This document shows positions 1 to 64,000 of a stretch of DNA of 64,000 nt, one piece after another; positions within the stretch are counted from its first letter, which is position 1, and each line of letters opens with the position of its first letter. The notes beneath the pieces were generated by a model, which had not been told where the DNA came from, made no database searches, and saw nothing but the letters and a program-made list of their open reading frames with translations. The stretch is taken from NCBI GenBank assembly GCA_950054155.1, contig CATLOT010000012.1, positions 1-64,000 of the forward strand. Direction: 5' to 3'. Origin of the DNA: an uncultured Bacteriovoracaceae bacterium. Its GTDB lineage: Bacteria; Bdellovibrionota; Bacteriovoracia; Bacteriovoracales; Bacteriovoracaceae. Made by a program: the position numbers and the translations under genes.

Positions 1-1822
1 TACAGTATGCATCTTTATCATCTGGAACATAGTCAGGAACGCTAAAGGTTCGTGCTTTTACACCATATTTGAAGTCATCAAACTCACCCTTTTTAACGGC
101 AAGTTGAACATAGTCTTCACCTTCTTCAACTTTTACATTCAGACCTTTTGCATTCATCTCCTTTGCAAGCTCTTCAAGAGAGGGTTTGACCTGTGTTTTG
201 ATAAAGTCGAGAACCTGAGACTTTTTTGGATGACTGAGAACAGTGTTGAGGCGCTCTCGCCAGTTACCTTCAATTTTTCCATTAGTGGAAAAACTTGTCC
301 CGCTGTGATTTTGAACGGAGTTTAAAAGAAGGTAGTCAGCCCTTAATGACTTTATGAGAGCAAAGGCTCCAAGTAGAATCATGAAAATCATTGGAAAAGC
401 TGAAGCAATTGTCATTGTCTGAAGGGCATCGAGTCCCCCTGCAAGAAGCAATGTCGCCGCTACGACCCCTTCTAAAACAGCCCAAAATACTCTTTGCCAT
501 ACCGGAGGTTCTTCCGCACCACCTGAGGCAAGGGTGTCGATAACAAGAGAGCCGGAATCACTAGAGCTAACAAAGAATGTTACCACGAGAATAAGACCTA
601 ATCCTGTTAAGACACTTGAAAAAGGGAAGTATTCAAAGAATTTAAAAAGGGCCACGGGCACATTTTCATTCACAACTTGAACGAGCTCTGTCGCATTCTT
701 TTCTAGAACAAGTGCGATCGCGGAATTTCCAAAGACAGTCATCCAAAGAAAAGTAAATGCTGTTGGCACGAAGATGACACCTAGTAAAAATTCGCGAATA
801 GTCCTTCCTCTAGAAATTCGAGCAATAAACATTCCTACGAAAGGTGACCACGAAATCCACCAGCCCCAGTAGAGAAGAGTCCATCCGCCAATCCAGTCGT
901 CTTTCTTTTCATAGGCATATAGATTGAAAGTCTTGTAAGTGATATCAAAAATATAGGCTCCGACGTTTTGCACGTAAGAGCGCATGAGACCACCAACACC
1001 TCCTAGAATAAGGACGGCTAATAAGAGAAGAACGGCAATAATGAGATTGGCATTTGAGAGTTTCTTAATACCACCATCAAGACCTAACACTACGGAAACT
1101 GTTGCCATGGCCGTAATGATAGCAATTAGCCCTACTTGAATTGCTGGAGATTGAGGGATATCAAAGAGATAGTTTAGTCCCGCATTAACTTGAGCAACAC
1201 CAAAGCCGAGAGATGTGGCCACCCCGAACATCGTTCCAATAATAGAAAAGGTATCGATCATATCACCAAACTTTCCGTAAATTCTGTCTCCTACAAAAGG
1301 ATAGAATGCGGATCGAGGAAGGAGCGGAAGGTCTTTTCGATAGCAAAAGTAAGCGAGGATAATTGCCATAAGAGAGTAAATTGCCCAAGCATGAAATCCC
1401 CAATGAAAGAAGGTTATTTTCATAGCTTCTCGTGCTGACTCAATACTCATCGCCTCTCCAACAGGAGGGGAACTAAAGTGCATAATCGGTTCAGCGACCC
1501 CAAAGAAGAGAAGGCCGATTCCCATTCCCGCACTGAAGAGCATGGCAAACCAGGAGATATTTGTGTATTCAGGAAGGCTATGATCAGGACCTAGCTTGAT
1601 TTCTCCAAGCCTGCTTAGCATGAGCCAAAGGACAATAAAGGCTATGATGGCAACCGATAAGACATAAATCCAGCTTGTGGAATGCAGGAGCCATTGCTGA
1701 ATTGAGCTAAAAAAGCTTTCAAAGCTCTTCGGCCAAATTGATGCACCAGCAGTGATGATGAGTATAAAAAAGGCACTTGCGCCAAAGACATTCTTATTAA
1801 TTTGACTTTCTTTATCAGAGAT
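1..1822 (-). CDS. BCCT family betaine/choline/carnitine transporter (3' end off window)
   Basis: Inner-membrane secondary transporter for quaternary ammonium osmolytes, usually Na+ or H+ coupled. The minus-strand frame reads continuously for about 607 codons from 1822 to the left edge. It shows BCCT landmarks: 'KLGPDHSLPEYTNISWFAML', 'SAGMGIGLLFFGVAEP', 'FHWGFHAWAIYSL' and the tryptophan-rich 'LYWGWWISWSPFVGMFIARI'. The C-terminal soluble tail runs off the window; E. coli BetT is 677 residues, so the missing part is short. The start is odd. In frame there is a TAA at about 1855 and no ATG, GTG or TTG before the first membrane helix. An ideal Shine-Dalgarno GAGGAG (1830-1835) lies 7 nt before an ATC codon (1820-1822) that would begin '(I/M)SDKESQINKNVFG'. 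I place the start there tentatively. Family call is firm; substrate is not. Confidence 0.9.
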   Translation of the reverse strand, partial: MSDKESQINKNVFGASAFFILIITAGASIWPKSFESFFSSIQQWLLHSTSWIYVLSVAIIAFIVLWLMLSRLGEIKLGPDHSLPEYTNISWFAMLFSAGMGIGLLFFGVAEPIMHFSSPPVGEAMSIESAREAMKITFFHWGFHAWAIYSLMAIILAYFCYRKDLPLLPRSAFYPFVGDRIYGKFGDMIDTFSIIGTMFGVATSLGFGVAQVNAGLNYLFDIPQSPAIQVGLIAIITAMATVSVVLGLDGGIKKLSNANLIIAVLLLLAVLILGGVGGLMRSYVQNVGAYIFDITYKTFNLYAYEKKDDWIGGWTLLYWGWWISWSPFVGMFIARISRGRTIREFLLGVIFVPTAFTFLWMTVFGNSAIALVLEKNATELVQVVNENVPVALFKFFEYFPFSSVLTGLGLILVVTFFVSSSDSGSLVIDTLASGGAEEPPVWQRVFWAVLEGVVAATLLLAGGLDALQTMTIASAFPMIFMILLGAFALIKSLRADYLLLNSVQNHSGTSFSTNGKIEGNWRERLNTVLSHPKKSQVLDFIKTQVKPSLEELAKEMNAKGLNVKVEEGEDYVQLAVKKGEFDDFKYGVKARTFSVPDYVPDDKDAYC

Positions 1823-2006
1823 AAAGCAACTCCTCGTTGAATAAATGGATTTGTATTCAACTTATCGGAATTTAATGGTGTTTCTTTATGGGGCCGTGGT
1901 CTTCTCTCTTTGTAGGTGTTTGTCTTGGCGCTCTTTTGTTTGACTAATCAAACAGCATGAACTAGAGTCCTTTCACTTTAAATAATCTTAAAAACAGGAC
2001 GCACGA

Positions 2007-2336
2007 ATGAAGACTCTACTCTTTACCATTTTTTCACTTTTTCTTATTGATACTCAGGCTGTTAATCATTGTAAGCGTTATGAAAATAGCGAAAATACGG
2101 AGCTGGTTATAGCTCTTTCAGAAAAGCTCTTATATGAATATTCAGAGTTTTGTGAACAAGAGAGGATTGCAGACCTTCAAGTCGAAGTGAGAAGATATTA
2201 TTATAGAGATAGTGATCAGTTTGAGGACCATAAGGTACTTACAGTCCACTACTGGGAATATAGTTGCGAATATCACCTTAATTTAGTTCGTGAAAACTGG
2301 CAGGATGAAAGAAACTATTGCTACAGTACTTTTTAG
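2007..2336 (+). CDS. Small secreted hypothetical protein with four cysteines
   Basis: A 109-residue protein starting with a signal peptide (MKTLLFTIFSLFLIDTQA, probable cleavage after the alanine). The mature part is acidic and aromatic and holds four cysteines (near residues 22, 49, 91 and 104), consistent with two disulfides in the periplasm. I recognise no family. It stands alone, divergent from the BCCT gene and convergent with the 4325-2346 gene, with only 9 nt between the two stops. Upstream is an AT-rich 180-nt gap that must carry its promoter. Coding status rests on the clean signal peptide and codon pattern. Confidence 0.7.
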   Translation: MKTLLFTIFSLFLIDTQAVNHCKRYENSENTELVIALSEKLLYEYSEFCEQERIADLQVEVRRYYYRDSDQFEDHKVLTVHYWEYSCEYHLNLVRENWQDERNYCYSTF

Positions 2337-2345
2337 GTTCCTTCT

Positions 2346-4325
2346 TTAAAGCTGTACTTTAATCTCAGTTTCTTTATTAACGGTAACCGTCTCCCCTTCG
2401 ATCAGATTTCGAATGGCCATTCGAAAGAAGCCTTTTGTGTCGGGAAGAAAGGGGAGTTTAAGGTCTTTAACTCTAATGGTAAGTAGTTTCTCCTCTTTAT
2501 CAAATGAGATGGGGCCTGAGAAAGAAACTGATCTTTTCATTCCCATGACTCTTGTAATGAGCTCAACTGATATATAACCATTTCGTATCGAAGCCTTAAC
2601 GTCCGTTACACCAGCTTTCTTAATCGTATTGCGGACGTTACGAAGAGTTACTCCCTCTTTGAAAACACTTAATTTCGTATCTTGCTCATTTGAATAGAGC
2701 TTATCGAGAGTAATAACTCCATTATGAGCACATCCTTCTAATACATCCTGTATTTTAAAAAGGTCGGCTTCGGGCATCTTCTGGCAATCCACTTTTAAGT
2801 TTTCAAAAAACTTCACACTCTTGATTGTAAGCATGGTCATGTCAGAAATTGTTCCAGAAACCCTTGTATCGGTGGAAGTAATTTGCTGAGGGACAATCGT
2901 AAATAGCATTGGGTCTTCAGGATTCACGTTGTGGAAGACATCAGCATAATCAATATTGATTTGGGCATCATCCTTACATTGGGTGAGGAGTGTATCGACA
3001 TCAAATTCTCTAAGGCCTGTTTTCTTATTGCAGTTAACATTTACATCGTTAATATTGATATGGAGATCTTTATCTATATTGAGGCTGAATTGAGGGGACT
3101 TTAATAATATTCTCTCATTTTCCATATTAAGAGCAGAAATACCACCTGTCAGGTTCAGATAAAAAGCTTCAGCTTCCTCAGTCTTCGGCTCATCAATGGT
3201 AAACTCCATATCTATTTTGTTCTTTTCCTTTGAGGAAATTTGGGCTGTTTCTAAGCATGATTGAAAGTAGGATCCCATATCATCTGGAAGGCCATTGGCT
3301 TGATCACAGTTAATTCGTGCTGCATTGGTCTTAAAGCTAAGCGTGTCAGTTCTAAAGTCAAAGAAATCGGTGGTGATTGCAATACCTTCTTGGTCATGTG
3401 TGAAGTCAGGCTTTAAAAGCGTAATCTTACTATCTTGACTGCCTTCTTCCTCTTCATCAGCTGTAAGGTCTAGCGTGATGGATTTCGTTTTTAGTTTTAT
3501 GTCTTGAAGACAAGGGTAGAGAAGTTCTTCTTGGCCAATTTTAATAAGGTCTTCATTTTTGGCGCAACTAACAGTGATATCCTCTGCTTGAATTTGAGTT
3601 TTTTGCTGAATAATGGAATCAATACGATCTGCCTTGAGACTGAAATGATTTTGGTGACCGCTAAAATGAGTGAATCGCCCACTGAGTTGCGCGAGGTAAC
3701 CTGCTCCTTCAGCGTTTCTAAGTTTGTAGTCAATATCAAATCCTGCTGAATTTAAGGGAGCAACGACAGAGGAATTCAGACATCCCGCAAGAAAGCCATC
3801 CCCATCATTGAGTAAATAATTTGGATGCCTATCACAATCCATATTAAAATTTTGTGCTAAAAGAAATGTTCTAGGCTCTTGCATGGTGAAGCGCTGACCT
3901 TGGAGGTGAATGAGGGAGCGGTCCATTTTAAATTCAAGATGATCGAGTTTTAGCCATTCAAAACTATCTAAATATTTGAAGTCCTCTGGTCTTAAGCGGT
4001 AGGCAAACTGAGCGAGGGGACCTTGGAAGCCGACTAAGTTTTTTGCTACATAAATTTGAGAATCAAAATATCCATCACTATTATCAAGGTTAACGCTTAC
4101 ACTATCTCCAATCATTTTAAAGCGAGAAAAAGAAAAGAGTCCACTCGGAACGGCGACTTGATCTTGCTTGGTATAGTCTAATTTACGAAGAACGATATCG
4201 TATGTTGGAGAGAATTCTTCCTCAAAGAAATCAAAAAAGTTAGTCTGTTGTGCCCCAACGGCATTCATTCCTAAGGCCATTCCAAGTGGGAGAGCAAGTT
4301 TGAAGATCTTTGAAATTGTGGGCAC
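2346..4325 (-). CDS. Secreted protein with five CX16-17C repeat modules, unknown function
   Basis: A 659-residue exported protein with a GTG start at 4325 and a signal peptide ending near AVGA (residue 25). What is visible is a repeat: cysteine pairs at residues 164/182, 254/272, 340/357, 432/450 and 514/532. All have 16-17 residues between partners and modules spaced 82-92 residues. Between pairs the sequence is beta-rich (alternating hydrophobic residues), so each module is probably a beta-layer with a disulfide-closed loop. The C-terminal 120 residues look like a lipid-binding or scaffold beta domain, but I cannot assign a family. It sits downstream of no operon partner; its leader can fold over its own ribosome-binding site (4327-4374). 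Function unknown; periplasmic or cell-surface by inference. Confidence 0.8.
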   Translation of the reverse strand: MPTISKIFKLALPLGMALGMNAVGAQQTNFFDFFEEEFSPTYDIVLRKLDYTKQDQVAVPSGLFSFSRFKMIGDSVSVNLDNSDGYFDSQIYVAKNLVGFQGPLAQFAYRLRPEDFKYLDSFEWLKLDHLEFKMDRSLIHLQGQRFTMQEPRTFLLAQNFNMDCDRHPNYLLNDGDGFLAGCLNSSVVAPLNSAGFDIDYKLRNAEGAGYLAQLSGRFTHFSGHQNHFSLKADRIDSIIQQKTQIQAEDITVSCAKNEDLIKIGQEELLYPCLQDIKLKTKSITLDLTADEEEEGSQDSKITLLKPDFTHDQEGIAITTDFFDFRTDTLSFKTNAARINCDQANGLPDDMGSYFQSCLETAQISSKEKNKIDMEFTIDEPKTEEAEAFYLNLTGGISALNMENERILLKSPQFSLNIDKDLHININDVNVNCNKKTGLREFDVDTLLTQCKDDAQINIDYADVFHNVNPEDPMLFTIVPQQITSTDTRVSGTISDMTMLTIKSVKFFENLKVDCQKMPEADLFKIQDVLEGCAHNGVITLDKLYSNEQDTKLSVFKEGVTLRNVRNTIKKAGVTDVKASIRNGYISVELITRVMGMKRSVSFSGPISFDKEEKLLTIRVKDLKLPFLPDTKGFFRMAIRNLIEGETVTVNKETEIKVQL

Positions 4326-4326
4326 A

Positions 4327-4374
4327 GTGCTGGTCCTTTTAAAGTTTTTAGCTTTATAGCATGCACTGGACCAG
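4327..4374 (-). promoter_or_regulatory. Candidate RNA structure covering the ribosome-binding site of the 4325 gene
   Basis: On the minus strand the leader contains CTGGTCC (4374-4368) and, just before the start codon, GGACCAG (4336-4330), which overlaps the Shine-Dalgarno AAGGA. The two are perfectly complementary over 7 bp with a 31-nt loop. A second pair, AGTGC (4367-4363) with GCACT (4331-4327), competes with or adds to it in pseudoknot order. It may control translation of the repeat protein. This is seen by eye only, with no covariation evidence. Confidence 0.35.
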
Positions 4375-4406
4375 GCTTTATCAGGGTCTTCAACACTTAC
4401 ACAGGG

Positions 4407-4425
4407 GTGTCTAAAAATTAGACAC
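4407..4425. repeat. Perfect 8-bp inverted repeat with 3-nt loop
   Basis: GTGTCTAA-AAA-TTAGACAC lies in the gap between the 4325 gene start and the 5828 lipoprotein stop. No run of T follows on either strand, so it is a poor intrinsic terminator. It lies about 80 nt upstream of the 4325 start codon and could be an operator for that gene. Confidence 0.4.
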
Positions 4426-4436
4426 TTAGATCCTTT

Positions 4437-5828
4437 TTAAAGGTCACAATTTCGGTAAAGGATGATGTTCTTTCTCAGTTCAAGGATCTTACGTATTCTT
4501 AGGTTGAGAGGAGGAGTTGCAAGACCTTTCGTTATTTGGCGACTTGAGCCTTGATAGAAGTAGTAGAGATAGTCAGCCCAATTGTTGGAAGTAATATTGG
4601 GGTGATTCTTCGCAAAGTGGCGTAAGTAACCAAGCTTTTCTTTCAGAACAAACATTGTCGTTATGGCCGCGTGGGCTGGATCATCGAGGTCAGCGTCTGC
4701 GAGGTAAGCATACTCTGTATCTTTAAGAAGGGGACCGGCGTCTTTAATTTGGGTGAGCCCTCGAGAGTTTCTATCCTCACGCCCTTTAAGGTCTTTGAGG
4801 GTTCTAATTGCAAGTTGCCCTAAATTAATCTTACCAATTTTAAGATCTTCTTTAATAAAGTATTTAAAGCTTTCTCCCATTTTACTCTCGACTGCAAGGA
4901 TACCGAGGCTTAAGGCCATGAGCTCATCATAATCATTATTGGAAAGCCTTAGGGTTCTCATGAGCTTCTCTTTGTGATCGATGAGCGTTCTCACAAATAC
5001 TTTTGGGATTTCATTTGAGCTAAGCGATCTTAAGTAGAGGCGCGTTTCACAGATATTATCGGGACTTTCAAAGCTTTCACCTCTTAACATAGCCTGATGC
5101 TTTTCATAGTAGTAGTCTTCCCAATTAGAAAGATTGAGGCCCTCTCCCTTTGGATTGTAATTGATAATATCAATTGCATTGACATCAACGAAGGGGCTAA
5201 TTTGTTTTGAAAAGTCATCTTTTATAATTTTTAGATGTTGATTACTGAGAATTCTGATTTCTGGTAAGAGGATAATAAAGTCTTCGCTTAACTCTAGAGC
5301 CCTCTGACCGTTAAAGAGAGCTAAGGCAAGAGTATCCTCGTCAAAGTAGCGCTTGTAGCGACTTGCTTTTTTTATGACTTCTGAGGAAATCATGTCTTTG
5401 TTGAGCTCTAGGCCCCAAATAGTAAAGAATGAATTTTGATGAATGAAGACATGCTCTCCACGTTGATAAGCTGCAAGAATTTCGGGAAGAAGACTTTGCC
5501 ATTCAGAGAACTCTAAGGCTTTTGCTCTTGTCACATCAATATAAGGGAGGTCACCTTCATGTTTACGTTGGATTTTTGAGCGAATATTTTGAACCTTTCC
5601 AAGGTCAATGTCCTGAAGGAGTTTCAAAAGCTTTTCGTTATCAGCCGTGAGATCTTCGAAGGTTCCGAGTCTCTTTGGCTCATGTGAAAGAATATAGCGT
5701 GCAGCCTCTGTTTTATAACTATGAAGTAGGGTGAGCTCTGAAATACTGGCTAGCGTTCTTTTTCCTTCAAAGTGGGTACAAGAGGCTAGGAGAAGAAGTG
5801 AGGTCAAAAAGAGATTTAGTTTTTTCAT
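4437..5828 (-). CDS. Lipoprotein with lytic transglycosylase (lysozyme-like) fold
   Basis: A 463-residue lipoprotein: signal peptide with lipobox LLAS-C at residue 17. The C-terminal third resembles the SLT/lysozyme-like fold. 'LGILAVESKMGES' (about residue 305) would carry the catalytic glutamate, and 'NSRGLTQIKDAGPLL' matches the S-x-GLxQI substrate motif. 'DDPAHAAITTMFVLKEKL' and 'NNWADYLYYFYQGSS' match the later helices. The family cleaves peptidoglycan glycan strands to anhydromuropeptides in the periplasm. The N-terminal 290 residues are helical and unassigned. It is followed 37 nt after the stop of the upstream DUF4105 gene on the same strand, so the two may share a transcript. In a predatory lineage, self or prey wall remodelling are both possible. 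Catalytic assignment is by motif only. Confidence 0.65.
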   Translation of the reverse strand: MKKLNLFLTSLLLLASCTHFEGKRTLASISELTLLHSYKTEAARYILSHEPKRLGTFEDLTADNEKLLKLLQDIDLGKVQNIRSKIQRKHEGDLPYIDVTRAKALEFSEWQSLLPEILAAYQRGEHVFIHQNSFFTIWGLELNKDMISSEVIKKASRYKRYFDEDTLALALFNGQRALELSEDFIILLPEIRILSNQHLKIIKDDFSKQISPFVDVNAIDIINYNPKGEGLNLSNWEDYYYEKHQAMLRGESFESPDNICETRLYLRSLSSNEIPKVFVRTLIDHKEKLMRTLRLSNNDYDELMALSLGILAVESKMGESFKYFIKEDLKIGKINLGQLAIRTLKDLKGREDRNSRGLTQIKDAGPLLKDTEYAYLADADLDDPAHAAITTMFVLKEKLGYLRHFAKNHPNITSNNWADYLYYFYQGSSRQITKGLATPPLNLRIRKILELRKNIILYRNCDL

Positions 5829-5865
5829 ACAGTCTTATCGGCTTTTAACCAAAAGAGTTGACTGT

Positions 5866-7629
5866 CTAAAAACTATACAAAATTTGAGTTTGGGCTTGAA
5901 GATCTTCGTCTATAAGCTGAGTCTTAAAGCGTATTCCTGCTGTTTTGGAGAAGTTTAATTGGCCTTTAAGGTGGGCCAATAGTTTTGGCTTTCGGTGCCT
6001 ATAATTATCCATTGTGGTCCCAAGTCCGACTCTTAGTCTTAGGTGTGAGGAAAAGTTTCTCATTGCTTCTAGGAGAAGGTCTCCAGAATACTTAAAACGA
6101 TTGTTTTTAACTGAGGGGCTCGAGTAATCCATTTCAAAGGGAAGCACAACTCTAAAGAGGTTCTTAGAGGAACGCCAATTGATCCCTACTAAAGAGCGTA
6201 CATAGGGGCCAAAATCATAGGCTTGTGTTCTTATATTATCTCTTGCCCCAGCTGAAGCTCCCCAAGTAAGGGCAGCTGTTTCATGGATATTAGCTGTGTT
6301 GGCCTCTGCCTTGAAGAGAGTAAACTTTCTCACTTGAAGATTTTTACGGTCGGTATCATAGGCTAGTTTAAAGCTGCCAAGCATAAGTTGAGACCAGTCT
6401 GGAGCACCAAGGGCTGGATCATCATATTCATGAAAGCTAAAGCGATAATCAAAGGTGATGGCATTGAAGTCCTTTTCTTCAAAGGAGAAATGATCATAGC
6501 CAAAGGAAAAGTAGCGCGGTGGATGGATAAGGTGTGGTCCACCTTCATTGCTAAAAGAGAGAGGTTTTGTGGGATAATTATAGTAACTGGCCCTCTTTGC
6601 TTGGAGGCTTCTCTTTTCTTTGACAACTTTCTCTTCTTTTCGTCTTAGTGCACTTCCTTTTTCAAGGTCCATTAAATCGATCTTATAATCGAGGAGATCC
6701 GCCTTATCTTGTTCATTCTGAGGGTTACCTTCTTTCGCACTCTTACTTAAGTTTTGATAACGCTTTTGCACTCTCTTAAATTGACTCGGTCTTTGATTGA
6801 TTTCAGTGACAAGATCATCAGCCTGATTGACAAGAAGAAGGGTTTCACTAGGTAAAACAAAGTAAGGCATTTTCTCAATAAAGTTGAGGGAAGGCCTTAT
6901 CGTATCGAGAAAATAGAGGAGATGATAGCTACAGTTTTCAGAAAGGTAATAGTAATCAAAGAGCGCTTTATCCATTTCCCAGAGGTGGGCCTGAAAGAGC
7001 TCTTTTTCTTCCTCGTTGAAATCTAGCTGGTACTCCCATAAATCTCTTGTTTCGCTGTCATTATATTCAGCAATCTTTATAAAGTAGGGGAGAAGACTAA
7101 AGTTACCTTTAAACCCTCCAACGAGTCCAAGAAGAGCATAAAAGAAAGCATTATCAGTGGTGGGTTGAGCTGCGAAATTAACTCCCCACTCCAGAAAATC
7201 ATTATTGTTATTTTTGCCCTTTATTTTAAAGAGTGTATGACCAAAGGCACTGCTTGGATTGTTAACATAGTAGCTTGCAAATACGATCCATATAGATTCG
7301 AGGTTGAGTTTCCTCTTAAAGTAATTATAGTCAGGGCAATTGTCATTAAAGCTTTTGAGATGACCCTTCTTTTGAAGATAAATTGTTCTTGCAGGGTACT
7401 TACAGCGGGCCTTTGAATCCTTACTTAGTACTTTAATCGCTTCTTTCATTTCAAGTAGGGGGTTATGCCTCCCCTCGGGATGGAAGAAAAAAGAATCATT
7501 GGTGACGAGTGAATCGCTGCCGTCGAGTTGGTAGCGGTATAGATTTAACCATTGGCGGTCAACTTGGGGAGATGCGCCTAATAGAGTTGAATTGAATAGA
7601 ATACAGAGTAGCAGGGATATGAATTTCAT
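5866..7629 (-). CDS. DUF4105 (Lnb N-terminal-like) exported protein
   Basis: A 587-residue protein with a signal peptide (cleavage near TLLGAS). Residues 90-270 match the DUF4105/Lnb N-terminal periplasmic domain, a papain-like fold. It shows 'NNPSSAFGHTLFKI' with the likely catalytic histidine near residue 131, 'LEWGVNFAA', and 'LSENCSYHLLYFLD' with the cysteine near 233. The C-terminal half (about 350-587) alternates polar and hydrophobic residues and ends in 'QTQILYSF', typical of an outer-membrane beta-barrel closing with phenylalanine. This arrangement, a periplasmic catalytic domain followed by a barrel, is common in Gram-negative DUF4105 proteins. The substrate is unknown. It starts immediately after the terminator of the DUF3015 gene, so a promoter must lie in or over that hairpin, or the gene depends on read-through. 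Confidence 0.8.
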   Translation of the reverse strand: MKFISLLLCILFNSTLLGASPQVDRQWLNLYRYQLDGSDSLVTNDSFFFHPEGRHNPLLEMKEAIKVLSKDSKARCKYPARTIYLQKKGHLKSFNDNCPDYNYFKRKLNLESIWIVFASYYVNNPSSAFGHTLFKIKGKNNNNDFLEWGVNFAAQPTTDNAFFYALLGLVGGFKGNFSLLPYFIKIAEYNDSETRDLWEYQLDFNEEEKELFQAHLWEMDKALFDYYYLSENCSYHLLYFLDTIRPSLNFIEKMPYFVLPSETLLLVNQADDLVTEINQRPSQFKRVQKRYQNLSKSAKEGNPQNEQDKADLLDYKIDLMDLEKGSALRRKEEKVVKEKRSLQAKRASYYNYPTKPLSFSNEGGPHLIHPPRYFSFGYDHFSFEEKDFNAITFDYRFSFHEYDDPALGAPDWSQLMLGSFKLAYDTDRKNLQVRKFTLFKAEANTANIHETAALTWGASAGARDNIRTQAYDFGPYVRSLVGINWRSSKNLFRVVLPFEMDYSSPSVKNNRFKYSGDLLLEAMRNFSSHLRLRVGLGTTMDNYRHRKPKLLAHLKGQLNFSKTAGIRFKTQLIDEDLQAQTQILYSF

Positions 7630-7656
7630 AAAAAACGGAAGGCCTAAGCCTTCCGT
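7630..7656 (-). terminator. Rho-independent terminator of the DUF3015 gene
   Basis: Perfect 9-bp stem ACGGAAGGC / GCCTTCCGT (7635-7643 with 7648-7656) with a 4-nt loop. It is followed on the minus strand by a run of five T residues and lies 14 nt past the DUF3015 stop. The T-run touches the ATG of the next gene (7629). Confidence 0.85.
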
Positions 7657-7669
7657 CCAAAAAACTTAA

Positions 7670-8095
7670 TTAAATAAGCTCAACAATTTTGTTGTGAATT
7701 GCATTTGCATCATTTTCTGTAGCGAAAATTGAAGCAAAGTTCTTTTGAAGCTCAGAAGCTTCTGTTTGAGAAGCATCGATAAGCTTAAGGTAAGCTGAAA
7801 GAGTTTCACCTTGACCTCTTGCTACGTCGTTAGCAAGCTTTTCACGGTTGTTTTGAATGAAAGCTGGTCCACTAACTTTTGCTTTGTTAGCATCTTCACA
7901 TCCAAGAGTACCTGTAGACATACCAAAAGTTTGGTTACCAGAAGTACCGTTTGTAGTAGCAGCAAGAACGTTCATTACTAGACCGTCTTTACCTTTAAGA
8001 AGCATAGCTCCAAGTCCACAACCAGCAGGTCCGTGAGCAGCAAATGCATTTCCAACAAGTAAACTTAAAGTAGCTGTAAAAAGAAATTTCTTCAT
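7670..8095 (-). CDS. DUF3015 family secreted protein
   Basis: A 141-residue protein with a clear signal peptide (cleavage after NAFA) followed by the DUF3015 signature 'GPAGCGLGAMLLKGKDGL'. A second cysteine, in 'TGTLGCED', probably forms a disulfide with the first. The family is small, periplasmic or surface, and of unknown function. The Shine-Dalgarno AGGAGGATGA overlaps the region just before ATG at near-maximal strength. Codon choice is more restricted than in neighbours (recurrent GCT/GCA, AAG, CTT), and the gene has its own strong terminator. Together these suggest an abundant monocistronic product, which is an inference. Confidence 0.88.
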   Translation of the reverse strand: MKKFLFTATLSLLVGNAFAAHGPAGCGLGAMLLKGKDGLVMNVLAATTNGTSGNQTFGMSTGTLGCEDANKAKVSGPAFIQNNREKLANDVARGQGETLSAYLKLIDASQTEASELQKNFASIFATENDANAIHNKIVELI

Positions 8096-8244
8096 TCATC
8101 CTCCTATTTGACTCATAAAAATTTCTAGACTGCTCTCTATTTTCGCAATCCTACCGTCAATGTAAAGAGGAAAAATAGACTTAAAAAATTTAGTCTTGTG
8201 AAAGTGTTTCAATAGGTGCAGTTAAAGTTAACCGATGTGTTTGG

Positions 8245-9006
8245 TCAGATTTTTGATTGCACCTGTTGATGCACTCCTTGGCCACTTTGAGTGAGAGTCC
8301 TGAGGTAAATTTTATCTTTAGGGGCTAAATTTAAAAATTCAAATCCAATGGTCACTTTTGTGCCTGACTCTCTTTGACTCTTTGCGAGAACGTCAAAAGA
8401 GAGAGGAGTCCCCTGAGGATCAATGAACGAAAGCTTTCCTTTTTTAAAGGGCTGCGGTCCTTTTTCGATAACAAAGCTCACCCCACCTGAAGAAATATTT
8501 TCTATCGTACCAATACGGACTTCACTATCTCCCTCGTGAAAGAGGTAGCCTTTGATAGAGCACTCAGTTCTTCCTCGAGCATCCCAGTACTTTCTCATAT
8601 AGCGGCTTAGAATAAAGCGCTGGATAAGAGGATAGAAGAGGTAGAGAAACATCACGAGATTAAATACTTCAAATAGGATCACACTGGCATGAGGATACTT
8701 TGTCATATAAGGCCAGGAGTAGGGAGTGAATGTTAAGAGTTGATAAAACTTAAAGAGGCTAAACATAAAGTAAAGGCCATAGGCAAAGTTGGAGTAGGTA
8801 AGCAAAAGAAGACCTGTTAAAGGGCTTATGAGCCAAAAAAGAAAGAAGCGACTAAAGGATTGGCTATTTTCCATTATATTGGACCAGATTAAGCTCCACT
8901 CCAGACCAGTTTGAGTTTTAAGAACGAGAACCTTAAGAAGGGGTTCTGTAATGAGAACGATACTGAGAATCGTAATCGCACGAAAGAGTGTCTTTGCCTG
9001 ACTCAT
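8245..9006 (-). CDS. Membrane-anchored PilZ domain protein
   Basis: A 253-residue protein. Residues 1-140 contain about four membrane helices; residues 145-240 form a PilZ-type beta-barrel. The c-di-GMP motif is visible as 'RKYWDARGRTECS' (arginine-rich switch) followed by 'NISSGGVSFVIE', corresponding to the (D/N)xSxxG motif. PilZ domains bind cyclic di-GMP and couple it to motility, secretion or envelope functions; the membrane part suggests it acts at the inner membrane. It is monocistronic as far as the sequence shows, with a gap of 149 nt to DUF3015. The first arginine motif is not a textbook RxxxR, so ligand binding is likely but unproven. Confidence 0.75.
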   Translation of the reverse strand: MSQAKTLFRAITILSIVLITEPLLKVLVLKTQTGLEWSLIWSNIMENSQSFSRFFLFWLISPLTGLLLLTYSNFAYGLYFMFSLFKFYQLLTFTPYSWPYMTKYPHASVILFEVFNLVMFLYLFYPLIQRFILSRYMRKYWDARGRTECSIKGYLFHEGDSEVRIGTIENISSGGVSFVIEKGPQPFKKGKLSFIDPQGTPLSFDVLAKSQRESGTKVTIGFEFLNLAPKDKIYLRTLTQSGQGVHQQVQSKI

Positions 9007-9123
9007 AAATTATCCTTTGGGTTAATTCAGAGCAGGGTATCTCAGCTAAAAAGAGAGTCTAGCTTTTAAATTTTCAGAGGGTTAGGTAAGCAGGAGTTCT
9101 TCTTTTTTGCCTATTAATTAGGG

Positions 9124-9169
9124 CGTCTCTACCTACCTACACGTCTCTACCTACCTACACGTCTTTACA
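9124..9169. repeat. Tandem repeat, 2.5 copies of an 18-bp unit
   Basis: The unit CGTCTCTACCTACCTACA occurs exactly at 9124-9141 and 9142-9159, and a third 10-bp partial copy with one change is at 9160-9169. Inside the unit the tetramer CTAC/ACCT is itself repeated. The array ends over the stop codon of the MscS gene (9165-9167), so copy number changes would alter the 3' end of that gene or its UTR. Confidence 0.9.
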
Positions 9170-9965
9170 GAGGGCGTTCAATTTCAAGTTCATTGAATAC
9201 TTCGTGGACTCGAGTGACGATGTCTGTTTCGAAGGCTTTTTCGTATCTCACATCAAGAACATAGCTCTTAACTGAAAACTTTAAAGCAAGCTTCATGGCA
9301 ATCTCACACTCTTTGACTGTTACGACAACGGGTTTAGCGAGATAGACGTAGCGAGAAGTCACGACCACTTCTCTTAGAATTTCACTCACTTGATCGATAT
9401 TAACTGAAAGTCCTGTGTGAAAGTTCACAACGACCATCATATCCAGGGCGCCATAGTTTCCTGAGCTCACTTCATCAGAGAGAAGTTTGGTATTTGGAAT
9501 AGTGACAACATTATCGTCGAGTGTGACAAGTCTAACTGCACGAAGGCCAATCGATTTGACCTCTCCGTAAATATCCCCAATCTGGATGCGGTCGCCAACC
9601 TGTGCCGGGCGATCGAAGAGCATAACAATACCACTGACGAAGGAAGCAATGATGTCCTTAATCGCGAAACCGAAAGCGACGGCAATAGAGCCCCCAAGTG
9701 CTAAGATGAGTTCTTTTGGAGGGCGAAGTGTAGAGTAGACAAGTAAGGGGAGACCAAGAATGTAGAGGATAAATGTAAGGATCGTTGTGATTTGGAGAAT
9801 AAAGAGGCGCTTGTGATTAAAGCGCAGACCTAGATTTTCTCCAAGTTTAGCAAGACCTTTTGCAATAAGATAAAGAACGATAATCCCCGAAAAGAGCAAG
9901 AAGAGGCTATCAAACTTAAAAAGTTCGAAGAGTTGCCCTAATTGGTCGAGTTGATTTTCATTCAT
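9165..9965 (-). CDS. MscS-family mechanosensitive channel
   Basis: A 266-residue protein with a short amphipathic N-terminus and three membrane helices. The pore helix TM3 reads 'LALGGSIAVAFGFAIKDIIA', with the Gly/Ala-packed pattern of MscS. The beta domain follows: 'FDRPAQVGDRIQIGDIYGEV', then 'VVTIPNTKLLSDEVSSGNYG'. The C-terminal alpha/beta domain forms the cytoplasmic cage. Length is close to E. coli MscS (286). It lies 10 nt downstream of a membrane ATPase gene on the same strand, an unusual partner for a channel thought to be gated by membrane tension alone. MscS-like channels release solutes on hypo-osmotic shock; here the context raises the possibility of nucleotide-dependent gating or assembly. 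The 3' end runs into an 18-bp tandem repeat. Confidence 0.93.
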   Translation of the reverse strand: MNENQLDQLGQLFELFKFDSLFLLFSGIIVLYLIAKGLAKLGENLGLRFNHKRLFILQITTILTFILYILGLPLLVYSTLRPPKELILALGGSIAVAFGFAIKDIIASFVSGIVMLFDRPAQVGDRIQIGDIYGEVKSIGLRAVRLVTLDDNVVTIPNTKLLSDEVSSGNYGALDMMVVVNFHTGLSVNIDQVSEILREVVVTSRYVYLAKPVVVTVKECEIAMKLALKFSVKSYVLDVRYEKAFETDIVTRVHEVFNELEIERPL

Positions 9966-9975
9966 TCTTTAATTC

Positions 9976-12321
9976 CTAAAAGTAGACGAAGTTTTTAGCT
10001 TTGAGGATATTGAGGACATGGTATTGACCTTCGACTAAAAAGCTATATCTCTTTGATGTCTCATCTCTTTTGATGAAATTATTTTCTAATCCAATTCTTA
10101 AGCTATGACGGACAAGCCCTTCTTTCATATCTGTCACTTGGATAAATTCATTCGTCGTGAGGTTCTCATGGCGCATGAGTGCTGCGAAGACAAAGAAAGC
10201 TTCATCTGCCAGTCCCTTGAGGACAGAGAGGTCATGGGTAAGGGGGAGCCCGACTTTAAGGCGCTTACCATAGAGGGGCTTAAGGGCCCTTAGCCAAAGC
10301 TTTTCAGCTAGCTCGGGATTACCTTGAGATTGGTCCCAGAGAAGGCGGAAAAACATATTTTCGACATAAGAAAAGTCGCCGCCAGTTGCACTCTTGGTTT
10401 TTACGGCGCGAATAATATCGGCATAGCTTAGTGAGTATCCTGAGCGTTCGTGGCGCTTAAGGATGTATTCTTGAAGCTCTTCATCGTTAAAGCCTTTGAG
10501 GCGAAATACCGTGCGGAAGTATTTATTTTTGTGAAAGACTTGCTCAAGGTATGCCCAGCTGTAGGTATTAAAAGCCGCGACCCAGAAGATATTATCAGTT
10601 CTGAGATTAAGTGCTTCAAAGAAGGCTTCAATTCCTTTAAGTCCACCGAAATGAGTCAGAAAGAAGTTATGAGCATCATCTAAGATGATGACGAGCTTTT
10701 TATCCTCTTCAACGAGTTTTTTATCAAAATCCAATAGTCCAAAGACATCGGCGAGGGCTTCTCCTGCAACAAGATTGCCAAGGAATTTAAAAACTTCATT
10801 CTTGCTTGTAATCTTGGGGGGAACAGAGGCAACGATGACTTCGGGTTTGAGCTCATGGCCTTGAAGCTCTTTTTCAAGATGTCTGATAATTTGAGTCTTT
10901 CCAATTCCCTTGTCTCCATAGATCGCAAGACTGTGCTCTTCACTAAGATCTTTTAGCCATTCATCGACTTCACTCGTGATTTCATCGAGTCTTTGATTCT
11001 TAGATTTAATCCAAAGAGCGTCATCGTCATCCTTACTTAGCCCAAACCATTCCTTATATTCTTCAGGTAGCTTTGCTTCTTCGTGGCCCTTGAGGTTTTC
11101 ATTGGATTCAAGCTTTCGTTGAAAAACTTTGGAAAAGATCGCCTTTCCAACCCCAACTTCAAGAAACTTCTCCTTGAGTTCACGAAAGAGCGGAAGAAGG
11201 AGGAGGTAGAGAAAAGTAATAGTGCGGATAATAAAATTGAGGATGGCTACAGATGTCGCTTTCTCATAGAAAGCTAGAATCTTACCCGTAAAGGCTTTCT
11301 TTGCTTGATGATCAATTTCCGGTGACCAAGAACGAACAAGCCATATATACAAAATAGCTCCACAAACCCAAAGGAGCAGATAGAGCTCTTGATAGAGAAG
11401 ACCTTTGCCTGCAACAGAGCTCACAAGGTGAAGGCTTAAAAGGGCTGCAAAGAAGAAACGCCCAAGAGCTTTTGCTGCGGAATAGATCTTTGCTCTAATT
11501 TGTCTTCCTCTATTAAGTTGGAGGTCTTCAGAAAAAACAATGAAGAGATTGAGAACGAGTTGGCGAAAAATTTTATAGTAGAGATAGTAGAGAATAAAAG
11601 GAATGAGGAGATCTAGTTCAGCGACAATAGTCTTTCTGATAACACCAGAGAAAACGTTAAGGGCTAAGATGCTTAAAAGAAGAGGGATGAATGGGCCTAC
11701 TCTTTGAAGAATAATTGCCATTCTTCTTCTTGTTGGAGTGAATCTGTAGGGGTTACTTAGATCTTCTCTGACATTCTCCATTGTCTTTAAGAGGTAGCTA
11801 TTGAGTTTAAGAACGAGAAGAGGCAAAAGAATGAAAAGAAGAGTCGAAAGAATTTCCGGAAGCAGGGACCTAATGAGGTGATATGTTCCTTTGTTCTCTT
11901 TGCCTTTTTCTTGAATCGCTTGATATTTGATTTCAAAAATTCGAATCCATCGTTGAGGAATTATTTTAAGCTCAAAGAGAGAGTCCTGAATGAACTGTGA
12001 GGTTGAAAGGCTCAGATAATCGCTCGCAATAACCTGGTAGCGTAGGTTGCCTGCCTTAAAGAGGAGTTCCGTCCGTTTGGATTCCCAGTCAGCACGGGGT
12101 CCATTAACCTTACTGTAGGGGATGTTGAAGAGGTCTTTCCAAAGTTTTGTCGTTTGGTGGTAGTCGAGTTGAGCTACAGTGAGTTTATCGAGCGAATGGA
12201 CTCGCTCCTGTAGCTCGGGAAGTGTTGTGGACTCGCCATCAATTTGGGAGTCCTCAATTGCAAAAGAAGCAAATGAAAAGAGAAAAGCTATCAATATCGT
12301 AAAAAGTTTTCCCTTTCTCAT
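9976..12321 (-). CDS. Membrane-embedded P-loop (AAA/STAND-like) ATPase paired with MscS
   Basis: A 781-residue protein with a signal peptide (1-21, ending SFAIE) and a periplasmic helical segment (about 25-140). Several membrane helices follow (about 150-400). The cytoplasmic nucleotide-binding module has Walker A GDKGIGKT near 467-474, Walker B 'LVIILDDAH' near 542-550, and a sensor-like 'NIFWVAAFNTYSW'. The last 150 residues look like a winged-helix or lid region ('TNEFIQVTDMKEGLVRHSL'). The shape, membrane sensor plus AAA-type switch, recalls KAP- or STAND-type NTPases, but I do not recognise a named family. The downstream MscS gene starts 10 nt after its stop, so the two are probably co-translated. 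Upstream is icd (20-nt gap), possibly the same transcript. Role in gating or signalling is inference. Confidence 0.75.
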   Translation of the reverse strand: MRKGKLFTILIAFLFSFASFAIEDSQIDGESTTLPELQERVHSLDKLTVAQLDYHQTTKLWKDLFNIPYSKVNGPRADWESKRTELLFKAGNLRYQVIASDYLSLSTSQFIQDSLFELKIIPQRWIRIFEIKYQAIQEKGKENKGTYHLIRSLLPEILSTLLFILLPLLVLKLNSYLLKTMENVREDLSNPYRFTPTRRRMAIILQRVGPFIPLLLSILALNVFSGVIRKTIVAELDLLIPFILYYLYYKIFRQLVLNLFIVFSEDLQLNRGRQIRAKIYSAAKALGRFFFAALLSLHLVSSVAGKGLLYQELYLLLWVCGAILYIWLVRSWSPEIDHQAKKAFTGKILAFYEKATSVAILNFIIRTITFLYLLLLPLFRELKEKFLEVGVGKAIFSKVFQRKLESNENLKGHEEAKLPEEYKEWFGLSKDDDDALWIKSKNQRLDEITSEVDEWLKDLSEEHSLAIYGDKGIGKTQIIRHLEKELQGHELKPEVIVASVPPKITSKNEVFKFLGNLVAGEALADVFGLLDFDKKLVEEDKKLVIILDDAHNFFLTHFGGLKGIEAFFEALNLRTDNIFWVAAFNTYSWAYLEQVFHKNKYFRTVFRLKGFNDEELQEYILKRHERSGYSLSYADIIRAVKTKSATGGDFSYVENMFFRLLWDQSQGNPELAEKLWLRALKPLYGKRLKVGLPLTHDLSVLKGLADEAFFVFAALMRHENLTTNEFIQVTDMKEGLVRHSLRIGLENNFIKRDETSKRYSFLVEGQYHVLNILKAKNFVYF

Positions 12322-12341
12322 TTACCCTTTCTTTCTAAGAT

Positions 12342-14549
12342 CTAAATAGACTCAATGATAGTGTTAAGCTTTTGGCTTGGTCTCATGACTTTGGCCATAA
12401 GCTCTACACTTGGGTGGTAGTAGCCACCAATGTCTTGAGCAGAACCTTGGACATTATTAAGTTCTTTAATAATGTCATCTTTAGCTGCATTCATCGTCTT
12501 GAAAATACTTTCAAAGCGAGATTTTAACTCCGAATCTTCTGTTTGCTCACTTAGAGCTTGAGCCCAAAAGAGAGAAAGGAAGAAGTGAGTGCCTCTATTA
12601 TCAAGCTCTCCTGCCTTACGTGAAGGTGACTTATTTTGGAGGAGATACTCAGTATTCGCTTTATCAAGAGCCTTGGCGATAACGGCAAGCTTGTTGTTAT
12701 TTGTTTTCTCTGCAGTTTCATTGAGAGAGACAGCGAGGGCCAGAAATTCACCAAGAGAGTCCCAGCGAAGGTGATTTTCTTCAAGAACTTGTTCCACATG
12801 TTTTGGAGCAGACCCACCAGCACCTGTTTCATAGAGACCACCACCGGCAAGGAGGGGCACGATAGAAAGCATTTTTGCGGAAGTGCCAAGTTCGAGAATT
12901 GGGAAAAGGTCTGTAAGGTAGTCACGAAGGACGTTTCCAGTAATTGAAATCGTGTCTTTGCCGGCCTTAATTGTTTCACAACTTAAGCGAGTGGCTTCGG
13001 CAGGGGCAAGAATACGAATATCAAGACCTGTTGTATCGTGATCTTTTAGATACGTTTCAACCTTGGTAATTAGGTTTTTGTCGTGAGCTCTATTAGCATC
13101 AAGCCAGAAAATCGCAAGGTTCCCTGTGGCCTTTGCTCTGTTTACACCAAGCTTGACCCAGTCGCGGATGGCAATATCTTTAGTTTGGCACATTCTGAAA
13201 ATGTCACCTTCTTGAACGTCATGCTTCATAAGAACTGTTCCTGAAGCATCGACCACTTGAACATGACCTGCGGCCTTCATCTCAAACGTCTTATCATGAG
13301 AGCCGTACTCTTCAGCTTTCTTGGCCATAAGACCAACATTAGAAACATTACCCATTTTAGTAACGTCAAAGGCTCCGTTCTCTTTACAGAAATTAATTGT
13401 CTCTTGATAGACAGAAGCGTAGCTACGATCAGGAATCATGGCCTTAGTGTCATGGGTCTTATTATCAGCGCCCCACATCTTACCGCCAGCTCTGATTGCT
13501 GCAGGCATAGAAGCATCAATAATGACATCACTTGGAACATGAAGGTTCGTAATACCTTTGTCTGAGTTAACCATTGCTAGGTGAGGTCTCTTTTCATAGT
13601 TCGCCTCAATAGCCTTAAGAACAGCTTCTTTCTTGCTGGCCTCTAGCTTATCAAGCTTTGCATAGAGGTCACCAATTCCATTGTTAGGATTAACCCCAAT
13701 CGCTTCAAAGTCAGCTGCAAACTGTTCAAAAACGTCAGCGTAGTATGTTTTTACGGCGTGACCAAAAATGATGGGGTCACTGACTTTCATCATCGTCGCC
13801 TTCATGTGAAGAGAAAGAAGAATGTCCTCTTTTTTGGCGTTTTCAATTTCACGAGCGAAGAAGTCTTTAAGTTTTGCTGCACTCATCACGCCAGAGTCGA
13901 TAACTTCTCCGGCAAGAATTTTAAAGTTGTCTTTAAGAACTTGCGTGTCTCCCTTTTGAGAAACGAACTCAATTCTAACGTCGCCTTCTGATTCTTTTAC
14001 GACAGATTGTTCGCTACCAAAGAAGTCTCCTTCATTCATGCTCGCCACATGAGTTTTTGAATCTTTGAGCCATTCTCCCATTGAGTGAGGATTATTCTTT
14101 GCAAACTCCTTAACAGCTCCAGCTACACGACGGTCGGAGTTACCTTCTCTAAGCACTGGGTTAACAGCAGAGCCAAGAACTTTAGCGTACTTCTTTTTAA
14201 TTTCTTCTTGTTCTGCATTGAGGTCTCCTTCCGGAAATTCAGGAAGGTCATAGCCTTGTCCTTGAAGCTCTTTAATACACTCTTTGAGCTGTGGAATAGA
14301 GGCTGAGATATTGGGAAGTTTAATAATATTGGCGTTAGGGTCCTGAGTGAGCTGACCGAGTTCTGCAAGATCATCACTTACTTTTTCTTTGAGTCTTTCA
14401 GGGAATTGAGCAAGTACTCTAGCCGCAAGAGAGATGTCTCTTGTCTCTACTTCAACACCGCCATGCTTTGAAAAAGCACGAACGATTGGGAGGAAGGATT
14501 GAGTCGCTAAAAAAGGAGCTTCGTCCGTAAGAGTGTAGATGATTTTCAT
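12342..14549 (-). CDS. icd: Monomeric NADP-dependent isocitrate dehydrogenase
   Basis: A 735-residue enzyme converting isocitrate to 2-oxoglutarate, CO2 and NADPH in the TCA cycle. Length and sequence match the monomeric IDH class (about 740 residues) rather than the dimeric E. coli Icd. The N-terminus is '[20 protein letters not shown]', with '[19 protein letters not shown]' following. Central blocks include '[16 protein letters not shown]', '[19 protein letters not shown]' and '[19 protein letters not shown]'. Shine-Dalgarno GAAGGA lies 8 nt before ATG. Cytoplasmic. Downstream (20 nt) is the membrane ATPase and MscS pair on the same strand. Nothing appears truncated. Confidence 0.97.
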
Positions 14550-14638
14550 TAAATTTCCTTCGTTAAATTTTTGGCTATTATGCCGTAGAGAAGGGGCATT
14601 TGGCTATAGGAGCTTATTAATGAAGCGAGGTGTAATCT

Positions 14639-15364
14639 TTAAGGGCTGTACCAGCAAAGGGGTCTTGCAAGGGAGCCTTGACACGCACCAATATTGGGAT
14701 TGTCATAGGAGAAATGATCTTTATTGTCGCACTTCATCGCCCTTACCATGGTATCGAAGCGGCATTGAGACTTGGGGTGAGATCTCAGGGTTTGACGTGC
14801 TTGGGTTAAATCAGGAGTGTTGATTTGTGGGGGATCGCTCTTTTCTAAAAAAGCATAGTAGGAGGTGAGGCTTTTGATTCCTGAAAGAATCTTGTCATTG
14901 CTATGACCTAGTCTTTTTAAGATTCGGTGCATGCACTTCATTGTGGAATAGTAATCAGCTTGTCCTTCGTAACTAATTTCGCTGCCATGGGGGGCTCCTC
15001 CTTCGAGATGGCCTAATTCATGGCAAAGCGTGGTGAGAAATCCAAACTCATTAATAAGATGGTAGCGGCTCATACCACCTGGAACTTCAAGCCAAAACTC
15101 GTCACCAATTCTCCAGGCCCAAGCATTAACTGCTCCATCACTCCAGTCTCTGAGAATATGAAAAGTTCCCCCTCGCTTTTCGATGTCCGGAGTAAATTCT
15201 TCGATAAATTCATTAAGGACCAAATGGTAACGCGATTCAGGATAGCCGTTGTTATAAGGGTCCTTAGTTAAGGGTGCGAATTCATGATCATCGACCAGTT
15301 GACACACAGGACTTAACGCAAGAGTAGAATTTATTGTAAAGAGTAATGATAGAAGAAGTTTCAT
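14639..15364 (-). CDS. Secreted putative zinc metalloprotease (HExxH)
   Basis: A 241-residue protein with a signal peptide (cleavage near TLALS). The central motif 'TTLCHELGHLEGGAPHGS' contains HExxH, with 'EISYEGQADYYSTMKCM' 20 residues on supplying a probable third ligand or structural glutamate/aspartate, as in gluzincin-type enzymes. Seven or more cysteines suggest disulfides in the mature protein. I do not recognise a named protease family. Start chosen at 15364, where the signal peptide begins; it is divergent from the truncated gene at 15409 with a 44-nt gap. Exported degradative enzymes fit a predator or saprophyte, but the substrate is unknown. Confidence 0.72.
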   Translation of the reverse strand: MKLLLSLLFTINSTLALSPVCQLVDDHEFAPLTKDPYNNGYPESRYHLVLNEFIEEFTPDIEKRGGTFHILRDWSDGAVNAWAWRIGDEFWLEVPGGMSRYHLINEFGFLTTLCHELGHLEGGAPHGSEISYEGQADYYSTMKCMHRILKRLGHSNDKILSGIKSLTSYYAFLEKSDPPQINTPDLTQARQTLRSHPKSQCRFDTMVRAMKCDNKDHFSYDNPNIGACQGSLARPLCWYSP

Positions 15365-15408
15365 AAATTGATTTTACATAAGATTTTTGACCTTTCTAGA
15401 ATTGCCGC

Positions 15409-15595
15409 ATGAAAAAATCTGTCATCTCTTTGCTTACGTTTATGCTCGTTCAATCTGCTTTTGCTTTTCCTGTGAGAAGTGATGTGGAACTTCTTATGAA
15501 TAGGATGTCTTCGGTGAAGAGTCAGAAAAGTCGTGGAACATGCACTATCTTTTCAACCATCGGCCTTATTGAAGCTCTTTTTAAAATATATCGTG
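15409..15595 (+). pseudogene. 5' fragment of a secreted papain-like cysteine protease
   Basis: The open frame from 15409 gives a good signal peptide (cleavage after SAFA). It then reads 'MSSVKSQKSRGTCTIFSTIG', the oxyanion-glutamine and catalytic-cysteine block of C1 papain-like proteases (QxSRGxC). After 'LIEALFKI' the similarity stops. The remaining codons to 15735 are the antisense of a different gene start, so the histidine and asparagine of the catalytic triad are absent. I read this as a protease gene cut by a deletion with a breakpoint near 15585-15605. The frame stays open to 15735 and could still make a 108-residue secreted peptide. Confidence 0.6.
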
Positions 15596-15769
15596 AACCA
15601 TGGTGTAGTGAAAAGTTCTCTTTGCCTCATCACTATCGGTTCCAAGAATTTCTCTTGCGAGAGAAAAACAGTTTTTCGAATGGTCTGAAGCAAGGTTTCT
15701 CTCAACACGCAATGAAAGCTGGCTACAGCTTATGAGGAAGAAAGAAGTGATTAGTACCGAAAACTTCAT
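15581..15769 (-). pseudogene. 5' fragment of a lipoprotein gene
   Basis: Reading from 15769 on the minus strand gives 'MKFSVLITSFFLISCSQLSL', a textbook lipoprotein signal with lipobox LISC. About 40 plausible residues follow ('NCFSLAREILGTDSDEAKR') and then an early stop at 15581. It faces the papain-like fragment tail to tail and their ends coincide. This is what a deletion joining the 5' parts of two convergent genes would leave. There is no clear Shine-Dalgarno; an 8-bp stem AGTACCGA/TCGGTACT (15753-15786) encloses the start codon. Confidence 0.5.
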
Positions 15770-15800
15770 ATAACGTTATCGGTACTTAAGAGGTTTCTAC

Positions 15801-16226
15801 TTAATTTTTACAGTGATTAGTTTCAAATTGGATTTCTTCGAGATTTTCTTCAGTGACTGGAACATCTTTAAGGGAAATAACTTCATGACCGCCATCAAAA
15901 AGGTAGAGTTTTAGGTCTACAGTTTCTTTGACTTCAACACCGAGAGCGCTCATCGTCTCAACAAAATGCTCAGCCATTTGGCACTTCCATGAATTTCCAT
16001 AAAGGGCCTTTGCTTCAGAGATAATCTCTTTGTAGCCTTTACCATTTACCTCAATAAGAAAGTGCGTTTTATCTTCGTCAAAGTAGTCCCAGTTTTGAAC
16101 TTTGATGAAATTTCCCCAGCCTAGGAAGAGACCAAAGTCGATATTCGTAAAGGGTGATCTCTCCTGCGCAAAAGTACTGCTTGCAAGCATAAGAGGAAAG
16201 ATGAATGAGATAAGTAACTTCTTCAT
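15801..16226 (-). CDS. Small secreted hypothetical protein
   Basis: A 141-residue protein starting at ATG 16226, which is preceded by GGAG at a good distance and opens a signal peptide (MKKLLISFIFPLMLASSTFA). The longer frame to 16295 has no ribosome site and would bury the signal. The mature part begins 'QERSPFTNIDFGLFLGWGNF' and has two cysteines. I recognise no family. It is divergent from the TonB receptor at 16289 with a 62-nt gap that must hold both promoters. Confidence 0.75.
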   Translation of the reverse strand: MKKLLISFIFPLMLASSTFAQERSPFTNIDFGLFLGWGNFIKVQNWDYFDEDKTHFLIEVNGKGYKEIISEAKALYGNSWKCQMAEHFVETMSALGVEVKETVDLKLYLFDGGHEVISLKDVPVTEENLEEIQFETNHCKN

Positions 16227-16288
16227 TATTGGACTCCTGTCAGAGGAAATGAGTTGTTTCTGATTGTTATAAGTGATAAAAGTTTGGC

Positions 16289-18292
16289 ATGTCAAACACG
16301 TTCGTAAAGATGACAGTCATCCTGAGTTTTTTTCTCGGTTTTAAGGGGCTTATGGCCCAGAATCTCGTAACTACAGAGTTTAGGGACTCTATTGTCGTCA
16401 CAGGGGAGAGAGAAGTTCAAAGTGGGCTCATCGATGCCCCTGTAAAGGTTGAAGTTCTCAATGAGGAGTATTTTGAGCAGCAGCAGTATCAAGACCTCGC
16501 TGAAGGAATCAATGATATTGCAGGCGTGAGTACCCAAGAGTCCTCAAGGAGAGCAGGTTCACAATCGGCGCTTATTCAAGGCTTTGGCGAAAATAGTGTG
16601 CTCGTTATGATTGATGGAACGCCTGTTTCTCAAAATAGCAGCTTTGGTGTGGATCTTTCTCAAATCAGTACATCCGATATTAAAAAAGTAGAAGTTATAA
16701 AAGGTGGAGCTTCAGCGCTTTATGGCTCTCAGGCTATGGGTGGAGTCATCAATATTGTGACAAAGAGACCGACAAAGAAAACAAAGGCTTCATTACAGGT
16801 TTCATCTTTACAGCCTACGGGGACAAGCGAAGGGATCATCGCCAATTTCCAAGGAAATGCTCAAGGGAGTGTGTTTGGGATCGGCGCCAAAATGAGTTTA
16901 AGTGTCAGAGACCAAGAGAGCTTAGACCTTGATAAGAATTCTCTCATAAAAGATGATGTAGACTATTCTAAGATTCATGGAAGTCTCTATCTTAAGAAAG
17001 ATTTTGGCCTTACAAAAGTTTTTGGTCAGTATATTGGTTTATTTGGAAAAACGATATCAGAGTCATCAAGACCAATAAGTTCGAGCTCCTTTGGTGTTTC
17101 GAGAAATGTCACGGACTCGACATCTTCAAACATTCGACTTGGGATTGAAAGGGAATTTGAAAATGGTAACCTACGGGCTTTAGTTAATAGAGAAATAACT
17201 AAAGATGAGCTCGCTTTAAATGATAATCCTAATACTCCCTATACTGAGACAATTAAAACAACTGATTTTGAAGCAAAGAGATTTGACCTTCTTTATCGAG
17301 ACTTAAAAGTCGCGGGACAAAATCTAACATTTGGAACTCTTGTTAAAGAAGATGAGGTGAGCCAAGAAACGATCAATGAGGCCGTGGCCGGAACAGTGGT
17401 GAGAACTCTTGATATTGATCAGAAAAAGATTCGCTCCTATGAGGCCTTTGTTCAAGATAGTTTCTTCATCGGAAGTTTTGAGGTCGCTCCTGGTGCTCGC
17501 TATCAGTATGATGATAACTTCGGATCATATCTCAGCCCAAAAATAAATATTTCTCATTACTATGACTATAAGGACACAAGCTTTAAGACTTGGGCAACTG
17601 TTGGTACGGGTTATCGTGCTCCGTCGGTAAAAGAGCGATTCTTTACTTTGGATCACACGAGTGTCGCGAACTATATTGTGCAAGGAAATGAGGGGCTAGA
17701 GCCAGAAGAGTCATTGAGCTTTCAACTCGGAGAGGAAGTTCGTTATCGTCAATCATCACTCTATGTGAATTTCTTCCTCAATAGAGTCTCTAATTTAATT
17801 AATACTGTTGAAGTTGAGACCAACACTTCGACGAGAATATTCTCTTACGAAAATGTCGAAGAAGTATATAGTCGAGGTCTAGAACTAGGATTAAAGAGTC
17901 GTTTTTCTGAGCGTCTTTCTGGTTTGTTGAATTTCTCTTACACCGAGACAGTTGATTCTGAGACTGATCTTTTAATTGCAAATCGTCCGCTTTATCAGGC
18001 TATGGGCTCTCTCTCTTATTCATTTCTTCCTAAGTGGAATAGTATTCTACAAGCTCGTTATACAGGTTCGCAGTATAGTGATAATGAAAATTTAAGAACA
18101 AGTCCTTCAAGTACAAATGTTGATTTAAAACTTAATTACGATTGGAATAAGAATTTAAGAATCTTCTCAAGTCTAACTAATATCTTTGATAATGCGCGTG
18201 AGCCCAGCCAAGATCTCGTGGTACCCAGTACGGATTTTCGCTCGGCACGAGGTAGGGAGATTTTTATTGGTCTTAAAGCGAGTATTCTATGA
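16289..18292 (+). CDS. TonB-dependent outer-membrane receptor, probably haem or siderophore
   Basis: A 667-residue receptor. After the signal peptide comes 'RDSIVVTGEREV', a TonB-box-like stretch. The plug domain follows ('VKVEVLNEEYFEQQQYQDLA', 'GVSTQESSRRAGSQSALIQG', 'KKVEVIKGGASALYGSQAMG', 'GVINIVTKRP'). A 22-strand-type barrel ends in 'REIFIGLKASIL'. Such receptors import scarce ligands across the outer membrane using TonB energy. The next gene overlaps by 4 bp (ATGA) and encodes a HmuY-like haem-binding lipoprotein, so haem is the best guess for the ligand. ATG codons at 16289 and 16310 both fit; neither has a strong Shine-Dalgarno. I see no clear Fur box by eye. Closing phenylalanine is replaced by leucine. 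Confidence 0.9.
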   Translation: MSNTFVKMTVILSFFLGFKGLMAQNLVTTEFRDSIVVTGEREVQSGLIDAPVKVEVLNEEYFEQQQYQDLAEGINDIAGVSTQESSRRAGSQSALIQGFGENSVLVMIDGTPVSQNSSFGVDLSQISTSDIKKVEVIKGGASALYGSQAMGGVINIVTKRPTKKTKASLQVSSLQPTGTSEGIIANFQGNAQGSVFGIGAKMSLSVRDQESLDLDKNSLIKDDVDYSKIHGSLYLKKDFGLTKVFGQYIGLFGKTISESSRPISSSSFGVSRNVTDSTSSNIRLGIEREFENGNLRALVNREITKDELALNDNPNTPYTETIKTTDFEAKRFDLLYRDLKVAGQNLTFGTLVKEDEVSQETINEAVAGTVVRTLDIDQKKIRSYEAFVQDSFFIGSFEVAPGARYQYDDNFGSYLSPKINISHYYDYKDTSFKTWATVGTGYRAPSVKERFFTLDHTSVANYIVQGNEGLEPEESLSFQLGEEVRYRQSSLYVNFFLNRVSNLINTVEVETNTSTRIFSYENVEEVYSRGLELGLKSRFSERLSGLLNFSYTETVDSETDLLIANRPLYQAMGSLSYSFLPKWNSILQARYTGSQYSDNENLRTSPSSTNVDLKLNYDWNKNLRIFSSLTNIFDNAREPSQDLVVPSTDFRSARGREIFIGLKASIL

Positions 18293-19446
18293 AATACATC
18301 TTGTGCCTTATTTTCATTCTTTCTATTGGTTGCCGTGAGGTTAAAGAAGCACCGGCCAATAGTGAAGCAGATCTCGATCTCCAAAGCTTTATTGTTAAGC
18401 CCTCTCCTTACGTGGGGGATGAGTCATTAGATGTTTTCTTAGCTCATCCTTGGTATTCATATGACCAAGCAAACCATATTATTTGGCCTGTCTTTCAGCT
18501 TTATTCTTTAAAGACTGATGGTGCTTATTTCAAAATACAGGTAATAGACTACTATGACTCGAATGCAGCACCTGGGAATTATACGATAAGGATTGCCAGA
18601 GAAGGTGAGCCTCCCTATGAAGTCTCGCTAAGTGCGCAAGGTTGCGGCAATGTTTTTACTAATCCCGATTATGATTCTTGTACACAAGACCCTAATCGAA
18701 ATGTTTATACTTACTTTGATGTTTCGACAGGGCAAAGTTGGATAATGTCTGATTTTGAGGCATCTCAAAATACTGAATGGGATATTGCTTTCAACGGTAC
18801 TTCAGGAAAGATTAACTCTGGGGAAAGTGGCCCTGGAAGTACACGGATAGCTCCTCTTTATCTTTATCAAGGCTTTTTCCCTAATGGTGCTGCCGATTTT
18901 CAACGATTGGCTCAAATAAGTTTTGGAGACAAGGGGCGAGAAATCTTTAATCTTGATTTGAATCTTCGAAATATTCCCTTTAGCCTTCCTGCTGGAGTAG
19001 AGCGTGTTGTAAATGAGCCAGACTGGTTAATTTCTGAAGACGATGGTTTTTCAGCAAAGAGCTCGAACTGGTGGATCGTTAAAGGGAGTGACGGTAATTC
19101 TTATACCAAGTTTAGAGTTTTAAAGATTGAAGAGGAAGAGAGTGGCAATGATATTGAATCAAAAATTACACTCGAATACGCTATCCAAACGAAAAATAGC
19201 GTTTCTTTTTCCACTCTCAGAGAATGGACACTCCCTTTGATCTCCTCTGGAACACGTTTGATTCGCTGGTGCTTAGACTTTGATACCGAGTCAGTCATTG
19301 AGTGCAGTGAAAGCGGTCACGAATTAAGATTTAGTTCTCTCAGTCGTCGTGGGCGAAGGCAGTGGCGCTTTAATGTGAGCTTAGGCGCCATCGGACCAAT
19401 TGATAATGAACAAATTATTGACTGGGTAAGTGCACCACAAGATTAA
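18289..19446 (+). CDS. HmuY-family haem-binding-like lipoprotein
   Basis: A 385-residue lipoprotein with lipobox 'LSIGC' at residue 15. The segment 'VYTYFDVSTGQSWIMSDFEA' followed by 'NTEWDIAFNGTSGKINSG' matches the start of the HmuY fold, where YFDFS and WDIAF-type blocks are diagnostic. HmuY proteins capture haem at the cell surface and pass it to a TonB receptor. The gene overlaps the receptor by 4 bp, implying translational coupling. It is longer than classical HmuY (about 215 residues), with an added N-terminal beta domain (residues 30-120) and a long C-terminal part. The haem-ligand histidines of Porphyromonas HmuY are not obviously conserved, so the ligand is inferred from context. Confidence 0.72.
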   Translation: MKYILCLIFILSIGCREVKEAPANSEADLDLQSFIVKPSPYVGDESLDVFLAHPWYSYDQANHIIWPVFQLYSLKTDGAYFKIQVIDYYDSNAAPGNYTIRIAREGEPPYEVSLSAQGCGNVFTNPDYDSCTQDPNRNVYTYFDVSTGQSWIMSDFEASQNTEWDIAFNGTSGKINSGESGPGSTRIAPLYLYQGFFPNGAADFQRLAQISFGDKGREIFNLDLNLRNIPFSLPAGVERVVNEPDWLISEDDGFSAKSSNWWIVKGSDGNSYTKFRVLKIEEEESGNDIESKITLEYAIQTKNSVSFSTLREWTLPLISSGTRLIRWCLDFDTESVIECSESGHELRFSSLSRRGRRQWRFNVSLGAIGPIDNEQIIDWVSAPQD

Positions 19447-21419
19447 AAAGAGTATCTGACTCGTACACCATAACTAGCAGGTGGACCCACTTGAACAAAT
19501 CTTTCGTCATTGAAGTTCGGCGGACGGTTTCCAAAAAAGAAAGCCCTTGTTTCGCTTCTGTCATTAAAGATATTTCTCCCCCAAAGGCTCGCCTTTAACT
19601 TTTTAAAGGACCATTGTATTTGAAAGTTCGTCATGAACGTCTTAGGGGAGACTTCGTCATGAGAGTTACCAAAATAGAAGCTATCGCGATATTGGTTTTC
19701 AATGGAGAAAGATATGTCTCTGTTTATATTAAAGGTATTTGTGAGAAGTAAATCGTATTCTGGTGCATAAGAGAAGGAGCGACCTTTTAGATTACGTGCT
19801 CCATATTGGTAGTGGGAATACTCTGATACATTATAGGCTTGTATGAACTTCACATTATACCAATCGGTCGCCTGATAGTTGGCCGTTAGCTCTCCTCCAA
19901 AACCTCGCCCTCGGGTTCCGTTGTCTGTATAGAATGTGTAAGAGCTTGGGTCACTTGGATTATCTTGATAAGAGGTTTTGACTTGGATGTTTTCTCTTAG
20001 ATTGTAAAAGAGATCAGAAGTGAGTGACCATCTCTCTTTATTGAGTTCCATTTTTAAAGCTAACGAGTAGAGGACCTCATCAGAGAAAACTCTTCGGTCA
20101 GAGGAAATGGAGGATCCAATATTGACACCTCCTGGTTTGAATCCACGGGAAAGAGAAAGACTATAATTTGCAGATTTAGCTTCTATTGAAGCTCCTAACC
20201 TTGCTCCCCAGAGGACCTCGCTAGGGTTATAATAATTGAGATTATTATCTTCATAAGATGAGTTTACAGATTCTGCTCTTACCCCTGAGAAGAGAGTCAT
20301 ACCTGAATTTAAGTCATACTGAGTTTCATGATAAAGTGAGAACTTTTGTCTTTGAAGCTCTGCTTTAACGTCTTTACGAGGTGATTCATTCTTAAATCCC
20401 CATTCTCTTGATTTATCGCTGTAGTGCTTAAAGTAGACACCTGTTTGATGAGTGAATCGTCCATTTGACTGGATTAATCGCTCATCTAAGCTTAAGGTCT
20501 TAATTTTATGGGTAAACTTTATGTCATAGTCATAGTCTTGATTCCAGCCTGCTAAGCTATTCCAAAAAGGATCATTCCCCCAGTCTTCATCATAAGAATA
20601 CAGGGTATCTGTAAGATGGCCGCTAGCAATGGATTTGATTTGGAAGGTACTTTTCTTATAGTTATGACTTAAGGAGATTCCATGTGTTCTCTGGTCATCT
20701 GAGCCTGGCTTGTCACTCGTTGTGTTTTTAGAGTTGGTGAAGTTAAAGATGTCATAGCCATTATTAAAGTCAAAAGAGTGAAGAGCTAGAGAAAAATCAT
20801 TAAAATCTATTCTTGATTTGATGCTGAGTTCATCTCGATGATTGGTATCTTCTCTGTTGAGATATGTGTTCGTAAAGTAGCCATCACTTTTGAGATAATT
20901 TACAGACAAAAAGGCATTGATATCGGAATAGGATAGGGACTGCTGTAACCCTATGTCAGTAGTATTAAAAGACGATCGCTCTATATGAAATGACGAGCTT
21001 TTATTTTTAGGCGATTTTGTGGAGGAGATAATCATTCCAGCGAGTGCCGAAGGGCCAATGAGAGTATTTTGAGGTCCTTTGTAAACTTCTAAACTTTGAC
21101 TTCCTTGAAGACTTAGAACACCTCCAACGCCGGTATAGTCGATATTATCAATGATGACGGAAACACTCGAGTTAGGCATGCCTTCATAAGCACTCCTTTC
21201 CCCAATCCCTCTTAATTGAAAATAGCGTGGTCGATTTGTTCCTCCCGCACTTGTAAGATTAGGCAGATTGAGGTCTTGGATATGATTTCTGTCTTCAAGA
21301 AGTTCAGCTTCAACCCTATAAGTGGAGTAATAGCTTTCAAAATTCTTAGAGCTTGATGGTTTGGCCAAAATAACGGATGGGGGAAGTTGTACAGCTGCAC
21401 CAAGTAAAAGAGGTGTCAT
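19443..21419 (-). CDS. TPP-riboswitch-controlled TonB-dependent receptor (probable thiamin uptake)
   Basis: A 658-residue outer-membrane receptor. It has a short signal peptide, a plug ('RYFQLRGIGERSAYEGMPNS', 'VSVIIDNIDYTGVGGVLSLQ', 'SLEVYKGPQNTLIGPSALAG') and a barrel ending in 'ASYGVRVRYSF' with the terminal phenylalanine. A complete TPP riboswitch sits directly upstream, so the ligand is probably thiamin or a precursor; such riboswitch-linked receptors are known in other Gram-negatives. The stop overlaps that of the convergent HmuY gene by 4 bp. No inner-membrane thiamin transporter or thi gene is visible in the window. The N-terminus carries no obvious TonB box before the plug, which begins unusually close to the signal cleavage site. 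Confidence 0.9.
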   Translation of the reverse strand: MTPLLLGAAVQLPPSVILAKPSSSKNFESYYSTYRVEAELLEDRNHIQDLNLPNLTSAGGTNRPRYFQLRGIGERSAYEGMPNSSVSVIIDNIDYTGVGGVLSLQGSQSLEVYKGPQNTLIGPSALAGMIISSTKSPKNKSSSFHIERSSFNTTDIGLQQSLSYSDINAFLSVNYLKSDGYFTNTYLNREDTNHRDELSIKSRIDFNDFSLALHSFDFNNGYDIFNFTNSKNTTSDKPGSDDQRTHGISLSHNYKKSTFQIKSIASGHLTDTLYSYDEDWGNDPFWNSLAGWNQDYDYDIKFTHKIKTLSLDERLIQSNGRFTHQTGVYFKHYSDKSREWGFKNESPRKDVKAELQRQKFSLYHETQYDLNSGMTLFSGVRAESVNSSYEDNNLNYYNPSEVLWGARLGASIEAKSANYSLSLSRGFKPGGVNIGSSISSDRRVFSDEVLYSLALKMELNKERWSLTSDLFYNLRENIQVKTSYQDNPSDPSSYTFYTDNGTRGRGFGGELTANYQATDWYNVKFIQAYNVSEYSHYQYGARNLKGRSFSYAPEYDLLLTNTFNINRDISFSIENQYRDSFYFGNSHDEVSPKTFMTNFQIQWSFKKLKASLWGRNIFNDRSETRAFFFGNRPPNFNDERFVQVGPPASYGVRVRYSF

Positions 21420-21424
21420 GGATA

Positions 21425-21512
21425 CTCCTAATTCCTACGCAGGTCTTAACCCGGTCAGGTTCAAAGGGTTCCAATTATTTGGTCTCAGCTTTTTATAAGC
21501 ACCCCTTTAGGT
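21425..21512 (-). promoter_or_regulatory. TPP (THI-box) riboswitch
   Basis: Minus-strand RNA contains the conserved core in order: GGGGTGC (21505-21499), GCTGAGA (21490-21484), ACCCTTTGAACCTGA (about 21470-21456), and GCGTAGGAA (21440-21432). The closing P1 helix is CCTAA (21511-21507) with TTAGG (21431-21427). That TTAGG is part of the Shine-Dalgarno TAGGAG, 6 nt before the ATG at 21419. Ligand binding would therefore mask the ribosome site directly, implying translational OFF control by thiamin pyrophosphate. Confidence 0.96.
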
Positions 21513-21572
21513 TCGGTGCCATTCATCCCAGAAAAGTGTGGTTCTTGTCAAGTTCTGTGAAGGTGGATTTTT

Positions 21573-24500
21573 TTATCTTCCGACATAGTCTTTTCGAAGA
21601 TCGTAATAAAGGTATCCTCCAACTGACTGATTGATCGCTTGGATACCCATCGCTTGGGTTAGACCTCGGATGGGTCTGTCTGCATTTCGACAAAGAGTTG
21701 CATAGGTCATGTAACCCGCAATCATATTTCGAGGAATTCCGGCAAGAGCATTATAGCCACGGTCATAGAGGTACTTGTCGGCCATCACACTTCCTACGCC
21801 ATGAACACCCTTTGCGTCTTCATAGAACTCTTTAATAATAGCTTCTCGTATTTGGGCCTTAAGCTCCGGGTCCTGTAGACTCACACTACTGAGGGGGCCA
21901 GTAAATGTCTTTCCACCAATGGATATTTCTGTTTGATTAAAGTAGCCTTCCATTTCAGGGGTCGTGAGTGCATGCTCAAATTGGGCCATTAAACTATTCT
22001 CTATTCGTTCAACGATCTTCTCTTCTTCAATGTATTTGTCATATTTTTGAAGGGCACTTAATTGATCAGGGTTATTTTGAATACGTTGAATTTGATCTTC
22101 GACATCTTCTTCTGAGATGCCATAAACGCTAGAGAAAATAGCGGCATCAAGTCCACCTACGACTGCGCCAACTGCTGTTGCTTGACCATAACGACCTGCA
22201 AGTGTGCTTGAGGGAGCAGATTGAATCTTTGCGCCAATTTTACTTAAAATAACTGCTAAAGATAGTTCGTATGTTAAGTCTTTATAAAAATCAAAGTCTT
22301 TCGGTCTGTCGTTATTTGCCATCGTAAAGGTCGCGGCCGTACTACTAAGACCAAAGCCCACGGTAAAGTTTGTGAAGACTTTTGCACCTCTTCGATGTTG
22401 CTCAGTCACTTTATTGGCCCTACAGCCGTAGACTCTCTCTTGTGTAGCCCTTCTTGCTTCAAGGGCATCATCTGCCGCTCTTGTGTAGGCTTCGTCCTGA
22501 TCGAGACCTTGTCGTAGATATTTCTCTAGGGAGGCATGATAAGTACCTTCCTCAAGTCTTCTCATATTTTCTTGAGCTTTCTTAAAGCTTCTTTGCATAT
22601 GTGCCCTTCTTAATTTAACAACAGGGGAACTAGAGCTCGCTTTCGCCAGAGTTTGTGAGCCAGAGAAGGTTTCTAAGAAAAGCTTTTGTTGCTTTGCTGA
22701 CAATTGATTGAAGTAGACGAGTGTTGTTTCAATCTCTTTTTGAAGTTTTGTCGCTTCCGCTGAGCCCGCAGGAACTGCCTTTATTCTGTCACCATATTTT
22801 TGGAGAAGATCAACGAACATTGTCATTTCTTCACTATTAGATTTCGGAAGGGGTTTGGGGGTAATACCAACCCATTCTTGAAGATCACGGGGAATCTTTT
22901 TTATTCCAGTAGGTTCGTTTCCTTTTATTCCAAGATTAAGCATTGTATCGATCACGTTTTTATCGAGTTTACCTTCTAGACTAGACTGATTTATTATATC
23001 AGTTACTCTTTCAATATTATTTGGCTGATCCTTTAGGGCTACTGAACTTCCTCTAAATCCTTTTACAATGTCTGGTGCTATACCTGCTATCGCACCAACG
23101 CTGAGAAAAGCGATGTCTTTGAGGCACTCATTGTATTGATTAGTAACGGTCATTTGAAGATCATCACCATCACAGCTTACTGCTGTTTCAGCCTTGTCAA
23201 AGTTTGTTAGGTTTCTTCTCGCCATTCGACAGCTTCTAATGGTGTCAACACCTTGATTGTAAATGGCCGCACCTTCAAGACCTAGTACTGCTGCCGAAGA
23301 TAAGGCCTTAATGCGTTTACCTCTTACAAAGACCTTTCCTGCAACAGTAGCCAAACGAACAAAGCCTCCGACTCCACCCATTAAGAAACCTGCACCAATT
23401 GAGGCAACGTCAATGGCAGCATTTTTATAAGTGTTCACACTATCACTTTTCTCGTCGATGCATTGATTAGCTTTGAGAAGCTTATAGGAGTTAATCATGT
23501 CAGGATCATCGTTGTTTTCGTATTCCTCAAGGTTTAAGGGTGGGCTAAGTGAAATGATCTCTTGGAACTTGTTACAGTTTTTCTTCTGATCAAGACAAGC
23601 AATGCCTTGGTTAGCATCATCAAATCGCTTAAGAAGTTCTTTTCTATCGGATTTAAATTGCTTGATCATCGAGTGGCCAATGTCCGAGATGAGAGACCTC
23701 TTGCGAGCATCTCGAAGAGAAGGATCTTCTTCATTTTCGGCATTATTCTTTATTCTTCGTTTTAATTTTTTAAGGTCCTTTTGAAATTCTTTGCCCTGAA
23801 TCCAAGGAATAGTAGAGAGAATGTCTTGTTGGTTGGCTTTTAAATCCTCTAGGACTAATCTGAGTTGTTCAATTTGTTCTTGATTGGGTTGAGGTCCCGG
23901 TCCAGCACGGCGGTTTCTCATTGACCTAATCTTTCTTTCTGTCTTTTCAATTAAGTCATCTAGTTGAAGAGAGGTTTCTAGGGTGTCATGGGTCATTTTC
24001 GCCTGAAAGGCTACGCGACCCCTTCGTTTTGGACAACTTGTGAATGTCTCACAACTTTCTTTCACGAGCCGAGAAATATTGGCATTACAGTGAATTTCTT
24101 TTTCGACAATTTCCCTACCTAGAATATTGTCGAGGTTGTTAAGGCCTCGCATAGACTGTAAGGCAATTGACTCGAGCTGTTTTTGACGAAGATTGTGAGC
24201 TGCCTGAAGCATTGCTGATTGAAAATGATAGTCATCATCATCCGTACCTAAGGCCTCTTGGCACTGAAAAGCAAAATGCTGGTAAAGGCCGTCCCTGCCG
24301 CTTCTTTCAGAGAAACTCTTCTTTACACTCTCGAGTTCTTCGCTAGTAAGAACGAGGTCTTGAGTACATTGATTAAATGGTCGTTCGCTATGAAAGAGTG
24401 AGTAAACGCTAAATCTCTGGGTAGATCTAAAGGTTTTTCTAATATCCTCGTTACAAGCTTCATCATTAACAAGAGACAATCTATTACTTAACCTCTCAGC

Positions 24501-24647
24501 CTGGCAGGGGTCTACACTCGTGGGTTGCATTCCCACTTGGAGGTACTTGTTCATAATTTCTAAGCTCTCACGTTCAGGAGTTTGAGCGAGAGTTACTTGG
24601 AAGGTGATAGCACCAATTAATAGAGTAAAAAGGAAAGAAAGCTTCAT
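21573..24647 (-). CDS. Large secreted protein of unknown function with internal hydrophobic segments
   Basis: A 1024-residue protein with a signal peptide (cleavage after VTLA). It is cysteine-containing and mostly helical. A charged coiled-coil-like region lies at about 225-340, and glycine-rich hydrophobic stretches follow: 'VASIGAGFLMGGVGGF' near 430, 'DIAFLSVGAIAGIAPDIVKG' near 535 and 'TAVGAVVGGLDAAIFSSVYG' near 860. These look like glycine-zipper membrane-insertion segments rather than ordinary transporter helices. I recognise no catalytic domain. It is divergent from the ART-like/Fic pair (142-nt gap), so all three could be co-regulated. A secreted, membrane-active effector or surface protein is possible, but this is inference. 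Confidence 0.75.
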   Translation of the reverse strand: MKLSFLFTLLIGAITFQVTLAQTPERESLEIMNKYLQVGMQPTSVDPCQAERLSNRLSLVNDEACNEDIRKTFRSTQRFSVYSLFHSERPFNQCTQDLVLTSEELESVKKSFSERSGRDGLYQHFAFQCQEALGTDDDDYHFQSAMLQAAHNLRQKQLESIALQSMRGLNNLDNILGREIVEKEIHCNANISRLVKESCETFTSCPKRRGRVAFQAKMTHDTLETSLQLDDLIEKTERKIRSMRNRRAGPGPQPNQEQIEQLRLVLEDLKANQQDILSTIPWIQGKEFQKDLKKLKRRIKNNAENEEDPSLRDARKRSLISDIGHSMIKQFKSDRKELLKRFDDANQGIACLDQKKNCNKFQEIISLSPPLNLEEYENNDDPDMINSYKLLKANQCIDEKSDSVNTYKNAAIDVASIGAGFLMGGVGGFVRLATVAGKVFVRGKRIKALSSAAVLGLEGAAIYNQGVDTIRSCRMARRNLTNFDKAETAVSCDGDDLQMTVTNQYNECLKDIAFLSVGAIAGIAPDIVKGFRGSSVALKDQPNNIERVTDIINQSSLEGKLDKNVIDTMLNLGIKGNEPTGIKKIPRDLQEWVGITPKPLPKSNSEEMTMFVDLLQKYGDRIKAVPAGSAEATKLQKEIETTLVYFNQLSAKQQKLFLETFSGSQTLAKASSSSPVVKLRRAHMQRSFKKAQENMRRLEEGTYHASLEKYLRQGLDQDEAYTRAADDALEARRATQERVYGCRANKVTEQHRRGAKVFTNFTVGFGLSSTAATFTMANNDRPKDFDFYKDLTYELSLAVILSKIGAKIQSAPSSTLAGRYGQATAVGAVVGGLDAAIFSSVYGISEEDVEDQIQRIQNNPDQLSALQKYDKYIEEEKIVERIENSLMAQFEHALTTPEMEGYFNQTEISIGGKTFTGPLSSVSLQDPELKAQIREAIIKEFYEDAKGVHGVGSVMADKYLYDRGYNALAGIPRNMIAGYMTYATLCRNADRPIRGLTQAMGIQAINQSVGGYLYYDLRKDYVGR

Positions 24648-24789
24648 AAAAACAACAATTACCTCACACTAACGTAGTTTATTTATCGGTTTAATCGATA
24701 TAATTATTCAATTTTTTTAGAGGGTTAACCTATTAAAATGTGGAAAAAATTTATTTAATTTTTGGGCATAAACATCCGACAAGGGAGCC

Positions 24790-27735
24790 ATGAAATGGTG
24801 GACCCTCTTTTTACTCGTAATTCTTTGCTCGAACTCACAAGCTCAGACGGCTACGCCTAGTGCTTCCCAGCCGAGCGCACCTGTCGTTGACTTTGATGAC
24901 GATAAGCCAATACTGTACCTCTCGGATTTTAGCTTGCTTGTGAATAAAGGAGGGAACAGCGAACTCTCTGATGACGCGAAAAAATTAATAACTGCTGTGG
25001 CGAAGAGTGGTCAATTCAATCTTGTCTTCTACAGTGGTTATGGATCTAATACAGGTTTAGAAGAAAAAGTTCGTAAGCATCTAAAGACAATTGATGCAGA
25101 AAACTCCTCTATGTTTTACAATTCAGCATCGTCTCAAATTAAAAATAAAATGAGCAATCTCTATGGTGGACCGACAAGTTATAATCTTGAAATGGGGCCA
25201 AATGGAATTAGAAATGACTTTTATGCGATAGTTGATAAGTTTCATGCAAGTAAGGGTGATGCGAATAGTTTTGGATATGGTGGGAATGATCCTTTAAGGG
25301 GCGTGCCAGAGTCACAAAAAATGTTACTTGATTTAGGTGAAGCTGTCTTTAACGAGAATTTTTCATTCAAAGATCTATCCCCTAAATTGAATTATAATAA
25401 TACACCAGTTACATGCGAATTTGAGAAAGGTAGCAATACGAAAATCATCCTTGATGTGACAATTTGCTTAAGGGATCTTGAAACAGAATATCGTTGGATA
25501 AATGAGAAGAAAAAGGTCTGTGGACTTTATGAACCTAAAAAAGAAAAGGCTGTTAAAAGTGTTGATTATCTCCACTGTGAGCCTCTCTATGTTCAGGAGT
25601 TTGAAGAATACAGAGGGTTAAAAATTGGTGAGGTCTGTAATGATGCTAGGGATTGTTTAGGTCGATTCATGAATGATGAGGCCATTGACCTTGTCGACGA
25701 TTTTGAAAAAATCCTGATCCATGAAAGGGTTCAGGAGCAGCGCCGTAAGGTATATGACTCTGAATCATATGCTTATCAAAATGATATTAATGATATCGTG
25801 AAAGATATTAGAGAATTTAAAAACTCCTGTGAAGATAGGTATTTAGAAAAGTGGGTGAGTGAATTCTTTGCTAAAAACCCGGGTGACGAAGAAAAGTTTA
25901 AAGATCTGCTTCTTGAGACAAAGAATACTTATATAGAAAATTTAGCACCTTTCTTTTCATCTGAAGAAATCAAAGAAATTATTGAGGATGGAAATAGGAA
26001 CTTTACAAAATGTATACAGCAAGAATCTGAACGCCATTCTCGCTATGGGGCGAATTTAGACTTTGATAATATTCTAAAAAGCTGTAGTTATTCACGAATG
26101 GCAGCCGCTTTAAAGGCCCATAAGGACAAGTTAAGTGCAACTGATAAGGATCCTAATCAGTTCAGACAGTATGTAAATGAGAAACTCAACGGGATTTGTC
26201 CCTATAAAGATGACAGTTACTCTTATAATGATTCCTATAATATCCCACGATTTGACCAGAGTTTTGATGCTAAAAGGTGCTTTAAGGCGGTTTCAGATTA
26301 TCGTGAAAAATTTGATGACCTGATGAAGTATGGTGATGACATCAAGTTAGCGCTCAATCCAGTCCGTGACTTCGGTGGAGATGAAAGAGTATTCACCGAA
26401 GCTTTCCATAAGTATAAAGAAGAATGTGGCAGTGACGATGAAGAGAAGTGTCTTGATGAAGCAAAGAGAAAGGCTCAGGCTGAGACGGTCTACCTTTCTC
26501 TCTCGCAAAGTGGCATAGATTATAAAAGTGAGGAAGCAGATTTTCGAAGAACGCCTAAGGCGCGAAATACATTTATTGAATCTGCTTCACAGGATGATGA
26601 ACTTTGGAGTTGCTTGGAGTCCAAAGGAAGACATGAAGAGTGTATGGAAAAAGCGAATTCTCACTTTGTAAGAGAGCGCGAAGGTATACTCGGACGCAGT
26701 AAGGCCGTAATTGCTGAGGATGCGTTATATGATGATCTTGAAGGGCTTGTTAAAGAATTAGATAGAGAAATTAGTGTATTTCATTGGGGTTCTGATGAAC
26801 TGAGTGGCTTTAACGCAGAAGAGCCTGTACCCCTTAATTCTTTGAGAGGGTATTCTTATCTAAGGTTACGTGAGCATATGTTTCACACGGGTCCAATGCT
26901 TGATAGGCGTGTTGCTGATCCTGGAAATGGGACTATGGCCGGAAGAGGGCTTTATGCTGCCGCCGATCCGAATTCAACATCGAGTTACGGAGAGACACTT
27001 TTTGAAATTAAGATTCCAGAAGGTTCAAAATTTCTCGACTTAAGGGAAAAACGTACTCAAGGTAAAATTCCTCTGTCACGTGATACATTAAGAAAATTAA
27101 CGGAAGCAGGCTGTGAAATTGATGCCCGTTACATTGACGAATACGAGCGAAGCGAAAGTAATGCCATCCGAAATGATGCAGATCTTAGCCGAGAAGAGCA
27201 AAATGCTAAGCGATCAGATCTTCAAGAAGAAGTTAATAGAAGTAGAGAGAGTTCTCGGTTTCTGGTGAGTGACTATTATGATTCTAATTACGTCATGGTC
27301 GAGAAAGCGGTATTTGAAAAGTTCAGAGAATGTAATACGGCATTTTCGCGTGTCGTGGATCGATTAGACCTCAACTTTCTTGCCTATGACTATGGTACTG
27401 AAAAACCGGAGTTTTGTGATAATGTCTATGACCAAACAGCAGCGTTTGTCATGATTGATACAAATATCCGAGGTCATACAAGACAATACAATCGTAAAGC
27501 TATCGCTGATGCAATAGAAGCCTTTGAAGAAAAAGGCACACCGATACCTCAAGATATTAAACGAATACTCCAGATCGGTAATTACGCTCTTGGCGATAGT
27601 TACAGTGATACCAACGAAAAGGTAAATGGAGACACAAGTGATAGTGAGATTATTTCTTACTGGAAGGATAGAATTTTTCAATGTAACGCCCTAAATGAAA
27701 GTGATCGTGTAGAATCAGCACAGGGACGTTACTGA
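24790..27735 (+). CDS. Large secreted protein with ADP-ribosyltransferase-like segment
   Basis: A 981-residue exported protein; signal peptide cleavage after SQAQ. The first 600 residues are acidic, helical and rich in paired cysteines. Near 660-760 the sequence resembles the ART fold: 'VFHWGS' (compare xYHGTS), about 50 residues, 'GRGLYAAADPNSTSSYGE' (compare GxGIYFAxxxSxSxxY of PARP-like ARTs), then 'LFEIKIPEGSKFLDLR'. ARTs transfer ADP-ribose from NAD+ to proteins, nucleic acids or small molecules; the triad here would be His (near 662), Tyr and a glutamate not clearly placed. Its TGA overlaps the ATG of the Fic gene by one base (TGATG), so the two are translationally coupled. The pairing with another nucleotide-modifying enzyme supports an effector role. 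Start AAGGGAGCC-ATG is strong. Confidence 0.62.
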   Translation: MKWWTLFLLVILCSNSQAQTATPSASQPSAPVVDFDDDKPILYLSDFSLLVNKGGNSELSDDAKKLITAVAKSGQFNLVFYSGYGSNTGLEEKVRKHLKTIDAENSSMFYNSASSQIKNKMSNLYGGPTSYNLEMGPNGIRNDFYAIVDKFHASKGDANSFGYGGNDPLRGVPESQKMLLDLGEAVFNENFSFKDLSPKLNYNNTPVTCEFEKGSNTKIILDVTICLRDLETEYRWINEKKKVCGLYEPKKEKAVKSVDYLHCEPLYVQEFEEYRGLKIGEVCNDARDCLGRFMNDEAIDLVDDFEKILIHERVQEQRRKVYDSESYAYQNDINDIVKDIREFKNSCEDRYLEKWVSEFFAKNPGDEEKFKDLLLETKNTYIENLAPFFSSEEIKEIIEDGNRNFTKCIQQESERHSRYGANLDFDNILKSCSYSRMAAALKAHKDKLSATDKDPNQFRQYVNEKLNGICPYKDDSYSYNDSYNIPRFDQSFDAKRCFKAVSDYREKFDDLMKYGDDIKLALNPVRDFGGDERVFTEAFHKYKEECGSDDEEKCLDEAKRKAQAETVYLSLSQSGIDYKSEEADFRRTPKARNTFIESASQDDELWSCLESKGRHEECMEKANSHFVREREGILGRSKAVIAEDALYDDLEGLVKELDREISVFHWGSDELSGFNAEEPVPLNSLRGYSYLRLREHMFHTGPMLDRRVADPGNGTMAGRGLYAAADPNSTSSYGETLFEIKIPEGSKFLDLREKRTQGKIPLSRDTLRKLTEAGCEIDARYIDEYERSESNAIRNDADLSREEQNAKRSDLQEEVNRSRESSRFLVSDYYDSNYVMVEKAVFEKFRECNTAFSRVVDRLDLNFLAYDYGTEKPEFCDNVYDQTAAFVMIDTNIRGHTRQYNRKAIADAIEAFEEKGTPIPQDIKRILQIGNYALGDSYSDTNEKVNGDTSDSEIISYWKDRIFQCNALNESDRVESAQGRY

Positions 27736-28907
27736 TGAAAAAGCTTCTTTTCTTAGCTTTTTTATGCTCTCACCAAGTCTTTTCCTGTAGTGACTTCTTG
27801 AGAAAATATCCTGAAGAATGTCAAATGAGTGATCAGTACCAATCACTTCATAAAGAGATGTATGACACACATGGAGTGAATGTTGAATTTCTAACTGGTT
27901 ATCGTTCTCGGCGTCTTATCGATAAAAAAGTGTGGGAAGAGGAGCAGGATAGGATTAGGTGCCGGCCAGAAAAGGCTTATTTACCAGACCCTGATGTGTG
28001 GGTTAACTGGGAGAAAGGGGCAAGCTTTCTCAGTAATAAGCTACTTGATGAAAGACTTAAGAATGAAACCATTTCAATTGACCGTGACTTTATAAAGGAT
28101 ATTAATATTCAGAGTGTGAATATCGATATTATGGGGCTCATGGCGACCAAGGTTAAAGGAGCGGCTCCCGGCCGGATTCGTCAAAATTTTCATGAGATTC
28201 CAGGATTTACTTACAACTGTGTGAGCGGGGCAGTCACTTCTGAGCATATTGAGAATGTTAGTAATGATTATGATCTCTTGGATGACAATGGAAAACCTTT
28301 GGTTTCTGTCATAGGACACACCTGTCCCGACTCTGATTATCAACAGGGTGTTTTAAAATACACAGCGACTGCAAATGTAGATAGTGAACTTAAGAAACTA
28401 CTTTCTTTTATCAAAGTTAATTTAGAGCTTTATCGAAGAGGGGAAAATAGAGCAGATTATGGTCCTCTAAAGTTCATTGCTGATGTACAGAGGTGGTTTG
28501 TTGCCATCCATCCTTTTGGAGATGGGAATGGACGAACGAGTCGATTCCTACAAGATTATTTACTTGCAAAGTTTGGACTCCCTTATGCCCCAAGTGGCAA
28601 CTTACAAAACGATGTCTTAATGAGAAAAGAATCTTATCAAGACCTTTTTGCAAATGAAATGAGGCAAACAATGGATGAAATTAAAGGCTGCAAAAAAGAG
28701 ATTGGTGACAATGGATTAGATGATCTCGAAAACTTAAGTTGTAATTGCAGGCCTATGTATTTTGATGAAAGACCTTATCCCAAGAGTGTGCGTCTCGCAA
28801 AAGACCCCTGTCAAAGTGAGGAGCTTAGCGGCAGCACTCGTTTACTCCAGGATAATGAAGAGTTTATGTTTAATATTATGTTCGCCCTAGAGAATGACTC
28901 TTTTTAA
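27735..28907 (+). CDS. Secreted Fic-domain protein (putative AMPylase)
   Basis: A 390-residue protein with a signal peptide (MKKLLFLAFLCSHQVFS) and a Fic domain. 'GAAPGRIRQNFHEIPGFTY' corresponds to the flap-side PGxxR segment. 'WFVAIHPFGDGNGRTSRFLQ' contains the full HPFxDGNGRxxR catalytic motif (H259 to R270). With a complete motif, Fic enzymes transfer AMP (or another phosphate-containing group) to hydroxyls of target proteins. I see no obvious (S/T)xxxE(G/N) autoinhibitory helix, so control may be by export or an unlinked factor. Cysteines on both sides suggest disulfides and an extracytoplasmic destination, where ATP is absent unless delivered into another cell. It is coupled to the upstream ART-like gene and convergent with the 29242 gene (4-bp overlap). 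Confidence 0.88.
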   Translation: MKKLLFLAFLCSHQVFSCSDFLRKYPEECQMSDQYQSLHKEMYDTHGVNVEFLTGYRSRRLIDKKVWEEEQDRIRCRPEKAYLPDPDVWVNWEKGASFLSNKLLDERLKNETISIDRDFIKDINIQSVNIDIMGLMATKVKGAAPGRIRQNFHEIPGFTYNCVSGAVTSEHIENVSNDYDLLDDNGKPLVSVIGHTCPDSDYQQGVLKYTATANVDSELKKLLSFIKVNLELYRRGENRADYGPLKFIADVQRWFVAIHPFGDGNGRTSRFLQDYLLAKFGLPYAPSGNLQNDVLMRKESYQDLFANEMRQTMDEIKGCKKEIGDNGLDDLENLSCNCRPMYFDERPYPKSVRLAKDPCQSEELSGSTRLLQDNEEFMFNIMFALENDSF

Positions 28908-29242
28908 GAACCTGAAATGACTTCCAGAGCATGGCTTAGGTCACTCTTAACTTGAGGATCCTTTTCAGCATCCTTTAAAATATTAAGATAATATGTAGCA
29001 AAGTCTCTTTCTTCTTCAGTAAGTGCGAGTTCCTCGCCGGCAAGAAGTCTATCAACACAACCGAATACCTGTGCTTGTTTTACTTTTCTCTTCATTGATA
29101 AAATTTCTTCCTTAAATCCGTCCTGTAGATGGGTTAAGGCTTGGAGCTTATCCTTTTCTTGTTCTAGGTTTAGGCTTCCACACTCATTAGCAAAAGAGGC
29201 GAAAGCAAATAGGGAGCAAAGTAGTAAGGTTAGTTTTTTCAT
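28904..29242 (-). CDS. Small secreted helical hypothetical protein
   Basis: A 112-residue protein with a signal peptide (cleavage after ASFA). The mature part has two cysteines (in 'NECGS' and 'FGCVD') and is mostly charged helix. No family recognised. Its stop overlaps the stop of the Fic gene by 4 bp (convergent). A periplasmic immunity or chaperone function for the neighbouring secreted enzymes is conceivable from position alone, but it is on the opposite strand and there is no direct support. Confidence 0.7.
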   Translation of the reverse strand: MKKLTLLLCSLFAFASFANECGSLNLEQEKDKLQALTHLQDGFKEEILSMKRKVKQAQVFGCVDRLLAGEELALTEEERDFATYYLNILKDAEKDPQVKSDLSHALEVISGS

Positions 29243-29412
29243 ATATGAATTATTCCACGATAACTCTTTGGGAGAAGGCCTATGGAGGGAAAATTACAGA
29301 GGGTGTTATTAATTTTTACACTTCATATTCCATTAAAAACAGCTATTTATGCGATTGTTAAATAAAGATTAGTGATATATGATTTTCTCATGTACCACCA
29401 TATGGAAAGCTT

Positions 29413-30738
29413 ATGAGAAGTAAAACGGAAGACCTTTTTCAAGATCAAAGTCTTTATCGAATGAGCCTGAATGAGATCCGTTCAGAAAAACTGTCCCTCG
29501 TTTTACTCTATTTTACATTTATTACTGGTGTTGTTTTTCTCATTAGTGATTACCAAAGTTCAGGTTTTTTAAGTACACAATTTTTAACTCAATTTGTAAG
29601 TGTCTCGATCTATTCGATCTGGTTTCTTTTCGATCAGGTTTTTTTTAGAAATAAGGTTAAGGGAAAACATAGAATTTACTTTCTTATCTTTATGGCCTTA
29701 GTGCATCTACCTAACCGTTATCTTGTCTTTGATAGTGTGTTCTCACCACCACTTCTTTGGTACCTGATCGTTCCCTGCTTAAGTACTTATTTTCTTAACG
29801 GTCGATTTGCTACTGGTATTCAAGCTTTTATTTTTTTTCAGGTCTTTTGTTTGGTCATTATCATTAAAACAGAAAGCTACGACCCTTTTGTGATGAAGGA
29901 GTTTTCATCCCTCGAAATTAACGGACTATTTGGCTGGTTCTTCCTTTCCTTCATCTTCGTTTTCTTTTTTAATAAAATTGAAAGCTATCGGATAAAATAC
30001 GAGAAGATGCTCATAAGGAGAATTCAAGAAGATGTGAATACCGCAAGGCTCAGTTCTCTTGGAGAAATGGCAGGAAGTATTGCTCATGAAATCAATAATC
30101 CTCTGCAAGTAATCAAAGGGAACTTAGAAATTATTTCAAGACTTACAGATAAAGAGAACCTCGATGAAAGAGAAACAGGTCGATTACAAAAGTCTCTCCT
30201 TCAAAGTAAAAAGACAGTAGATCGAATCAGCTATATGACAAGCACGATGCTTACACTAGGCAAGAGAAATGGTGAGGAGGAACAGCCTATAACCAATTTT
30301 GAAGATTCTTTCGAAACTGCATGGACATTTGTTGAGTCTAAGCTTGAAGAATATAATATTTCCTTTGCAGTTGATAAGAATCTCCTTCATCTGAAGGTGA
30401 GGGCCCATCCAACAAAATTAGGGCAAGTTCTTATCAACCTATTTAGTAATTCAATTTATGCAACTCAAGTTCTAGGGGAGAGACGAATTTGGATAGAAGG
30501 GGAACAAAAAAAGGATAGATTATACCTTTATTTTCGAGACAGCGGAAAAGGCATTGAAGATTCGATTGCTGATAGAATGTTTCAACCTTTCTTTTCTACC
30601 AAGCCTGATGGTTATGGCACCGGTTTTGGCCTGGCCATTTGTCGAACTCTACTCCTCTCAATGGGAGGCGATATCAAATACGTAAGAGATGATAGCAATA
30701 CCTGCTTCTGCTTAGAGATCCCTTTGGGATCAGTTTGA
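29413..30738 (+). CDS. Membrane sensor histidine kinase
   Basis: A 441-residue kinase. Residues 25-195 form about six membrane helices with no periplasmic sensor domain. The dimerisation helix follows with the H-box 'SLGEMAGSIAHEINNPLQVI' (phospho-accepting His225). The ATPase domain shows the N-box 'LINLFSNSIYATQ', G1 'FRDSGKGIED', F-box 'MFQPFFSTKPDG' and G2 'GTGFGLAICRTLL'. It autophosphorylates and passes phosphate to a response regulator; none is encoded nearby, so it is an orphan. The 7TM-like membrane sensor suggests it senses membrane state or a lipophilic ligand. Its stop overlaps the convergent alpha/beta hydrolase gene by 9 bp. Confidence 0.92.
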   Translation: MRSKTEDLFQDQSLYRMSLNEIRSEKLSLVLLYFTFITGVVFLISDYQSSGFLSTQFLTQFVSVSIYSIWFLFDQVFFRNKVKGKHRIYFLIFMALVHLPNRYLVFDSVFSPPLLWYLIVPCLSTYFLNGRFATGIQAFIFFQVFCLVIIIKTESYDPFVMKEFSSLEINGLFGWFFLSFIFVFFFNKIESYRIKYEKMLIRRIQEDVNTARLSSLGEMAGSIAHEINNPLQVIKGNLEIISRLTDKENLDERETGRLQKSLLQSKKTVDRISYMTSTMLTLGKRNGEEEQPITNFEDSFETAWTFVESKLEEYNISFAVDKNLLHLKVRAHPTKLGQVLINLFSNSIYATQVLGERRIWIEGEQKKDRLYLYFRDSGKGIEDSIADRMFQPFFSTKPDGYGTGFGLAICRTLLLSMGGDIKYVRDDSNTCFCLEIPLGSV

Positions 30739-31986
30739 GAGAAATTTGTCTACACTCTCAATTCCTTCATTTCGGTAAATATCACTTTCTTTGTAAATCT
30801 CATGAAAGGACCCCTTGAGCTCTTTAAACGTACAGAGCTTTTTGGAGTGGCTATTGTGACGGTTGATTTTTTTGCAGTATTTAATATGACGAGAGAGGTC
30901 TGATCCGCCATCTCTTAAGGGTTTGTATGCACGATGATCATTTGATCCAGTGAGAATGAGTAGCGGAACATTAGGAAACCCTTTGATAAATTTCCTCGAT
31001 CTCATTTTTAAAAGGAATTTAGTCGCAGTATAGGTCCAGCTGAATGTTGTTCCGCCTAGTGCTGGACTGATCCAATTTTCACCTTGGTAGGCTTCATTTA
31101 TAAGTGCACTCCAATCGTGGGTATCCCAAATATAGGTCTTGAGATCATAGCGGTTCTTAGAGTGAGTCATGAACTTTTCTTGATCGCGGACATTGTCTTC
31201 ATAAACGAATTGGCGACTTCCTGGAGTGTACGTTCCGAAAGAATCGTTTCGAGCAAAATCATTACACTTGCCTTGAACTTTACAGGCTAATGTTGCTTGA
31301 GCAATGACTCCGGCTTCAGAATAAATAGCATTGTTGAGAACAGTGGGCTCCTTATCAATATAGCTTAAATAATTAACTCTAATTTGTGCTCCTAGGATGG
31401 CAGCTTTTTTATATGGCACTTTGCCTTTAACTGTACCAAGGTAACCAAGCCAAATGGCTCCACCCATAGAATTTGAGGTGTAATAGAGGTTATCTGTAGC
31501 GCTAAAGCCCATTGTTTTTAATTCTTTTTGAATCGCGATCGTTGCTGAGTTGAGATCAGAAGAATAATCCAAAAAGTTTACGACGTGGCCTTTGTAGGTG
31601 TTTTCTAAGAGGCGAGGAGAGAATCCTTGGCCGCGGTGGTCAATAACATAGACAGGCGAATAACCTCGTTTGATAAAATCAATGGCCGTTTCATAGTATT
31701 CTACAGAGGCTTCAGTTCTTCCTGGGCCAATAACGAGTGCTCCTTTTTTTCCTATTGAGCAGCCAAATTTTGAATACCGTAAATGATACTTTTTCCCTTG
31801 TGATTGAAAGGCATAAAAAGGAGTCTTTACAGATTTGAGTTCCCAAAAATCTTGATTAGGATTCCCATCACACTTCTTACCATTTTGGAGGTAATCGACG
31901 ATTTCAGAATAAGCGTATTTTTCTTCTAGTGCTTGAGAACTAAAGGAAAGTGCAAGTAGGCATAAAGCCAAAGAAATACGACTCAT
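30730..31986 (-). CDS. Secreted alpha/beta hydrolase, lysophospholipase-like
   Basis: A 418-residue protein with a signal peptide (cleavage after SSQA). The alpha/beta-hydrolase core shows an oxyanion strand 'GALVIGPGRTEASVEYYE', then 'VYVIDHRGQGFSPR', the nucleophile elbow 'NLYYTSNSMGGAIWLGY' (SxSMGG, serine), 'PLLILTGSNDHRA' with the acid, and 'GSFHEIYKESD' with the histidine. The 'DHRGQGxSxR' motif is typical of PldB-type lysophospholipases or monoacylglycerol lipases. It would act in the periplasm or outside the cell on lipids. The leader between 31987 and 32069 can base-pair over the AAGGAG ribosome site. It follows the catalase-like lipoprotein on the same strand after 83 nt. Confidence 0.85.
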   Translation of the reverse strand: MSRISLALCLLALSFSSQALEEKYAYSEIVDYLQNGKKCDGNPNQDFWELKSVKTPFYAFQSQGKKYHLRYSKFGCSIGKKGALVIGPGRTEASVEYYETAIDFIKRGYSPVYVIDHRGQGFSPRLLENTYKGHVVNFLDYSSDLNSATIAIQKELKTMGFSATDNLYYTSNSMGGAIWLGYLGTVKGKVPYKKAAILGAQIRVNYLSYIDKEPTVLNNAIYSEAGVIAQATLACKVQGKCNDFARNDSFGTYTPGSRQFVYEDNVRDQEKFMTHSKNRYDLKTYIWDTHDWSALINEAYQGENWISPALGGTTFSWTYTATKFLLKMRSRKFIKGFPNVPLLILTGSNDHRAYKPLRDGGSDLSRHIKYCKKINRHNSHSKKLCTFKELKGSFHEIYKESDIYRNEGIESVDKFLSN

Positions 31987-31990
31987 TAAG

Positions 31991-32055
31991 GGCTCCTTAA
32001 AACATGATTTTATTTACCCTCCTAAGCTAACGTAAAAGAGGGTACTAAAGGAGCC
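31991..32055 (-). promoter_or_regulatory. Leader hairpin masking the ribosome-binding site of the 31986 hydrolase
   Basis: In the minus-strand transcript GGCTCCTT (32055-32048) is complementary to AAGGAGCC (31998-31991), which is the Shine-Dalgarno just before the ATG at 31986. Inside it a second helix pairs TACCCTC (32044-32038) with GAGGGTA (32021-32015). The nested 8-bp and 7-bp helices would close the translation start. No poly-T follows, so it is not an obvious terminator. No known riboswitch matched. Confidence 0.4.
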
Positions 32056-32069
32056 TTTGGGTAAAGATT

Positions 32070-33038
32070 TCAGGGGCGTAATTCGTGGCGGAAAAAGAGA
32101 CCTACATCCCCGAATTCAGAAGATATAAAGGGGCTTGTTGACACGATATCGGCAATAGGAGTGGATTCCGCTACAAATTCTTTAATATTTTCATCTGTAT
32201 AGTTGTCATAATTAAACTGATTATACTTCTCTGGGGCTGCGTAAAGGCGATAAATAACAGTTCCTTCTGGGATAGAGTGAAAGTCCTCTCTGATATCGTG
32301 TTTAGAGCTTGAGAATTTGAGATTTCCCTGGGGAACAAAAAAGATCTGGCGAGGGCTGACTGGATTGGAATATCTCTCACCTTTAGAGTCTATCGATGCG
32401 AGGTGATCGATAAGAATCTCTTCAGGATAATCTGAAACGCGCTTAAATATAGTGTGAACGAGCTTCAAGCCAATGCCATCTCCAATCGGAACAATATTTG
32501 AAAGAGGATTTTCAAAAAAGTTATAATTATCACCTTGGCCATCAAGCTTATAGAGAGCTGAAACGTTGGCACTTGGTTCTTTTGAGCGAAAAATTTTCAA
32601 GGCCAGACCTGGGGCGAACTTTCTCTTCTTTGTGGGTTTGTAGGTGATGGAGAGGCGAAGTAGCGCACAGGGAGCGCCTTTAAAAATTCCGCTATAGGGT
32701 TGGCCTTCAACGGGCACAATTTTGACTTTGGCGATAGATCCTCTGCGATGAAGATATTTCTTCCAACCTTTCGGAGCGACATCTGATTGTCTTGCTTTCT
32801 TCTTTGTTAATTCTTGAACTCCCATTGCCATAAGCTGAAGGGCTCCAAAACTTTTGAATTCTGGCAATTCCTTATGTTTTGAAGAGACAATTTTCTTCCA
32901 TAAAGCTTCTTGTTTTGTGCAGCCATCTAGAGCTTCGTAGCCTTCTGGTAAGTGATAGGTTTTAGCAGAGAGGCAACTTGTGGAGAACAGGCAAAGGCTC
33001 GTAAGGATGCTTAGTTTTAGGCTTTTTGAATAGTTCAT
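32070..33038 (-). CDS. Catalase-like (y4iL-type) lipoprotein
   Basis: A 322-residue lipoprotein: signal peptide with lipobox 'FSTSC'. I chose ATG 33038, preceded by GGAG, over the TTG at 33050. Residues about 95-200 resemble the catalase-related fold: 'GSIAKVKIVPVEGQPYSGIF', 'CALLRLSITY', 'FAPGLALKIFRSKEPSANVS' and 'NYNFFENPLSNIVP'. They follow the catalase order AKV...GxF.G...RxS...PGxAxKxx...NFF. It lacks the length of a true catalase. Related proteins include allene-oxide-synthase-like haem enzymes acting on fatty-acid peroxides. It follows the metallo-beta-lactamase gene by 4-16 nt and precedes the lipase-like gene, so a lipid-processing operon is plausible. Haem binding is not shown. Confidence 0.65.
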   Translation of the reverse strand: MNYSKSLKLSILTSLCLFSTSCLSAKTYHLPEGYEALDGCTKQEALWKKIVSSKHKELPEFKSFGALQLMAMGVQELTKKKARQSDVAPKGWKKYLHRRGSIAKVKIVPVEGQPYSGIFKGAPCALLRLSITYKPTKKRKFAPGLALKIFRSKEPSANVSALYKLDGQGDNYNFFENPLSNIVPIGDGIGLKLVHTIFKRVSDYPEEILIDHLASIDSKGERYSNPVSPRQIFFVPQGNLKFSSSKHDIREDFHSIPEGTVIYRLYAAPEKYNQFNYDNYTDENIKEFVAESTPIADIVSTSPFISSEFGDVGLFFRHELRP

Positions 33039-33054
33039 TACTTTCTCCAATGGA

Positions 33055-33975
33055 TTACTGAATAATTCCTTTATAGGGAGCTATTTTAGTATTAAAGCGA
33101 AGTTGTGTTGTTTTTAGGTATGATTCTACTTTTTTATAACTAAAGAGTGGCATGACTTCCATGGGCTCGTTTAAGGGGCGAAAGAAGTTATCATGATGAA
33201 CAGGTATAATAGCTGTTTTCTGAGTCGCCCCAAGAGTTTTAAGAAATTTGAAGTAGTTTTTAGGTTCATGTCGACCTTGAGCTCCCACGAAGAGGATATC
33301 AAATTCTTTATTAAACTTTACACCCTTGTCAGTATCGCCAGGATGAAAGAGGACACTTTGATTTTCAGTTTCTATTGTATAGGTAAAGCATTTATTAGCG
33401 AGATAGTCATGAGCATTGGACTCATCACTTATTGGAGTAGTCATTTTTCCATGGGCAAATTGATAATCGAAGATAAGAGGGTTGTGATCTCCGTCGTAGG
33501 GTTTGATTGTAAACTTTCCAATTGTGACGGCTTCGCCTTTATTCGCTGAAATAAAGTTCATTTTTTCATTGAGAGTGAAGAAAGGTGTTTCTCTAGGTCC
33601 TATGACAGTAGCATTAGGCCAGATCTTTAAGACGCTAGGAAGGTCTAATATGTGGTCATAGTGTGTGTGGCTTATAAGGATAACTTTATTCTTATGAGGC
33701 TTGAATTGGTCGAGATACTTCTTTGTAAGCTCATAGTTTGTTCCTATTTTACGAGCAAAGAGGACACTCCAAAGAGAAGGCCGATTAAAGAAGGGGTCGG
33801 TAAATATAAGGGTTTCCCCATCAGAAATACTAATGGAGGATGTTCCAAACCAGCCCATCTCAAGGCTATAAGCTTGTTGAGAGAGGCTAGTGATAAAAAT
33901 AGTCCAGAAAAATAAAATTCTGGACCATTTGAAAGAGCTTAGCTTAGTTTCCTTCGCCATTATCCGGATGCTCAT
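33055..33975 (-). CDS. Exported metallo-beta-lactamase-fold hydrolase
   Basis: A 306-residue protein (292-306 depending on the start) with an N-terminal signal or anchor ('WSRILFFWTIFITSLSQQAYS'). The metal motif is 'LISHTHYDHILDL' (HxHxDH), preceded by 'LIFTDPFF'. 'SVLFHPGDTDKG' and 'IIPVHHDNF' supply later metal ligands. It most resembles UlaG/RomA-type (NAPE-PLD-like) MBL hydrolases of the periplasm. Its 5' end overlaps the upstream lipoprotein gene by 17-32 nt, so they are translationally coupled; ATG at 33975 or 33960 is possible. NAPE-PLD-like enzymes act on phospholipids, which would fit the downstream catalase-like and lipase-like genes, but the substrate is inference. Confidence 0.85.
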   Translation of the reverse strand: MSIRIMAKETKLSSFKWSRILFFWTIFITSLSQQAYSLEMGWFGTSSISISDGETLIFTDPFFNRPSLWSVLFARKIGTNYELTKKYLDQFKPHKNKVILISHTHYDHILDLPSVLKIWPNATVIGPRETPFFTLNEKMNFISANKGEAVTIGKFTIKPYDGDHNPLIFDYQFAHGKMTTPISDESNAHDYLANKCFTYTIETENQSVLFHPGDTDKGVKFNKEFDILFVGAQGRHEPKNYFKFLKTLGATQKTAIIPVHHDNFFRPLNEPMEVMPLFSYKKVESYLKTTQLRFNTKIAPYKGIIQ

Positions 33976-34975
33976 AGTACATTAAGAAGTCTGTTGGATT
34001 TTCTGGATCAACAAAGACTAGCTCGACAACATCTTGATTAAGTGACTCAGTGGCGTCGAAGATGTCGATGAAGAGACCAATTCTTTTTGAAAGTGTTTTT
34101 GTCGTTGCCGCCTCTGCCTCAATGGGGGTGGCTAGAAACATACCATCATGGGCTTCTCGCGCCTCATAGGCACCTTTCATAAAAGCCGACTTCTTATTTG
34201 TAAACATCCTTTCACGTCTTGACTTAGATTTCTTGGCCATCTTTGGATTGATTTTGAATTCCATGAGATGAGCACTTTCTTTGTTGCTAAGGGTAAGAAC
34301 TTCGTCATCTAAACGACCATAGGCTGAGAGGTAAGGTCCTGGGAGAAATTCCTTTCTCCAAGTCGATTTAAGGGGAACCTTGGTGTAAAGAGTGTTGGTG
34401 ATTCCATATTGAATACCGTTTCTCTTTTTATCGTCCTTCATGGGGAAGAAGATTTGCTGGAACTTTTTCTCATTTGAAGGACCTGTGATTTTAGCTCCCG
34501 AGAGGGGATGCTTGAGGTTACCTTCCTTATTGAGGATGAGTTGGCGCGGGGTTGCCTTCATATTGGCGACGATTTTTTCGCCTTCTACTTTCATGGGATA
34601 CATATTGAGAGTCCCATCTTTCTCTGAAGGGATCACTTTATAGACAAATATCTTTCTTGTGATTCTCTTCAGGTAACCAATCAGCTTATTGAGGGCTGGA
34701 AGTTTCGCTGCTGCGAGATATTCTGGTGCCATATCAATGACATTATAATATTCCAGTAAAACGGCGTGATAGTTTCCGCGTTCACCTTCAACCTCATGGA
34801 GATAGAGGCGTGTAGCGGCTTTATTGGGTCCTTTACGACCAAATTTATAATCAGCAACACCAAGATAGGTTCCTGAAAGATCTCGGCCAAAGCTGGCAGG
34901 ATGGCGCCACTCATTTATTGTTGAGCATGAACTTATAAGGAAGAGAATTCCTATTAGTCCGATTAGTTTTCTCAT
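33944..34975 (-). CDS. Lipoprotein of unknown function
   Basis: A 343-residue lipoprotein; signal peptide and lipobox 'LISSC' at residue 17. The mature part is basic in the middle ('NPKMAKKSKSRRERMF') and otherwise beta-rich. No family recognised. It overlaps the downstream MBL hydrolase gene, so it is the first gene of a four-gene run (lipoprotein, MBL, catalase-like, alpha/beta hydrolase). A 231-nt gap to the divergent TonB receptor at 35207 must hold its promoter. Confidence 0.78.
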   Translation of the reverse strand: MRKLIGLIGILFLISSCSTINEWRHPASFGRDLSGTYLGVADYKFGRKGPNKAATRLYLHEVEGERGNYHAVLLEYYNVIDMAPEYLAAAKLPALNKLIGYLKRITRKIFVYKVIPSEKDGTLNMYPMKVEGEKIVANMKATPRQLILNKEGNLKHPLSGAKITGPSNEKKFQQIFFPMKDDKKRNGIQYGITNTLYTKVPLKSTWRKEFLPGPYLSAYGRLDDEVLTLSNKESAHLMEFKINPKMAKKSKSRRERMFTNKKSAFMKGAYEAREAHDGMFLATPIEAEAATTKTLSKRIGLFIDIFDATESLNQDVVELVFVDPENPTDFLMYYEHPDNGEGN

Positions 34976-35206
34976 GTTCTCACCTCACGACGATTAATAA
35001 TGTTGAGTTTATGTTCTCATGTTTATTTTGGTGGCGTAAGGGGGATAGAGATTCCTCTAGTGTAAGAAACGAGGTTGACTCGCAGCGTTTTATTACCTTT
35101 TTACATACTTTTATTAAGCTACTGTTAGGCTTTGGGAAATCTATTTACGAATACTTGAGTAATTAGTTAGACAAGGGGGCATAACCACAAAATTTTAGGA
35201 CACTCC

Positions 35207-37768
35207 ATGAAAACGAATTTTCTCGCTCCCTTTGCACTTATTCTTGCAATTAACTCTACCTATTCGATGGCCCAAAGCACATCTGAGACAGTCATTCAGT
35301 CGACTGACCCTGAGGTCAACAATGCCCCTAAGTATGAGAAAGTGGAAGTTACTGGTTCACACATTCGAAAAATCGATGTTCAGGGAGTAGCCCCGTTAGA
35401 AACTATTACGAGCGATGAATTTGTAAAATCTGGAAGTATTGAGATTGGTCAGGTTCTTCGTGAAGATCCGGCTTTTGAAGCAGTATACGGAAATGTCGGC
35501 CATATTCGTTTTCGTGGCCAGCATGCTGGAAACGTTCTCATTCTTTTAAATGGATTGAGAATGCCAAAACTCAATGGTGGTTATTACACCTCCATTAGGA
35601 ATATCCCGACTGCAGCCCTTAATAGAGTTGAGATGCTTAAAGATGGTGGTTCTGCCGTTTATGGTTCTGATGCCATGAGTGGTGTGATGAACTTCATCAC
35701 AAAGAGTGACTTTGATGGCAGTAATATTGCGATGAGTACTTCTGTCGCTGAAAGTGGTGTTGGAACTCAGAGAAATATCGAAGGGACTTTTGGTAAGAAC
35801 TTTGCTCGTGGAAATATCATGGGAGTTCTTCAATATGAAAAATCTGATGGATTCTTAGAGACAGAAGTTGGAAGTATCAACAGAGGCGAAAACCTTAGTC
35901 CTATTAAGACTTCTAATCTCTCTATTGGTAGTGGAGCCAATGCAATTGATGTTGGTCCGACATGTGGTGGTCAGGTTTGTGAAACTGATAGGCTTATCTA
36001 TGACCAAGCTCGTCCTGATAACGAAGATATTAGTGCTCTCCTTACCGGGACATATGGATTTGGCGAGACGACTCTCTCATTCTTAGGTCTCTTCAATCAG
36101 AAAAATGTAACAAACTTAAAGGGGCCACTTACTCTTGACTGGTCTGATCAAAGATTTAAAGGAGGAGAGGATCTTTCTGTAGACTTCTCCGCTATAGCCA
36201 ATAGTTCTTATCGCACAGAAATTGATAACGCGGGCGTTGTTGATAATGGACGCTTCACAGTTAGAGGTGAGCTTGTTGATGAGCTTGGTGACTATATTAC
36301 GGAAGCCACCGAAAATAACTATAACCTTCAGGCATCTGCAAGTGGTTACTTGGGACTTGATTGGGATTGGAAGGTTAAATCAGGATATGCAGTTGCTGAT
36401 TTTGAAGAAAAAGTGATTAGTGGAGAAGCCGATCAAAACGAATTAAGAAGGCTTTTCCTAAATGGTGACCTCAATCTTCTTGCAGGAATAGGAAACAAAG
36501 CTGATGCTGCTAGCGCAAAAATCCAGCCTGTCTACCGAAACAAAGGGGAAATGTTCACCACAAAAGCAGTTCTTGCTGGTGAACTCCTTGATCTTGGCAA
36601 GTACTACGGTAATGGCGGTCTCATTTCTATGGCAGTCGGAGCTGAGTATCAGAATGAATCATTTGCCTTTAATAATGATCAGGCCCTTGTTGATGGAACT
36701 GCTCTGGGAAGACCAACAAGAAACTTTTCGGGAAGCCGAAATGTGAAATCCGCCTTTCTAGAATTCTCGGCTTTCCCAGTTAAAGAGCTTGAAATCCAGC
36801 TTGCTGGGCGTGTTGATAGTTATTCAGATGTTGGGAATACGACGAATCCTAAAATTGCTCTGGCGTATAGACCAATTAAGCAACTCCTTCTAAGAAGTTC
36901 TTTTGCGGGTGGCTTTAGGGCTCCTGGTATCACTGATATTTATGCCGGTGAGGAAGGTTCTTTTCAGCGTTTTAGAGATGCTGTCGATTGTAATGTAAAT
37001 GGTAACTGCGGTTCTAGCTTCTATGATGTTACAACCTACACAACTCCTGAAACTGAATCTGAATCAAGTAAGTCCTATTCTTTTGGAACAGTTATCCAGC
37101 CTTTTGAACGCACAACTCTTTCAATCGATCAGTGGAACTTTGAAGGAGAGGGAACTCTTACAGCTCTTAGAGCGGGAGATTATACCGAGCTTGAAAACCG
37201 TGTTGGGGCTAGCGCTGTAAATGAACTGGGTGCCCAAATTAATAGAGATGCAAACGGTGAGATCACGAGTGTTAGAATCCCAAGAGTTGTAAACCTTGGT
37301 TCTCGTACTCTTAGAGGTGTCGATGCTGTACTTAATACTGATATTCGTCTCAGTAAGGGCTTTGACCTCTTTATGGGATCTGGCTTTTCTTTAATCTTTG
37401 AAAGAAGAGAGAAGCGCTTTAGTTTTGAAGAAGAAACAGACCGCATGGATACATGGAAAAATAGAGCCTATGTTGGCTTTAGAAACGCTAACCACTTCAT
37501 GAGAGTTTCCATGCTTACTGTTAGTAAGCAGCTTGTTGGACGTGGGATTTTTGAAGAAACACTACCTCAGTACACCGAGTATGATTGGTCTTATGGTTAC
37601 ACTGCAGGTTGGGGAGGACGCTTTAATATAAGTGTCAAAAACCTTGCAAATACTCGTCCACCAGCACAGAACGATGATTATCTCACTTTTGGTAGTCCTG
37701 ATCGAAACTATTCTTCTTTTTCTCCTATGAGAAGAAGACTTTACCTCTCTTATAGCCAGACTTTCTAA
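35207..37768 (+). CDS. TonB-dependent outer-membrane receptor (large)
   Basis: An 853-residue receptor; signal peptide cleavage near SMAQ. 'YEKVEVTGSHIRKIDVQGVA' is the TonB-box-proximal motif of the large receptor group with GSxI(R/K). The plug follows ('PLETITSDEFVKSGSIEIGQ', 'NAALNRVEMLKDGGSAVYGS' pattern, 'DAMSGVMNFITK'). The barrel ends 'RRLYLSYSQTF' with terminal phenylalanine. In this group ligands are often carbohydrates, peptides or siderophores; none is indicated by the neighbours. Codon use is more biased than in nearby genes, suggesting good expression. Shine-Dalgarno TAGGA lies 7 nt before ATG. A 42-codon ORF with a signal peptide follows immediately. Confidence 0.92.
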   Translation: MKTNFLAPFALILAINSTYSMAQSTSETVIQSTDPEVNNAPKYEKVEVTGSHIRKIDVQGVAPLETITSDEFVKSGSIEIGQVLREDPAFEAVYGNVGHIRFRGQHAGNVLILLNGLRMPKLNGGYYTSIRNIPTAALNRVEMLKDGGSAVYGSDAMSGVMNFITKSDFDGSNIAMSTSVAESGVGTQRNIEGTFGKNFARGNIMGVLQYEKSDGFLETEVGSINRGENLSPIKTSNLSIGSGANAIDVGPTCGGQVCETDRLIYDQARPDNEDISALLTGTYGFGETTLSFLGLFNQKNVTNLKGPLTLDWSDQRFKGGEDLSVDFSAIANSSYRTEIDNAGVVDNGRFTVRGELVDELGDYITEATENNYNLQASASGYLGLDWDWKVKSGYAVADFEEKVISGEADQNELRRLFLNGDLNLLAGIGNKADAASAKIQPVYRNKGEMFTTKAVLAGELLDLGKYYGNGGLISMAVGAEYQNESFAFNNDQALVDGTALGRPTRNFSGSRNVKSAFLEFSAFPVKELEIQLAGRVDSYSDVGNTTNPKIALAYRPIKQLLLRSSFAGGFRAPGITDIYAGEEGSFQRFRDAVDCNVNGNCGSSFYDVTTYTTPETESESSKSYSFGTVIQPFERTTLSIDQWNFEGEGTLTALRAGDYTELENRVGASAVNELGAQINRDANGEITSVRIPRVVNLGSRTLRGVDAVLNTDIRLSKGFDLFMGSGFSLIFERREKRFSFEEETDRMDTWKNRAYVGFRNANHFMRVSMLTVSKQLVGRGIFEETLPQYTEYDWSYGYTAGWGGRFNISVKNLANTRPPAQNDDYLTFGSPDRNYSSFSPMRRRLYLSYSQTF

Positions 37769-37784
37769 GAGATGGGAGTTTAAA

Positions 37785-37913
37785 ATGAAAGTATTAGCCT
37801 TAGTTTTTCTTTACGCCTTATCTCGAAAATTTTTCGCTGGAGAAGTGATTGAACTTAAGCTAGAGGGAATGGCCCATAGAAAGACGCAGCAGGTGACGCT
37901 ACTTGCGAGATGA
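37785..37913 (+). CDS. Tiny signal-peptide ORF, possibly a truncated receptor partner
   Basis: A 42-codon frame 16 nt after the receptor stop, preceded by GGGAG at 6 nt from ATG. It starts MKVLALVFLYALSRKFFAG, a plausible signal peptide, then continues 'EVIELKLEGMAHRKTQQVTL' and stops. Receptors are often followed by a secreted partner gene, so this looks like the 5' remnant of such a gene or a genuine very small secreted peptide. Support is the ribosome site, position and signal peptide only. Confidence 0.45.
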   Translation: MKVLALVFLYALSRKFFAGEVIELKLEGMAHRKTQQVTLLAR

Positions 37914-37923
37914 TCTGGGATTT

Positions 37924-38937
37924 TTAGTAACTCTCTATTGGAGATTGCTCATGGGCCTTAAGGTATTGGGCAATTTCCTTAGCAATTCTTTTATTTAATT
38001 GGGCACTAGGATGACCATCATGCTCAATATAATCATCTGTCTTTTTAGTTAGCCCTGATGGAATAAGTTCAATCATCTTTTCTTTTAAGCAAGACTTCAG
38101 CTTGGTATTGAGCTCATCGAAAGGATGATCGTAAACGAGAAACCTCCCCTTAGGAAAGCGGCGCTTGTAGATTTGGCGCGCCTTATGAATGAGCTTGCAG
38201 GTGTAGTTGTAGTGCTTTGAACCCAGAGGGGGGAAGTTAAGTTTGATATCAAAGAGCTTTAGGCCACTTTGAAGCTTGTGGTAGATCCAAGTTCTTATTG
38301 GTTGAGCTTCTTTGAATGTTCCTTGATATTCAAATCCATGTCCTTTATCTTCGTAGACAGGTGTATCCCATAACCATTCTCTTTCCATCGCCAAGGCATT
38401 TGAGCGGGGGACATGAAAATTTAATAAAGTATAAATCATAAATCCTTCTTCTTGAGGTATGCTTTCCTTGTCTATGAACTCTTGTGCTTGAGCTGTCATG
38501 GAATTTGTTCCTGACCCAGCAAGCCCATAGTTATAGGGAGAGGAATGGGGTATTTCTTTAGCAAGAAAATAGGGGAGGGTTTTATCCGAAGAAAGACCTG
38601 TCCCAAAAACAAAAGAACATCCACTGAGAATGAGATGTCTGGTCCCTTGAGAACGAAAAGGAGTCATTCGTCTGCGATACGAATCCATTTCATAAGTTAC
38701 ATCATAGACAGTTTTCTTATTGGTTCTTAATACATGATGAACGGTTTTGTCTTTCACATGGCAGTAACCCATATTGGGACAATGATCATAATCTTCAGGA
38801 GCTTTGAAGTGGAAGAGTTCGTGATCATTTTTAACATGAGAGAGGTCTTTCCTTAGAAACTCAAGACGCTGTTCTTTGGGGGATTTTCCCATGGAAGAGA
38901 GGGAAGTAAACATTAGAACTAGAAATAAGAGATTCAT
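37924..38937 (-). CDS. Secreted SGNH/GDSL-like hydrolase
   Basis: A 337-residue protein with a signal peptide (cleavage near SLSSMGK). SGNH blocks are visible: 'LILSGCSFVFGTGL' (block I; the serine follows the cysteine, GCSF in place of GDSF), 'YNYGLAGSGTNSM' (blocks II/III glycine and asparagine), and 'DDYIEHDGHPSAQLNKR' (block V DxxH). These enzymes remove acyl groups from polysaccharides or lipids. The gene overlaps the upstream glycosyltransferase by 4 bp, so it is probably an O-deacetylase or acyl-transfer-like enzyme of that glycan pathway, acting in the periplasm. Confidence 0.82.
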   Translation of the reverse strand: MNLLFLVLMFTSLSSMGKSPKEQRLEFLRKDLSHVKNDHELFHFKAPEDYDHCPNMGYCHVKDKTVHHVLRTNKKTVYDVTYEMDSYRRRMTPFRSQGTRHLILSGCSFVFGTGLSSDKTLPYFLAKEIPHSSPYNYGLAGSGTNSMTAQAQEFIDKESIPQEEGFMIYTLLNFHVPRSNALAMEREWLWDTPVYEDKGHGFEYQGTFKEAQPIRTWIYHKLQSGLKLFDIKLNFPPLGSKHYNYTCKLIHKARQIYKRRFPKGRFLVYDHPFDELNTKLKSCLKEKMIELIPSGLTKKTDDYIEHDGHPSAQLNKRIAKEIAQYLKAHEQSPIESY

Positions 38938-40262
38938 TCAAGAATGCCTTTTATAGCTTCAAAAATTTCTAGTGAAGGATTTTGTGTAAAGAAGAGCTCA
39001 CCAGTCTTTTTTAAGATTTCTTTTTTGTTTGTTTGGCTATTTTGATATTCAGATCTTTCTCTCTCGTGAAATTGGGCTAAAACAGTAGTGTCGACTTTTT
39101 TAAAATGGTCTCCTTTATTCCATGCGCGCCAGCCAAGTTCAACATCTTCAAACCCATACAGGCAAAAGCTTGGGGAAAATGGACCATGATTTAAAAAAGA
39201 ATCTCGTTTCATTCCGATACAAAAGGTTGAAAAGTATTTCCACCCATGTGGGATATCCTTCCAATCTTTTGTATTTTCTTGAAAATGCTCAAAGTAGCCA
39301 CCGGAGCGAGAATAGAAGTTTTCGCTATTAATAAGGAGCTGTTCATGAGGCTGAAGCACGACCTCTTCTTTGAGGTGAAGTCTTTTAAATTGAATGAAGT
39401 CAGCTTTCAATAACTCCTTATGGACAATGTCGATGAAGTTAGTAGGCACCAACATGTCGGCATCGAGGAAAACAATATACTTTCCTTTTGAATGGTGAAA
39501 ACCAATATTTCGTGCAATACCAGCACGATAAGTGTTATCACCCATTTTTCGATAATCTTCCCTTTTTAGCCTAAGTAAGGTGAGATCATAATCAGAAATC
39601 TCTAAAGGGGGGGAGGAGCCGTCATCAACGATGATAACTTCCATAGCCCCTTTATTACGAAAGAGCTCTTTTAAGGTACTTTCAATTTCTCTTTGGTGAT
39701 TGAAGTGGGGAATGATGATACTCACCAAGGGAGAGGTTTTGGTCGTTACTTTTATGATCTCTACTTCTGGTACTCTCTCTTTAAAGTCACTAAGTCGCTT
39801 ATCGTAATAAAGACCGGAGTAGGTGCTTTTTTCCTCAAGTGTAGAGCACTTTTTTTTAAGATTTTCTCTAAGTCTAAGAACTTCACGAGAGGAGTTTTTT
39901 AAAGGATTGATAAGAACAAAGAGTGAGTTTTTAAATTCCTGAAGGAGAGGAGTGATAACATGGATGTCGTCTTCACCTTCGATAAAAAGCTGTAATGAAG
40001 ACTTCTCAAGCATTTTTACTGTTGGCAGGGGAGTTTCTCTACTCCAGATAATGAGTGGATGAAAGGAGTTGTTCAGAATTTCTTCAAAGCGCTTCAGGTC
40101 GTCGCTATGACAGTCATAAACGCCCTGATTTTTGATAGGGTACTTGCAATTGTAGCTCTGTCTTTGAATAGAGTCCTGTGAGAGTGGCCAAGGATTGCAT
40201 TGGTCTTGGGTGAGACAAAAAGGATGATTACAGTGAGAGAAAACATTACGGCGAGGGATCAA
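38934..40262 (-). CDS. GT2 family glycosyltransferase with cysteine-rich N-terminal extension
   Basis: A 442-residue protein. The GT-A domain occupies about 180-410: 'LVSIIIPHFNHQREIESTLK', 'MEVIIVDDGSSPPL', 'NIGFHHSKGKYIVFLDADML' (DxD metal motif), and a late 'LYGFEDVELGWRAW' (ED catalytic region). It transfers a sugar from a nucleotide donor to a growing glycan. The first 50 residues are unusual: 'FSHCNHPFCLTQDQC' plus two more cysteines and histidines, a possible metal-binding knuckle. The start is a TTG with AAGGA 8 nt upstream. It lies 11 nt after the upstream membrane-protein gene and overlaps the SGNH gene, so the three are one transcript. Confidence 0.87.
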   Translation of the reverse strand: MIPRRNVFSHCNHPFCLTQDQCNPWPLSQDSIQRQSYNCKYPIKNQGVYDCHSDDLKRFEEILNNSFHPLIIWSRETPLPTVKMLEKSSLQLFIEGEDDIHVITPLLQEFKNSLFVLINPLKNSSREVLRLRENLKKKCSTLEEKSTYSGLYYDKRLSDFKERVPEVEIIKVTTKTSPLVSIIIPHFNHQREIESTLKELFRNKGAMEVIIVDDGSSPPLEISDYDLTLLRLKREDYRKMGDNTYRAGIARNIGFHHSKGKYIVFLDADMLVPTNFIDIVHKELLKADFIQFKRLHLKEEVVLQPHEQLLINSENFYSRSGGYFEHFQENTKDWKDIPHGWKYFSTFCIGMKRDSFLNHGPFSPSFCLYGFEDVELGWRAWNKGDHFKKVDTTVLAQFHERERSEYQNSQTNKKEILKKTGELFFTQNPSLEIFEAIKGILE

Positions 40263-40273
40263 GAAGTGTCCTT

Positions 40274-41254
40274 TTAAATGTACTTTCTTAGGACCTCACC
40301 AATTCTCTTGTCTGAAAAGCGAAAGGCTAGTCTATCGTAATAATAGTAGGCAATACCTAGGCCTATAAAAAAGCCATAGAAGAAAACTCTTAGGGCACTG
40401 TCTTTGTCTGTCTGAGGAATGAAACCATCATAGACAAATTTATAGTTCTTATTATCGGTACCGTTTGCAGCAAAGTAAAAATAAATGAGAGAAAAGGCTA
40501 TGGAGACGAGGGCGAGAATACCATAATGTTTCCAAATGGCTTTTTTAGCTTCAACTTTTTTTGTCTTAATATCGTAGTTTGCCAGAATATGCCCACCAAG
40601 CCCGAAAATGCACAGAGCGTTTTGCTTGCTCATGGCGTAGAGGATATTCGGGATAGATGCTCTGTCATTTTTGAGCTCTAAAACAGTATACCAAATAGTA
40701 ATAGGAACAATAATTGACCATGCTATAGCGTTCCAATTAAGAGCTTCAGTATTGAAGAGCTTTGAGAAAGAATAGTCACTTAGAGAGACCTCATAGAAAT
40801 TATTCAAAGTGAGAGCTGAAATAGCGAGACTCACAACGAGATGACAAAAAACTCTCTCAAATTTCATATGAAAAGAAGATAAGCGTTGCTTTGCTCTTGA
40901 TCGATACATAGAAAGAACACCGTAGTGCTGAAGAGCATAACGATAGTAGACATAGGGAAAGGTGAAGAAGACGTATATTTTTAAACGAGACTCTGTATCT
41001 TTTGTTATTAGCTTGTAGGCAGGGTAACTAATACCTAGATACATTGAAATATAAATGTGAGACAGCCGAGTCATAATAAGAATTGCTGCAGTTATCGTGA
41101 GATAGTGATCATTTCCAAAGAATAAGTAGATGCAAAAAAAGACAGGAAAGATCCAATACCCACTGAGAAGCCACAACCAATCCCAGCTCATGGATTGAAA
41201 CCATGGTTGGCCTTCTGATTTGATTTGATCTGAAATGCTCTTTACTTGTTCCAC
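40274..41254 (-). CDS. Polytopic inner-membrane protein, unknown
   Basis: A 326-residue protein with about seven membrane helices. Between helices are basic, histidine-containing loops ('YRYALQHYGVLSMYRSRAKQ', 'SSFHMKFERVFCHLVVS'). I do not recognise the family. It overlaps the small upstream ORF by 13 nt and precedes the GT2 gene by 11 nt, so it is in the glycan operon. A role in transport or assembly of the glycan or its lipid carrier is the natural guess. Codon use resembles its neighbours. Confidence 0.8.
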   Translation of the reverse strand: MEQVKSISDQIKSEGQPWFQSMSWDWLWLLSGYWIFPVFFCIYLFFGNDHYLTITAAILIMTRLSHIYISMYLGISYPAYKLITKDTESRLKIYVFFTFPYVYYRYALQHYGVLSMYRSRAKQRLSSFHMKFERVFCHLVVSLAISALTLNNFYEVSLSDYSFSKLFNTEALNWNAIAWSIIVPITIWYTVLELKNDRASIPNILYAMSKQNALCIFGLGGHILANYDIKTKKVEAKKAIWKHYGILALVSIAFSLIYFYFAANGTDNKNYKFVYDGFIPQTDKDSALRVFFYGFFIGLGIAYYYYDRLAFRFSDKRIGEVLRKYI

Positions 41255-41445
41255 ATTGAGATTATACGGTTGAGCCAGCTTTCAATCAATGTTCTGAAAG
41301 GATCAAAAATATCAGACCATTGGGCCCAGACGGCTTCAAACTTATTAAGTAGCGGAAATTTCTGACCTGAGTAGTCTCGTATTTTGTCCCTGGGAAGGAT
41401 TACGAGATAAGTCGGTCCAAGAAATGTCAGGAAGTTAATATTCAT
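41242..41445 (-). CDS. Small protein at the head of the glycan operon
   Basis: A 67-residue ORF reading 'MNINFLTFLGPTYLVILPRD' and ending in an amphipathic tryptophan-rich helix ('LIESWLNRIISMWNK'). It overlaps the downstream membrane-protein gene by 13 nt and the upstream 43-codon ORF by 11 nt, the packing expected of a co-translated run. There is no clear Shine-Dalgarno of its own. No family recognised. It could be a small membrane-associated subunit of the assembly machinery. Confidence 0.5.
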   Translation of the reverse strand: MNINFLTFLGPTYLVILPRDKIRDYSGQKFPLLNKFEAVWAQWSDIFDPFRTLIESWLNRIISMWNK

Positions 41446-41566
41446 ACCGATTATAGGCGCTCATTAGAGTTCCGTTATAAATGAAGTAACTTAGCATATA
41501 GAGTGGAAAGATGACTTTTGGACGCACCCAAAAGAAGAGTCCAAAAAGAATGAAAAAAGATACCAC
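41435..41566 (-). CDS. Possible small membrane protein (GTG start)
   Basis: A 43-codon frame, almost entirely hydrophobic: GTG start then 'VSFFILFGLFFWVRPKVIFP' and 'YMLSYFIYNGTLMSAYNRYE'. Its stop codon overlaps the start of the next small ORF (TATGAATATTAA). It could be a real two-helix membrane peptide or the 3' remnant of a longer gene that lost its start; there is no ribosome site before the GTG. Low confidence. Confidence 0.35.
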   Translation of the reverse strand: MVSFFILFGLFFWVRPKVIFPLYMLSYFIYNGTLMSAYNRYEY

Positions 41567-41800
41567 TTATTTTTTGGGGTAAGATAAAGCTGCAGCTGAC
41601 TGTGGGGGCATTTGTTATAGAAATCCTGACTTTTTTTATCCATAAATGAGTTCTCTCAAATACGATAATAGAAACGGATAAATTAAAAACCTTAAAGTGA
41701 AAAAACCGAGGTTGGCAGATCTTGTATGTTTACTCAACAGGATTTGTTGTAGTTGTGTGTCTTTTGCCGATTCGAGGGACGGTGCTTTAAAATAGTAGTG

Positions 41801-42235
41801 ATGGAAAATGAAATTTCTCGCGAGGCGGGACGATATCGATTGAATGAAGAGGATAAGGCTAAGCCCTTTCCTTTAAAACTTCATCAACACTATATCGACA
41901 GGCTTAATTATATGCCTGGTAAAAATAATGCGGAAACGATTAGAATTCTTATCGATCGTAGCTTTGAGTGGTCTGAGCGAGAAAGACGACAAGTCAAAGA
42001 GATACGAAGGCTCATCAATCCTCTTTACCAGCAGGCAAAGAAGTTGGTGGATCCTGAAATTAAAAAGGATTCGCTGAGCTTTGAAAGGGAGAGGTCTCGG
42101 TTTCTCTGCCATCTCAAAACTCTCGAGACACTTCTTGAAGTTATGCATTACGACTTTGCAAGCTTGAAGGGCCATCTTGAAAAGAGGGATATGATCGAGC
42201 TTGAAATTATTTTTGCAGCAAAGCAGTCACTTTAA
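41801..42235 (+). CDS. Small protein with possible ribbon-helix-helix segment
   Basis: A 144-residue, highly charged protein. Residues 18-50 read 'FPLKLHQHYIDRLNYMPGKN' followed by 'AETIRILIDRSFEWSERE'. This matches the strand-helix-helix layout of RHH DNA-binding proteins (hydrophilic strand, then helices with N-x-x-E-x-I-R). The rest is helical and basic. The frame extends upstream to 41753, but ATG 41801 removes an unlikely cysteine-rich leader. Neither start has a strong Shine-Dalgarno. No partner toxin is adjacent. A DNA-binding regulator is the best guess. Confidence 0.55.
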   Translation: MENEISREAGRYRLNEEDKAKPFPLKLHQHYIDRLNYMPGKNNAETIRILIDRSFEWSERERRQVKEIRRLINPLYQQAKKLVDPEIKKDSLSFERERSRFLCHLKTLETLLEVMHYDFASLKGHLEKRDMIELEIIFAAKQSL

Positions 42236-42500
42236 GTGACGAATAGGAGCGTATAGAAAATTTTCTAAGTATTGATCTTAAAAGAGAGAAATCATTTCTT
42301 TTTGTATCGTCCCATCGCAATGACGTTTTTTTAGCCTTCCTGACTTAATTATTGGGGGGATCACCTTCTTTTTTATTATTCCAGATGGAATCCTGCCTTG
42401 GGACACGAGAACACGCTTCCAGTTTTATTTTTTTGCTGTTCTTCCTATGACCGCTTAGCTTTTCAAATAAAGATATAAGAGAAGTCGCTAAGAAACTGAT

Positions 42501-43508
42501 CTAGTTCCAAGAGCCAGAGTTAAAGTACCTTTCCATTGCTTCACGCGAATTTTTCGATGAGTATAAGTACTCGCATGAGCCATTTTGAAAGAAAGAATGA
42601 TAGCTGATTTGCGTAATATTCGGTCTCTTGGCAATTTCTGATTGAAACTTTTGAAAATCCCATGATCTTTGTTGGTAAGAGGGGACAAGACTTGCAACCT
42701 GAGCTTCTCCTAAGCATAAGCGCTTATTATTAGGCTCGAGGCCTTTCTTTCTTAACCAGTCATGCAACTCTTGAGTGTGTCTTTTGAGATAATTAGGATG
42801 GGTAGATGGACCAAGGTAAAGGTCAAATTCTCCCGTAAAATAACGATGGCCATTTATATTTTCGTCTTGAACTATATCATCTTGATCAAAGAAGGCTTCT
42901 TGATAAGTTTTCCCTAGTTGGGAATAGTGAATATAAACTGCTCCGAATGTTTTTCTAAGGGAGAAGTACTCCATGTCATTGTCTTCAAGGTCGAAGTGAG
43001 GAGCTCCACTAAAAGCAAAATTAAGGGAACTTGGACAGTGACCCCATTTTTTTAAGTTTTCAAAAGAGCGTTTCTTGTATTCATATTCGTGAATAAGATG
43101 GTTTAAAAACATAATGGCCACTCTTGTTTTTTGATCAGCTTCTTCAAACCAAGGTGCCGGGGCCCACGTTTGACCCATGAGTATTTCAAATGCGTGGTGA
43201 ATTTCATTTAAAGTATTTTGCGTCATCTTCTCAGATGCTCGTTTGGAAATATGAAAATCCTTTTTCCACGGAAATCGGTTTATGATCTCTATGCACTCAT
43301 TAAGCTCATTTGCAATTTCATCCAATCCCCTTAGTGCATCAGGAAAGCCCATATAGGCATAGTGTTTTTCAAGAAATACTTTATTTTCAACCAGCTGATT
43401 AAGCTGCTCAGACCAACGTTGGGCAAGTGAATGCTTTAATGGCTTAAGAGTAAGAACAAGAGGAGGGATGTCATTCTTTGTTGCCTCTAGTTTTATTTTG
43501 TATTTCAT
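42501..43508 (-). CDS. Hypothetical cytoplasmic protein
   Basis: A 335-residue protein from ATG 43508 ('MKYKIKLEATKNDIPPLVLT'); the frame also allows ATG 43532. No signal peptide or membrane helix. It is rich in histidine, tryptophan and aromatic residues ('LNEIHHAFEILMGQTWAPAP', 'MFLNHLIHEYEYKKRSF'). I do not recognise it; the HxxxE/HxxE patterns in helices could bind metal. It is divergent from the zinc-finger/histone gene with only 36 nt between start codons and has no visible ribosome site. A 265-nt gap follows its stop in which I see nothing. Confidence 0.7.
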   Translation of the reverse strand: MKYKIKLEATKNDIPPLVLTLKPLKHSLAQRWSEQLNQLVENKVFLEKHYAYMGFPDALRGLDEIANELNECIEIINRFPWKKDFHISKRASEKMTQNTLNEIHHAFEILMGQTWAPAPWFEEADQKTRVAIMFLNHLIHEYEYKKRSFENLKKWGHCPSSLNFAFSGAPHFDLEDNDMEYFSLRKTFGAVYIHYSQLGKTYQEAFFDQDDIVQDENINGHRYFTGEFDLYLGPSTHPNYLKRHTQELHDWLRKKGLEPNNKRLCLGEAQVASLVPSYQQRSWDFQKFQSEIAKRPNITQISYHSFFQNGSCEYLYSSKNSREAMERYFNSGSWN

Positions 43509-43544
43509 GGATAATAATATACCACAGACCATAAGGAGGCTGGA

Positions 43545-44003
43545 ATGAGTGTATGGCGAAAGTGTGGAGTATGTAAGAAGGATATTTTGTTAGGTGCAAC
43601 TTATCAGAAATGTAGTATTTCTTCTTGTCGCAAGTTTGCCTTCTGCTCAGTTGACTGCTGGTCCGTTCATGATTCGGTTATGGGTCACAAGAGTGCCTAT
43701 GCTGAAGAAGAAAGAGCTCCTTTGACATTGAAAGAGGAGAGACCTAGAAGAAGGATTGTTGCAAAGAGCGCGGGTCGATCTCAAGAGGCGTCTCAGAGCG
43801 ATTTACCGATGGATGTACTCATCGTGGTAAGCAAGTTAAAGGCTTATGTTAAGGCTAAATCTGGAATGAACACTTCTGGCGATGTGGGTGATGAATTATC
43901 TAAGTTTGTGCGTGTTCTTGTGGATGAAGCCTGTGAAAATGCTCGAGCCGATGGCCGTAAAACCTTGATGGCCCGAGACTTTTCAACTCTTAAAATCGGA
44001 TAG
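43545..44003 (+). CDS. Zinc-finger plus histone-fold fusion protein
   Basis: A 152-residue protein in two parts. Residues 7-48 form a compact zinc-binding module with cysteines at 7, 10, 23, 28, 34 and 38 and histidines at 42 and 48, resembling a MYND/ZZ-like or HIT-type double finger. A basic linker (66-78, PRRRIVAKSAGR) leads to residues 87-151, which match a single histone fold. 'DVLIVVSKLKAYVKAKSGMN' is helix 1. 'VGDELSKFVRVLVDEACENA' is the long central helix. 'RADGRKTLMARDFSTLKI' is loop 2 plus helix 3, closely like the archaeal histone ending (AGRKTIKAEDI). Histones bind and organise DNA; bacterial versions are known in Bdellovibrio. Strong Shine-Dalgarno AAGGAGG. The 3' end overlaps convergent purT by 14 bp. 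Confidence 0.85.
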   Translation: MSVWRKCGVCKKDILLGATYQKCSISSCRKFAFCSVDCWSVHDSVMGHKSAYAEEERAPLTLKEERPRRRIVAKSAGRSQEASQSDLPMDVLIVVSKLKAYVKAKSGMNTSGDVGDELSKFVRVLVDEACENARADGRKTLMARDFSTLKIG

Positions 44004-45138
44004 AGACTTCTTTACTCGCCTTTAAGGCTTTCTTTCGGGCATTATTTACACTTGAGCCTTTTGCCAAAGCAACCGCCATTCTTCTTCCTTTGTAGGCTTG
44101 TGGTTTAGCAAAAATTCTAAGGTCAACATCTTTGACCTCTAATGCCTTGGCAACACCTTTGTATTCTTTAGGAGTTCCCTCTTTCTTAGCGAGGATAACA
44201 GCTGAGGCACTTGGCGCGAATAGTTCAATTTTAGGAATAGGAAGGCCTAAAACGGCTCTTAAATGAAGATCAAATTCGGAAAAATTTTGAGAGATGAGAG
44301 TAACCATTCCCGTATCATGAGGTCTCGGGGAAAGTTCACTAAAGATAACTTCATCTTTTGTAAGGAAAAACTCCACACCAAAGATACCAGAACCTCCCAA
44401 GGCGTCTGTAATAGATTTCGCCATTTTCTTCGCTTGCTTTAAGAGAGTGTCTGACATCTTATAGGGCTGCCATGATTCTCTATAGTCACCACTTTCTTGA
44501 ATATGACCAATAGGTTCACAAAAGAGAGTTTTCCCCTTTTGCTGTTTAATTGTGAGAAGGGTGATTTCCCCAATAAAGGGGATAAACTCTTCAACGATGA
44601 CTTTTACTCTCGTCCCTCGTCCTTTCTTTGCAAACTCCCAGGCCTTCTTAAGGTCTTGAGGTTTATCAACCTTACTTTGTCCTTTACCAGAAGAGCTCAT
44701 GACAGGCTTAATAACTAGGGGAAAGCCTATTTCTTGGGCGACCTCTTTTAATTCTTTAAGTGATTCAGCATAGGCGTATTGAGCTGTCCTTAGTTTTAAT
44801 TCATTAGCTGCTAGGTCTCGAATAGCATCACGATTCATCGTAAGGTGAGTGGCACGTGCTGTGGGGATAACATTGGTTCCACTTTTTTCTATTTCAGCAA
44901 GTGTCTCGGTATGTATTGCTTCAACTTCAGGAATGATAAGATCAGGTTGATGTTTTTTTACAATTCGTTTTAGGGAATTAGCGTTTTGCATGTTAATGAC
45001 TTCAGCTTCGTCAGCGACTTGCATAGCCGGAGCATTTTTATAGCTGTCGACCGCAATGACTTGGCATCCCAATCGTTTGGCAGAAATAACAAACTCTCTT
45101 CCAAGCTCGCCAGATCCGAGTAGCATTAGTTTTTTCAA
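43990..45138 (-). CDS. purT: Formate-dependent phosphoribosylglycinamide formyltransferase
   Basis: A 382-residue ATP-grasp enzyme of de novo purine synthesis that makes formyl-GAR from GAR, formate and ATP. It shows the N-terminal Rossmann motif 'LMLLGSGELGREFVISAKRL', 'DLIIPEVEAIHTETLAEIEK', and the ATP-grasp core 'GFPLVIKPVMSSSGKGQSKV'. 'GVEFFLTKDEVIFSELSPRP' and 'HDTGMVTLISQNFSEFDLHL' complete the signature. Length is normal (E. coli PurT 392). The start is TTG at 45138 with AGGAG 7 nt upstream. Cytoplasmic. It is on the same strand as the upstream methyltransferase after 33 nt. Confidence 0.96.
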   Translation of the reverse strand: MKKLMLLGSGELGREFVISAKRLGCQVIAVDSYKNAPAMQVADEAEVINMQNANSLKRIVKKHQPDLIIPEVEAIHTETLAEIEKSGTNVIPTARATHLTMNRDAIRDLAANELKLRTAQYAYAESLKELKEVAQEIGFPLVIKPVMSSSGKGQSKVDKPQDLKKAWEFAKKGRGTRVKVIVEEFIPFIGEITLLTIKQQKGKTLFCEPIGHIQESGDYRESWQPYKMSDTLLKQAKKMAKSITDALGGSGIFGVEFFLTKDEVIFSELSPRPHDTGMVTLISQNFSEFDLHLRAVLGLPIPKIELFAPSASAVILAKKEGTPKEYKGVAKALEVKDVDLRIFAKPQAYKGRRMAVALAKGSSVNNARKKALKASKEVSIRF

Positions 45139-45171
45139 AGAAATCTCCTGGTTGGGTTTCTTTGATTTTTC

Positions 45172-45849
45172 TCAAATCTTCTGCAGGACTACAAGATAAT
45201 TGTCGCTGAAACGAGAGCCTTTTAGCGTCGGAAGAATTTGTCGCCACTTTGTTGAAGATCCAGGAATTCTCCCATTTTGGATAAAATGAACTTCCTTAAG
45301 ACGCAGATGAGAATCATTTTCATTGACCACATGCAAAAGATCATATGAACTTACGACCGTTATGTGTGCGGGGTAATCCTTAGGGCCAAAGGCACTGTGA
45401 TACCCCCTTAGGCATAGGCTTATAAGGCTTGTCAGGGAGTCTGGATTGGGAGTAGAGAGGATGATATGTCCTCCGGATGCGGTAATCTTTGAGAGTTGTC
45501 GAAGGAAATGACGAGGGTTTTCGAGGTGCTCAATAACTTCCGAGGCGACTGTTAGGTCATAGCGCTGAAATGTGTCTGAGAAGTCTTTATTGCAATCATA
45601 AGTGAAGAATTCAAAAGGCTTGTCCCCCTCAAAATGAGTGTAATCGACACCTGTGAGTTTGAGATTCGGTGCTATATCCTTCACTTTTGAAAGCAGATCT
45701 CCTTTTCCGCAACCAATATCAATAAGGCTTTGGTCAGTGGATTTTTGGTACCTAGAGATTCTCTCTAAAATTGAATTTAGAATTTCATCCGAAGAGCTTC
45801 CTGCAGATTCAAGAGAAGCTTGTTGTCTAAATTTATCTATTTCACTCAT
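45172..45849 (-). CDS. SAM-dependent methyltransferase, class I
   Basis: A 225-residue enzyme with motif I 'SLIDIGCGKGDLLSKVKD', acidic motif II 'LTGVDYTHF', and 'DLTVASEVIEHLENPRHFLR' followed by 'ASGGHIILSTPNPDSLTSLI'. This layout, with the 'EVIEHL' post-I block, is typical of UbiG/glycan-associated methyltransferases. Its start overlaps the upstream glycosyltransferase stop by 8 bp (ATGAGTGA), so it probably methylates a sugar or lipid of the same glycan. Cytoplasmic. Confidence 0.88.
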   Translation of the reverse strand: MSEIDKFRQQASLESAGSSSDEILNSILERISRYQKSTDQSLIDIGCGKGDLLSKVKDIAPNLKLTGVDYTHFEGDKPFEFFTYDCNKDFSDTFQRYDLTVASEVIEHLENPRHFLRQLSKITASGGHIILSTPNPDSLTSLISLCLRGYHSAFGPKDYPAHITVVSSYDLLHVVNENDSHLRLKEVHFIQNGRIPGSSTKWRQILPTLKGSRFSDNYLVVLQKI

Positions 45850-46975
45850 AGTAGCTTTCCAAATTCTTAATCATATCGGGCACATTAAATTTTTGACAGA
45901 TTAGTCGATAACCATTTTCACGAATCTGATGGAAGAGGTGAGGATGTCGGTCCATTAGATTGAAGGCGTGAAGAAGGTTCTCTTCAAGTTCATGGCTTGC
46001 ACCCTCTCCAATAGAATCAAAGCTAAGACCCGTTACTTTATTTATGAGCATATCGGGAGTACCACCTTTATTTGTTCCAATGACAAAAGCCCTCTGAATC
46101 ATCGCCTCCGCGACAACAAGTCCAAAGGGCTCAGGTATTTTTGAGGTATGAAGATAAAGATCACAATGATTCATCAAAGTATGAAGATCTTCCCGACGAC
46201 CAAGATATGTTACATTATTAGAAAGATTAAGGTTTCGTGTTAGGCTTTGAAGATAGTCGTAGTATTTCTGGTCTCTCGCAACTTTTACATCTCCTGCGAT
46301 ATAAAGATGGCAACGACTTTTCTCCAAGGGGTATTTTTTAAAGATGTTACTTAGGGCTTTTAGGCTTGTCTCATACCCTTTCCAAGAGCAAATTCGTCCG
46401 GCTGTGAGAATTGTTCTTTGATGTTGTGAAGGAAATGGTGATTCAGTAACATGGACTTCAGTCTTAGGAATACCATAAGGACAAATATAGTGCTTACTTG
46501 AGTCACATAAAAATAGGGGCTGGGACTCATGAGTTGACTGGGTATAAGAGCTATTGAAGAGAATTTTGTCGTAGGAAAAAAAAGAGGCTATTAAGTCAAG
46601 TACCCCTCCTACTGGACCGTGTTGATACCAAACCTTCTTGAGGGATTCATGAAAAGGGAAGGCTAGAGAAGCAATGATATGGGCGTAAGGCATCGTTGCA
46701 TTAATTACTTTCCATTGGTGCCTCTTTTGAAGTGTCCTGATCTCTTTTATAGCCTTAAGGAGCTTGAGAGGATGAGTTAATTTAAAGGTATTTTTTAAGA
46801 CAATACAATTAATACCCTTTTCCTCGAAGATTTCGACACCTGAGCCGTTATTAAAAAAAAGAACAGTCACGTCATACTGACCAAATTCTCTGTGGCCAAT
46901 AGCTGCTTCGAGAATAAAACGCTCCGCTCCTCCAAGGTATCCATTGGGGCTAAAATAAACGACTTTTCCTTTCAA
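45842..46975 (-). CDS. GT4 family glycosyltransferase
   Basis: A 377-residue GT-B enzyme. The N-terminus 'VVYFSPNGYLGGAERFILEA' holds the GGAE acceptor-side loop. The C-terminal domain has 'TILTAGRICSWKGYETSLKA', 'NVTYLGRREDLHTLMNHCDL' and the E-x7-E block 'EPFGLVVAEAMIQRAFVIGT'. It transfers a sugar from a nucleotide donor with retention. TTG start at 46975 with GAGG upstream. It is first in a run with the methyltransferase and possibly purT, divergent from the dehydrogenase at 47057. Confidence 0.93.
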   Translation of the reverse strand: MKGKVVYFSPNGYLGGAERFILEAAIGHREFGQYDVTVLFFNNGSGVEIFEEKGINCIVLKNTFKLTHPLKLLKAIKEIRTLQKRHQWKVINATMPYAHIIASLAFPFHESLKKVWYQHGPVGGVLDLIASFFSYDKILFNSSYTQSTHESQPLFLCDSSKHYICPYGIPKTEVHVTESPFPSQHQRTILTAGRICSWKGYETSLKALSNIFKKYPLEKSRCHLYIAGDVKVARDQKYYDYLQSLTRNLNLSNNVTYLGRREDLHTLMNHCDLYLHTSKIPEPFGLVVAEAMIQRAFVIGTNKGGTPDMLINKVTGLSFDSIGEGASHELEENLLHAFNLMDRHPHLFHQIRENGYRLICQKFNVPDMIKNLESYYE

Positions 46976-47021
46976 TACTGCCTCAGATTATCTCTTTAAA
47001 GAATGAATTAAGTGTTCTTAT

Positions 47022-47050
47022 TTTACACAAAATTTGAAAAGTAATACAAT
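47022..47050 (+). promoter_or_regulatory. Sigma-70-type promoter placing the start site at the 47057 ATG
   Basis: TTTACA (47022-47027), a 17-nt spacer, then TACAAT (47045-47050). The start codon is at 47057, 7 nt past the -10, where transcription would begin. There is no Shine-Dalgarno in the gap. This predicts a leaderless mRNA for the dehydrogenase. Confidence 0.6.
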
Positions 47051-47056
47051 TTTACC

Positions 47057-48094
47057 ATGTCGAATCATTACATCTATGACCCCGATCTAGAGGGCTTTTC
47101 AAAAGTTGAATCAGGGGAACATTCTGCCCTTAAGAGGGGAGAGGTTCTCATTAGCGTGAAAGTCGTCGGTATTTGTGGCTCAGATATTAACCGATTGGTT
47201 CATAAGATAGATAAGCCTGCAATAGGACATGAGTGGGTTGGTAAAGTTCTTCGCTCTGAAAGTGATAGGTTTAAAAGTGGAGACTGGGTGACAAGCGGTG
47301 CTCATGTCGCATGTTTAGAGTGTCCTCAATGTAAAAATGGGATTTATTCGCAATGTACCCAACGTAAGCTTCTTGGTGGCGAGGGTGTTGCGACGATTTT
47401 GGCTCAAGAAACGGTCTTACGTGAAGAAGAATTGATACCTCTCCCTACTCCAAGAGATGAGAAAGAGATGAGAAGGATGTCTCTCTTAGAGGTAGCCTTT
47501 ATTGGTGATTGTGCTTTCAGTCAGGCGAAAAGAATTGGTCTTCAAAAAGAGGATAAAGTCTTGGTTTTTGGAGCAGGTCCAGTAGGACTCTTTAGCGCTC
47601 TTGCATTTAAAGAACGAGGATTCGATGTCAAAATTATTGAGCCTAGGAAGGAGCGTCTAGGACTAGCTGAAGAGGTAGATATTGATACAGTTGCTTTCTC
47701 TAGAGCTCTTATAGAAGGCAATCATTTTAATAAATATGACGTAGTTGTCGACTGTAGCGGGGATAGCTATGGTGCGGGTGCTATTAGCGTTCTTGGAAAA
47801 TTTGCAAAAATTTTTGGCAAGGTGGTAATTGTTGGCCGCTATAAGAAAGCAAACTTAATTGAAATGGACTTTTTTGAAAAAAGTCTCGTAGCGGCTTGGG
47901 TTAGTAACCATCAACATTCTGAATTTTTAAAGTCTATTGAGTATTGGTTCTCAAGACTAGAGAAAATCCCTGATTCCTGGCAAACAGCTTTTCCTATTGA
48001 GCAGATTAATGAAGCTTTTGAAGTAGCAAAAACGAGAAGTCACCTTAAGTGCTGCCTCTATTTAAATAAGAAGGAGGGGGTACATGATGAGTAG
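47057..48094 (+). CDS. Zinc-dependent MDR alcohol/polyol dehydrogenase
   Basis: A 345-residue medium-chain dehydrogenase. 'KVVGICGSDINRLVHKIDKP' contains the catalytic zinc cysteine and 'AIGHEWVGKV' the histidine/glutamate. 'CLECPQCKNGIYSQC' is the structural zinc loop. 'VLVFGAGPVGLFSALAFKER' is the NAD(P) Rossmann motif. It resembles sorbitol/galactitol-phosphate dehydrogenases. The gene overlaps the next glycosyltransferase by 11 bp. In this setting it may make a modified sugar precursor. It has no Shine-Dalgarno and a promoter whose predicted start is the ATG itself. Confidence 0.9.
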   Translation: MSNHYIYDPDLEGFSKVESGEHSALKRGEVLISVKVVGICGSDINRLVHKIDKPAIGHEWVGKVLRSESDRFKSGDWVTSGAHVACLECPQCKNGIYSQCTQRKLLGGEGVATILAQETVLREEELIPLPTPRDEKEMRRMSLLEVAFIGDCAFSQAKRIGLQKEDKVLVFGAGPVGLFSALAFKERGFDVKIIEPRKERLGLAEEVDIDTVAFSRALIEGNHFNKYDVVVDCSGDSYGAGAISVLGKFAKIFGKVVIVGRYKKANLIEMDFFEKSLVAAWVSNHQHSEFLKSIEYWFSRLEKIPDSWQTAFPIEQINEAFEVAKTRSHLKCCLYLNKKEGVHDE

Positions 48095-49412
48095 GATACC
48101 TCGTCATTATCCACTGTGGGATGATTGTAATACAAGTATGAATATACTTTATGAGCGAATAGAAAAGTATTTTCAAGAGCATCATTTCCATTTTAAGAAC
48201 AGACTCTACAGTGACTTTTACAAGGGCGTTGATCTGTGCTGGGAATCTAATGAAGTTGTTGATGTTATTACTTTCGGAGATACCATTCGTAAGATCTTTC
48301 AATCTGGAAACTTAGTTCAAAGTGATCTCAGGTTTTGGAATATTTGTGAAGCCTTTAGAAAACTACAAAATGACTTGATCTACAATGGTCAAAATATTGT
48401 TAATGTCATAGAACGAGAGAGTCTTTTTGAAAGTCAAGACTCTACAAATGTCGATCTTTCAAAGCCGATTGATTTGATCTATGCCGGAAGAATCTCTAGA
48501 CAAAAGAATATTGGGATGCTCATTCGGTTTAACGAACAACTAAACCGTGAAGGAATACCCTCTAGGCTTCACCTTTTCGGGAGTTATGACAATCGTTATC
48601 ACGAACACCTCGGTCGTCAACGCTATAGTAACTATGAAACGGAATTAGCCTCACTTATTAGTAAATGTCGATATAAACCGCAGTTCTATGGCCGTGTAGG
48701 AAAAAATGAATGGCTTGAAAGAGATTACGATCAACCAATTGCTGTTAGCTTAAGTACTTTTATCGGTGAGGATTTTGGGGTTTCTCTTGCACAGGCTAGA
48801 GAGAGAGGTTGGCCAGTGCTTTGTAGTTATTTTGGTGGTCACAAAGATATAAGGGGAAATCAAATTGCCCATGTCCCAAGCTTTTATTGCCAGGGAGAGC
48901 TTCTTCCTGAACAAATGAAAAATGCTCTGATTGAACGGGCTGTGATGGCTTTTAAAGACGAGGGATTTCGCTTACATGATCCATCCATTGGGCCAAATTA
49001 CAGTTTAAACCTCTATGAAACAATTTGTTTAGAGGAAATAGATCGATACCGACGAGAGCTTGCGAAAACTATCGGAAGTTCTCTCTATTGGTTAAATTTG
49101 GAGTCAATGGATAACTTTGCAGACACTCAGAATGGCTCTCTTTTTATTAGAAAATGCTTATATTATTTGGAAAGTGAAGGTGTTGAGGGGGAGCATGTTT
49201 TCGTCTTAAGCCGAAACTTTAGTGACAGTGATAATGAATTCTTAAGAGAACAACTTAAAAAAACTTCATCTAGCGTGAAGTTATATTTTCTGAATGAAGA
49301 TGAAATAAGCTTTAAAGATAACCTTTTTCTTTTAAAGCGAGCATCGAAGGTTTTGGGAATGCCTTCGGTAACAATGAAAACACAAAAGCTCCTTAAGGAG
49401 CTATTTCCTTAA
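48084..49412 (+). CDS. GT4-like glycosyltransferase
   Basis: A 442-residue protein. The middle shows a GT-B C-terminal domain: 'IDLIYAGRISRQKNIGMLIR', 'SRLHLFGSYDNRYHEHL', 'YKPQFYGRVGKNEWLERDYD', and 'FIGEDFGVSLAQARERGWPV', the E-x-F-G-x-S-x-x-x-A variant of the donor motif. The N-terminal 140 residues are short for a full GT-B first domain and are poorly conserved. The C-terminal 90 residues are an extra helical tail. Strong Shine-Dalgarno (GGAGGGGG) inside the upstream dehydrogenase gene; coupled translation. Convergent with the DegT gene, 20-bp overlap. Confidence 0.8.
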   Translation: MMSRIPRHYPLWDDCNTSMNILYERIEKYFQEHHFHFKNRLYSDFYKGVDLCWESNEVVDVITFGDTIRKIFQSGNLVQSDLRFWNICEAFRKLQNDLIYNGQNIVNVIERESLFESQDSTNVDLSKPIDLIYAGRISRQKNIGMLIRFNEQLNREGIPSRLHLFGSYDNRYHEHLGRQRYSNYETELASLISKCRYKPQFYGRVGKNEWLERDYDQPIAVSLSTFIGEDFGVSLAQARERGWPVLCSYFGGHKDIRGNQIAHVPSFYCQGELLPEQMKNALIERAVMAFKDEGFRLHDPSIGPNYSLNLYETICLEEIDRYRRELAKTIGSSLYWLNLESMDNFADTQNGSLFIRKCLYYLESEGVEGEHVFVLSRNFSDSDNEFLREQLKKTSSSVKLYFLNEDEISFKDNLFLLKRASKVLGMPSVTMKTQKLLKELFP

Positions 49413-50577
49413 GTACTTCTTTTAAAGTCGTTATACCGTTAGGATTTTCGATAAAGTTAAGTTCAATTCTTATAACCTCTCCTAATAGCTTTATAGTCGT
49501 AAGGTAGTCTTGTTTTTTATATATATATTCATGATTGGTTAAGTTATACGGGTTTAGACCATTGACGTAGTAGTGATCCTTTGTCATGCCTTTAAACCAC
49601 CGCCAGCATGCATGAGCTGGCCGTAAGTAGGGAGGAGATGCTTTGATTCCCCGATCAAGAAAATTCTTACTCTTACTAATAGCAGTCATAGGGTCAGAAC
49701 AGCTGATATGGAGGATGCTTCCAATATCTCCTTCTTTATCATGGCCCAAATGAACTTTAAGGCCAAGTGATTTTGCAAAATCAATGACATCAGCTTTGGT
49801 GTCACGAAGAGATTTTATAATATTTGGGAGTCGAGTCATCTGAACTCTTAGCATCGAAGAATTGATTTCATTTAAACGAGTAGAGAGACCAAAAAAGCTA
49901 GGAATTTCAGTGAGTTGGTCCTTAAATGTTTGCCCGAATTGACACGGGGTGTCGTGTGTGGACAGTGCTCTGAGAAAGGTTTTTTTTTGAGAGTTGTCTC
50001 CAATTACTAAAAGTCCTCCTTCTCCACAAGTAATGACTTTATCCATATTAAAGCTAAAAGCTCCAAAGGAGCCTATTGTTCCTACTGGTTTTCCTTGGTA
50101 CGAGCCTCCGCATGCTTGAGCTGCATCTTCAAAAAGAAGGATGTTTTTTTCGTGGCATATCTGAAGAAGGCCATTGAGGTTACATATCAGTCCATCGATA
50201 TGAACAGCTATTATTCCTTTTGTTCGAGAGGTTATCTTTTTTCGAACATCCTCCAAGTCAATTGTAAGAGTGTCATCAATGTTGGCTATAATGGGAATTG
50301 CTCCAACCTGCATAACGGCACTGGCTGTTGCGACAAAAGTATAAGATGGAATTATTATTTCATCACCTGGCCCTATACCAAAACTTGCTAACCCGATGAC
50401 GAGAGAGTTTGTACCTGACGTGTTGAGAAGTGCATAAGGTACATTGAGAAACTCTTGCCATTCTTTTTCACAAAGAGAGGTTTGAGTTTCTTGCTCTGGA
50501 CCTTGGTAACGGAAGTATTTTCGTGATTCGATTATGTTATTGATCGCTTCTATTTCTTCTTTTCCGACTTTATACAT
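49393..50577 (-). CDS. DegT/DnrJ/EryC1/StrS family PLP-dependent aminotransferase
   Basis: A 394-residue enzyme from ATG 50577 (AAGGGA upstream). The fold-type-I PLP signatures are 'ALLNTSGTNSLVIGLASFGI', 'GDEIIIPSYTFVATASAVMQ', 'ILLFEDAAQACGGSYQGKPV', and the Schiff-base lysine block 'FSFNMDKVITCGEGGLLVIG'. These enzymes aminate keto-sugars on nucleotide carriers to make amino-sugars for surface glycans. 'YFRYQGPEQETQTSLCEKEW' near the N-terminus is typical. It stands alone on the minus strand between a glycosyltransferase and a GHKL ATPase. Confidence 0.93.
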   Translation of the reverse strand: MYKVGKEEIEAINNIIESRKYFRYQGPEQETQTSLCEKEWQEFLNVPYALLNTSGTNSLVIGLASFGIGPGDEIIIPSYTFVATASAVMQVGAIPIIANIDDTLTIDLEDVRKKITSRTKGIIAVHIDGLICNLNGLLQICHEKNILLFEDAAQACGGSYQGKPVGTIGSFGAFSFNMDKVITCGEGGLLVIGDNSQKKTFLRALSTHDTPCQFGQTFKDQLTEIPSFFGLSTRLNEINSSMLRVQMTRLPNIIKSLRDTKADVIDFAKSLGLKVHLGHDKEGDIGSILHISCSDPMTAISKSKNFLDRGIKASPPYLRPAHACWRWFKGMTKDHYYVNGLNPYNLTNHEYIYKKQDYLTTIKLLGEVIRIELNFIENPNGITTLKEVLKEIAP

Positions 50578-50672
50578 CAACTATCCCTTGTTTTCTTTCT
50601 TGGGTGTCCTTATATAGTAAACTGATAGTATAATGTTCACAATTTTACTCCTCATAAAAATTAGGATCATTG

Positions 50673-51263
50673 ATGTCTGATGAAAAAATTCTAGCTACTG
50701 AAGTTTTAAGAGATATTGAAAAAGTGAAAAAAGATTTAGAAGAAGGTCTGCAAAATAAGGATGTTAATATCCTTCAAGAAAAAGTTAAAAATTCTAATAT
50801 AATCTTGGATGAACTCTCTCAGTACTGTAAAGAAGTTGTAGATGAAGAAAGGGTAGTGACTATGAGCCTTAATGTTTTTTTAAAAAAATGTTTTTCCAGA
50901 TGGCATAAGAAGTTTTGGAGTATTGACATAATAGGAACATCGAATGCCTCGGTTGATGTGGAGTGCTCTGCCGTAAAGCTTAATCGCGCTTTTGAAAATA
51001 TCATTTTGAATTCATTGGAAGCAGAAGCAACAGAGATCAAAATTCATGTTGATAAAACCCTTATCTCTTTTATTGATGATGGCAAGGGAATCTCACAAGA
51101 GGATATTACTAAAATTAAAGAAACTGGTACCACAAAAGAAAAAGGGCGTGGATATGGCCTTTCAATGGTCAAAAATTATATTTCAAAATTAGGCTGGACT
51201 CTTGAGCTTAAGAACAACAAGAAATCTCGGGGGACAACGGTAATTTTTCACCTAAACACTTAG
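50673..51263 (+). CDS. Orphan GHKL (HATPase_c) protein without a phospho-accepting helix
   Basis: A 196-residue cytoplasmic protein from ATG 50673 (AGGA at 7 nt). The C-terminal 110 residues form a histidine-kinase ATPase domain: N-box 'KLNRAFENIILNSLEAEATE', G1 'LISFIDDGKGIS' and G2 'EKGRGYGLSMVKNY'. The N-terminal 85 residues are helical but contain no histidine in an H-box context, so it cannot autophosphorylate like a classical kinase. It could be an anti-sigma-type kinase or the ATPase half of a split kinase; a 61-residue protein with an HDxxN helix is encoded at 54230. Confidence 0.85.
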   Translation: MSDEKILATEVLRDIEKVKKDLEEGLQNKDVNILQEKVKNSNIILDELSQYCKEVVDEERVVTMSLNVFLKKCFSRWHKKFWSIDIIGTSNASVDVECSAVKLNRAFENIILNSLEAEATEIKIHVDKTLISFIDDGKGISQEDITKIKETGTTKEKGRGYGLSMVKNYISKLGWTLELKNNKKSRGTTVIFHLNT

Positions 51264-51265
51264 TA

Positions 51266-52693
51266 TTAGTAGTTAGTGCTTGCTTCTTCCGGTGTTGTGA
51301 TCATTGAACCTATGAGATAAGTCAGAACGCCAGCCATGATGCCTGGTGCTACTTCATAGAAAGCGCCTGATAGCCCCGCAGCCTTCCAGGATAATGTTGA
51401 AATTATACCCGCTAGAATCATGGCAATACCCAGGCCTTCTGAGACTTTCTTATCGAGTGTATAGACAAAAAGAAGTGGGCCAAAAGAGGCTGCTAGAATA
51501 CTCCATGAAAAGACAACAAGCTCAAAGACATTAGATCCTCCATAGAGCGCAACAAAGAGAGCAATGAGAGTGACTCCTGCTGTTGCTAATTTAGTTGAGA
51601 GAAGGTCATCTCTTTTCTTTGGCATAAGATCTCGTGTAAAGGCAGCACTACAGCTCAAAATCTGTGAGTCTGCTGTGGACATCGTTGCCGAAAAAAGCCC
51701 TGCGAGCACCACGCCAATGAGAACATCTGGGAGTAGCTGTTGGCTCATTGTTGGAAGTGCTAATTCAGCATCAAAAGCCTGAGCCTCAGGAAGAATTACT
51801 CTTGAAACAAGACCTACACCATAAGTCAGAATAGTGAAGGCGATATAGAATGAGTAATAATAGATCTGAGTTTTCTTCATATTATTAGTATTATCAATTG
51901 TCATAAAGCGGATCATAATATGGGGTTGGCCGATGACGCCAAAGCCAGCAAAAACCCAGCCTAAAATGAAAAAGAAGACGCCTATTCCATTGTCCCAGGG
52001 AAGTCCGGTGGGGGCGACACTAAGATAGGTCGGAGACACTTTATCAAGCTGGTTAAAGAGAGAGGAAAGACCACCAGCATCTTGGACACCGACAATAAAG
52101 AGGGCGGCCATCGCGATAATCATAACAAAGGATTGGGCAGCATCTGTCCAAATCGAGGCTCGAATTCCACCACTGAGGCAATAGGCAAAGACAATGATGG
52201 CACCAATGATAGCGCCTGTGTTGTAGTTCCAATCAAAGAGAACATGAAGTGCTTTAGATCCTGCTTTGAATTGAGCAGCAGCATAAATGCCAAGAAAAAG
52301 GACAGTGATGATACCAACGATGAAGCGTAGCTTGCGATAGTCCGTTCCATGCCAGCGTGAAAGGACCCCCCCAAAGGATAACAGATTTTGCTTTTCTGTA
52401 TTTGCTCTTAATTTCTTATGAACATAGCGGGCCATAATGAGGTCGCCTAAAATCCAACCGACCATAAGCCAAATGGATTGAAGTCCCGAGGTGTAAGTAA
52501 AACCAATGAGGCCAATAAACATATAGCCCGAGTTATTGGTGGCCACGGCAGAAAGTGCAGCAAGCCATGGAGGGATATCGTGTCCTGCTAAAAGATAGTC
52601 GTTATTGCTGTGCTGGGCTTTCATAGAAGAGGAAACACCAATCAAAACAAAAACACCTAAAAAACATAGAAAACTTATGACAACTGTGGACAC
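51266..52693 (-). CDS. Sodium:solute symporter (SSS/PutP-like)
   Basis: A 475-residue transporter with about 13 membrane helices. SSS landmarks are 'NDYLLAGHDIPPWLAALSAV', 'ATNNSGYMFIGLIGFTY', 'SGGIRASIWTDAAQSFVM', 'GWVFAGFGVIGQPHIMIRFM' and the Na+-site motif 'AGLFSATMSTADSQILSCSA'. It couples Na+ entry to uptake of proline or a similar small solute. Closest in feel to PutP, but substrate is not certain. GTG start at 52693 with GGAGG 5 nt upstream. Monocistronic, convergent with the GHKL gene (2-nt gap). Confidence 0.93.
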   Translation of the reverse strand: MSTVVISFLCFLGVFVLIGVSSSMKAQHSNNDYLLAGHDIPPWLAALSAVATNNSGYMFIGLIGFTYTSGLQSIWLMVGWILGDLIMARYVHKKLRANTEKQNLLSFGGVLSRWHGTDYRKLRFIVGIITVLFLGIYAAAQFKAGSKALHVLFDWNYNTGAIIGAIIVFAYCLSGGIRASIWTDAAQSFVMIIAMAALFIVGVQDAGGLSSLFNQLDKVSPTYLSVAPTGLPWDNGIGVFFFILGWVFAGFGVIGQPHIMIRFMTIDNTNNMKKTQIYYYSFYIAFTILTYGVGLVSRVILPEAQAFDAELALPTMSQQLLPDVLIGVVLAGLFSATMSTADSQILSCSAAFTRDLMPKKRDDLLSTKLATAGVTLIALFVALYGGSNVFELVVFSWSILAASFGPLLFVYTLDKKVSEGLGIAMILAGIISTLSWKAAGLSGAFYEVAPGIMAGVLTYLIGSMITTPEEASTNY

Positions 52694-52865
52694 GAAGGCC
52701 TCCCGTACAATGAATAAAATTTAACATTGTTACTTTAACAAAATGAGTGGGTATTTATTCTGTGCACATCGCTTGTTTAGGAATTACCGAACCGACCGAG
52801 TTATTTGATCCTGTATTTTCATAATCTTAAGGTTTATAATAGAAGAAATTACCTAAGGACTTGTC

Positions 52866-53834
52866 TTGAAAATTGTCTTTCAGCATTTAGGAGTACTGCC
52901 TGTTGTTAAATATGGTGGTATCGAGCGAATTCTCTTTTGGCATATGAGGGAATTAGCTTCACGTGGTCACAACGTCGTTCTCATTGGAAATAAGGATTCT
53001 GATGTTGAACGCTATGGTATTGAGTTAATTGAAAGTCCCCTAGAGATGGAAGAGGTTGAGGAAGTCATTCCAAAAGATGCAGATCTTCTTCACTTAACAT
53101 TTAACTATGAACTCAAGAAAAGAGAGATTCCGGTTCTCTATAATATTCAAGGTAATGGTCAGATTGGGGAGAAGTTCTCAAGCAATACTGTATTTGTTTC
53201 TCGTCGGCATGCTGAAAATCATGGGGCGGAGTCTTTTATATATAACGCTATTGATTTCGAAGAGTATCCTTACAAAGATCGCCCCTATCGGTTGGATGAG
53301 CTTATGTTTTTGGCCAAGGGGTCATGGAGTGTTAAAAATCTCAAGCACTGCGTATGGGCTGCCAAGAAGAGTAAAAAGAAACTCCATATTGCTGGGGGGC
53401 GAACACTTTTACCCTCTCGTTATGTTGTCTCTCATGGAATGGTTGGTGGAGATGAGAAATTAGAGATTCTCAAAAAAACAGATGCTCTTCTCTTTCCTGT
53501 CAGATGGCATGAGCCTTTTGGAATAGCTATTATTGAAGCAATGGCCATGGGAAGCCCCGTTTTTGGTTCTCCCTATGGGAGTTTACCTGAATTAATTAAT
53601 GAAGATACTGGCTTCATTTGTCACAACAAGTTTGAGCTTTTGGATAAGATTCTTCTCAATAAGGACTTTAAAAGAAGTTCAATTCGCTCCTATACTCAAG
53701 AAAAATTTAGTATTTCACGCCTTACTGATGACTATATTAATGCGTATGAACGCATTATAAATGGTGAGTCTCTTAATAGAGAGATTCCTTCATGGCAGTT
53801 AGAGAAGCCTCCTTTAGAGCTTCTAGACTTTTAA
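52866..53834 (+). CDS. GT4 family glycosyltransferase
   Basis: A 322-residue GT-B enzyme, TTG start with AGGA upstream. N-terminal 'VVKYGGIERILFWHMRELAS' is the GGIER-type loop; 'LFPVRWHEPFGIAIIEAMAM' and 'GSPVFGSPYGSLPELINE' are the donor-binding E-x7-E region. It is somewhat short for GT4 (about 360-400). The next gene starts 43 nt before its stop, so they are coupled. It lies away from the other glycan genes but probably serves the same surface structure. Confidence 0.92.
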   Translation: MKIVFQHLGVLPVVKYGGIERILFWHMRELASRGHNVVLIGNKDSDVERYGIELIESPLEMEEVEEVIPKDADLLHLTFNYELKKREIPVLYNIQGNGQIGEKFSSNTVFVSRRHAENHGAESFIYNAIDFEEYPYKDRPYRLDELMFLAKGSWSVKNLKHCVWAAKKSKKKLHIAGGRTLLPSRYVVSHGMVGGDEKLEILKKTDALLFPVRWHEPFGIAIIEAMAMGSPVFGSPYGSLPELINEDTGFICHNKFELLDKILLNKDFKRSSIRSYTQEKFSISRLTDDYINAYERIINGESLNREIPSWQLEKPPLELLDF

Positions 53835-54226
53835 AACGTAGGAGAAAGGATATCGAGTGCCCAACGATTCGTGACTTTCAAGAGTTTTTAAAAGAGTACA
53901 GTACTAGGCTGGGCAGGTATCAGTACGTAAACCCTATGTATAATAAACGGAAAAAAGCTGCCCCCTATAAATCTGTTTATCTGATGATGGACAATCGCTA
54001 TAATCTATTTAGTATCTATGAAGATACAGAGATAGAAGCCATTAGCCAGTTGGCGAACTTTCTTGAAGATTATCTTGATGGTTTATACCCAGAGCTTAAG
54101 GCCCCTTTCGAGTTAGTTCCGAGCAAAAGAGGGAAGCTTCTTACTCCTAAGTCTTTAAAAAGGATCGCCGGCCTTTACATTGTATGGGTTGGTAAAGCAA
54201 CCAATCCTGAGAAAGGTCAGTACTAA
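53792..54226 (+). CDS. Basic hypothetical protein coupled to the glycosyltransferase
   Basis: A 144-residue cytoplasmic protein starting inside the upstream gene (43-nt overlap). It is basic at the N-terminus ('RASRLLKRRRKD'), then aromatic-rich, and ends 'AGLYIVWVGKATNPEKGQY'. No family recognised. The long overlap suggests coupling or a start slightly downstream that I cannot identify. The small DHp-like gene follows after 3 nt, so these three form one transcript. Confidence 0.65.
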   Translation: MAVREASFRASRLLKRRRKDIECPTIRDFQEFLKEYSTRLGRYQYVNPMYNKRKKAAPYKSVYLMMDNRYNLFSIYEDTEIEAISQLANFLEDYLDGLYPELKAPFELVPSKRGKLLTPKSLKRIAGLYIVWVGKATNPEKGQY

Positions 54227-54229
54227 AAA

Positions 54230-54415
54230 ATGGAAAATGAACAGCTGAGAAAACACATTCATGACATCGTAAATAAGGCCGTTGCTTGCCAAAGCTACTT
54301 ACGCCTCCTTCAAAAACAAGATCTTCAAGGCAAAGAAAAAGAGTACGCTGACAAAGCCTACGCTAGTATCATGGAAACCCTCGAATCCATCAAAACCCTT
54401 CGCTCCGAAGTATAA
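54230..54415 (+). CDS. Small DHp-like (histidine phosphotransfer) helical protein
   Basis: A 61-residue, all-helical protein: 'LRKHIHDIVNKAVACQSYLR' then 'LLQKQDLQGKEKEYADKAYA' and a final helix. The 'H-D-I-V-N' with following hydrophobic spacing resembles the H-box of histidine-kinase dimerisation helices, and two helices of this length would make a DHp hairpin. It has no ATPase domain. If the histidine is phosphorylated, the kinase must be another protein, for example the DHp-less GHKL ATPase 3 kb upstream. It starts 3 nt after the previous stop. Function inferred from a short motif only. Confidence 0.55.
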   Translation: MENEQLRKHIHDIVNKAVACQSYLRLLQKQDLQGKEKEYADKAYASIMETLESIKTLRSEV

Positions 54416-54474
54416 CCAATAGGTGCCAGGTTGAGTTTGGTTAGAGAGCCTCTAAGTAGGGCACGACTTGAGCA

Positions 54475-54814
54475 TTTGCAACCATTGACGAAGCAGGCTT
54501 TCTTCGAATTCTTGATCGAAAAAAAGATATGATTCTCGTCTCTGGTTTTAATGTCTTTCCTAATGAAGTTGAGGACGTTCTCCTTGAAATTGAGGGAGTT
54601 GATGATGTCGCTGCGATTGGTGTCGATAGTGAAAAGTCTGGCGAGGTTGTTAAAGCCTTTATCGTGGCCAAAAATAAAAACATAACGAAAGATGAAATTA
54701 CAGATTATGCTCGAAAAAATCTCGCTGGTTATAAAGTTCCAAAGATTATTGAATTCGTTGATGATTTACCCAAAAATAACGTAGGTAAAGGTTCTAAGGC
54801 GCGAACTTCGATAA
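54475..54814 (+). pseudogene. fadD: 3' fragment of a long-chain acyl-CoA synthetase (fadD)
   Basis: From about 54484 the frame reads '[20 protein letters not shown]', '[20 protein letters not shown]', and '[20 protein letters not shown]', the C-terminal AMP-binding domain of FadD-type ligases. The first 400-plus residues are missing: an in-frame TGA lies just upstream at about 54469 and no start or remainder is visible. Near 54789 one extra G shifts the frame. Skipping it restores 'GKVLRRELR' and the natural stop TAA at 54812-54814. This is a decayed remnant left by a deletion. Confidence 0.88.
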
Positions 54815-54845
54815 ATGACTCTTGAAACTTCGACTCGAGAGATTA

Positions 54846-55712
54846 CTACTTGTTAAGAGTTCCTGGTGTTACTCCAAAGTACCTCTTGAATTCGCGATTA
54901 AATTGACTCACGCTCTCGTAGCCGACACTTTCAGCCGTTTCTGAGACAGTCAGTTTTCTTTCAACTAAATACTCTCTTGCTTTGCTCAAACGTACTTTCT
55001 TTAAATATTGTATCGGAGACGATGAAGTTACATTTTTAAAGGTTTGGTGAAATGATGAGATGCTCATGTTTACCGATCGTGCTAGAGTTTCAACGTCGAA
55101 AGGTTGTGAATAATTAGTTTCGACATCTTTGAGAGCTGCCTCGATTTTAGATAAGTTTGTATTTTTGGTAGCAAGGGCAAATAAAGGTGCCGCTTCCTCT
55201 TTTTTTAAGATCAAGTAAATGATTTCTTTGATGATGTCAGGTCCGAAAATTTTCGCTTCTATTTCGTCTCGAAGACAAATAAGTAAACGGCAAAGTGCTG
55301 ACCTTAACCTCTGATCAACGTCGGAGACAAAAAGTCCCTTGTTTTTATCGCCTTGAGAGATTTTTTTGTACATATTCTTATCTTTAATGATGTCAATTAG
55401 GGAGTTAAGAGTCCCGAATTCAATATCCAGTAGCATTGCAATAATGGGCTCTCCATCAATGGAAAAGGCTTGGCATTTTAAGGGCATTGGAACAGTGAGA
55501 ACGAGAAAGTTATGGGGGTCATAGGAAATAGTGTGAGAGTTTGTATAAATGCATTTATGTCCCTGAAGCATGAATATGACACCCTGTTTGTAGAGTAAGT
55601 CTACTTTCTCGGTAGATTCTAAATTCTTGAAAAATCTAACTTGAGGAAGAAATGTTTTGTTGAGTCCACCTGATAACGATAGCTTAGACACTAATTCTTG
55701 AAGTTTATTCAT
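54846..55712 (-). CDS. AraC-family transcriptional regulator
   Basis: A 288-residue regulator from ATG 55712 (GGAGAGG upstream); the longer frame to 55739 has no ribosome site. Residues 1-180 match an AraC-type N-terminal cupin domain. Residues 195-288 form two helix-turn-helix units ('FDVETLARSVNMSISSFHQT', 'LTVSETAESVGYESVSQFNR', ending 'YFGVTPGTLNK'). It is divergent from the yqhD-type gene. In E. coli YqhC, an AraC-family protein, activates yqhD in response to reactive aldehydes, and the same arrangement here supports the same role. A 9-bp inverted repeat lies between the two genes. Confidence 0.93.
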   Translation of the reverse strand: MNKLQELVSKLSLSGGLNKTFLPQVRFFKNLESTEKVDLLYKQGVIFMLQGHKCIYTNSHTISYDPHNFLVLTVPMPLKCQAFSIDGEPIIAMLLDIEFGTLNSLIDIIKDKNMYKKISQGDKNKGLFVSDVDQRLRSALCRLLICLRDEIEAKIFGPDIIKEIIYLILKKEEAAPLFALATKNTNLSKIEAALKDVETNYSQPFDVETLARSVNMSISSFHQTFKNVTSSSPIQYLKKVRLSKAREYLVERKLTVSETAESVGYESVSQFNREFKRYFGVTPGTLNK

Positions 55713-55756
55713 TAGCCTCTCCTTTATCGGATTATACATTAATTACTGGTGATTTA

Positions 55757-55791
55757 ATGCCTAAATCTATCCTTTTTGTAGTTTTAGGCAT
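55757..55791. promoter_or_regulatory. 9-bp inverted repeat, candidate AraC-regulator operator
   Basis: ATGCCTAAA (55757-55765) and TTTAGGCAT (55783-55791) are perfect inverted copies, 26 bp start to start, in the divergent gap of the AraC and yqhD genes. A further related half-site GTTAGGCTT occurs at 55827-55835. Position and symmetry suggest binding by the adjacent regulator. Confidence 0.5.
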
Positions 55792-55880
55792 ATTCGGTGG
55801 AGTTGTGGGTATTAATTTAAAGTAGGGTTAGGCTTAAGATGCAGTAGGTTAATCAATAAGAAAACAGAGGAGTCTTATTT

Positions 55881-57041
55881 ATGCAAAACTTCAATTTTTA
55901 TAATCCCACTCAAATTATTTTTGGTGCGAATCGCTTAAGTGAACTTGATAGCCACATAGACAAAGGTGCAAAGGTGATGATCGTTTATGGAGGAGGCAGT
56001 GCTAAAAAATATGGAACTGTTGACCGTGCCATTGAAGCGTTAGGTGGAAGAAAGGTTATTGAGTTTGGAGGAGTGGAGGCAAACCCCCAGTTTAACACTT
56101 TAATGAAGGCTGTTGCTCTTGCAAAAGAAGAGGAAGTTGATTTTCTACTGGCCATCGGTGGTGGATCGGTTATGGATGGAACTAAGTTTATTTCACTGGC
56201 AATGCATTACGAAAAAGAGCCAGAGGATCTTCTTTTTCACGGTTTCTCTGGACCTCCAGCAAAAAAGGCAACGGCTTTAGGATGCATAGTTACTCTACCT
56301 GCGACAGGATCTGAGAGTAATGCAGGTGGGGTTATCACCTATAAGGATCAAAAGTATCCTGTTATGTGTCCTCTAACATACCCAAAGTTTTCTTTTCTTG
56401 ATCCAGAACTAACGCAAACTCTTCCTCGGGAGCAAATTGCAAATGGAGTTGCAGACGCCTTTGTTCATGTTATTGAACAATATCTTACTTATCCAGTAGA
56501 TGCCAAGGTCCAAGACCGAATGGCCGAAGGGATTTTACTTACGTTAATTGAGGATGGACCTAAAACTTATAGCGACTCGGATAACATGGAAGCTCGTAAA
56601 AACTTTATGTGGTCTGCCACAAATGCTCTCAATGGAATTATAGGTGTAGGAGTTCCTCAGGACTGGGCTACCCATATGATTGGGCATGAATTAACGGCAT
56701 CCTATGGGATTGCGCACGGAAGAACTCTTGCCGTAGTTTTGCCCTATTTGCTGAGAGAGAGAAAAGATAAAAAGAAGGCTAAGTTGCTTCAATATGCCAA
56801 AAGAGTGTGGAATATTTCTGAAGGTCGTGATGATGAAATCATCAATCAGGCGATTGATAAGACAGAGAACTTCTTTAATTCTTTGGGAATAAATACGAAG
56901 CTATCGTCCTATGGTATTGATGAGGCTGGGGTGGATAGAGTAACTGCAAATATGGAAAAAATGGGTCTTACTGCACTCTCTGAAACTCAAGACTTAGGTC
57001 TCGATACTGTAAAACGAATTCTAAAAAACGCGATAATTTAA
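55881..57041 (+). CDS. yqhD: YqhD-type iron-containing alcohol dehydrogenase / aldehyde reductase
   Basis: A 386-residue NADPH-dependent aldehyde reductase, closely like E. coli YqhD along its whole length. It has 'NFNFYNPTQIIFGANRLSEL', the nucleotide loop 'MIVYGGGSAKKYGTVDRAIE', 'DFLLAIGGGSVMDGTKFISL', 'TLPATGSESNAGGVI', and 'VPQDWATHMIGHELTASYGI'. Metal ligands follow the family pattern (Asp in 'NGVADAFVH', His in 'VHVIEQY', 'HMIGHEL' and 'IAHGRTL'). It detoxifies short-chain and lipid-derived aldehydes in the cytoplasm. GAGGAG ribosome site. It is followed by a strong bidirectional terminator. Likely induced by the divergent AraC regulator. Confidence 0.96.
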   Translation: MQNFNFYNPTQIIFGANRLSELDSHIDKGAKVMIVYGGGSAKKYGTVDRAIEALGGRKVIEFGGVEANPQFNTLMKAVALAKEEEVDFLLAIGGGSVMDGTKFISLAMHYEKEPEDLLFHGFSGPPAKKATALGCIVTLPATGSESNAGGVITYKDQKYPVMCPLTYPKFSFLDPELTQTLPREQIANGVADAFVHVIEQYLTYPVDAKVQDRMAEGILLTLIEDGPKTYSDSDNMEARKNFMWSATNALNGIIGVGVPQDWATHMIGHELTASYGIAHGRTLAVVLPYLLRERKDKKKAKLLQYAKRVWNISEGRDDEIINQAIDKTENFFNSLGINTKLSSYGIDEAGVDRVTANMEKMGLTALSETQDLGLDTVKRILKNAII

Positions 57042-57046
57042 AAGAA

Positions 57047-57079
57047 AGAAACCCTCCTTATTGATAAAGGAGGGTTTCT
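57047..57079. terminator. Bidirectional intrinsic terminator between yqhD and the efflux operon
   Basis: Perfect 13-bp stem AGAAACCCTCCTT (57047-57059) with AAGGAGGGTTTCT (57067-57079) and a 7-nt loop. It is flanked by A-rich sequence on the left and a T-rich stretch on the right. It serves yqhD on the plus strand and overlaps the TetR stop (57058) on the minus strand. Confidence 0.88.
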
Positions 57080-57666
57080 ACAGTTCTTTTTAGTTGTTCA
57101 CGTGTATCCTTTTTACTGTCAAAAGCAATTTCTACGGATTCGAAAAACTTAATCATGCAAACAAGGTTAAAAGCATTGTGGATGATGAAAGAAAAAATCA
57201 CCTGACAAAGCCATAGCGCATCTTCGTGTGAAATTGGATTTTGTCGTTCCTTATTTACAAGTGCAATAAATTTCTCACTTCCGGGATAACCAAATGTCTC
57301 ATTAACTAATACCTTCTTATGGCGACTTTCTTGATTTTGCTGATCAAGCTGTATGACGAGACGAAGTCCATTAATAACGTTTGGGTTGTTCTCGGTGAGA
57401 AGATCATAAATGGAAAGAATGAATGCGACGGGACTATTGTTTTCTTGAATAGAGTTAATTTCATTTCTTAGCACCTCGTAACTGTGAAGAAATGACTCAA
57501 AGAGAAGATTTTCTTTTGTCCTGAAATGATAGTTTATTGCAGCAATATTAACATCTGCCTCGGATGCAATTTTTCTAATGGATGCTCCTGCGAATCCTTC
57601 ATTGGCAAATAGGTTAACTGCAGTTTTAAGAATCCTTGCCTTAGTATCATTAATGATGTCATTCAT
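57058..57666 (-). CDS. TetR/AcrR family repressor
   Basis: A 202-residue regulator. The N-terminal DNA-binding domain is 'ARILKTAVNLFANEGFAGAS' plus 'IRKIASEADVNIAAINYHFR' and 'TKENLLFESF'. The C-terminal part, with hydrophobic helices, would bind drugs or lipids; a long loop near 110-125 ('QLDQQNQESRHKKV') is of the CecR/AcrR-like type. It is last in the marR-tolC-MFP-RND-tetR transcript, 10 nt after the pump gene, so the operon carries regulators at both ends. Autoregulation is likely but no second operator is visible inside. Confidence 0.93.
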   Translation of the reverse strand: MNDIINDTKARILKTAVNLFANEGFAGASIRKIASEADVNIAAINYHFRTKENLLFESFLHSYEVLRNEINSIQENNSPVAFILSIYDLLTENNPNVINGLRLVIQLDQQNQESRHKKVLVNETFGYPGSEKFIALVNKERQNPISHEDALWLCQVIFSFIIHNAFNLVCMIKFFESVEIAFDSKKDTREQLKRTVETLLYQ

Positions 57667-57676
57667 ATCATTCCCT

Positions 57677-60600
57677 TTATTCTTCTTTTAGGCTAAAGGC
57701 CCCTGAAAAGAATTTTTTCGCGCCATATTTGATGTTGTAAATAAGCCTATGGACAGCAGGAACCATTAAATAGGTAAAGAAAACAGAGCCAAGTATCCCT
57801 CCAATTACAACACCACCCATTGAAGCCTTGGCTTTGTCGATTTCAAAAACTTGAGGAATAGTACCTGCTACGATAGCAAGGGATGTCATAAGAATCGGCT
57901 TAAGCTTATTTTGTAGCGAGACCCAAAGTGCTTCTCCGACCTCTAAACCTTCACTAATTTTTTGCTCTGTAAATTCCACCATAAGAATTGCATTGTTTAC
58001 CGCAAGGCCAACGACCATAACCATCGCCATCATAGATGCGATATTGATACTGTAGTCTAAGAAAAACATGACTAGAAATACCCCAAGGAAAGATGTGAGG
58101 ATAGAGGAGGCAATTGATATAGGAAGGATGAACGAGTTGAGAATCGCTACTAAGAGCATGTAGGTCAGTATCACAGCGAGGATGAATGCTTTTCCTAATT
58201 CTGAGCCAGCTTCACTAGAGTTCTCGGCTTTTCCTGCAAATCGCCACTTAATGGTGTTTGGGATCTGGGCATTTTTAAACTCTTCGGTGAGTTCTGTCAT
58301 GACGGCACCGGAGATACCTTTTGCTAGGTAACCATTAAGTTGGATTATTCTAGCTTTATCCCTTCTCTTTAGAGGGGAGTCTGCGACAACATATTCGACT
58401 TTACCCAAGTTACTGATTGGAATAAGTCCATCCTTTCCAAGGATGAGAAAGTTGTCAAAGTCTTCAATTGATGTTTTGTATTCTTTGGCGAGTCTGACAT
58501 TAATATCATATTCTTCACCGCCTTCTTTGTAGATGGCGTCATCGTTCCCGTTCACAAGGGAGCGAATGACTGCTCCCATTCTAACATTGTTAAGGTTTTG
58601 GTTTATGATGGCATTTGCATCAGGAGTAAAACGGATTTCCATTTTCGGCTTCTTATAGAAGTTGTCAATTGTTCTAAAGTAGCCAGAATTGGACATGATT
58701 TCTTGCATCTTTTTAGATACAGCGATCATTTCACTGTAGTTCTCGCCTTCTATATTTACAGTGATGTCACCGAAGCCATCGGTAGAGCGTTCACCCCCAC
58801 TAATGATAAAGCTAATTTCTGGAATTTTACTGATAGATTTGAAAATTTGATCCATTAATTCTTTATAAGACTTTATTCTATCACCAGCATCGACGAGATC
58901 TACTGTAATTCTAGCCGTTTCCTCTCCGTTAAAGCCAACGTTAGCAAGCACGTTTTCTACTTCAGGATAGGAGAGCAGCTCTTTCTCTATCTTCTGACTT
59001 GCTTCACCAGTCCTTTCTACGGGTGTCCCGTCGGGCATCGTAATTTCAATTAAAAATTCACTTCGATCAGACTTTGGAATAAATTCAAATCCTAAACGTG
59101 TTGCAGGAAAAATAATGGTTAAAAAGAAAGCTGAGCTTATGATAAGTGATGTAAATGGAAATCGATTCATCTTATCGAAGAAGAACTTATAAAAATTGAG
59201 ACTCTTCTCTAGGATCTTATCAAGAAAATTAGAGAAAAAGCGAAAGATGCTTTTATTTTCATCAGGGTTTTTTAGAATGAGCGCACATAGCGTTGGGGTA
59301 AGAGTGACAGAAGCTAATATTGAAAAGAGAGTCGCAAAAACAACTGTCATTCCAAACTGAAGCATAAATTGACCAACTAATCCTCCCATAAAAGCAAGGG
59401 GGGTGAAGACAACAAGGTTGGTACCGGCACCTGCTATTACTGAGAGGAGAACTTCTTGCGTACCATCTTCAGCTGCTGTGACAGGGTCTTTACCCATCGC
59501 GAGATGTTTTGAAGTGTTTTCGATAATTAAAAGAGCATTCGCAACAAGGGTACCAAGACTTGTTCCAAAAGCTAGTAGGGTCATAAAGTTGATTGAAAAC
59601 CCTGATAAGTCCATTAAGAAGAAAGTAGAGACAATTGAAGTCGGTATTACAATTGCCGAAATAAAAGCTCCTCTCCAGTCACCAAGAAAGAAAATTAAAA
59701 TAAAGACACAAAGTGCAATACCGATTAAAAGACTTTTTGCCGTACTATACGTGTCTTTGAGTGTGATATCTGTTTTATCGATAACTAATTCAAGCTTGGT
59801 ATCTTTTGGTAGAGTTGGTCTAATCTTATCCATCTCAACCTTAAGAAGGGTAACCACTTTCACTGCGTCTCCATCTGAGAGCTTTTTAATAGAGAGACCT
59901 ATAACGCTTTCACCATTCACACGTGCGAGTGATTCGATGTCTTTATAGGAGTCCTCTATAGTCGCAATGTCCTTGAGCTTAAACATTTTCCCTTCATGGG
60001 AAACAATTTCTATGTTTTTAATCTCTTTTACAGATTGAAATTCTCCAATAAATCGTACTGAAATTTTTGAGTTCTGGCGGTCGATTGACCCTCCAGGTAC
60101 ATTTAGGTTTTTCCTTTTGATACTGTTGATAACATCTTCGATAGATAGAAAATTCTTAATAAGAAGATTGTTATCGAGATTGACGTTGATTTGCCTTTCA
60201 CGTCCACCATAGATGTCAACCGATGCTACCCCCTCAATCGAGCTTAATTTAGTCGAAAGTTTTTTGTCAGCATATTCCCATAGCTGAGTTTCATTCATGC
60301 TTGTGCTCGAAAGAGTGAGCTCCGCGATAGGTTGGATAAGAGGGTCAAACTTTTCAATAATAGGAGCATCTGCATCGGCCGGAAAGTCGTTTAGAATGGC
60401 CTCAACTTTGTCTTTAACTTCGATCGATTTAACATTGATATCGGCTTCGATGTTAAACTCTACAAGAGTTGATCCTACTGAGTCTTTGGACGTAGATTTG
60501 ATACTTTTGATTTCAGAAATTTCAGAAACAACATCTTCAATTTTCTTAGTGATTTGAGTTTCTATTTCTTCAGGTGATGCGCCAGGGTAAATTGTCGTTA

Positions 60601-60733
60601 TATTGACAAGAGGGTAGTCAATCTTTGGATTGTCTTCAATAACGAGGTTGGACATTGATACAAGTCCCATAACCATGAAAAAGAGGATCATAATTATAGT
60701 CATTGATGGTCTGGTTATAAATGTCTTAAGCAT
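57677..60733 (-). CDS. RND efflux pump inner-membrane subunit lacking canonical proton-relay residues
   Basis: A 1018-residue RND transporter with the duplicated fold: N-terminal helix 'RPSMTIIMILFFMVMGLVSM', porter domains, helices around 330-480 and 850-1000. It should export small molecules across both membranes with the MFP and TolC partners upstream. Oddities concern energy coupling. In TM4, where AcrB has 'LLVDDAIVVVEN', this reads 'TLVANALLIIEN', so both aspartates are replaced (A398, N399). In TM10, where AcrB has 'LSAKNAILIVEF', this reads 'LAVNNAILMVEF', so the lysine is N913. The rest of the helices are intact. Either other residues carry protons or the ion differs. Starts 14 nt after the MFP gene. 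Confidence 0.93.
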   Translation of the reverse strand: MLKTFITRPSMTIIMILFFMVMGLVSMSNLVIEDNPKIDYPLVNITTIYPGASPEEIETQITKKIEDVVSEISEIKSIKSTSKDSVGSTLVEFNIEADINVKSIEVKDKVEAILNDFPADADAPIIEKFDPLIQPIAELTLSSTSMNETQLWEYADKKLSTKLSSIEGVASVDIYGGRERQINVNLDNNLLIKNFLSIEDVINSIKRKNLNVPGGSIDRQNSKISVRFIGEFQSVKEIKNIEIVSHEGKMFKLKDIATIEDSYKDIESLARVNGESVIGLSIKKLSDGDAVKVVTLLKVEMDKIRPTLPKDTKLELVIDKTDITLKDTYSTAKSLLIGIALCVFILIFFLGDWRGAFISAIVIPTSIVSTFFLMDLSGFSINFMTLLAFGTSLGTLVANALLIIENTSKHLAMGKDPVTAAEDGTQEVLLSVIAGAGTNLVVFTPLAFMGGLVGQFMLQFGMTVVFATLFSILASVTLTPTLCALILKNPDENKSIFRFFSNFLDKILEKSLNFYKFFFDKMNRFPFTSLIISSAFFLTIIFPATRLGFEFIPKSDRSEFLIEITMPDGTPVERTGEASQKIEKELLSYPEVENVLANVGFNGEETARITVDLVDAGDRIKSYKELMDQIFKSISKIPEISFIISGGERSTDGFGDITVNIEGENYSEMIAVSKKMQEIMSNSGYFRTIDNFYKKPKMEIRFTPDANAIINQNLNNVRMGAVIRSLVNGNDDAIYKEGGEEYDINVRLAKEYKTSIEDFDNFLILGKDGLIPISNLGKVEYVVADSPLKRRDKARIIQLNGYLAKGISGAVMTELTEEFKNAQIPNTIKWRFAGKAENSSEAGSELGKAFILAVILTYMLLVAILNSFILPISIASSILTSFLGVFLVMFFLDYSINIASMMAMVMVVGLAVNNAILMVEFTEQKISEGLEVGEALWVSLQNKLKPILMTSLAIVAGTIPQVFEIDKAKASMGGVVIGGILGSVFFTYLMVPAVHRLIYNIKYGAKKFFSGAFSLKEE

Positions 60734-60747
60734 ATTATTTCTCCAGC

Positions 60748-61407
60748 TTATTGTACGATAAGTACTTTTTCATTTTGATTAAGGTCGCGTTGGTCGCTAA
60801 TGATTACCTTTTCGTCTTTGCCTATCCCATTAAGGATGGAGACATCTTTACTATTCGATATCCCAATTTTTACGGGCTTTATGGCAACTCGATTATTCTT
60901 GTCTACAGTGTAAACCTCTGGTGTTTTTTTGCGAAAAGAGACCGCATCACGAGGAAGTATTATCGTTCTTTTAATAGTTTTGTTCGGAACCTTGACGACA
61001 GTGAGCTTTTCCGCCATTTCTAAGGGAATATTCTCAAGTTTAATCGTTATTGGAAGTAGTCCTGTTAAGGGGTTTAGTCGTGTTGCTAGATTTGTGATTT
61101 TGCCAATATAATTTTTCCCCTTATATTCGACTTCGGCTTTTGTTCCTTGCTTGAGGCTTCGTGCTATTTCTCGAGCAACCTCTGTTCTTAGATAGCCGTT
61201 ACTATCTAAAAAACCTGATATGAGGTGATAACTATTTAAGGTACCTACCTTAACATCAATAACGTTAACTGGCGTGCCATTCTCTTTTCGCTCTTGATTC
61301 AAGGTTAGAGGAACGATTTTCTTTTCTTCAATGAGCAATTGATCTTTATATAAAAGAGAGCCAGCGTATATGGCAATTATGACGATCACTGCGATGAGGT
61401 GTTTCAT
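60748..61407 (-). CDS. Truncated-type periplasmic adaptor (membrane fusion protein)
   Basis: A 219-residue adaptor with an N-terminal membrane anchor (residues 4-20). Normal RND adaptors are 350-400 residues. Here the lipoyl and coiled-coil hairpin parts are absent: 'TPVNVIDVKVGTLNSYHLIS' leads almost directly to the beta-barrel domain ('GTKAEVEYKGKNYIGKITNL', 'NPLTGLLPITIKLENI'). The membrane-proximal domain follows ('TIILPRDAVSFRKKTPEVYT', 'DVSILNGIGKDEKVIISD'). The hairpin is what contacts TolC, so this adaptor cannot bridge in the usual way. It lies between the TolC and RND genes with 2-nt and 14-nt gaps and shows no frameshift, suggesting a stable, specialised form. Confidence 0.87.
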   Translation of the reverse strand: MKHLIAVIVIIAIYAGSLLYKDQLLIEEKKIVPLTLNQERKENGTPVNVIDVKVGTLNSYHLISGFLDSNGYLRTEVAREIARSLKQGTKAEVEYKGKNYIGKITNLATRLNPLTGLLPITIKLENIPLEMAEKLTVVKVPNKTIKRTIILPRDAVSFRKKTPEVYTVDKNNRVAIKPVKIGISNSKDVSILNGIGKDEKVIISDQRDLNQNEKVLIVQ

Positions 61408-61409
61408 AG

Positions 61410-62702
61410 TTAGCTCTCCTTAGTGGACTTAGCCTTTAAGGCTTCAAGTTGTGTATTAATGAGTTGAAGTTCTAGAAAGTTGCTTGCAAGGTTTATTTTG
61501 TTTTGAGTGAGCAGAAGTTCACGATCATTGAGCTCCGTCTGTGTAACCGTCCCTGATCGGAAAGCCCTAAGAGCAACGTTGTAAGAACTTTTTGCGACAG
61601 AGATTGCTTTCTGATTGGTTGCAATTTGCTTTAGTAATATTTCGTATTTTTGCTGAAGATTAGAGATTTGGGATTCGAGATCTCTTTTTCCATGAGTGAG
61701 TGTAAGTTCTGTGATTCTTCTTTTCGTTTCAGCTATAGACTGTTGAAACGATTTCTTTCCTCCTGTTGGCAAGTCAAACGTTAAAAGTAAACCTGCATTT
61801 ACATTGTCTTGAGTTAAGAAGTTGTTTTCGTCAAACTCACCATAATATCCAACACGGCCATAACTTAATGAAAAACTGAGAGTAGGATAGTAATTTTTTT
61901 TCTCTATAGACTCTAAGTTCTTACTCATTTCGAGTTGGTTCTGGAGCAAGTTAATGTGTGCTAATGAATCTAGGTCTAGATGAGATGGGATAGCGCTAGG
62001 AGCATTATGAATGTCTCCCATAACACTAATCTCCTCATTTGGACTTAAACCCAGAAAGCTTTTTAATTGTAGTTTCATGGATTGGAGATTCTTTTCAGCT
62101 TCAAGGACGACAGGCTCGCGACTTGTGATGTCAGCAGACATCTTAAGGTTTTGATTTTGGCTAATCCTACCGAATGATACACGACCAGTTAGAGCTTTCT
62201 TATTCTTGAGAGCATTTTGATAGGAGTCTTTCGCAATATCGATATATTCTTTATAAAACAATATATAGAAGTATAGAGTCTTGGCTGCCTCGACGATTTG
62301 TGCGTCAGTAAGATCTTTTTGGTTTTGAGCAAGATCAAGACTACTCTGTGCCAACTTGATGCCTCCTGTGAGTCGACCAAAAGTGAATACGGGTTGAGTT
62401 AACCCAATAACAGCTTCTCGGGACCAGTTATTGAAAATGGGTGGCGATCCTGCAGGGAGAGGAAAAAGAGAGGGGGCCTGGCGAGATCTTTTTAGGGCTC
62501 CCTGAATTTGAATTGTTGGAAAAAGTTCAGATTGGGCAGATTTAACTGATAGCTGAGCTTCCTTAACTTGAAGTTGAGCAATCTTAGCCTTTTCATTTCT
62601 TTCTAACGCAAGCTGATCGATATTTTCTAGAGAAACAATTAGTTTTGCTTGTGTGTTGGCTGAGCAAAAAAGTAATAAGGTTAGAATTAAAGTAGCTTTC
62701 AT
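61410..62702 (-). CDS. TolC-family outer-membrane efflux protein
   Basis: A 430-residue protein with a signal peptide (cleavage after NTQA) and the duplicated OEP helical-hairpin repeat. The first repeat begins 'ENIDQLALERNEKAKIAQLQ' with 'LFPTIQIQGALKRS', the second 'SLAHINLLQNQLEMSKNLES' with 'YYPTLSFSLSYGRVGYYGEF'. Late 'FRSGTVTQTELNDRELLLTQ' is the typical final helix. It forms the trimeric exit duct. The gene starts 2 nt after marR and ends 2 nt before the adaptor, in one transcript. Confidence 0.93.
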   Translation of the reverse strand: MKATLILTLLLFCSANTQAKLIVSLENIDQLALERNEKAKIAQLQVKEAQLSVKSAQSELFPTIQIQGALKRSRQAPSLFPLPAGSPPIFNNWSREAVIGLTQPVFTFGRLTGGIKLAQSSLDLAQNQKDLTDAQIVEAAKTLYFYILFYKEYIDIAKDSYQNALKNKKALTGRVSFGRISQNQNLKMSADITSREPVVLEAEKNLQSMKLQLKSFLGLSPNEEISVMGDIHNAPSAIPSHLDLDSLAHINLLQNQLEMSKNLESIEKKNYYPTLSFSLSYGRVGYYGEFDENNFLTQDNVNAGLLLTFDLPTGGKKSFQQSIAETKRRITELTLTHGKRDLESQISNLQQKYEILLKQIATNQKAISVAKSSYNVALRAFRSGTVTQTELNDRELLLTQNKINLASNFLELQLINTQLEALKAKSTKES

Positions 62703-62704
62703 AA

Positions 62705-63190
62705 TTAGTCCTCATTTCTATGGCTTAGGGTATAGAAAAGATTGATGAGATATTTATTAATGATTTCTTTTTCTCTTGGAGGCATTTCTTTAAGATCCTT
62801 TGTCATGGCATCTATAAAATGCGGTAGCGTGTCATTGATCTTCTTCTCTCCCTTCTTGGTAATCGTGAGGATATTAGAGCGAAAGTCTTTTGGGTCGGGC
62901 TTTTTCTTAATAAAGCCCTTTTCCTCCATTCTTCTGGTTACACCAGTAATATTGGCTTTACTCACTCGCAGAACAGTAGCGAGTTCAGAAGAAGTACAAA
63001 ATCCTTTTTCATTTATCCGATTAAGGACCTCGAGTTGTATGACTGAAAGTTCAGATTGAATTTTGTGAGAGAGAAGCTTATGAAGTTCCTTTTGCATACT
63101 GTAGAGGCCAGCAACAATTGAAAATTCGATGTCGGGGAGGCCTAAATTATTTTCGATCACTTCTGGCCACGTTTTAAACTCTTCACTCAT
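62705..63190 (-). CDS. MarR-family regulator of the efflux operon
   Basis: A 161-residue winged-helix regulator: 'LSVIQLEVLNRINEKGFCTS', recognition helix 'SELATVLRVSKANITGVTRR', wing 'KGFIKKKPDPKDFRSNILTI'. MarR proteins repress transport or stress genes until a phenolic or oxidant ligand releases them. It is the first gene of the operon, and the palindrome GTTAACATGTTAAC lies 24 nt before its ATG, which suggests autorepression of the whole operon. The single cysteine in 'GFCTS' could sense oxidants, but this is speculation. Confidence 0.93.
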   Translation of the reverse strand: MSEEFKTWPEVIENNLGLPDIEFSIVAGLYSMQKELHKLLSHKIQSELSVIQLEVLNRINEKGFCTSSELATVLRVSKANITGVTRRMEEKGFIKKKPDPKDFRSNILTITKKGEKKINDTLPHFIDAMTKDLKEMPPREKEIINKYLINLFYTLSHRNED

Positions 63191-63213
63191 GAGGAAGTCC
63201 TTAATGAATATTG

Positions 63214-63227
63214 GTTAACATGTTAAC
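63214..63227. promoter_or_regulatory. Perfect 14-bp palindrome, probable MarR operator
   Basis: GTTAACATGTTAAC is fully self-complementary and sits in the leader or promoter of the marR-tolC-MFP-RND-tetR operon, 24-37 nt before the marR start. Length and sequence character match MarR-family sites. Confidence 0.7.
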
Positions 63228-63360
63228 TAGTGTTGCTCATGATATAGTATTTTAAATTTGAGTCAATTGATTTTTCTCTCATTCGTTTGTTTAAAATTTC
63301 TGTATAACCTTTTCTTATACTTTCGCTATGTTGTTCGATTGGTATAAAGTAGGGAGAACG

Positions 63361-64000
63361 ATGAAGAAAACGAGCTCTCTAGCCCTTGCACCCTTATTTG
63401 TGTTCTTATGCCTTTTTATAGGTGTTGGAAGCTACTACTCTTATTTAGGAGTGGAATATGCTTTTTACAAATTGCCTGCTCCTGTGGCCATTTTACCTGC
63501 GATTATTTTAGCTTTTGTTCTAAATGGTGTTTTAAACAAGGCGAAAGTAAATCAAACGCTTGAAAGTTTTATGAAAGGTGTTGGACATCCTGACATCATT
63601 GCGATGTGCTTAATTTATTTGCTGGCCGGAGCCTTTGCGGCTGTCGCTAAAGCGAGCGGGGGAGTAGATGCCACCTTAAACCTGGGGCTCTCCGTTATCC
63701 CTTCAAGTTTAATATTACCAGGACTGTTTCTCATTACTGCGTTTATCGCCACGGCGATGGGGACATCCATGGGAACCATTGCTGCGATTTCACCTATCGC
63801 TTTCGGACTAGGCGAGACGATGAATCTGCCTCTTGTGGCAGGAGTTGTCTTAAGTGGGGCAATGTTTGGGGACAATCTTTCGATTATCTCAGATACGACA
63901 ATCGCTGCGACGAGATCGCAAGGCTGTCAGATGAAAGATAAATTTACCGAAAATATAAAAATCGCACTTCCTGCAGCGCTTATTACACTCGTTGTATTCT
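63361..64000 (+). CDS. NhaC-family Na+/H+ antiporter (3' end off window)
   Basis: An open frame of 213 codons from ATG 63361 (AGGGAG upstream) running off the right edge. Helices include 'LALAPLFVFLCLFIGVGSYY', 'PAPVAILPAIILAFVLNGVL' and 'IIAMCLIYLLAGAFAAVAKA'. The family block is 'GTSMGTIAAISPIAFGLGET' followed by 'GAMFGDNLSIISDTTIAATR', which carries the conserved GDNLS/SDTT ion-site motif. It exchanges Na+ for H+ (or malate/lactate in some relatives) at the inner membrane. The N-terminal half appears complete. It is divergent from the efflux operon with a 170-nt gap. Confidence 0.92.
   Translation, partial: MKKTSSLALAPLFVFLCLFIGVGSYYSYLGVEYAFYKLPAPVAILPAIILAFVLNGVLNKAKVNQTLESFMKGVGHPDIIAMCLIYLLAGAFAAVAKASGGVDATLNLGLSVIPSSLILPGLFLITAFIATAMGTSMGTIAAISPIAFGLGETMNLPLVAGVVLSGAMFGDNLSIISDTTIAATRSQGCQMKDKFTENIKIALPAALITLVVF

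What the first reader, a model, noticed from the sequence alone, without database searches (positions are those of the whole stretch)
9165..12321. MscS channel paired with a membrane P-loop ATPase: possible nucleotide-gated channel system
A standard-size MscS protein follows by 10 nt a 781-residue protein combining a signal peptide, periplasmic domain, several membrane helices and a P-loop NTPase with intact Walker A and B. MscS channels normally need no partner. A dedicated ATPase that spans the same membrane suggests a sensor-switch that opens, closes or assembles the channel, for example during osmotic change on entering another cell, or as an abortive defence. I know of no named system with this exact pairing.
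Basis: partly seen in the sequence, partly recalled or inferred. Interest (0 to 1): 0.75.

Follow-up and report, generated by a model that had tools for sequence, protein, structure and literature searches.

The report
Pressure-valve channel with dedicated ATPase partner
Two neighbouring genes, a membrane channel of the pressure-valve (MscS) type and a membrane-anchored ATP-binding switch protein, are found together every time in 60 of 60 examples and even outside this bacterial group, so some "mechanical" channels probably work under the control of an energy-using partner that nobody seems to have described.

Summary
The window holds a 781-residue protein (signal peptide, periplasmic part, 5-6 hydrophobic segments, AAA+/STAND-like NTPase, C-terminal winged helix) and, 10 nt downstream, a 266-residue MscS channel. 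Across the phylum the ATPase occurs in 59 genomes (60 copies), and an MscS of one distinct clade lies directly downstream in 60 of 60. No intact clade member was found without the ATPase. In 38 of 40 relatives' loci the two reading frames overlap. The gene trees agree, other neighbours are not conserved, and presence is patchy, so the genes come and go as a unit. The pair also occurs in Novosphingobium, Caulobacter and a haloarchaeon, where the partner is a soluble ATPase-like protein. I conclude that this is an undescribed two-gene module in which an NTPase switch serves one MscS clade. Nucleotide-dependent control of the channel is the best mechanism but is inferred. Anti-phage defence is not supported (neighbours are mostly housekeeping genes), nor is a predation role. 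No description was found in Pfam, NCBIfam, PADLOC, the PDB or the open-access literature searched.

The parts
9976..12321 (-). membrane-anchored AAA+/STAND-like NTPase, 781 aa (regulatory partner)
   Evidence: ORF; Pfam AAA_22 2.2e-7; 60 homologues, all followed by MscS
12259..12321 (-). signal-peptide-like segment, residues 1-21 (MRKGKLFTILIAFLFSFASFA)
   Evidence: hydropathy peak residues 4-22, family-averaged 1.54; cleavage site by eye
11872..12258 (-). predicted periplasmic part, residues 22-150; size varies in the family from almost none to about 370 aa
   Evidence: lengths and hydropathy of 41 homologues
11176..11865 (-). membrane region, residues 153-382; five clear hydrophobic segments plus one at 358-382 that parity suggests is interfacial or re-entrant
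   Evidence: family-averaged hydropathy and charge of loops; inference from topology
10447..10989 (-). AAA+/STAND-like P-loop domain, residues 445-625
10894..10917 (-). Walker A GDKGIGKT, residues 469-476
   Evidence: Lys in 39 of 40 homologues
10675..10692 (-). Walker B VIILDD, residues 544-549
   Evidence: D548 in 38 of 40; next residue E/D/N/Q
10315..10323 (-). GNP (GxP-like) motif, residues 667-669
   Evidence: G667 invariant, N668 and P669 in 39 of 40
9979..10230 (-). winged-helix-like C-terminal domain, residues 698-781
   Evidence: weak TrmB/MarR/Sta1 profile matches in family members; KNF[IL]Y end conserved
9165..9965 (-). MscS-family channel, 266 aa, of the ATPase-associated clade
   Evidence: MS_channel_2nd 5.9e-20; closest PDB sequence MscK; clade separated from other MscS by E 1e-62 vs 1e-20
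9654..9659 (-). K103-D104 in the pore helix, at the position of E. coli MscS Q112-G113
   Evidence: 41/41 in the clade; in the five distant paired MscS D in all and K in four
9435..9467 (-). clade signature SSGNYGALDMM (residues 167-177), aligned with E. coli MscS 176-185
   Evidence: N170, G172, M176 conserved into Alphaproteobacteria and Archaea, absent from most other MscS

Best explanation
It is a self-contained two-gene channel-plus-switch module. The MscS-like protein forms the pore. The ATPase is its obligate regulatory partner: anchored in the same membrane by its helices, it holds an ATP-binding, STAND/ORC-type AAA+ domain and a winged-helix domain in the cytoplasm, where the MscS cage hangs. 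The nucleotide state of that domain, in many versions set by a periplasmic input domain, is passed to the cage or paddles and changes how readily the channel opens (or locks it shut). Shown: the two genes are inherited and arranged as a translationally coupled unit, each is specific to the other, and the P-loop is conserved. Inferred: physical contact, the direction of control, and that the input is envelope stress, turgor or energy state.
For: Same 52 of 291 phylum genomes and same 42 of 129 family genomes hold both; 60/60 copies adjacent, 0 unpaired. The one double-copy genome, G282, has two complete pairs. Within genera that vary (e.g. G299 has it; G032, G242, G300 lack it) both genes are present or absent together. 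MscS starts at -20 to +6 nt of the ATPase stop in 40 loci, mostly at -8 or -11 (L079 frame corrected), typical of translational coupling. Distance matrices correlate at r=0.93 (best of 1000 permutations 0.21), and 22 of 25 supported ATPase splits are in the MscS tree. Other neighbours are not conserved. Walker A Lys is kept in 39/40. The paired MscS form a clade with their own cytoplasmic signatures, shared with Novosphingobium, Caulobacter and an archaeon whose MscS also follow an ATPase relative. The archaeal partner is soluble and reduced to the AAA-like plus C-terminal part, so that part is the common core. Six other MscS genes in this genome make a plain osmotic valve an unlikely sole role.
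Against: No structure or interaction evidence: the AlphaFold model is unusable (pLDDT 37) and no co-fold could be run. Residues expected for vigorous hydrolysis vary (Walker B second acid E19/D14/N6/Q1; candidate Arg finger R27/G10 of 40), and the archaeal partner reads GRES instead of GKS/T, so nucleotide control may not be universal. Nearly all evidence is genomic linkage, which would look the same for a dedicated assembly factor.
Confidence: 0.6

Rival explanations
1. Dedicated assembly or quality-control factor: the AAA+ protein inserts, assembles or removes this MscS but does not gate it.
For: Fits the strict 1:1 linkage and the order ATPase first, channel second with overlapping reading frames. 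AAA+ proteins often remodel membrane proteins (general knowledge).
Against: Other MscS proteins need no such factor, and this genome has six further MscS genes of other types. The large and size-variable periplasmic domain looks like a sensor. Poor conservation of the second Walker B acid and the candidate Arg finger fits a switch better than a power-stroke unfoldase.
Confidence: 0.2
2. Anti-phage or other conflict system: a STAND-like sensor triggers a pore effector that depolarises the cell.
For: STAND/NACHT/nSTAND-type profile matches; patchy presence (42/129 genomes) and changing genomic location; channel-like effector.
Against: The window proteins and three long homologues have no PADLOC match beyond weak hits of about 1e-3 or poorer. 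127 neighbours of the pair are mostly diverse housekeeping genes (aconitase, NhaA, Lon, RNase E, tRNA ligase), with only scattered defence-type matches such as one helicase. Most copies carry a signal peptide and periplasmic domain, so the sensor looks outward. No phage or plasmid copy of the window ATPase was found.
Confidence: 0.1
3. Predation-related system used when the bacterium enters or leaves prey.
For: The phylum contains predators; MscS genes were reported to be enriched in marine Bdellovibrionota genomes (PMC8067016), though that paper does not identify this clade.
Against: Absent from two thirds of the family and present in non-predatory Novosphingobium and Caulobacter and in a haloarchaeon.
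Confidence: 0.06
4. Co-location without functional coupling: two unrelated membrane genes sharing an operon.
For: icd also lies in line only 20 nt upstream in this genome, so tight spacing alone proves little.
Against: icd is not next to the pair elsewhere, whereas MscS follows in 60/60; tree congruence; same pair in another bacterial phylum and in Archaea.
Confidence: 0.02

Closest known systems
MscK (KefA) / MscM of E. coli (large MscS channels)
   Same: The MscS-like part of MscK is the closest solved sequence (3.8e-16); both systems combine a periplasmic region and extra membrane helices with an MscS core.
   Different: MscK/MscM are single polypeptides without any NTPase; here the extra helices and periplasmic region sit on a separate ATPase protein. 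Profile comparison of the ATPase family with MscK/MscM shows no homology (probability 1.4%).
bCNG channels (MscS superfamily with a cyclic-nucleotide-binding domain)
   Same: Work-like: an MscS-type pore put under control of a nucleotide-binding module (papers cited in PMC4560390).
   Different: In bCNG the module is a fused cyclic-nucleotide-binding domain; no such domain was found here, and the nucleotide-binding protein is a separate P-loop NTPase.
STAND / ORC-CDC6 / ExeA-like (AAA_22) NTPases
   Same: AAA_22 match over cut-off in the window protein and in 38 of 40 homologues at 0.01; weaker nSTAND, NACHT, NB-ARC and ATPase_2 matches; GNP motif and winged helix after the P-loop domain.
   Different: Carries its own signal peptide, periplasmic domain and membrane helices and is tied to a channel; not within any named subfamily of Pfam, NCBIfam or PADLOC.
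E. coli MscS (small-conductance channel)
   Same: Same family and similar size; the pore helix aligns through its glycine/alanine pattern.
   Different: K-D replaces Q112-G113 in the pore helix, and there are clade-specific cytoplasmic signatures and a different C-terminal end.

Membership tests
MscS channel superfamily | MS_channel beta-domain profile above cut-off | tested here: met
   71.6 bits against cut-off 20.2
MscS channel superfamily | Small-residue (G/A) packing pattern in the pore helix | tested here: met
   G92, A95, A97, G99 conserved 41/41, aligned with E. coli G101, G104, A106, G108
MscS channel superfamily | Opens by membrane tension | not testable with these tools
   needs electrophysiology
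MscK/MscM | N-terminal periplasmic and membrane region homologous to MscK/MscM | tested here: not met
   hhalign probability 1.4%; no MscK/MscM-type N-terminal Pfam match
bCNG channels | cyclic-nucleotide-binding domain fused to the MscS core | tested here: not met
   no such domain in either protein
STAND/AAA_22 NTPases | P-loop NTPase profile with Walker A and B | tested here: met
   AAA_22 31.7 bits against cut-off 27; Walker A Lys 39/40, Walker B Asp 38/40
STAND/AAA_22 NTPases | GxP-type motif and winged helix after the NTPase domain | tested here: inconclusive
   GNP motif met, 39/40; winged helix only by weak TrmB/MarR/Sta1 matches
STAND/AAA_22 NTPases | ATP hydrolysis or nucleotide-dependent switching | not testable with these tools
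   second Walker B acid and candidate Arg finger not conserved
Known anti-phage systems (PADLOC) | match to a described defence protein beyond the generic P-loop | tested here: not met
   window ATPase matches only mad8 and DpdH at about 1e-3, over the P-loop region; MscS none
Known anti-phage systems (PADLOC) | location in defence islands | tested here: not met
   127 neighbours at 26 loci, mostly housekeeping; scattered defence-type matches only; no matched background set was run

The most novel reading that the evidence does not exclude
A new class of ion channel, found in Bacteria and Archaea: a mechanosensitive-type MscS pore that is an ATP-controlled channel, gated by a separate STAND/AAA+ switch that reads a periplasmic signal or the cell's energy state.
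Probability: 0.4. Interest if true: 0.88.

Novelty: new variant of a known kind. Interest (0 to 1): 0.72.

Why it matters
MscS channels are the textbook case of gating by membrane tension alone. A clade of them that never appears intact without an ATP-binding partner, in at least two bacterial phyla and an archaeon, would mean that bacteria have channels under energetic or signal control built on the same pore. That makes an open question, why cells keep so many MscS paralogues (seven in this genome), testable with a two-gene system. It also gives a defined family of AAA+/STAND proteins of unknown role a concrete target.

Tried and rejected
An apparent fusion seen first (homologues of about 1020 aa) is not a fusion with MscS: it is a longer periplasmic N-terminus, and MscS is still a separate gene. 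Homology of the membrane region to MscK/MscM: no. PDB sequence search with the ATPase: nothing for the single protein and only generic P-loop and coiled-coil matches for the profile. Viral contigs: two scans, nothing. The Sphingobium plasmid hit is an outer-membrane usher next to ordinary MscS, not this system. The Paracoccus hit is a larger MscS protein (807 aa) without an ATPase beside it. Literature: nine searches found no description.

Full report
Observation. On the minus strand, 9976-12321 encodes a 781-residue protein and 9165-9965 a 266-residue protein, 10 nt apart. The small one is an MscS-family channel (Pfam 5.9e-20; nearest PDB sequences MscK, MscM, MscS). The large one has a signal-peptide-like start, a periplasmic stretch, five clear hydrophobic segments plus a sixth (residues 358-382) that cannot be a full crossing if the ATPase is to be cytoplasmic, and an NTPase domain that scores above cut-off only with AAA_22, with weaker nSTAND, NACHT and ATPase_2 matches. 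At its C-terminus is a winged-helix-like domain, supported only by weak profile matches.

Is the pairing real? The ATPase was sought in 291 genomes of the phylum: 52 have it. The MscS at E<=1e-40: the same 52. In the whole family, 129 genomes: 42 and the same 42. Combining the two scans, 60 ATPase copies in 59 genomes lie directly upstream of 60 MscS copies, with none unpaired on either side. The E-value cut is not arbitrary: in the 59 genomes checked at a looser cut, paired MscS reach at least 1e-62, while every other MscS stays at 1e-20 or weaker. The only clade member without the ATPase is a 108-residue broken fragment in genome G022, with no ATPase trace near it. Genomes are related, so 60 is not 60 independent events. 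But several genera contain both carriers and non-carriers (g5, g7, g13, g16, g20), and there the two genes are always present or absent together, and the one genome with two MscS copies has two ATPases.

Unit of inheritance. In 40 relatives' loci the MscS start codon lies -20 to +6 nt from the ATPase stop, most often an ATG at -8 or -11 inside the last codons of the ATPase; 38 overlap. L079 was first given the wrong reading frame, corrected to +6. In the window the gap is +10. No other neighbour recurs widely. Here icd lies 20 nt upstream, but not elsewhere. Protein-distance matrices of the two genes correlate at 0.93 (best of 1000 permutations 0.21), and 22 of 25 supported splits of the ATPase tree are found in the MscS tree.

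Outside the phylum. Searching plasmid records with the MscS gave members of the same clade in two Novosphingobium plasmids, a Caulobacter plasmid, a Halomonas megaplasmid and a haloarchaeal (Salinirubellus) plasmid. Novosphingobium has 'AAA family ATPase' 1110 aa then MscS 2 nt later; Caulobacter has 'ATP-binding protein' 860 aa, MscS overlapping by 4 nt, then a second MscS-like gene. A profile of the Bdellovibrionota ATPases recognises the three alphaproteobacterial partners at 1.2e-43, 8.5e-37 and 8.3e-37. In the archaeon a 331-residue protein overlaps the MscS gene; the profile matches it at 8e-9 over the Walker B to sensor-1 region, it keeps the GG, W..YL and GN...A..W marks, and it has neither a membrane region nor a Walker A lysine. 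In Halomonas the upstream DNA encodes a distant, frame-broken relative that I recognised only by eye and that the profile did not detect. So 4 of 5 plasmid-borne clade members have a demonstrable partner and the fifth a probable one. The core is the cytoplasmic ATPase-like plus C-terminal part; membrane helices and the periplasmic domain are additions.

Anatomy and mechanism. Across 40 ATPases the Walker A glycines are invariant, the lysine is kept in 39 and the Walker B aspartate in 38; the following acid is E19, D14, N6, Q1; the candidate arginine finger is R27, G10; the GNP motif is kept in 39. Nucleotide binding is thus under selection, while strong hydrolysis is less certain: the pattern of a switch. 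The paired MscS carry clade-specific residues: K-D in place of Q112-G113 of the pore helix, a Y before the conserved G143, and N, G and M in the stretch SSGNxGALDMM aligned with E. coli 176-185, which from general knowledge of the MscS structure links the beta to the alpha/beta domain beside the side portals, plus Y235, E242 and R252 in the alpha/beta domain. Most are kept in the alphaproteobacterial and archaeal partners and absent from most other MscS, so they are candidates for the contact with the ATPase (inference; the background set is only ten sequences). The simplest reading is that the NTPase is the regulatory subunit of this channel, taking a periplasmic or energetic input and shifting channel opening. 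The rival that fits the linkage equally well is an assembly factor.

Rejected readings. Defence: no PADLOC match beyond weak hits in the proteins tested, and 127 neighbours at 26 loci are mostly diverse housekeeping genes; no matched background set was run. Predation: present in only a third of the family and in non-predators. MscK-like split protein: no detectable homology of the membrane region.

Known or new? Neither protein is assigned to a named system in Pfam, NCBIfam or PADLOC. Nine searches of 5.4 million open papers found no description of an ATPase-coupled MscS. Subscription journals and preprints are not covered. bCNG channels (cited in PMC4560390) show in principle that an MscS pore can be put under nucleotide control, but through a fused domain. 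I file the pair as a new variant of a known kind (MscS channels), with a fair chance that it is a new class.

Limits. No structure (pLDDT 37), no co-fold, no phenotype. The spread outside this phylum is seen only through plasmid records. Most phylum genomes are draft assemblies.

Noticed in passing
window 12342-14549(-) and 9976-12321(-): Monomeric isocitrate dehydrogenase gene lies in line 20 nt upstream of the ATPase, so the pair may be co-transcribed with icd in this genome; it is not adjacent in any relative examined.
   Followed up: partly
L114:6702-7640(+): In the Caulobacter plasmid a second MscS-domain gene of a different type follows the ATPase-MscS pair, possibly a three-gene version.
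   Followed up: no
L115:4790-5785(+): Archaeal (Salinirubellus) partner is a soluble ATPase-like protein with GRES in place of the Walker A GKS/T, overlapping the MscS gene by 4 nt; possibly a version that no longer binds nucleotide.
   Followed up: partly
L116:4500-5738(+): Halomonas sp. PA16-9 megaplasmid carries a frame-broken, very divergent partner upstream of a clade MscS; could be assembly error or decay.
   Followed up: partly
L121:6620-6943(-): Genome G022 holds a 108-codon C-terminal relic of the paired MscS with no ATPase nearby: apparent loss of the whole pair.
   Followed up: yes
L064:3999-5858(-) and the 137-codon frame just upstream: In G173 (same genus) the ATPase frame is interrupted by one TAA after about 137 codons while MscS stays intact; it may be a decay intermediate or an assembly error.
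   Followed up: no
window 8245-9006(-): Membrane protein with a C-terminal PilZ (c-di-GMP type) domain, 158 nt downstream of the MscS gene; not conserved next to the pair.
   Followed up: no
window 5866-7629(-): Lnb_N periplasmic-domain protein with DUF7840/DUF7843, in a run with a DUF3015 protein and two proteins of 463 and 659 aa without solid Pfam matches.
   Followed up: no
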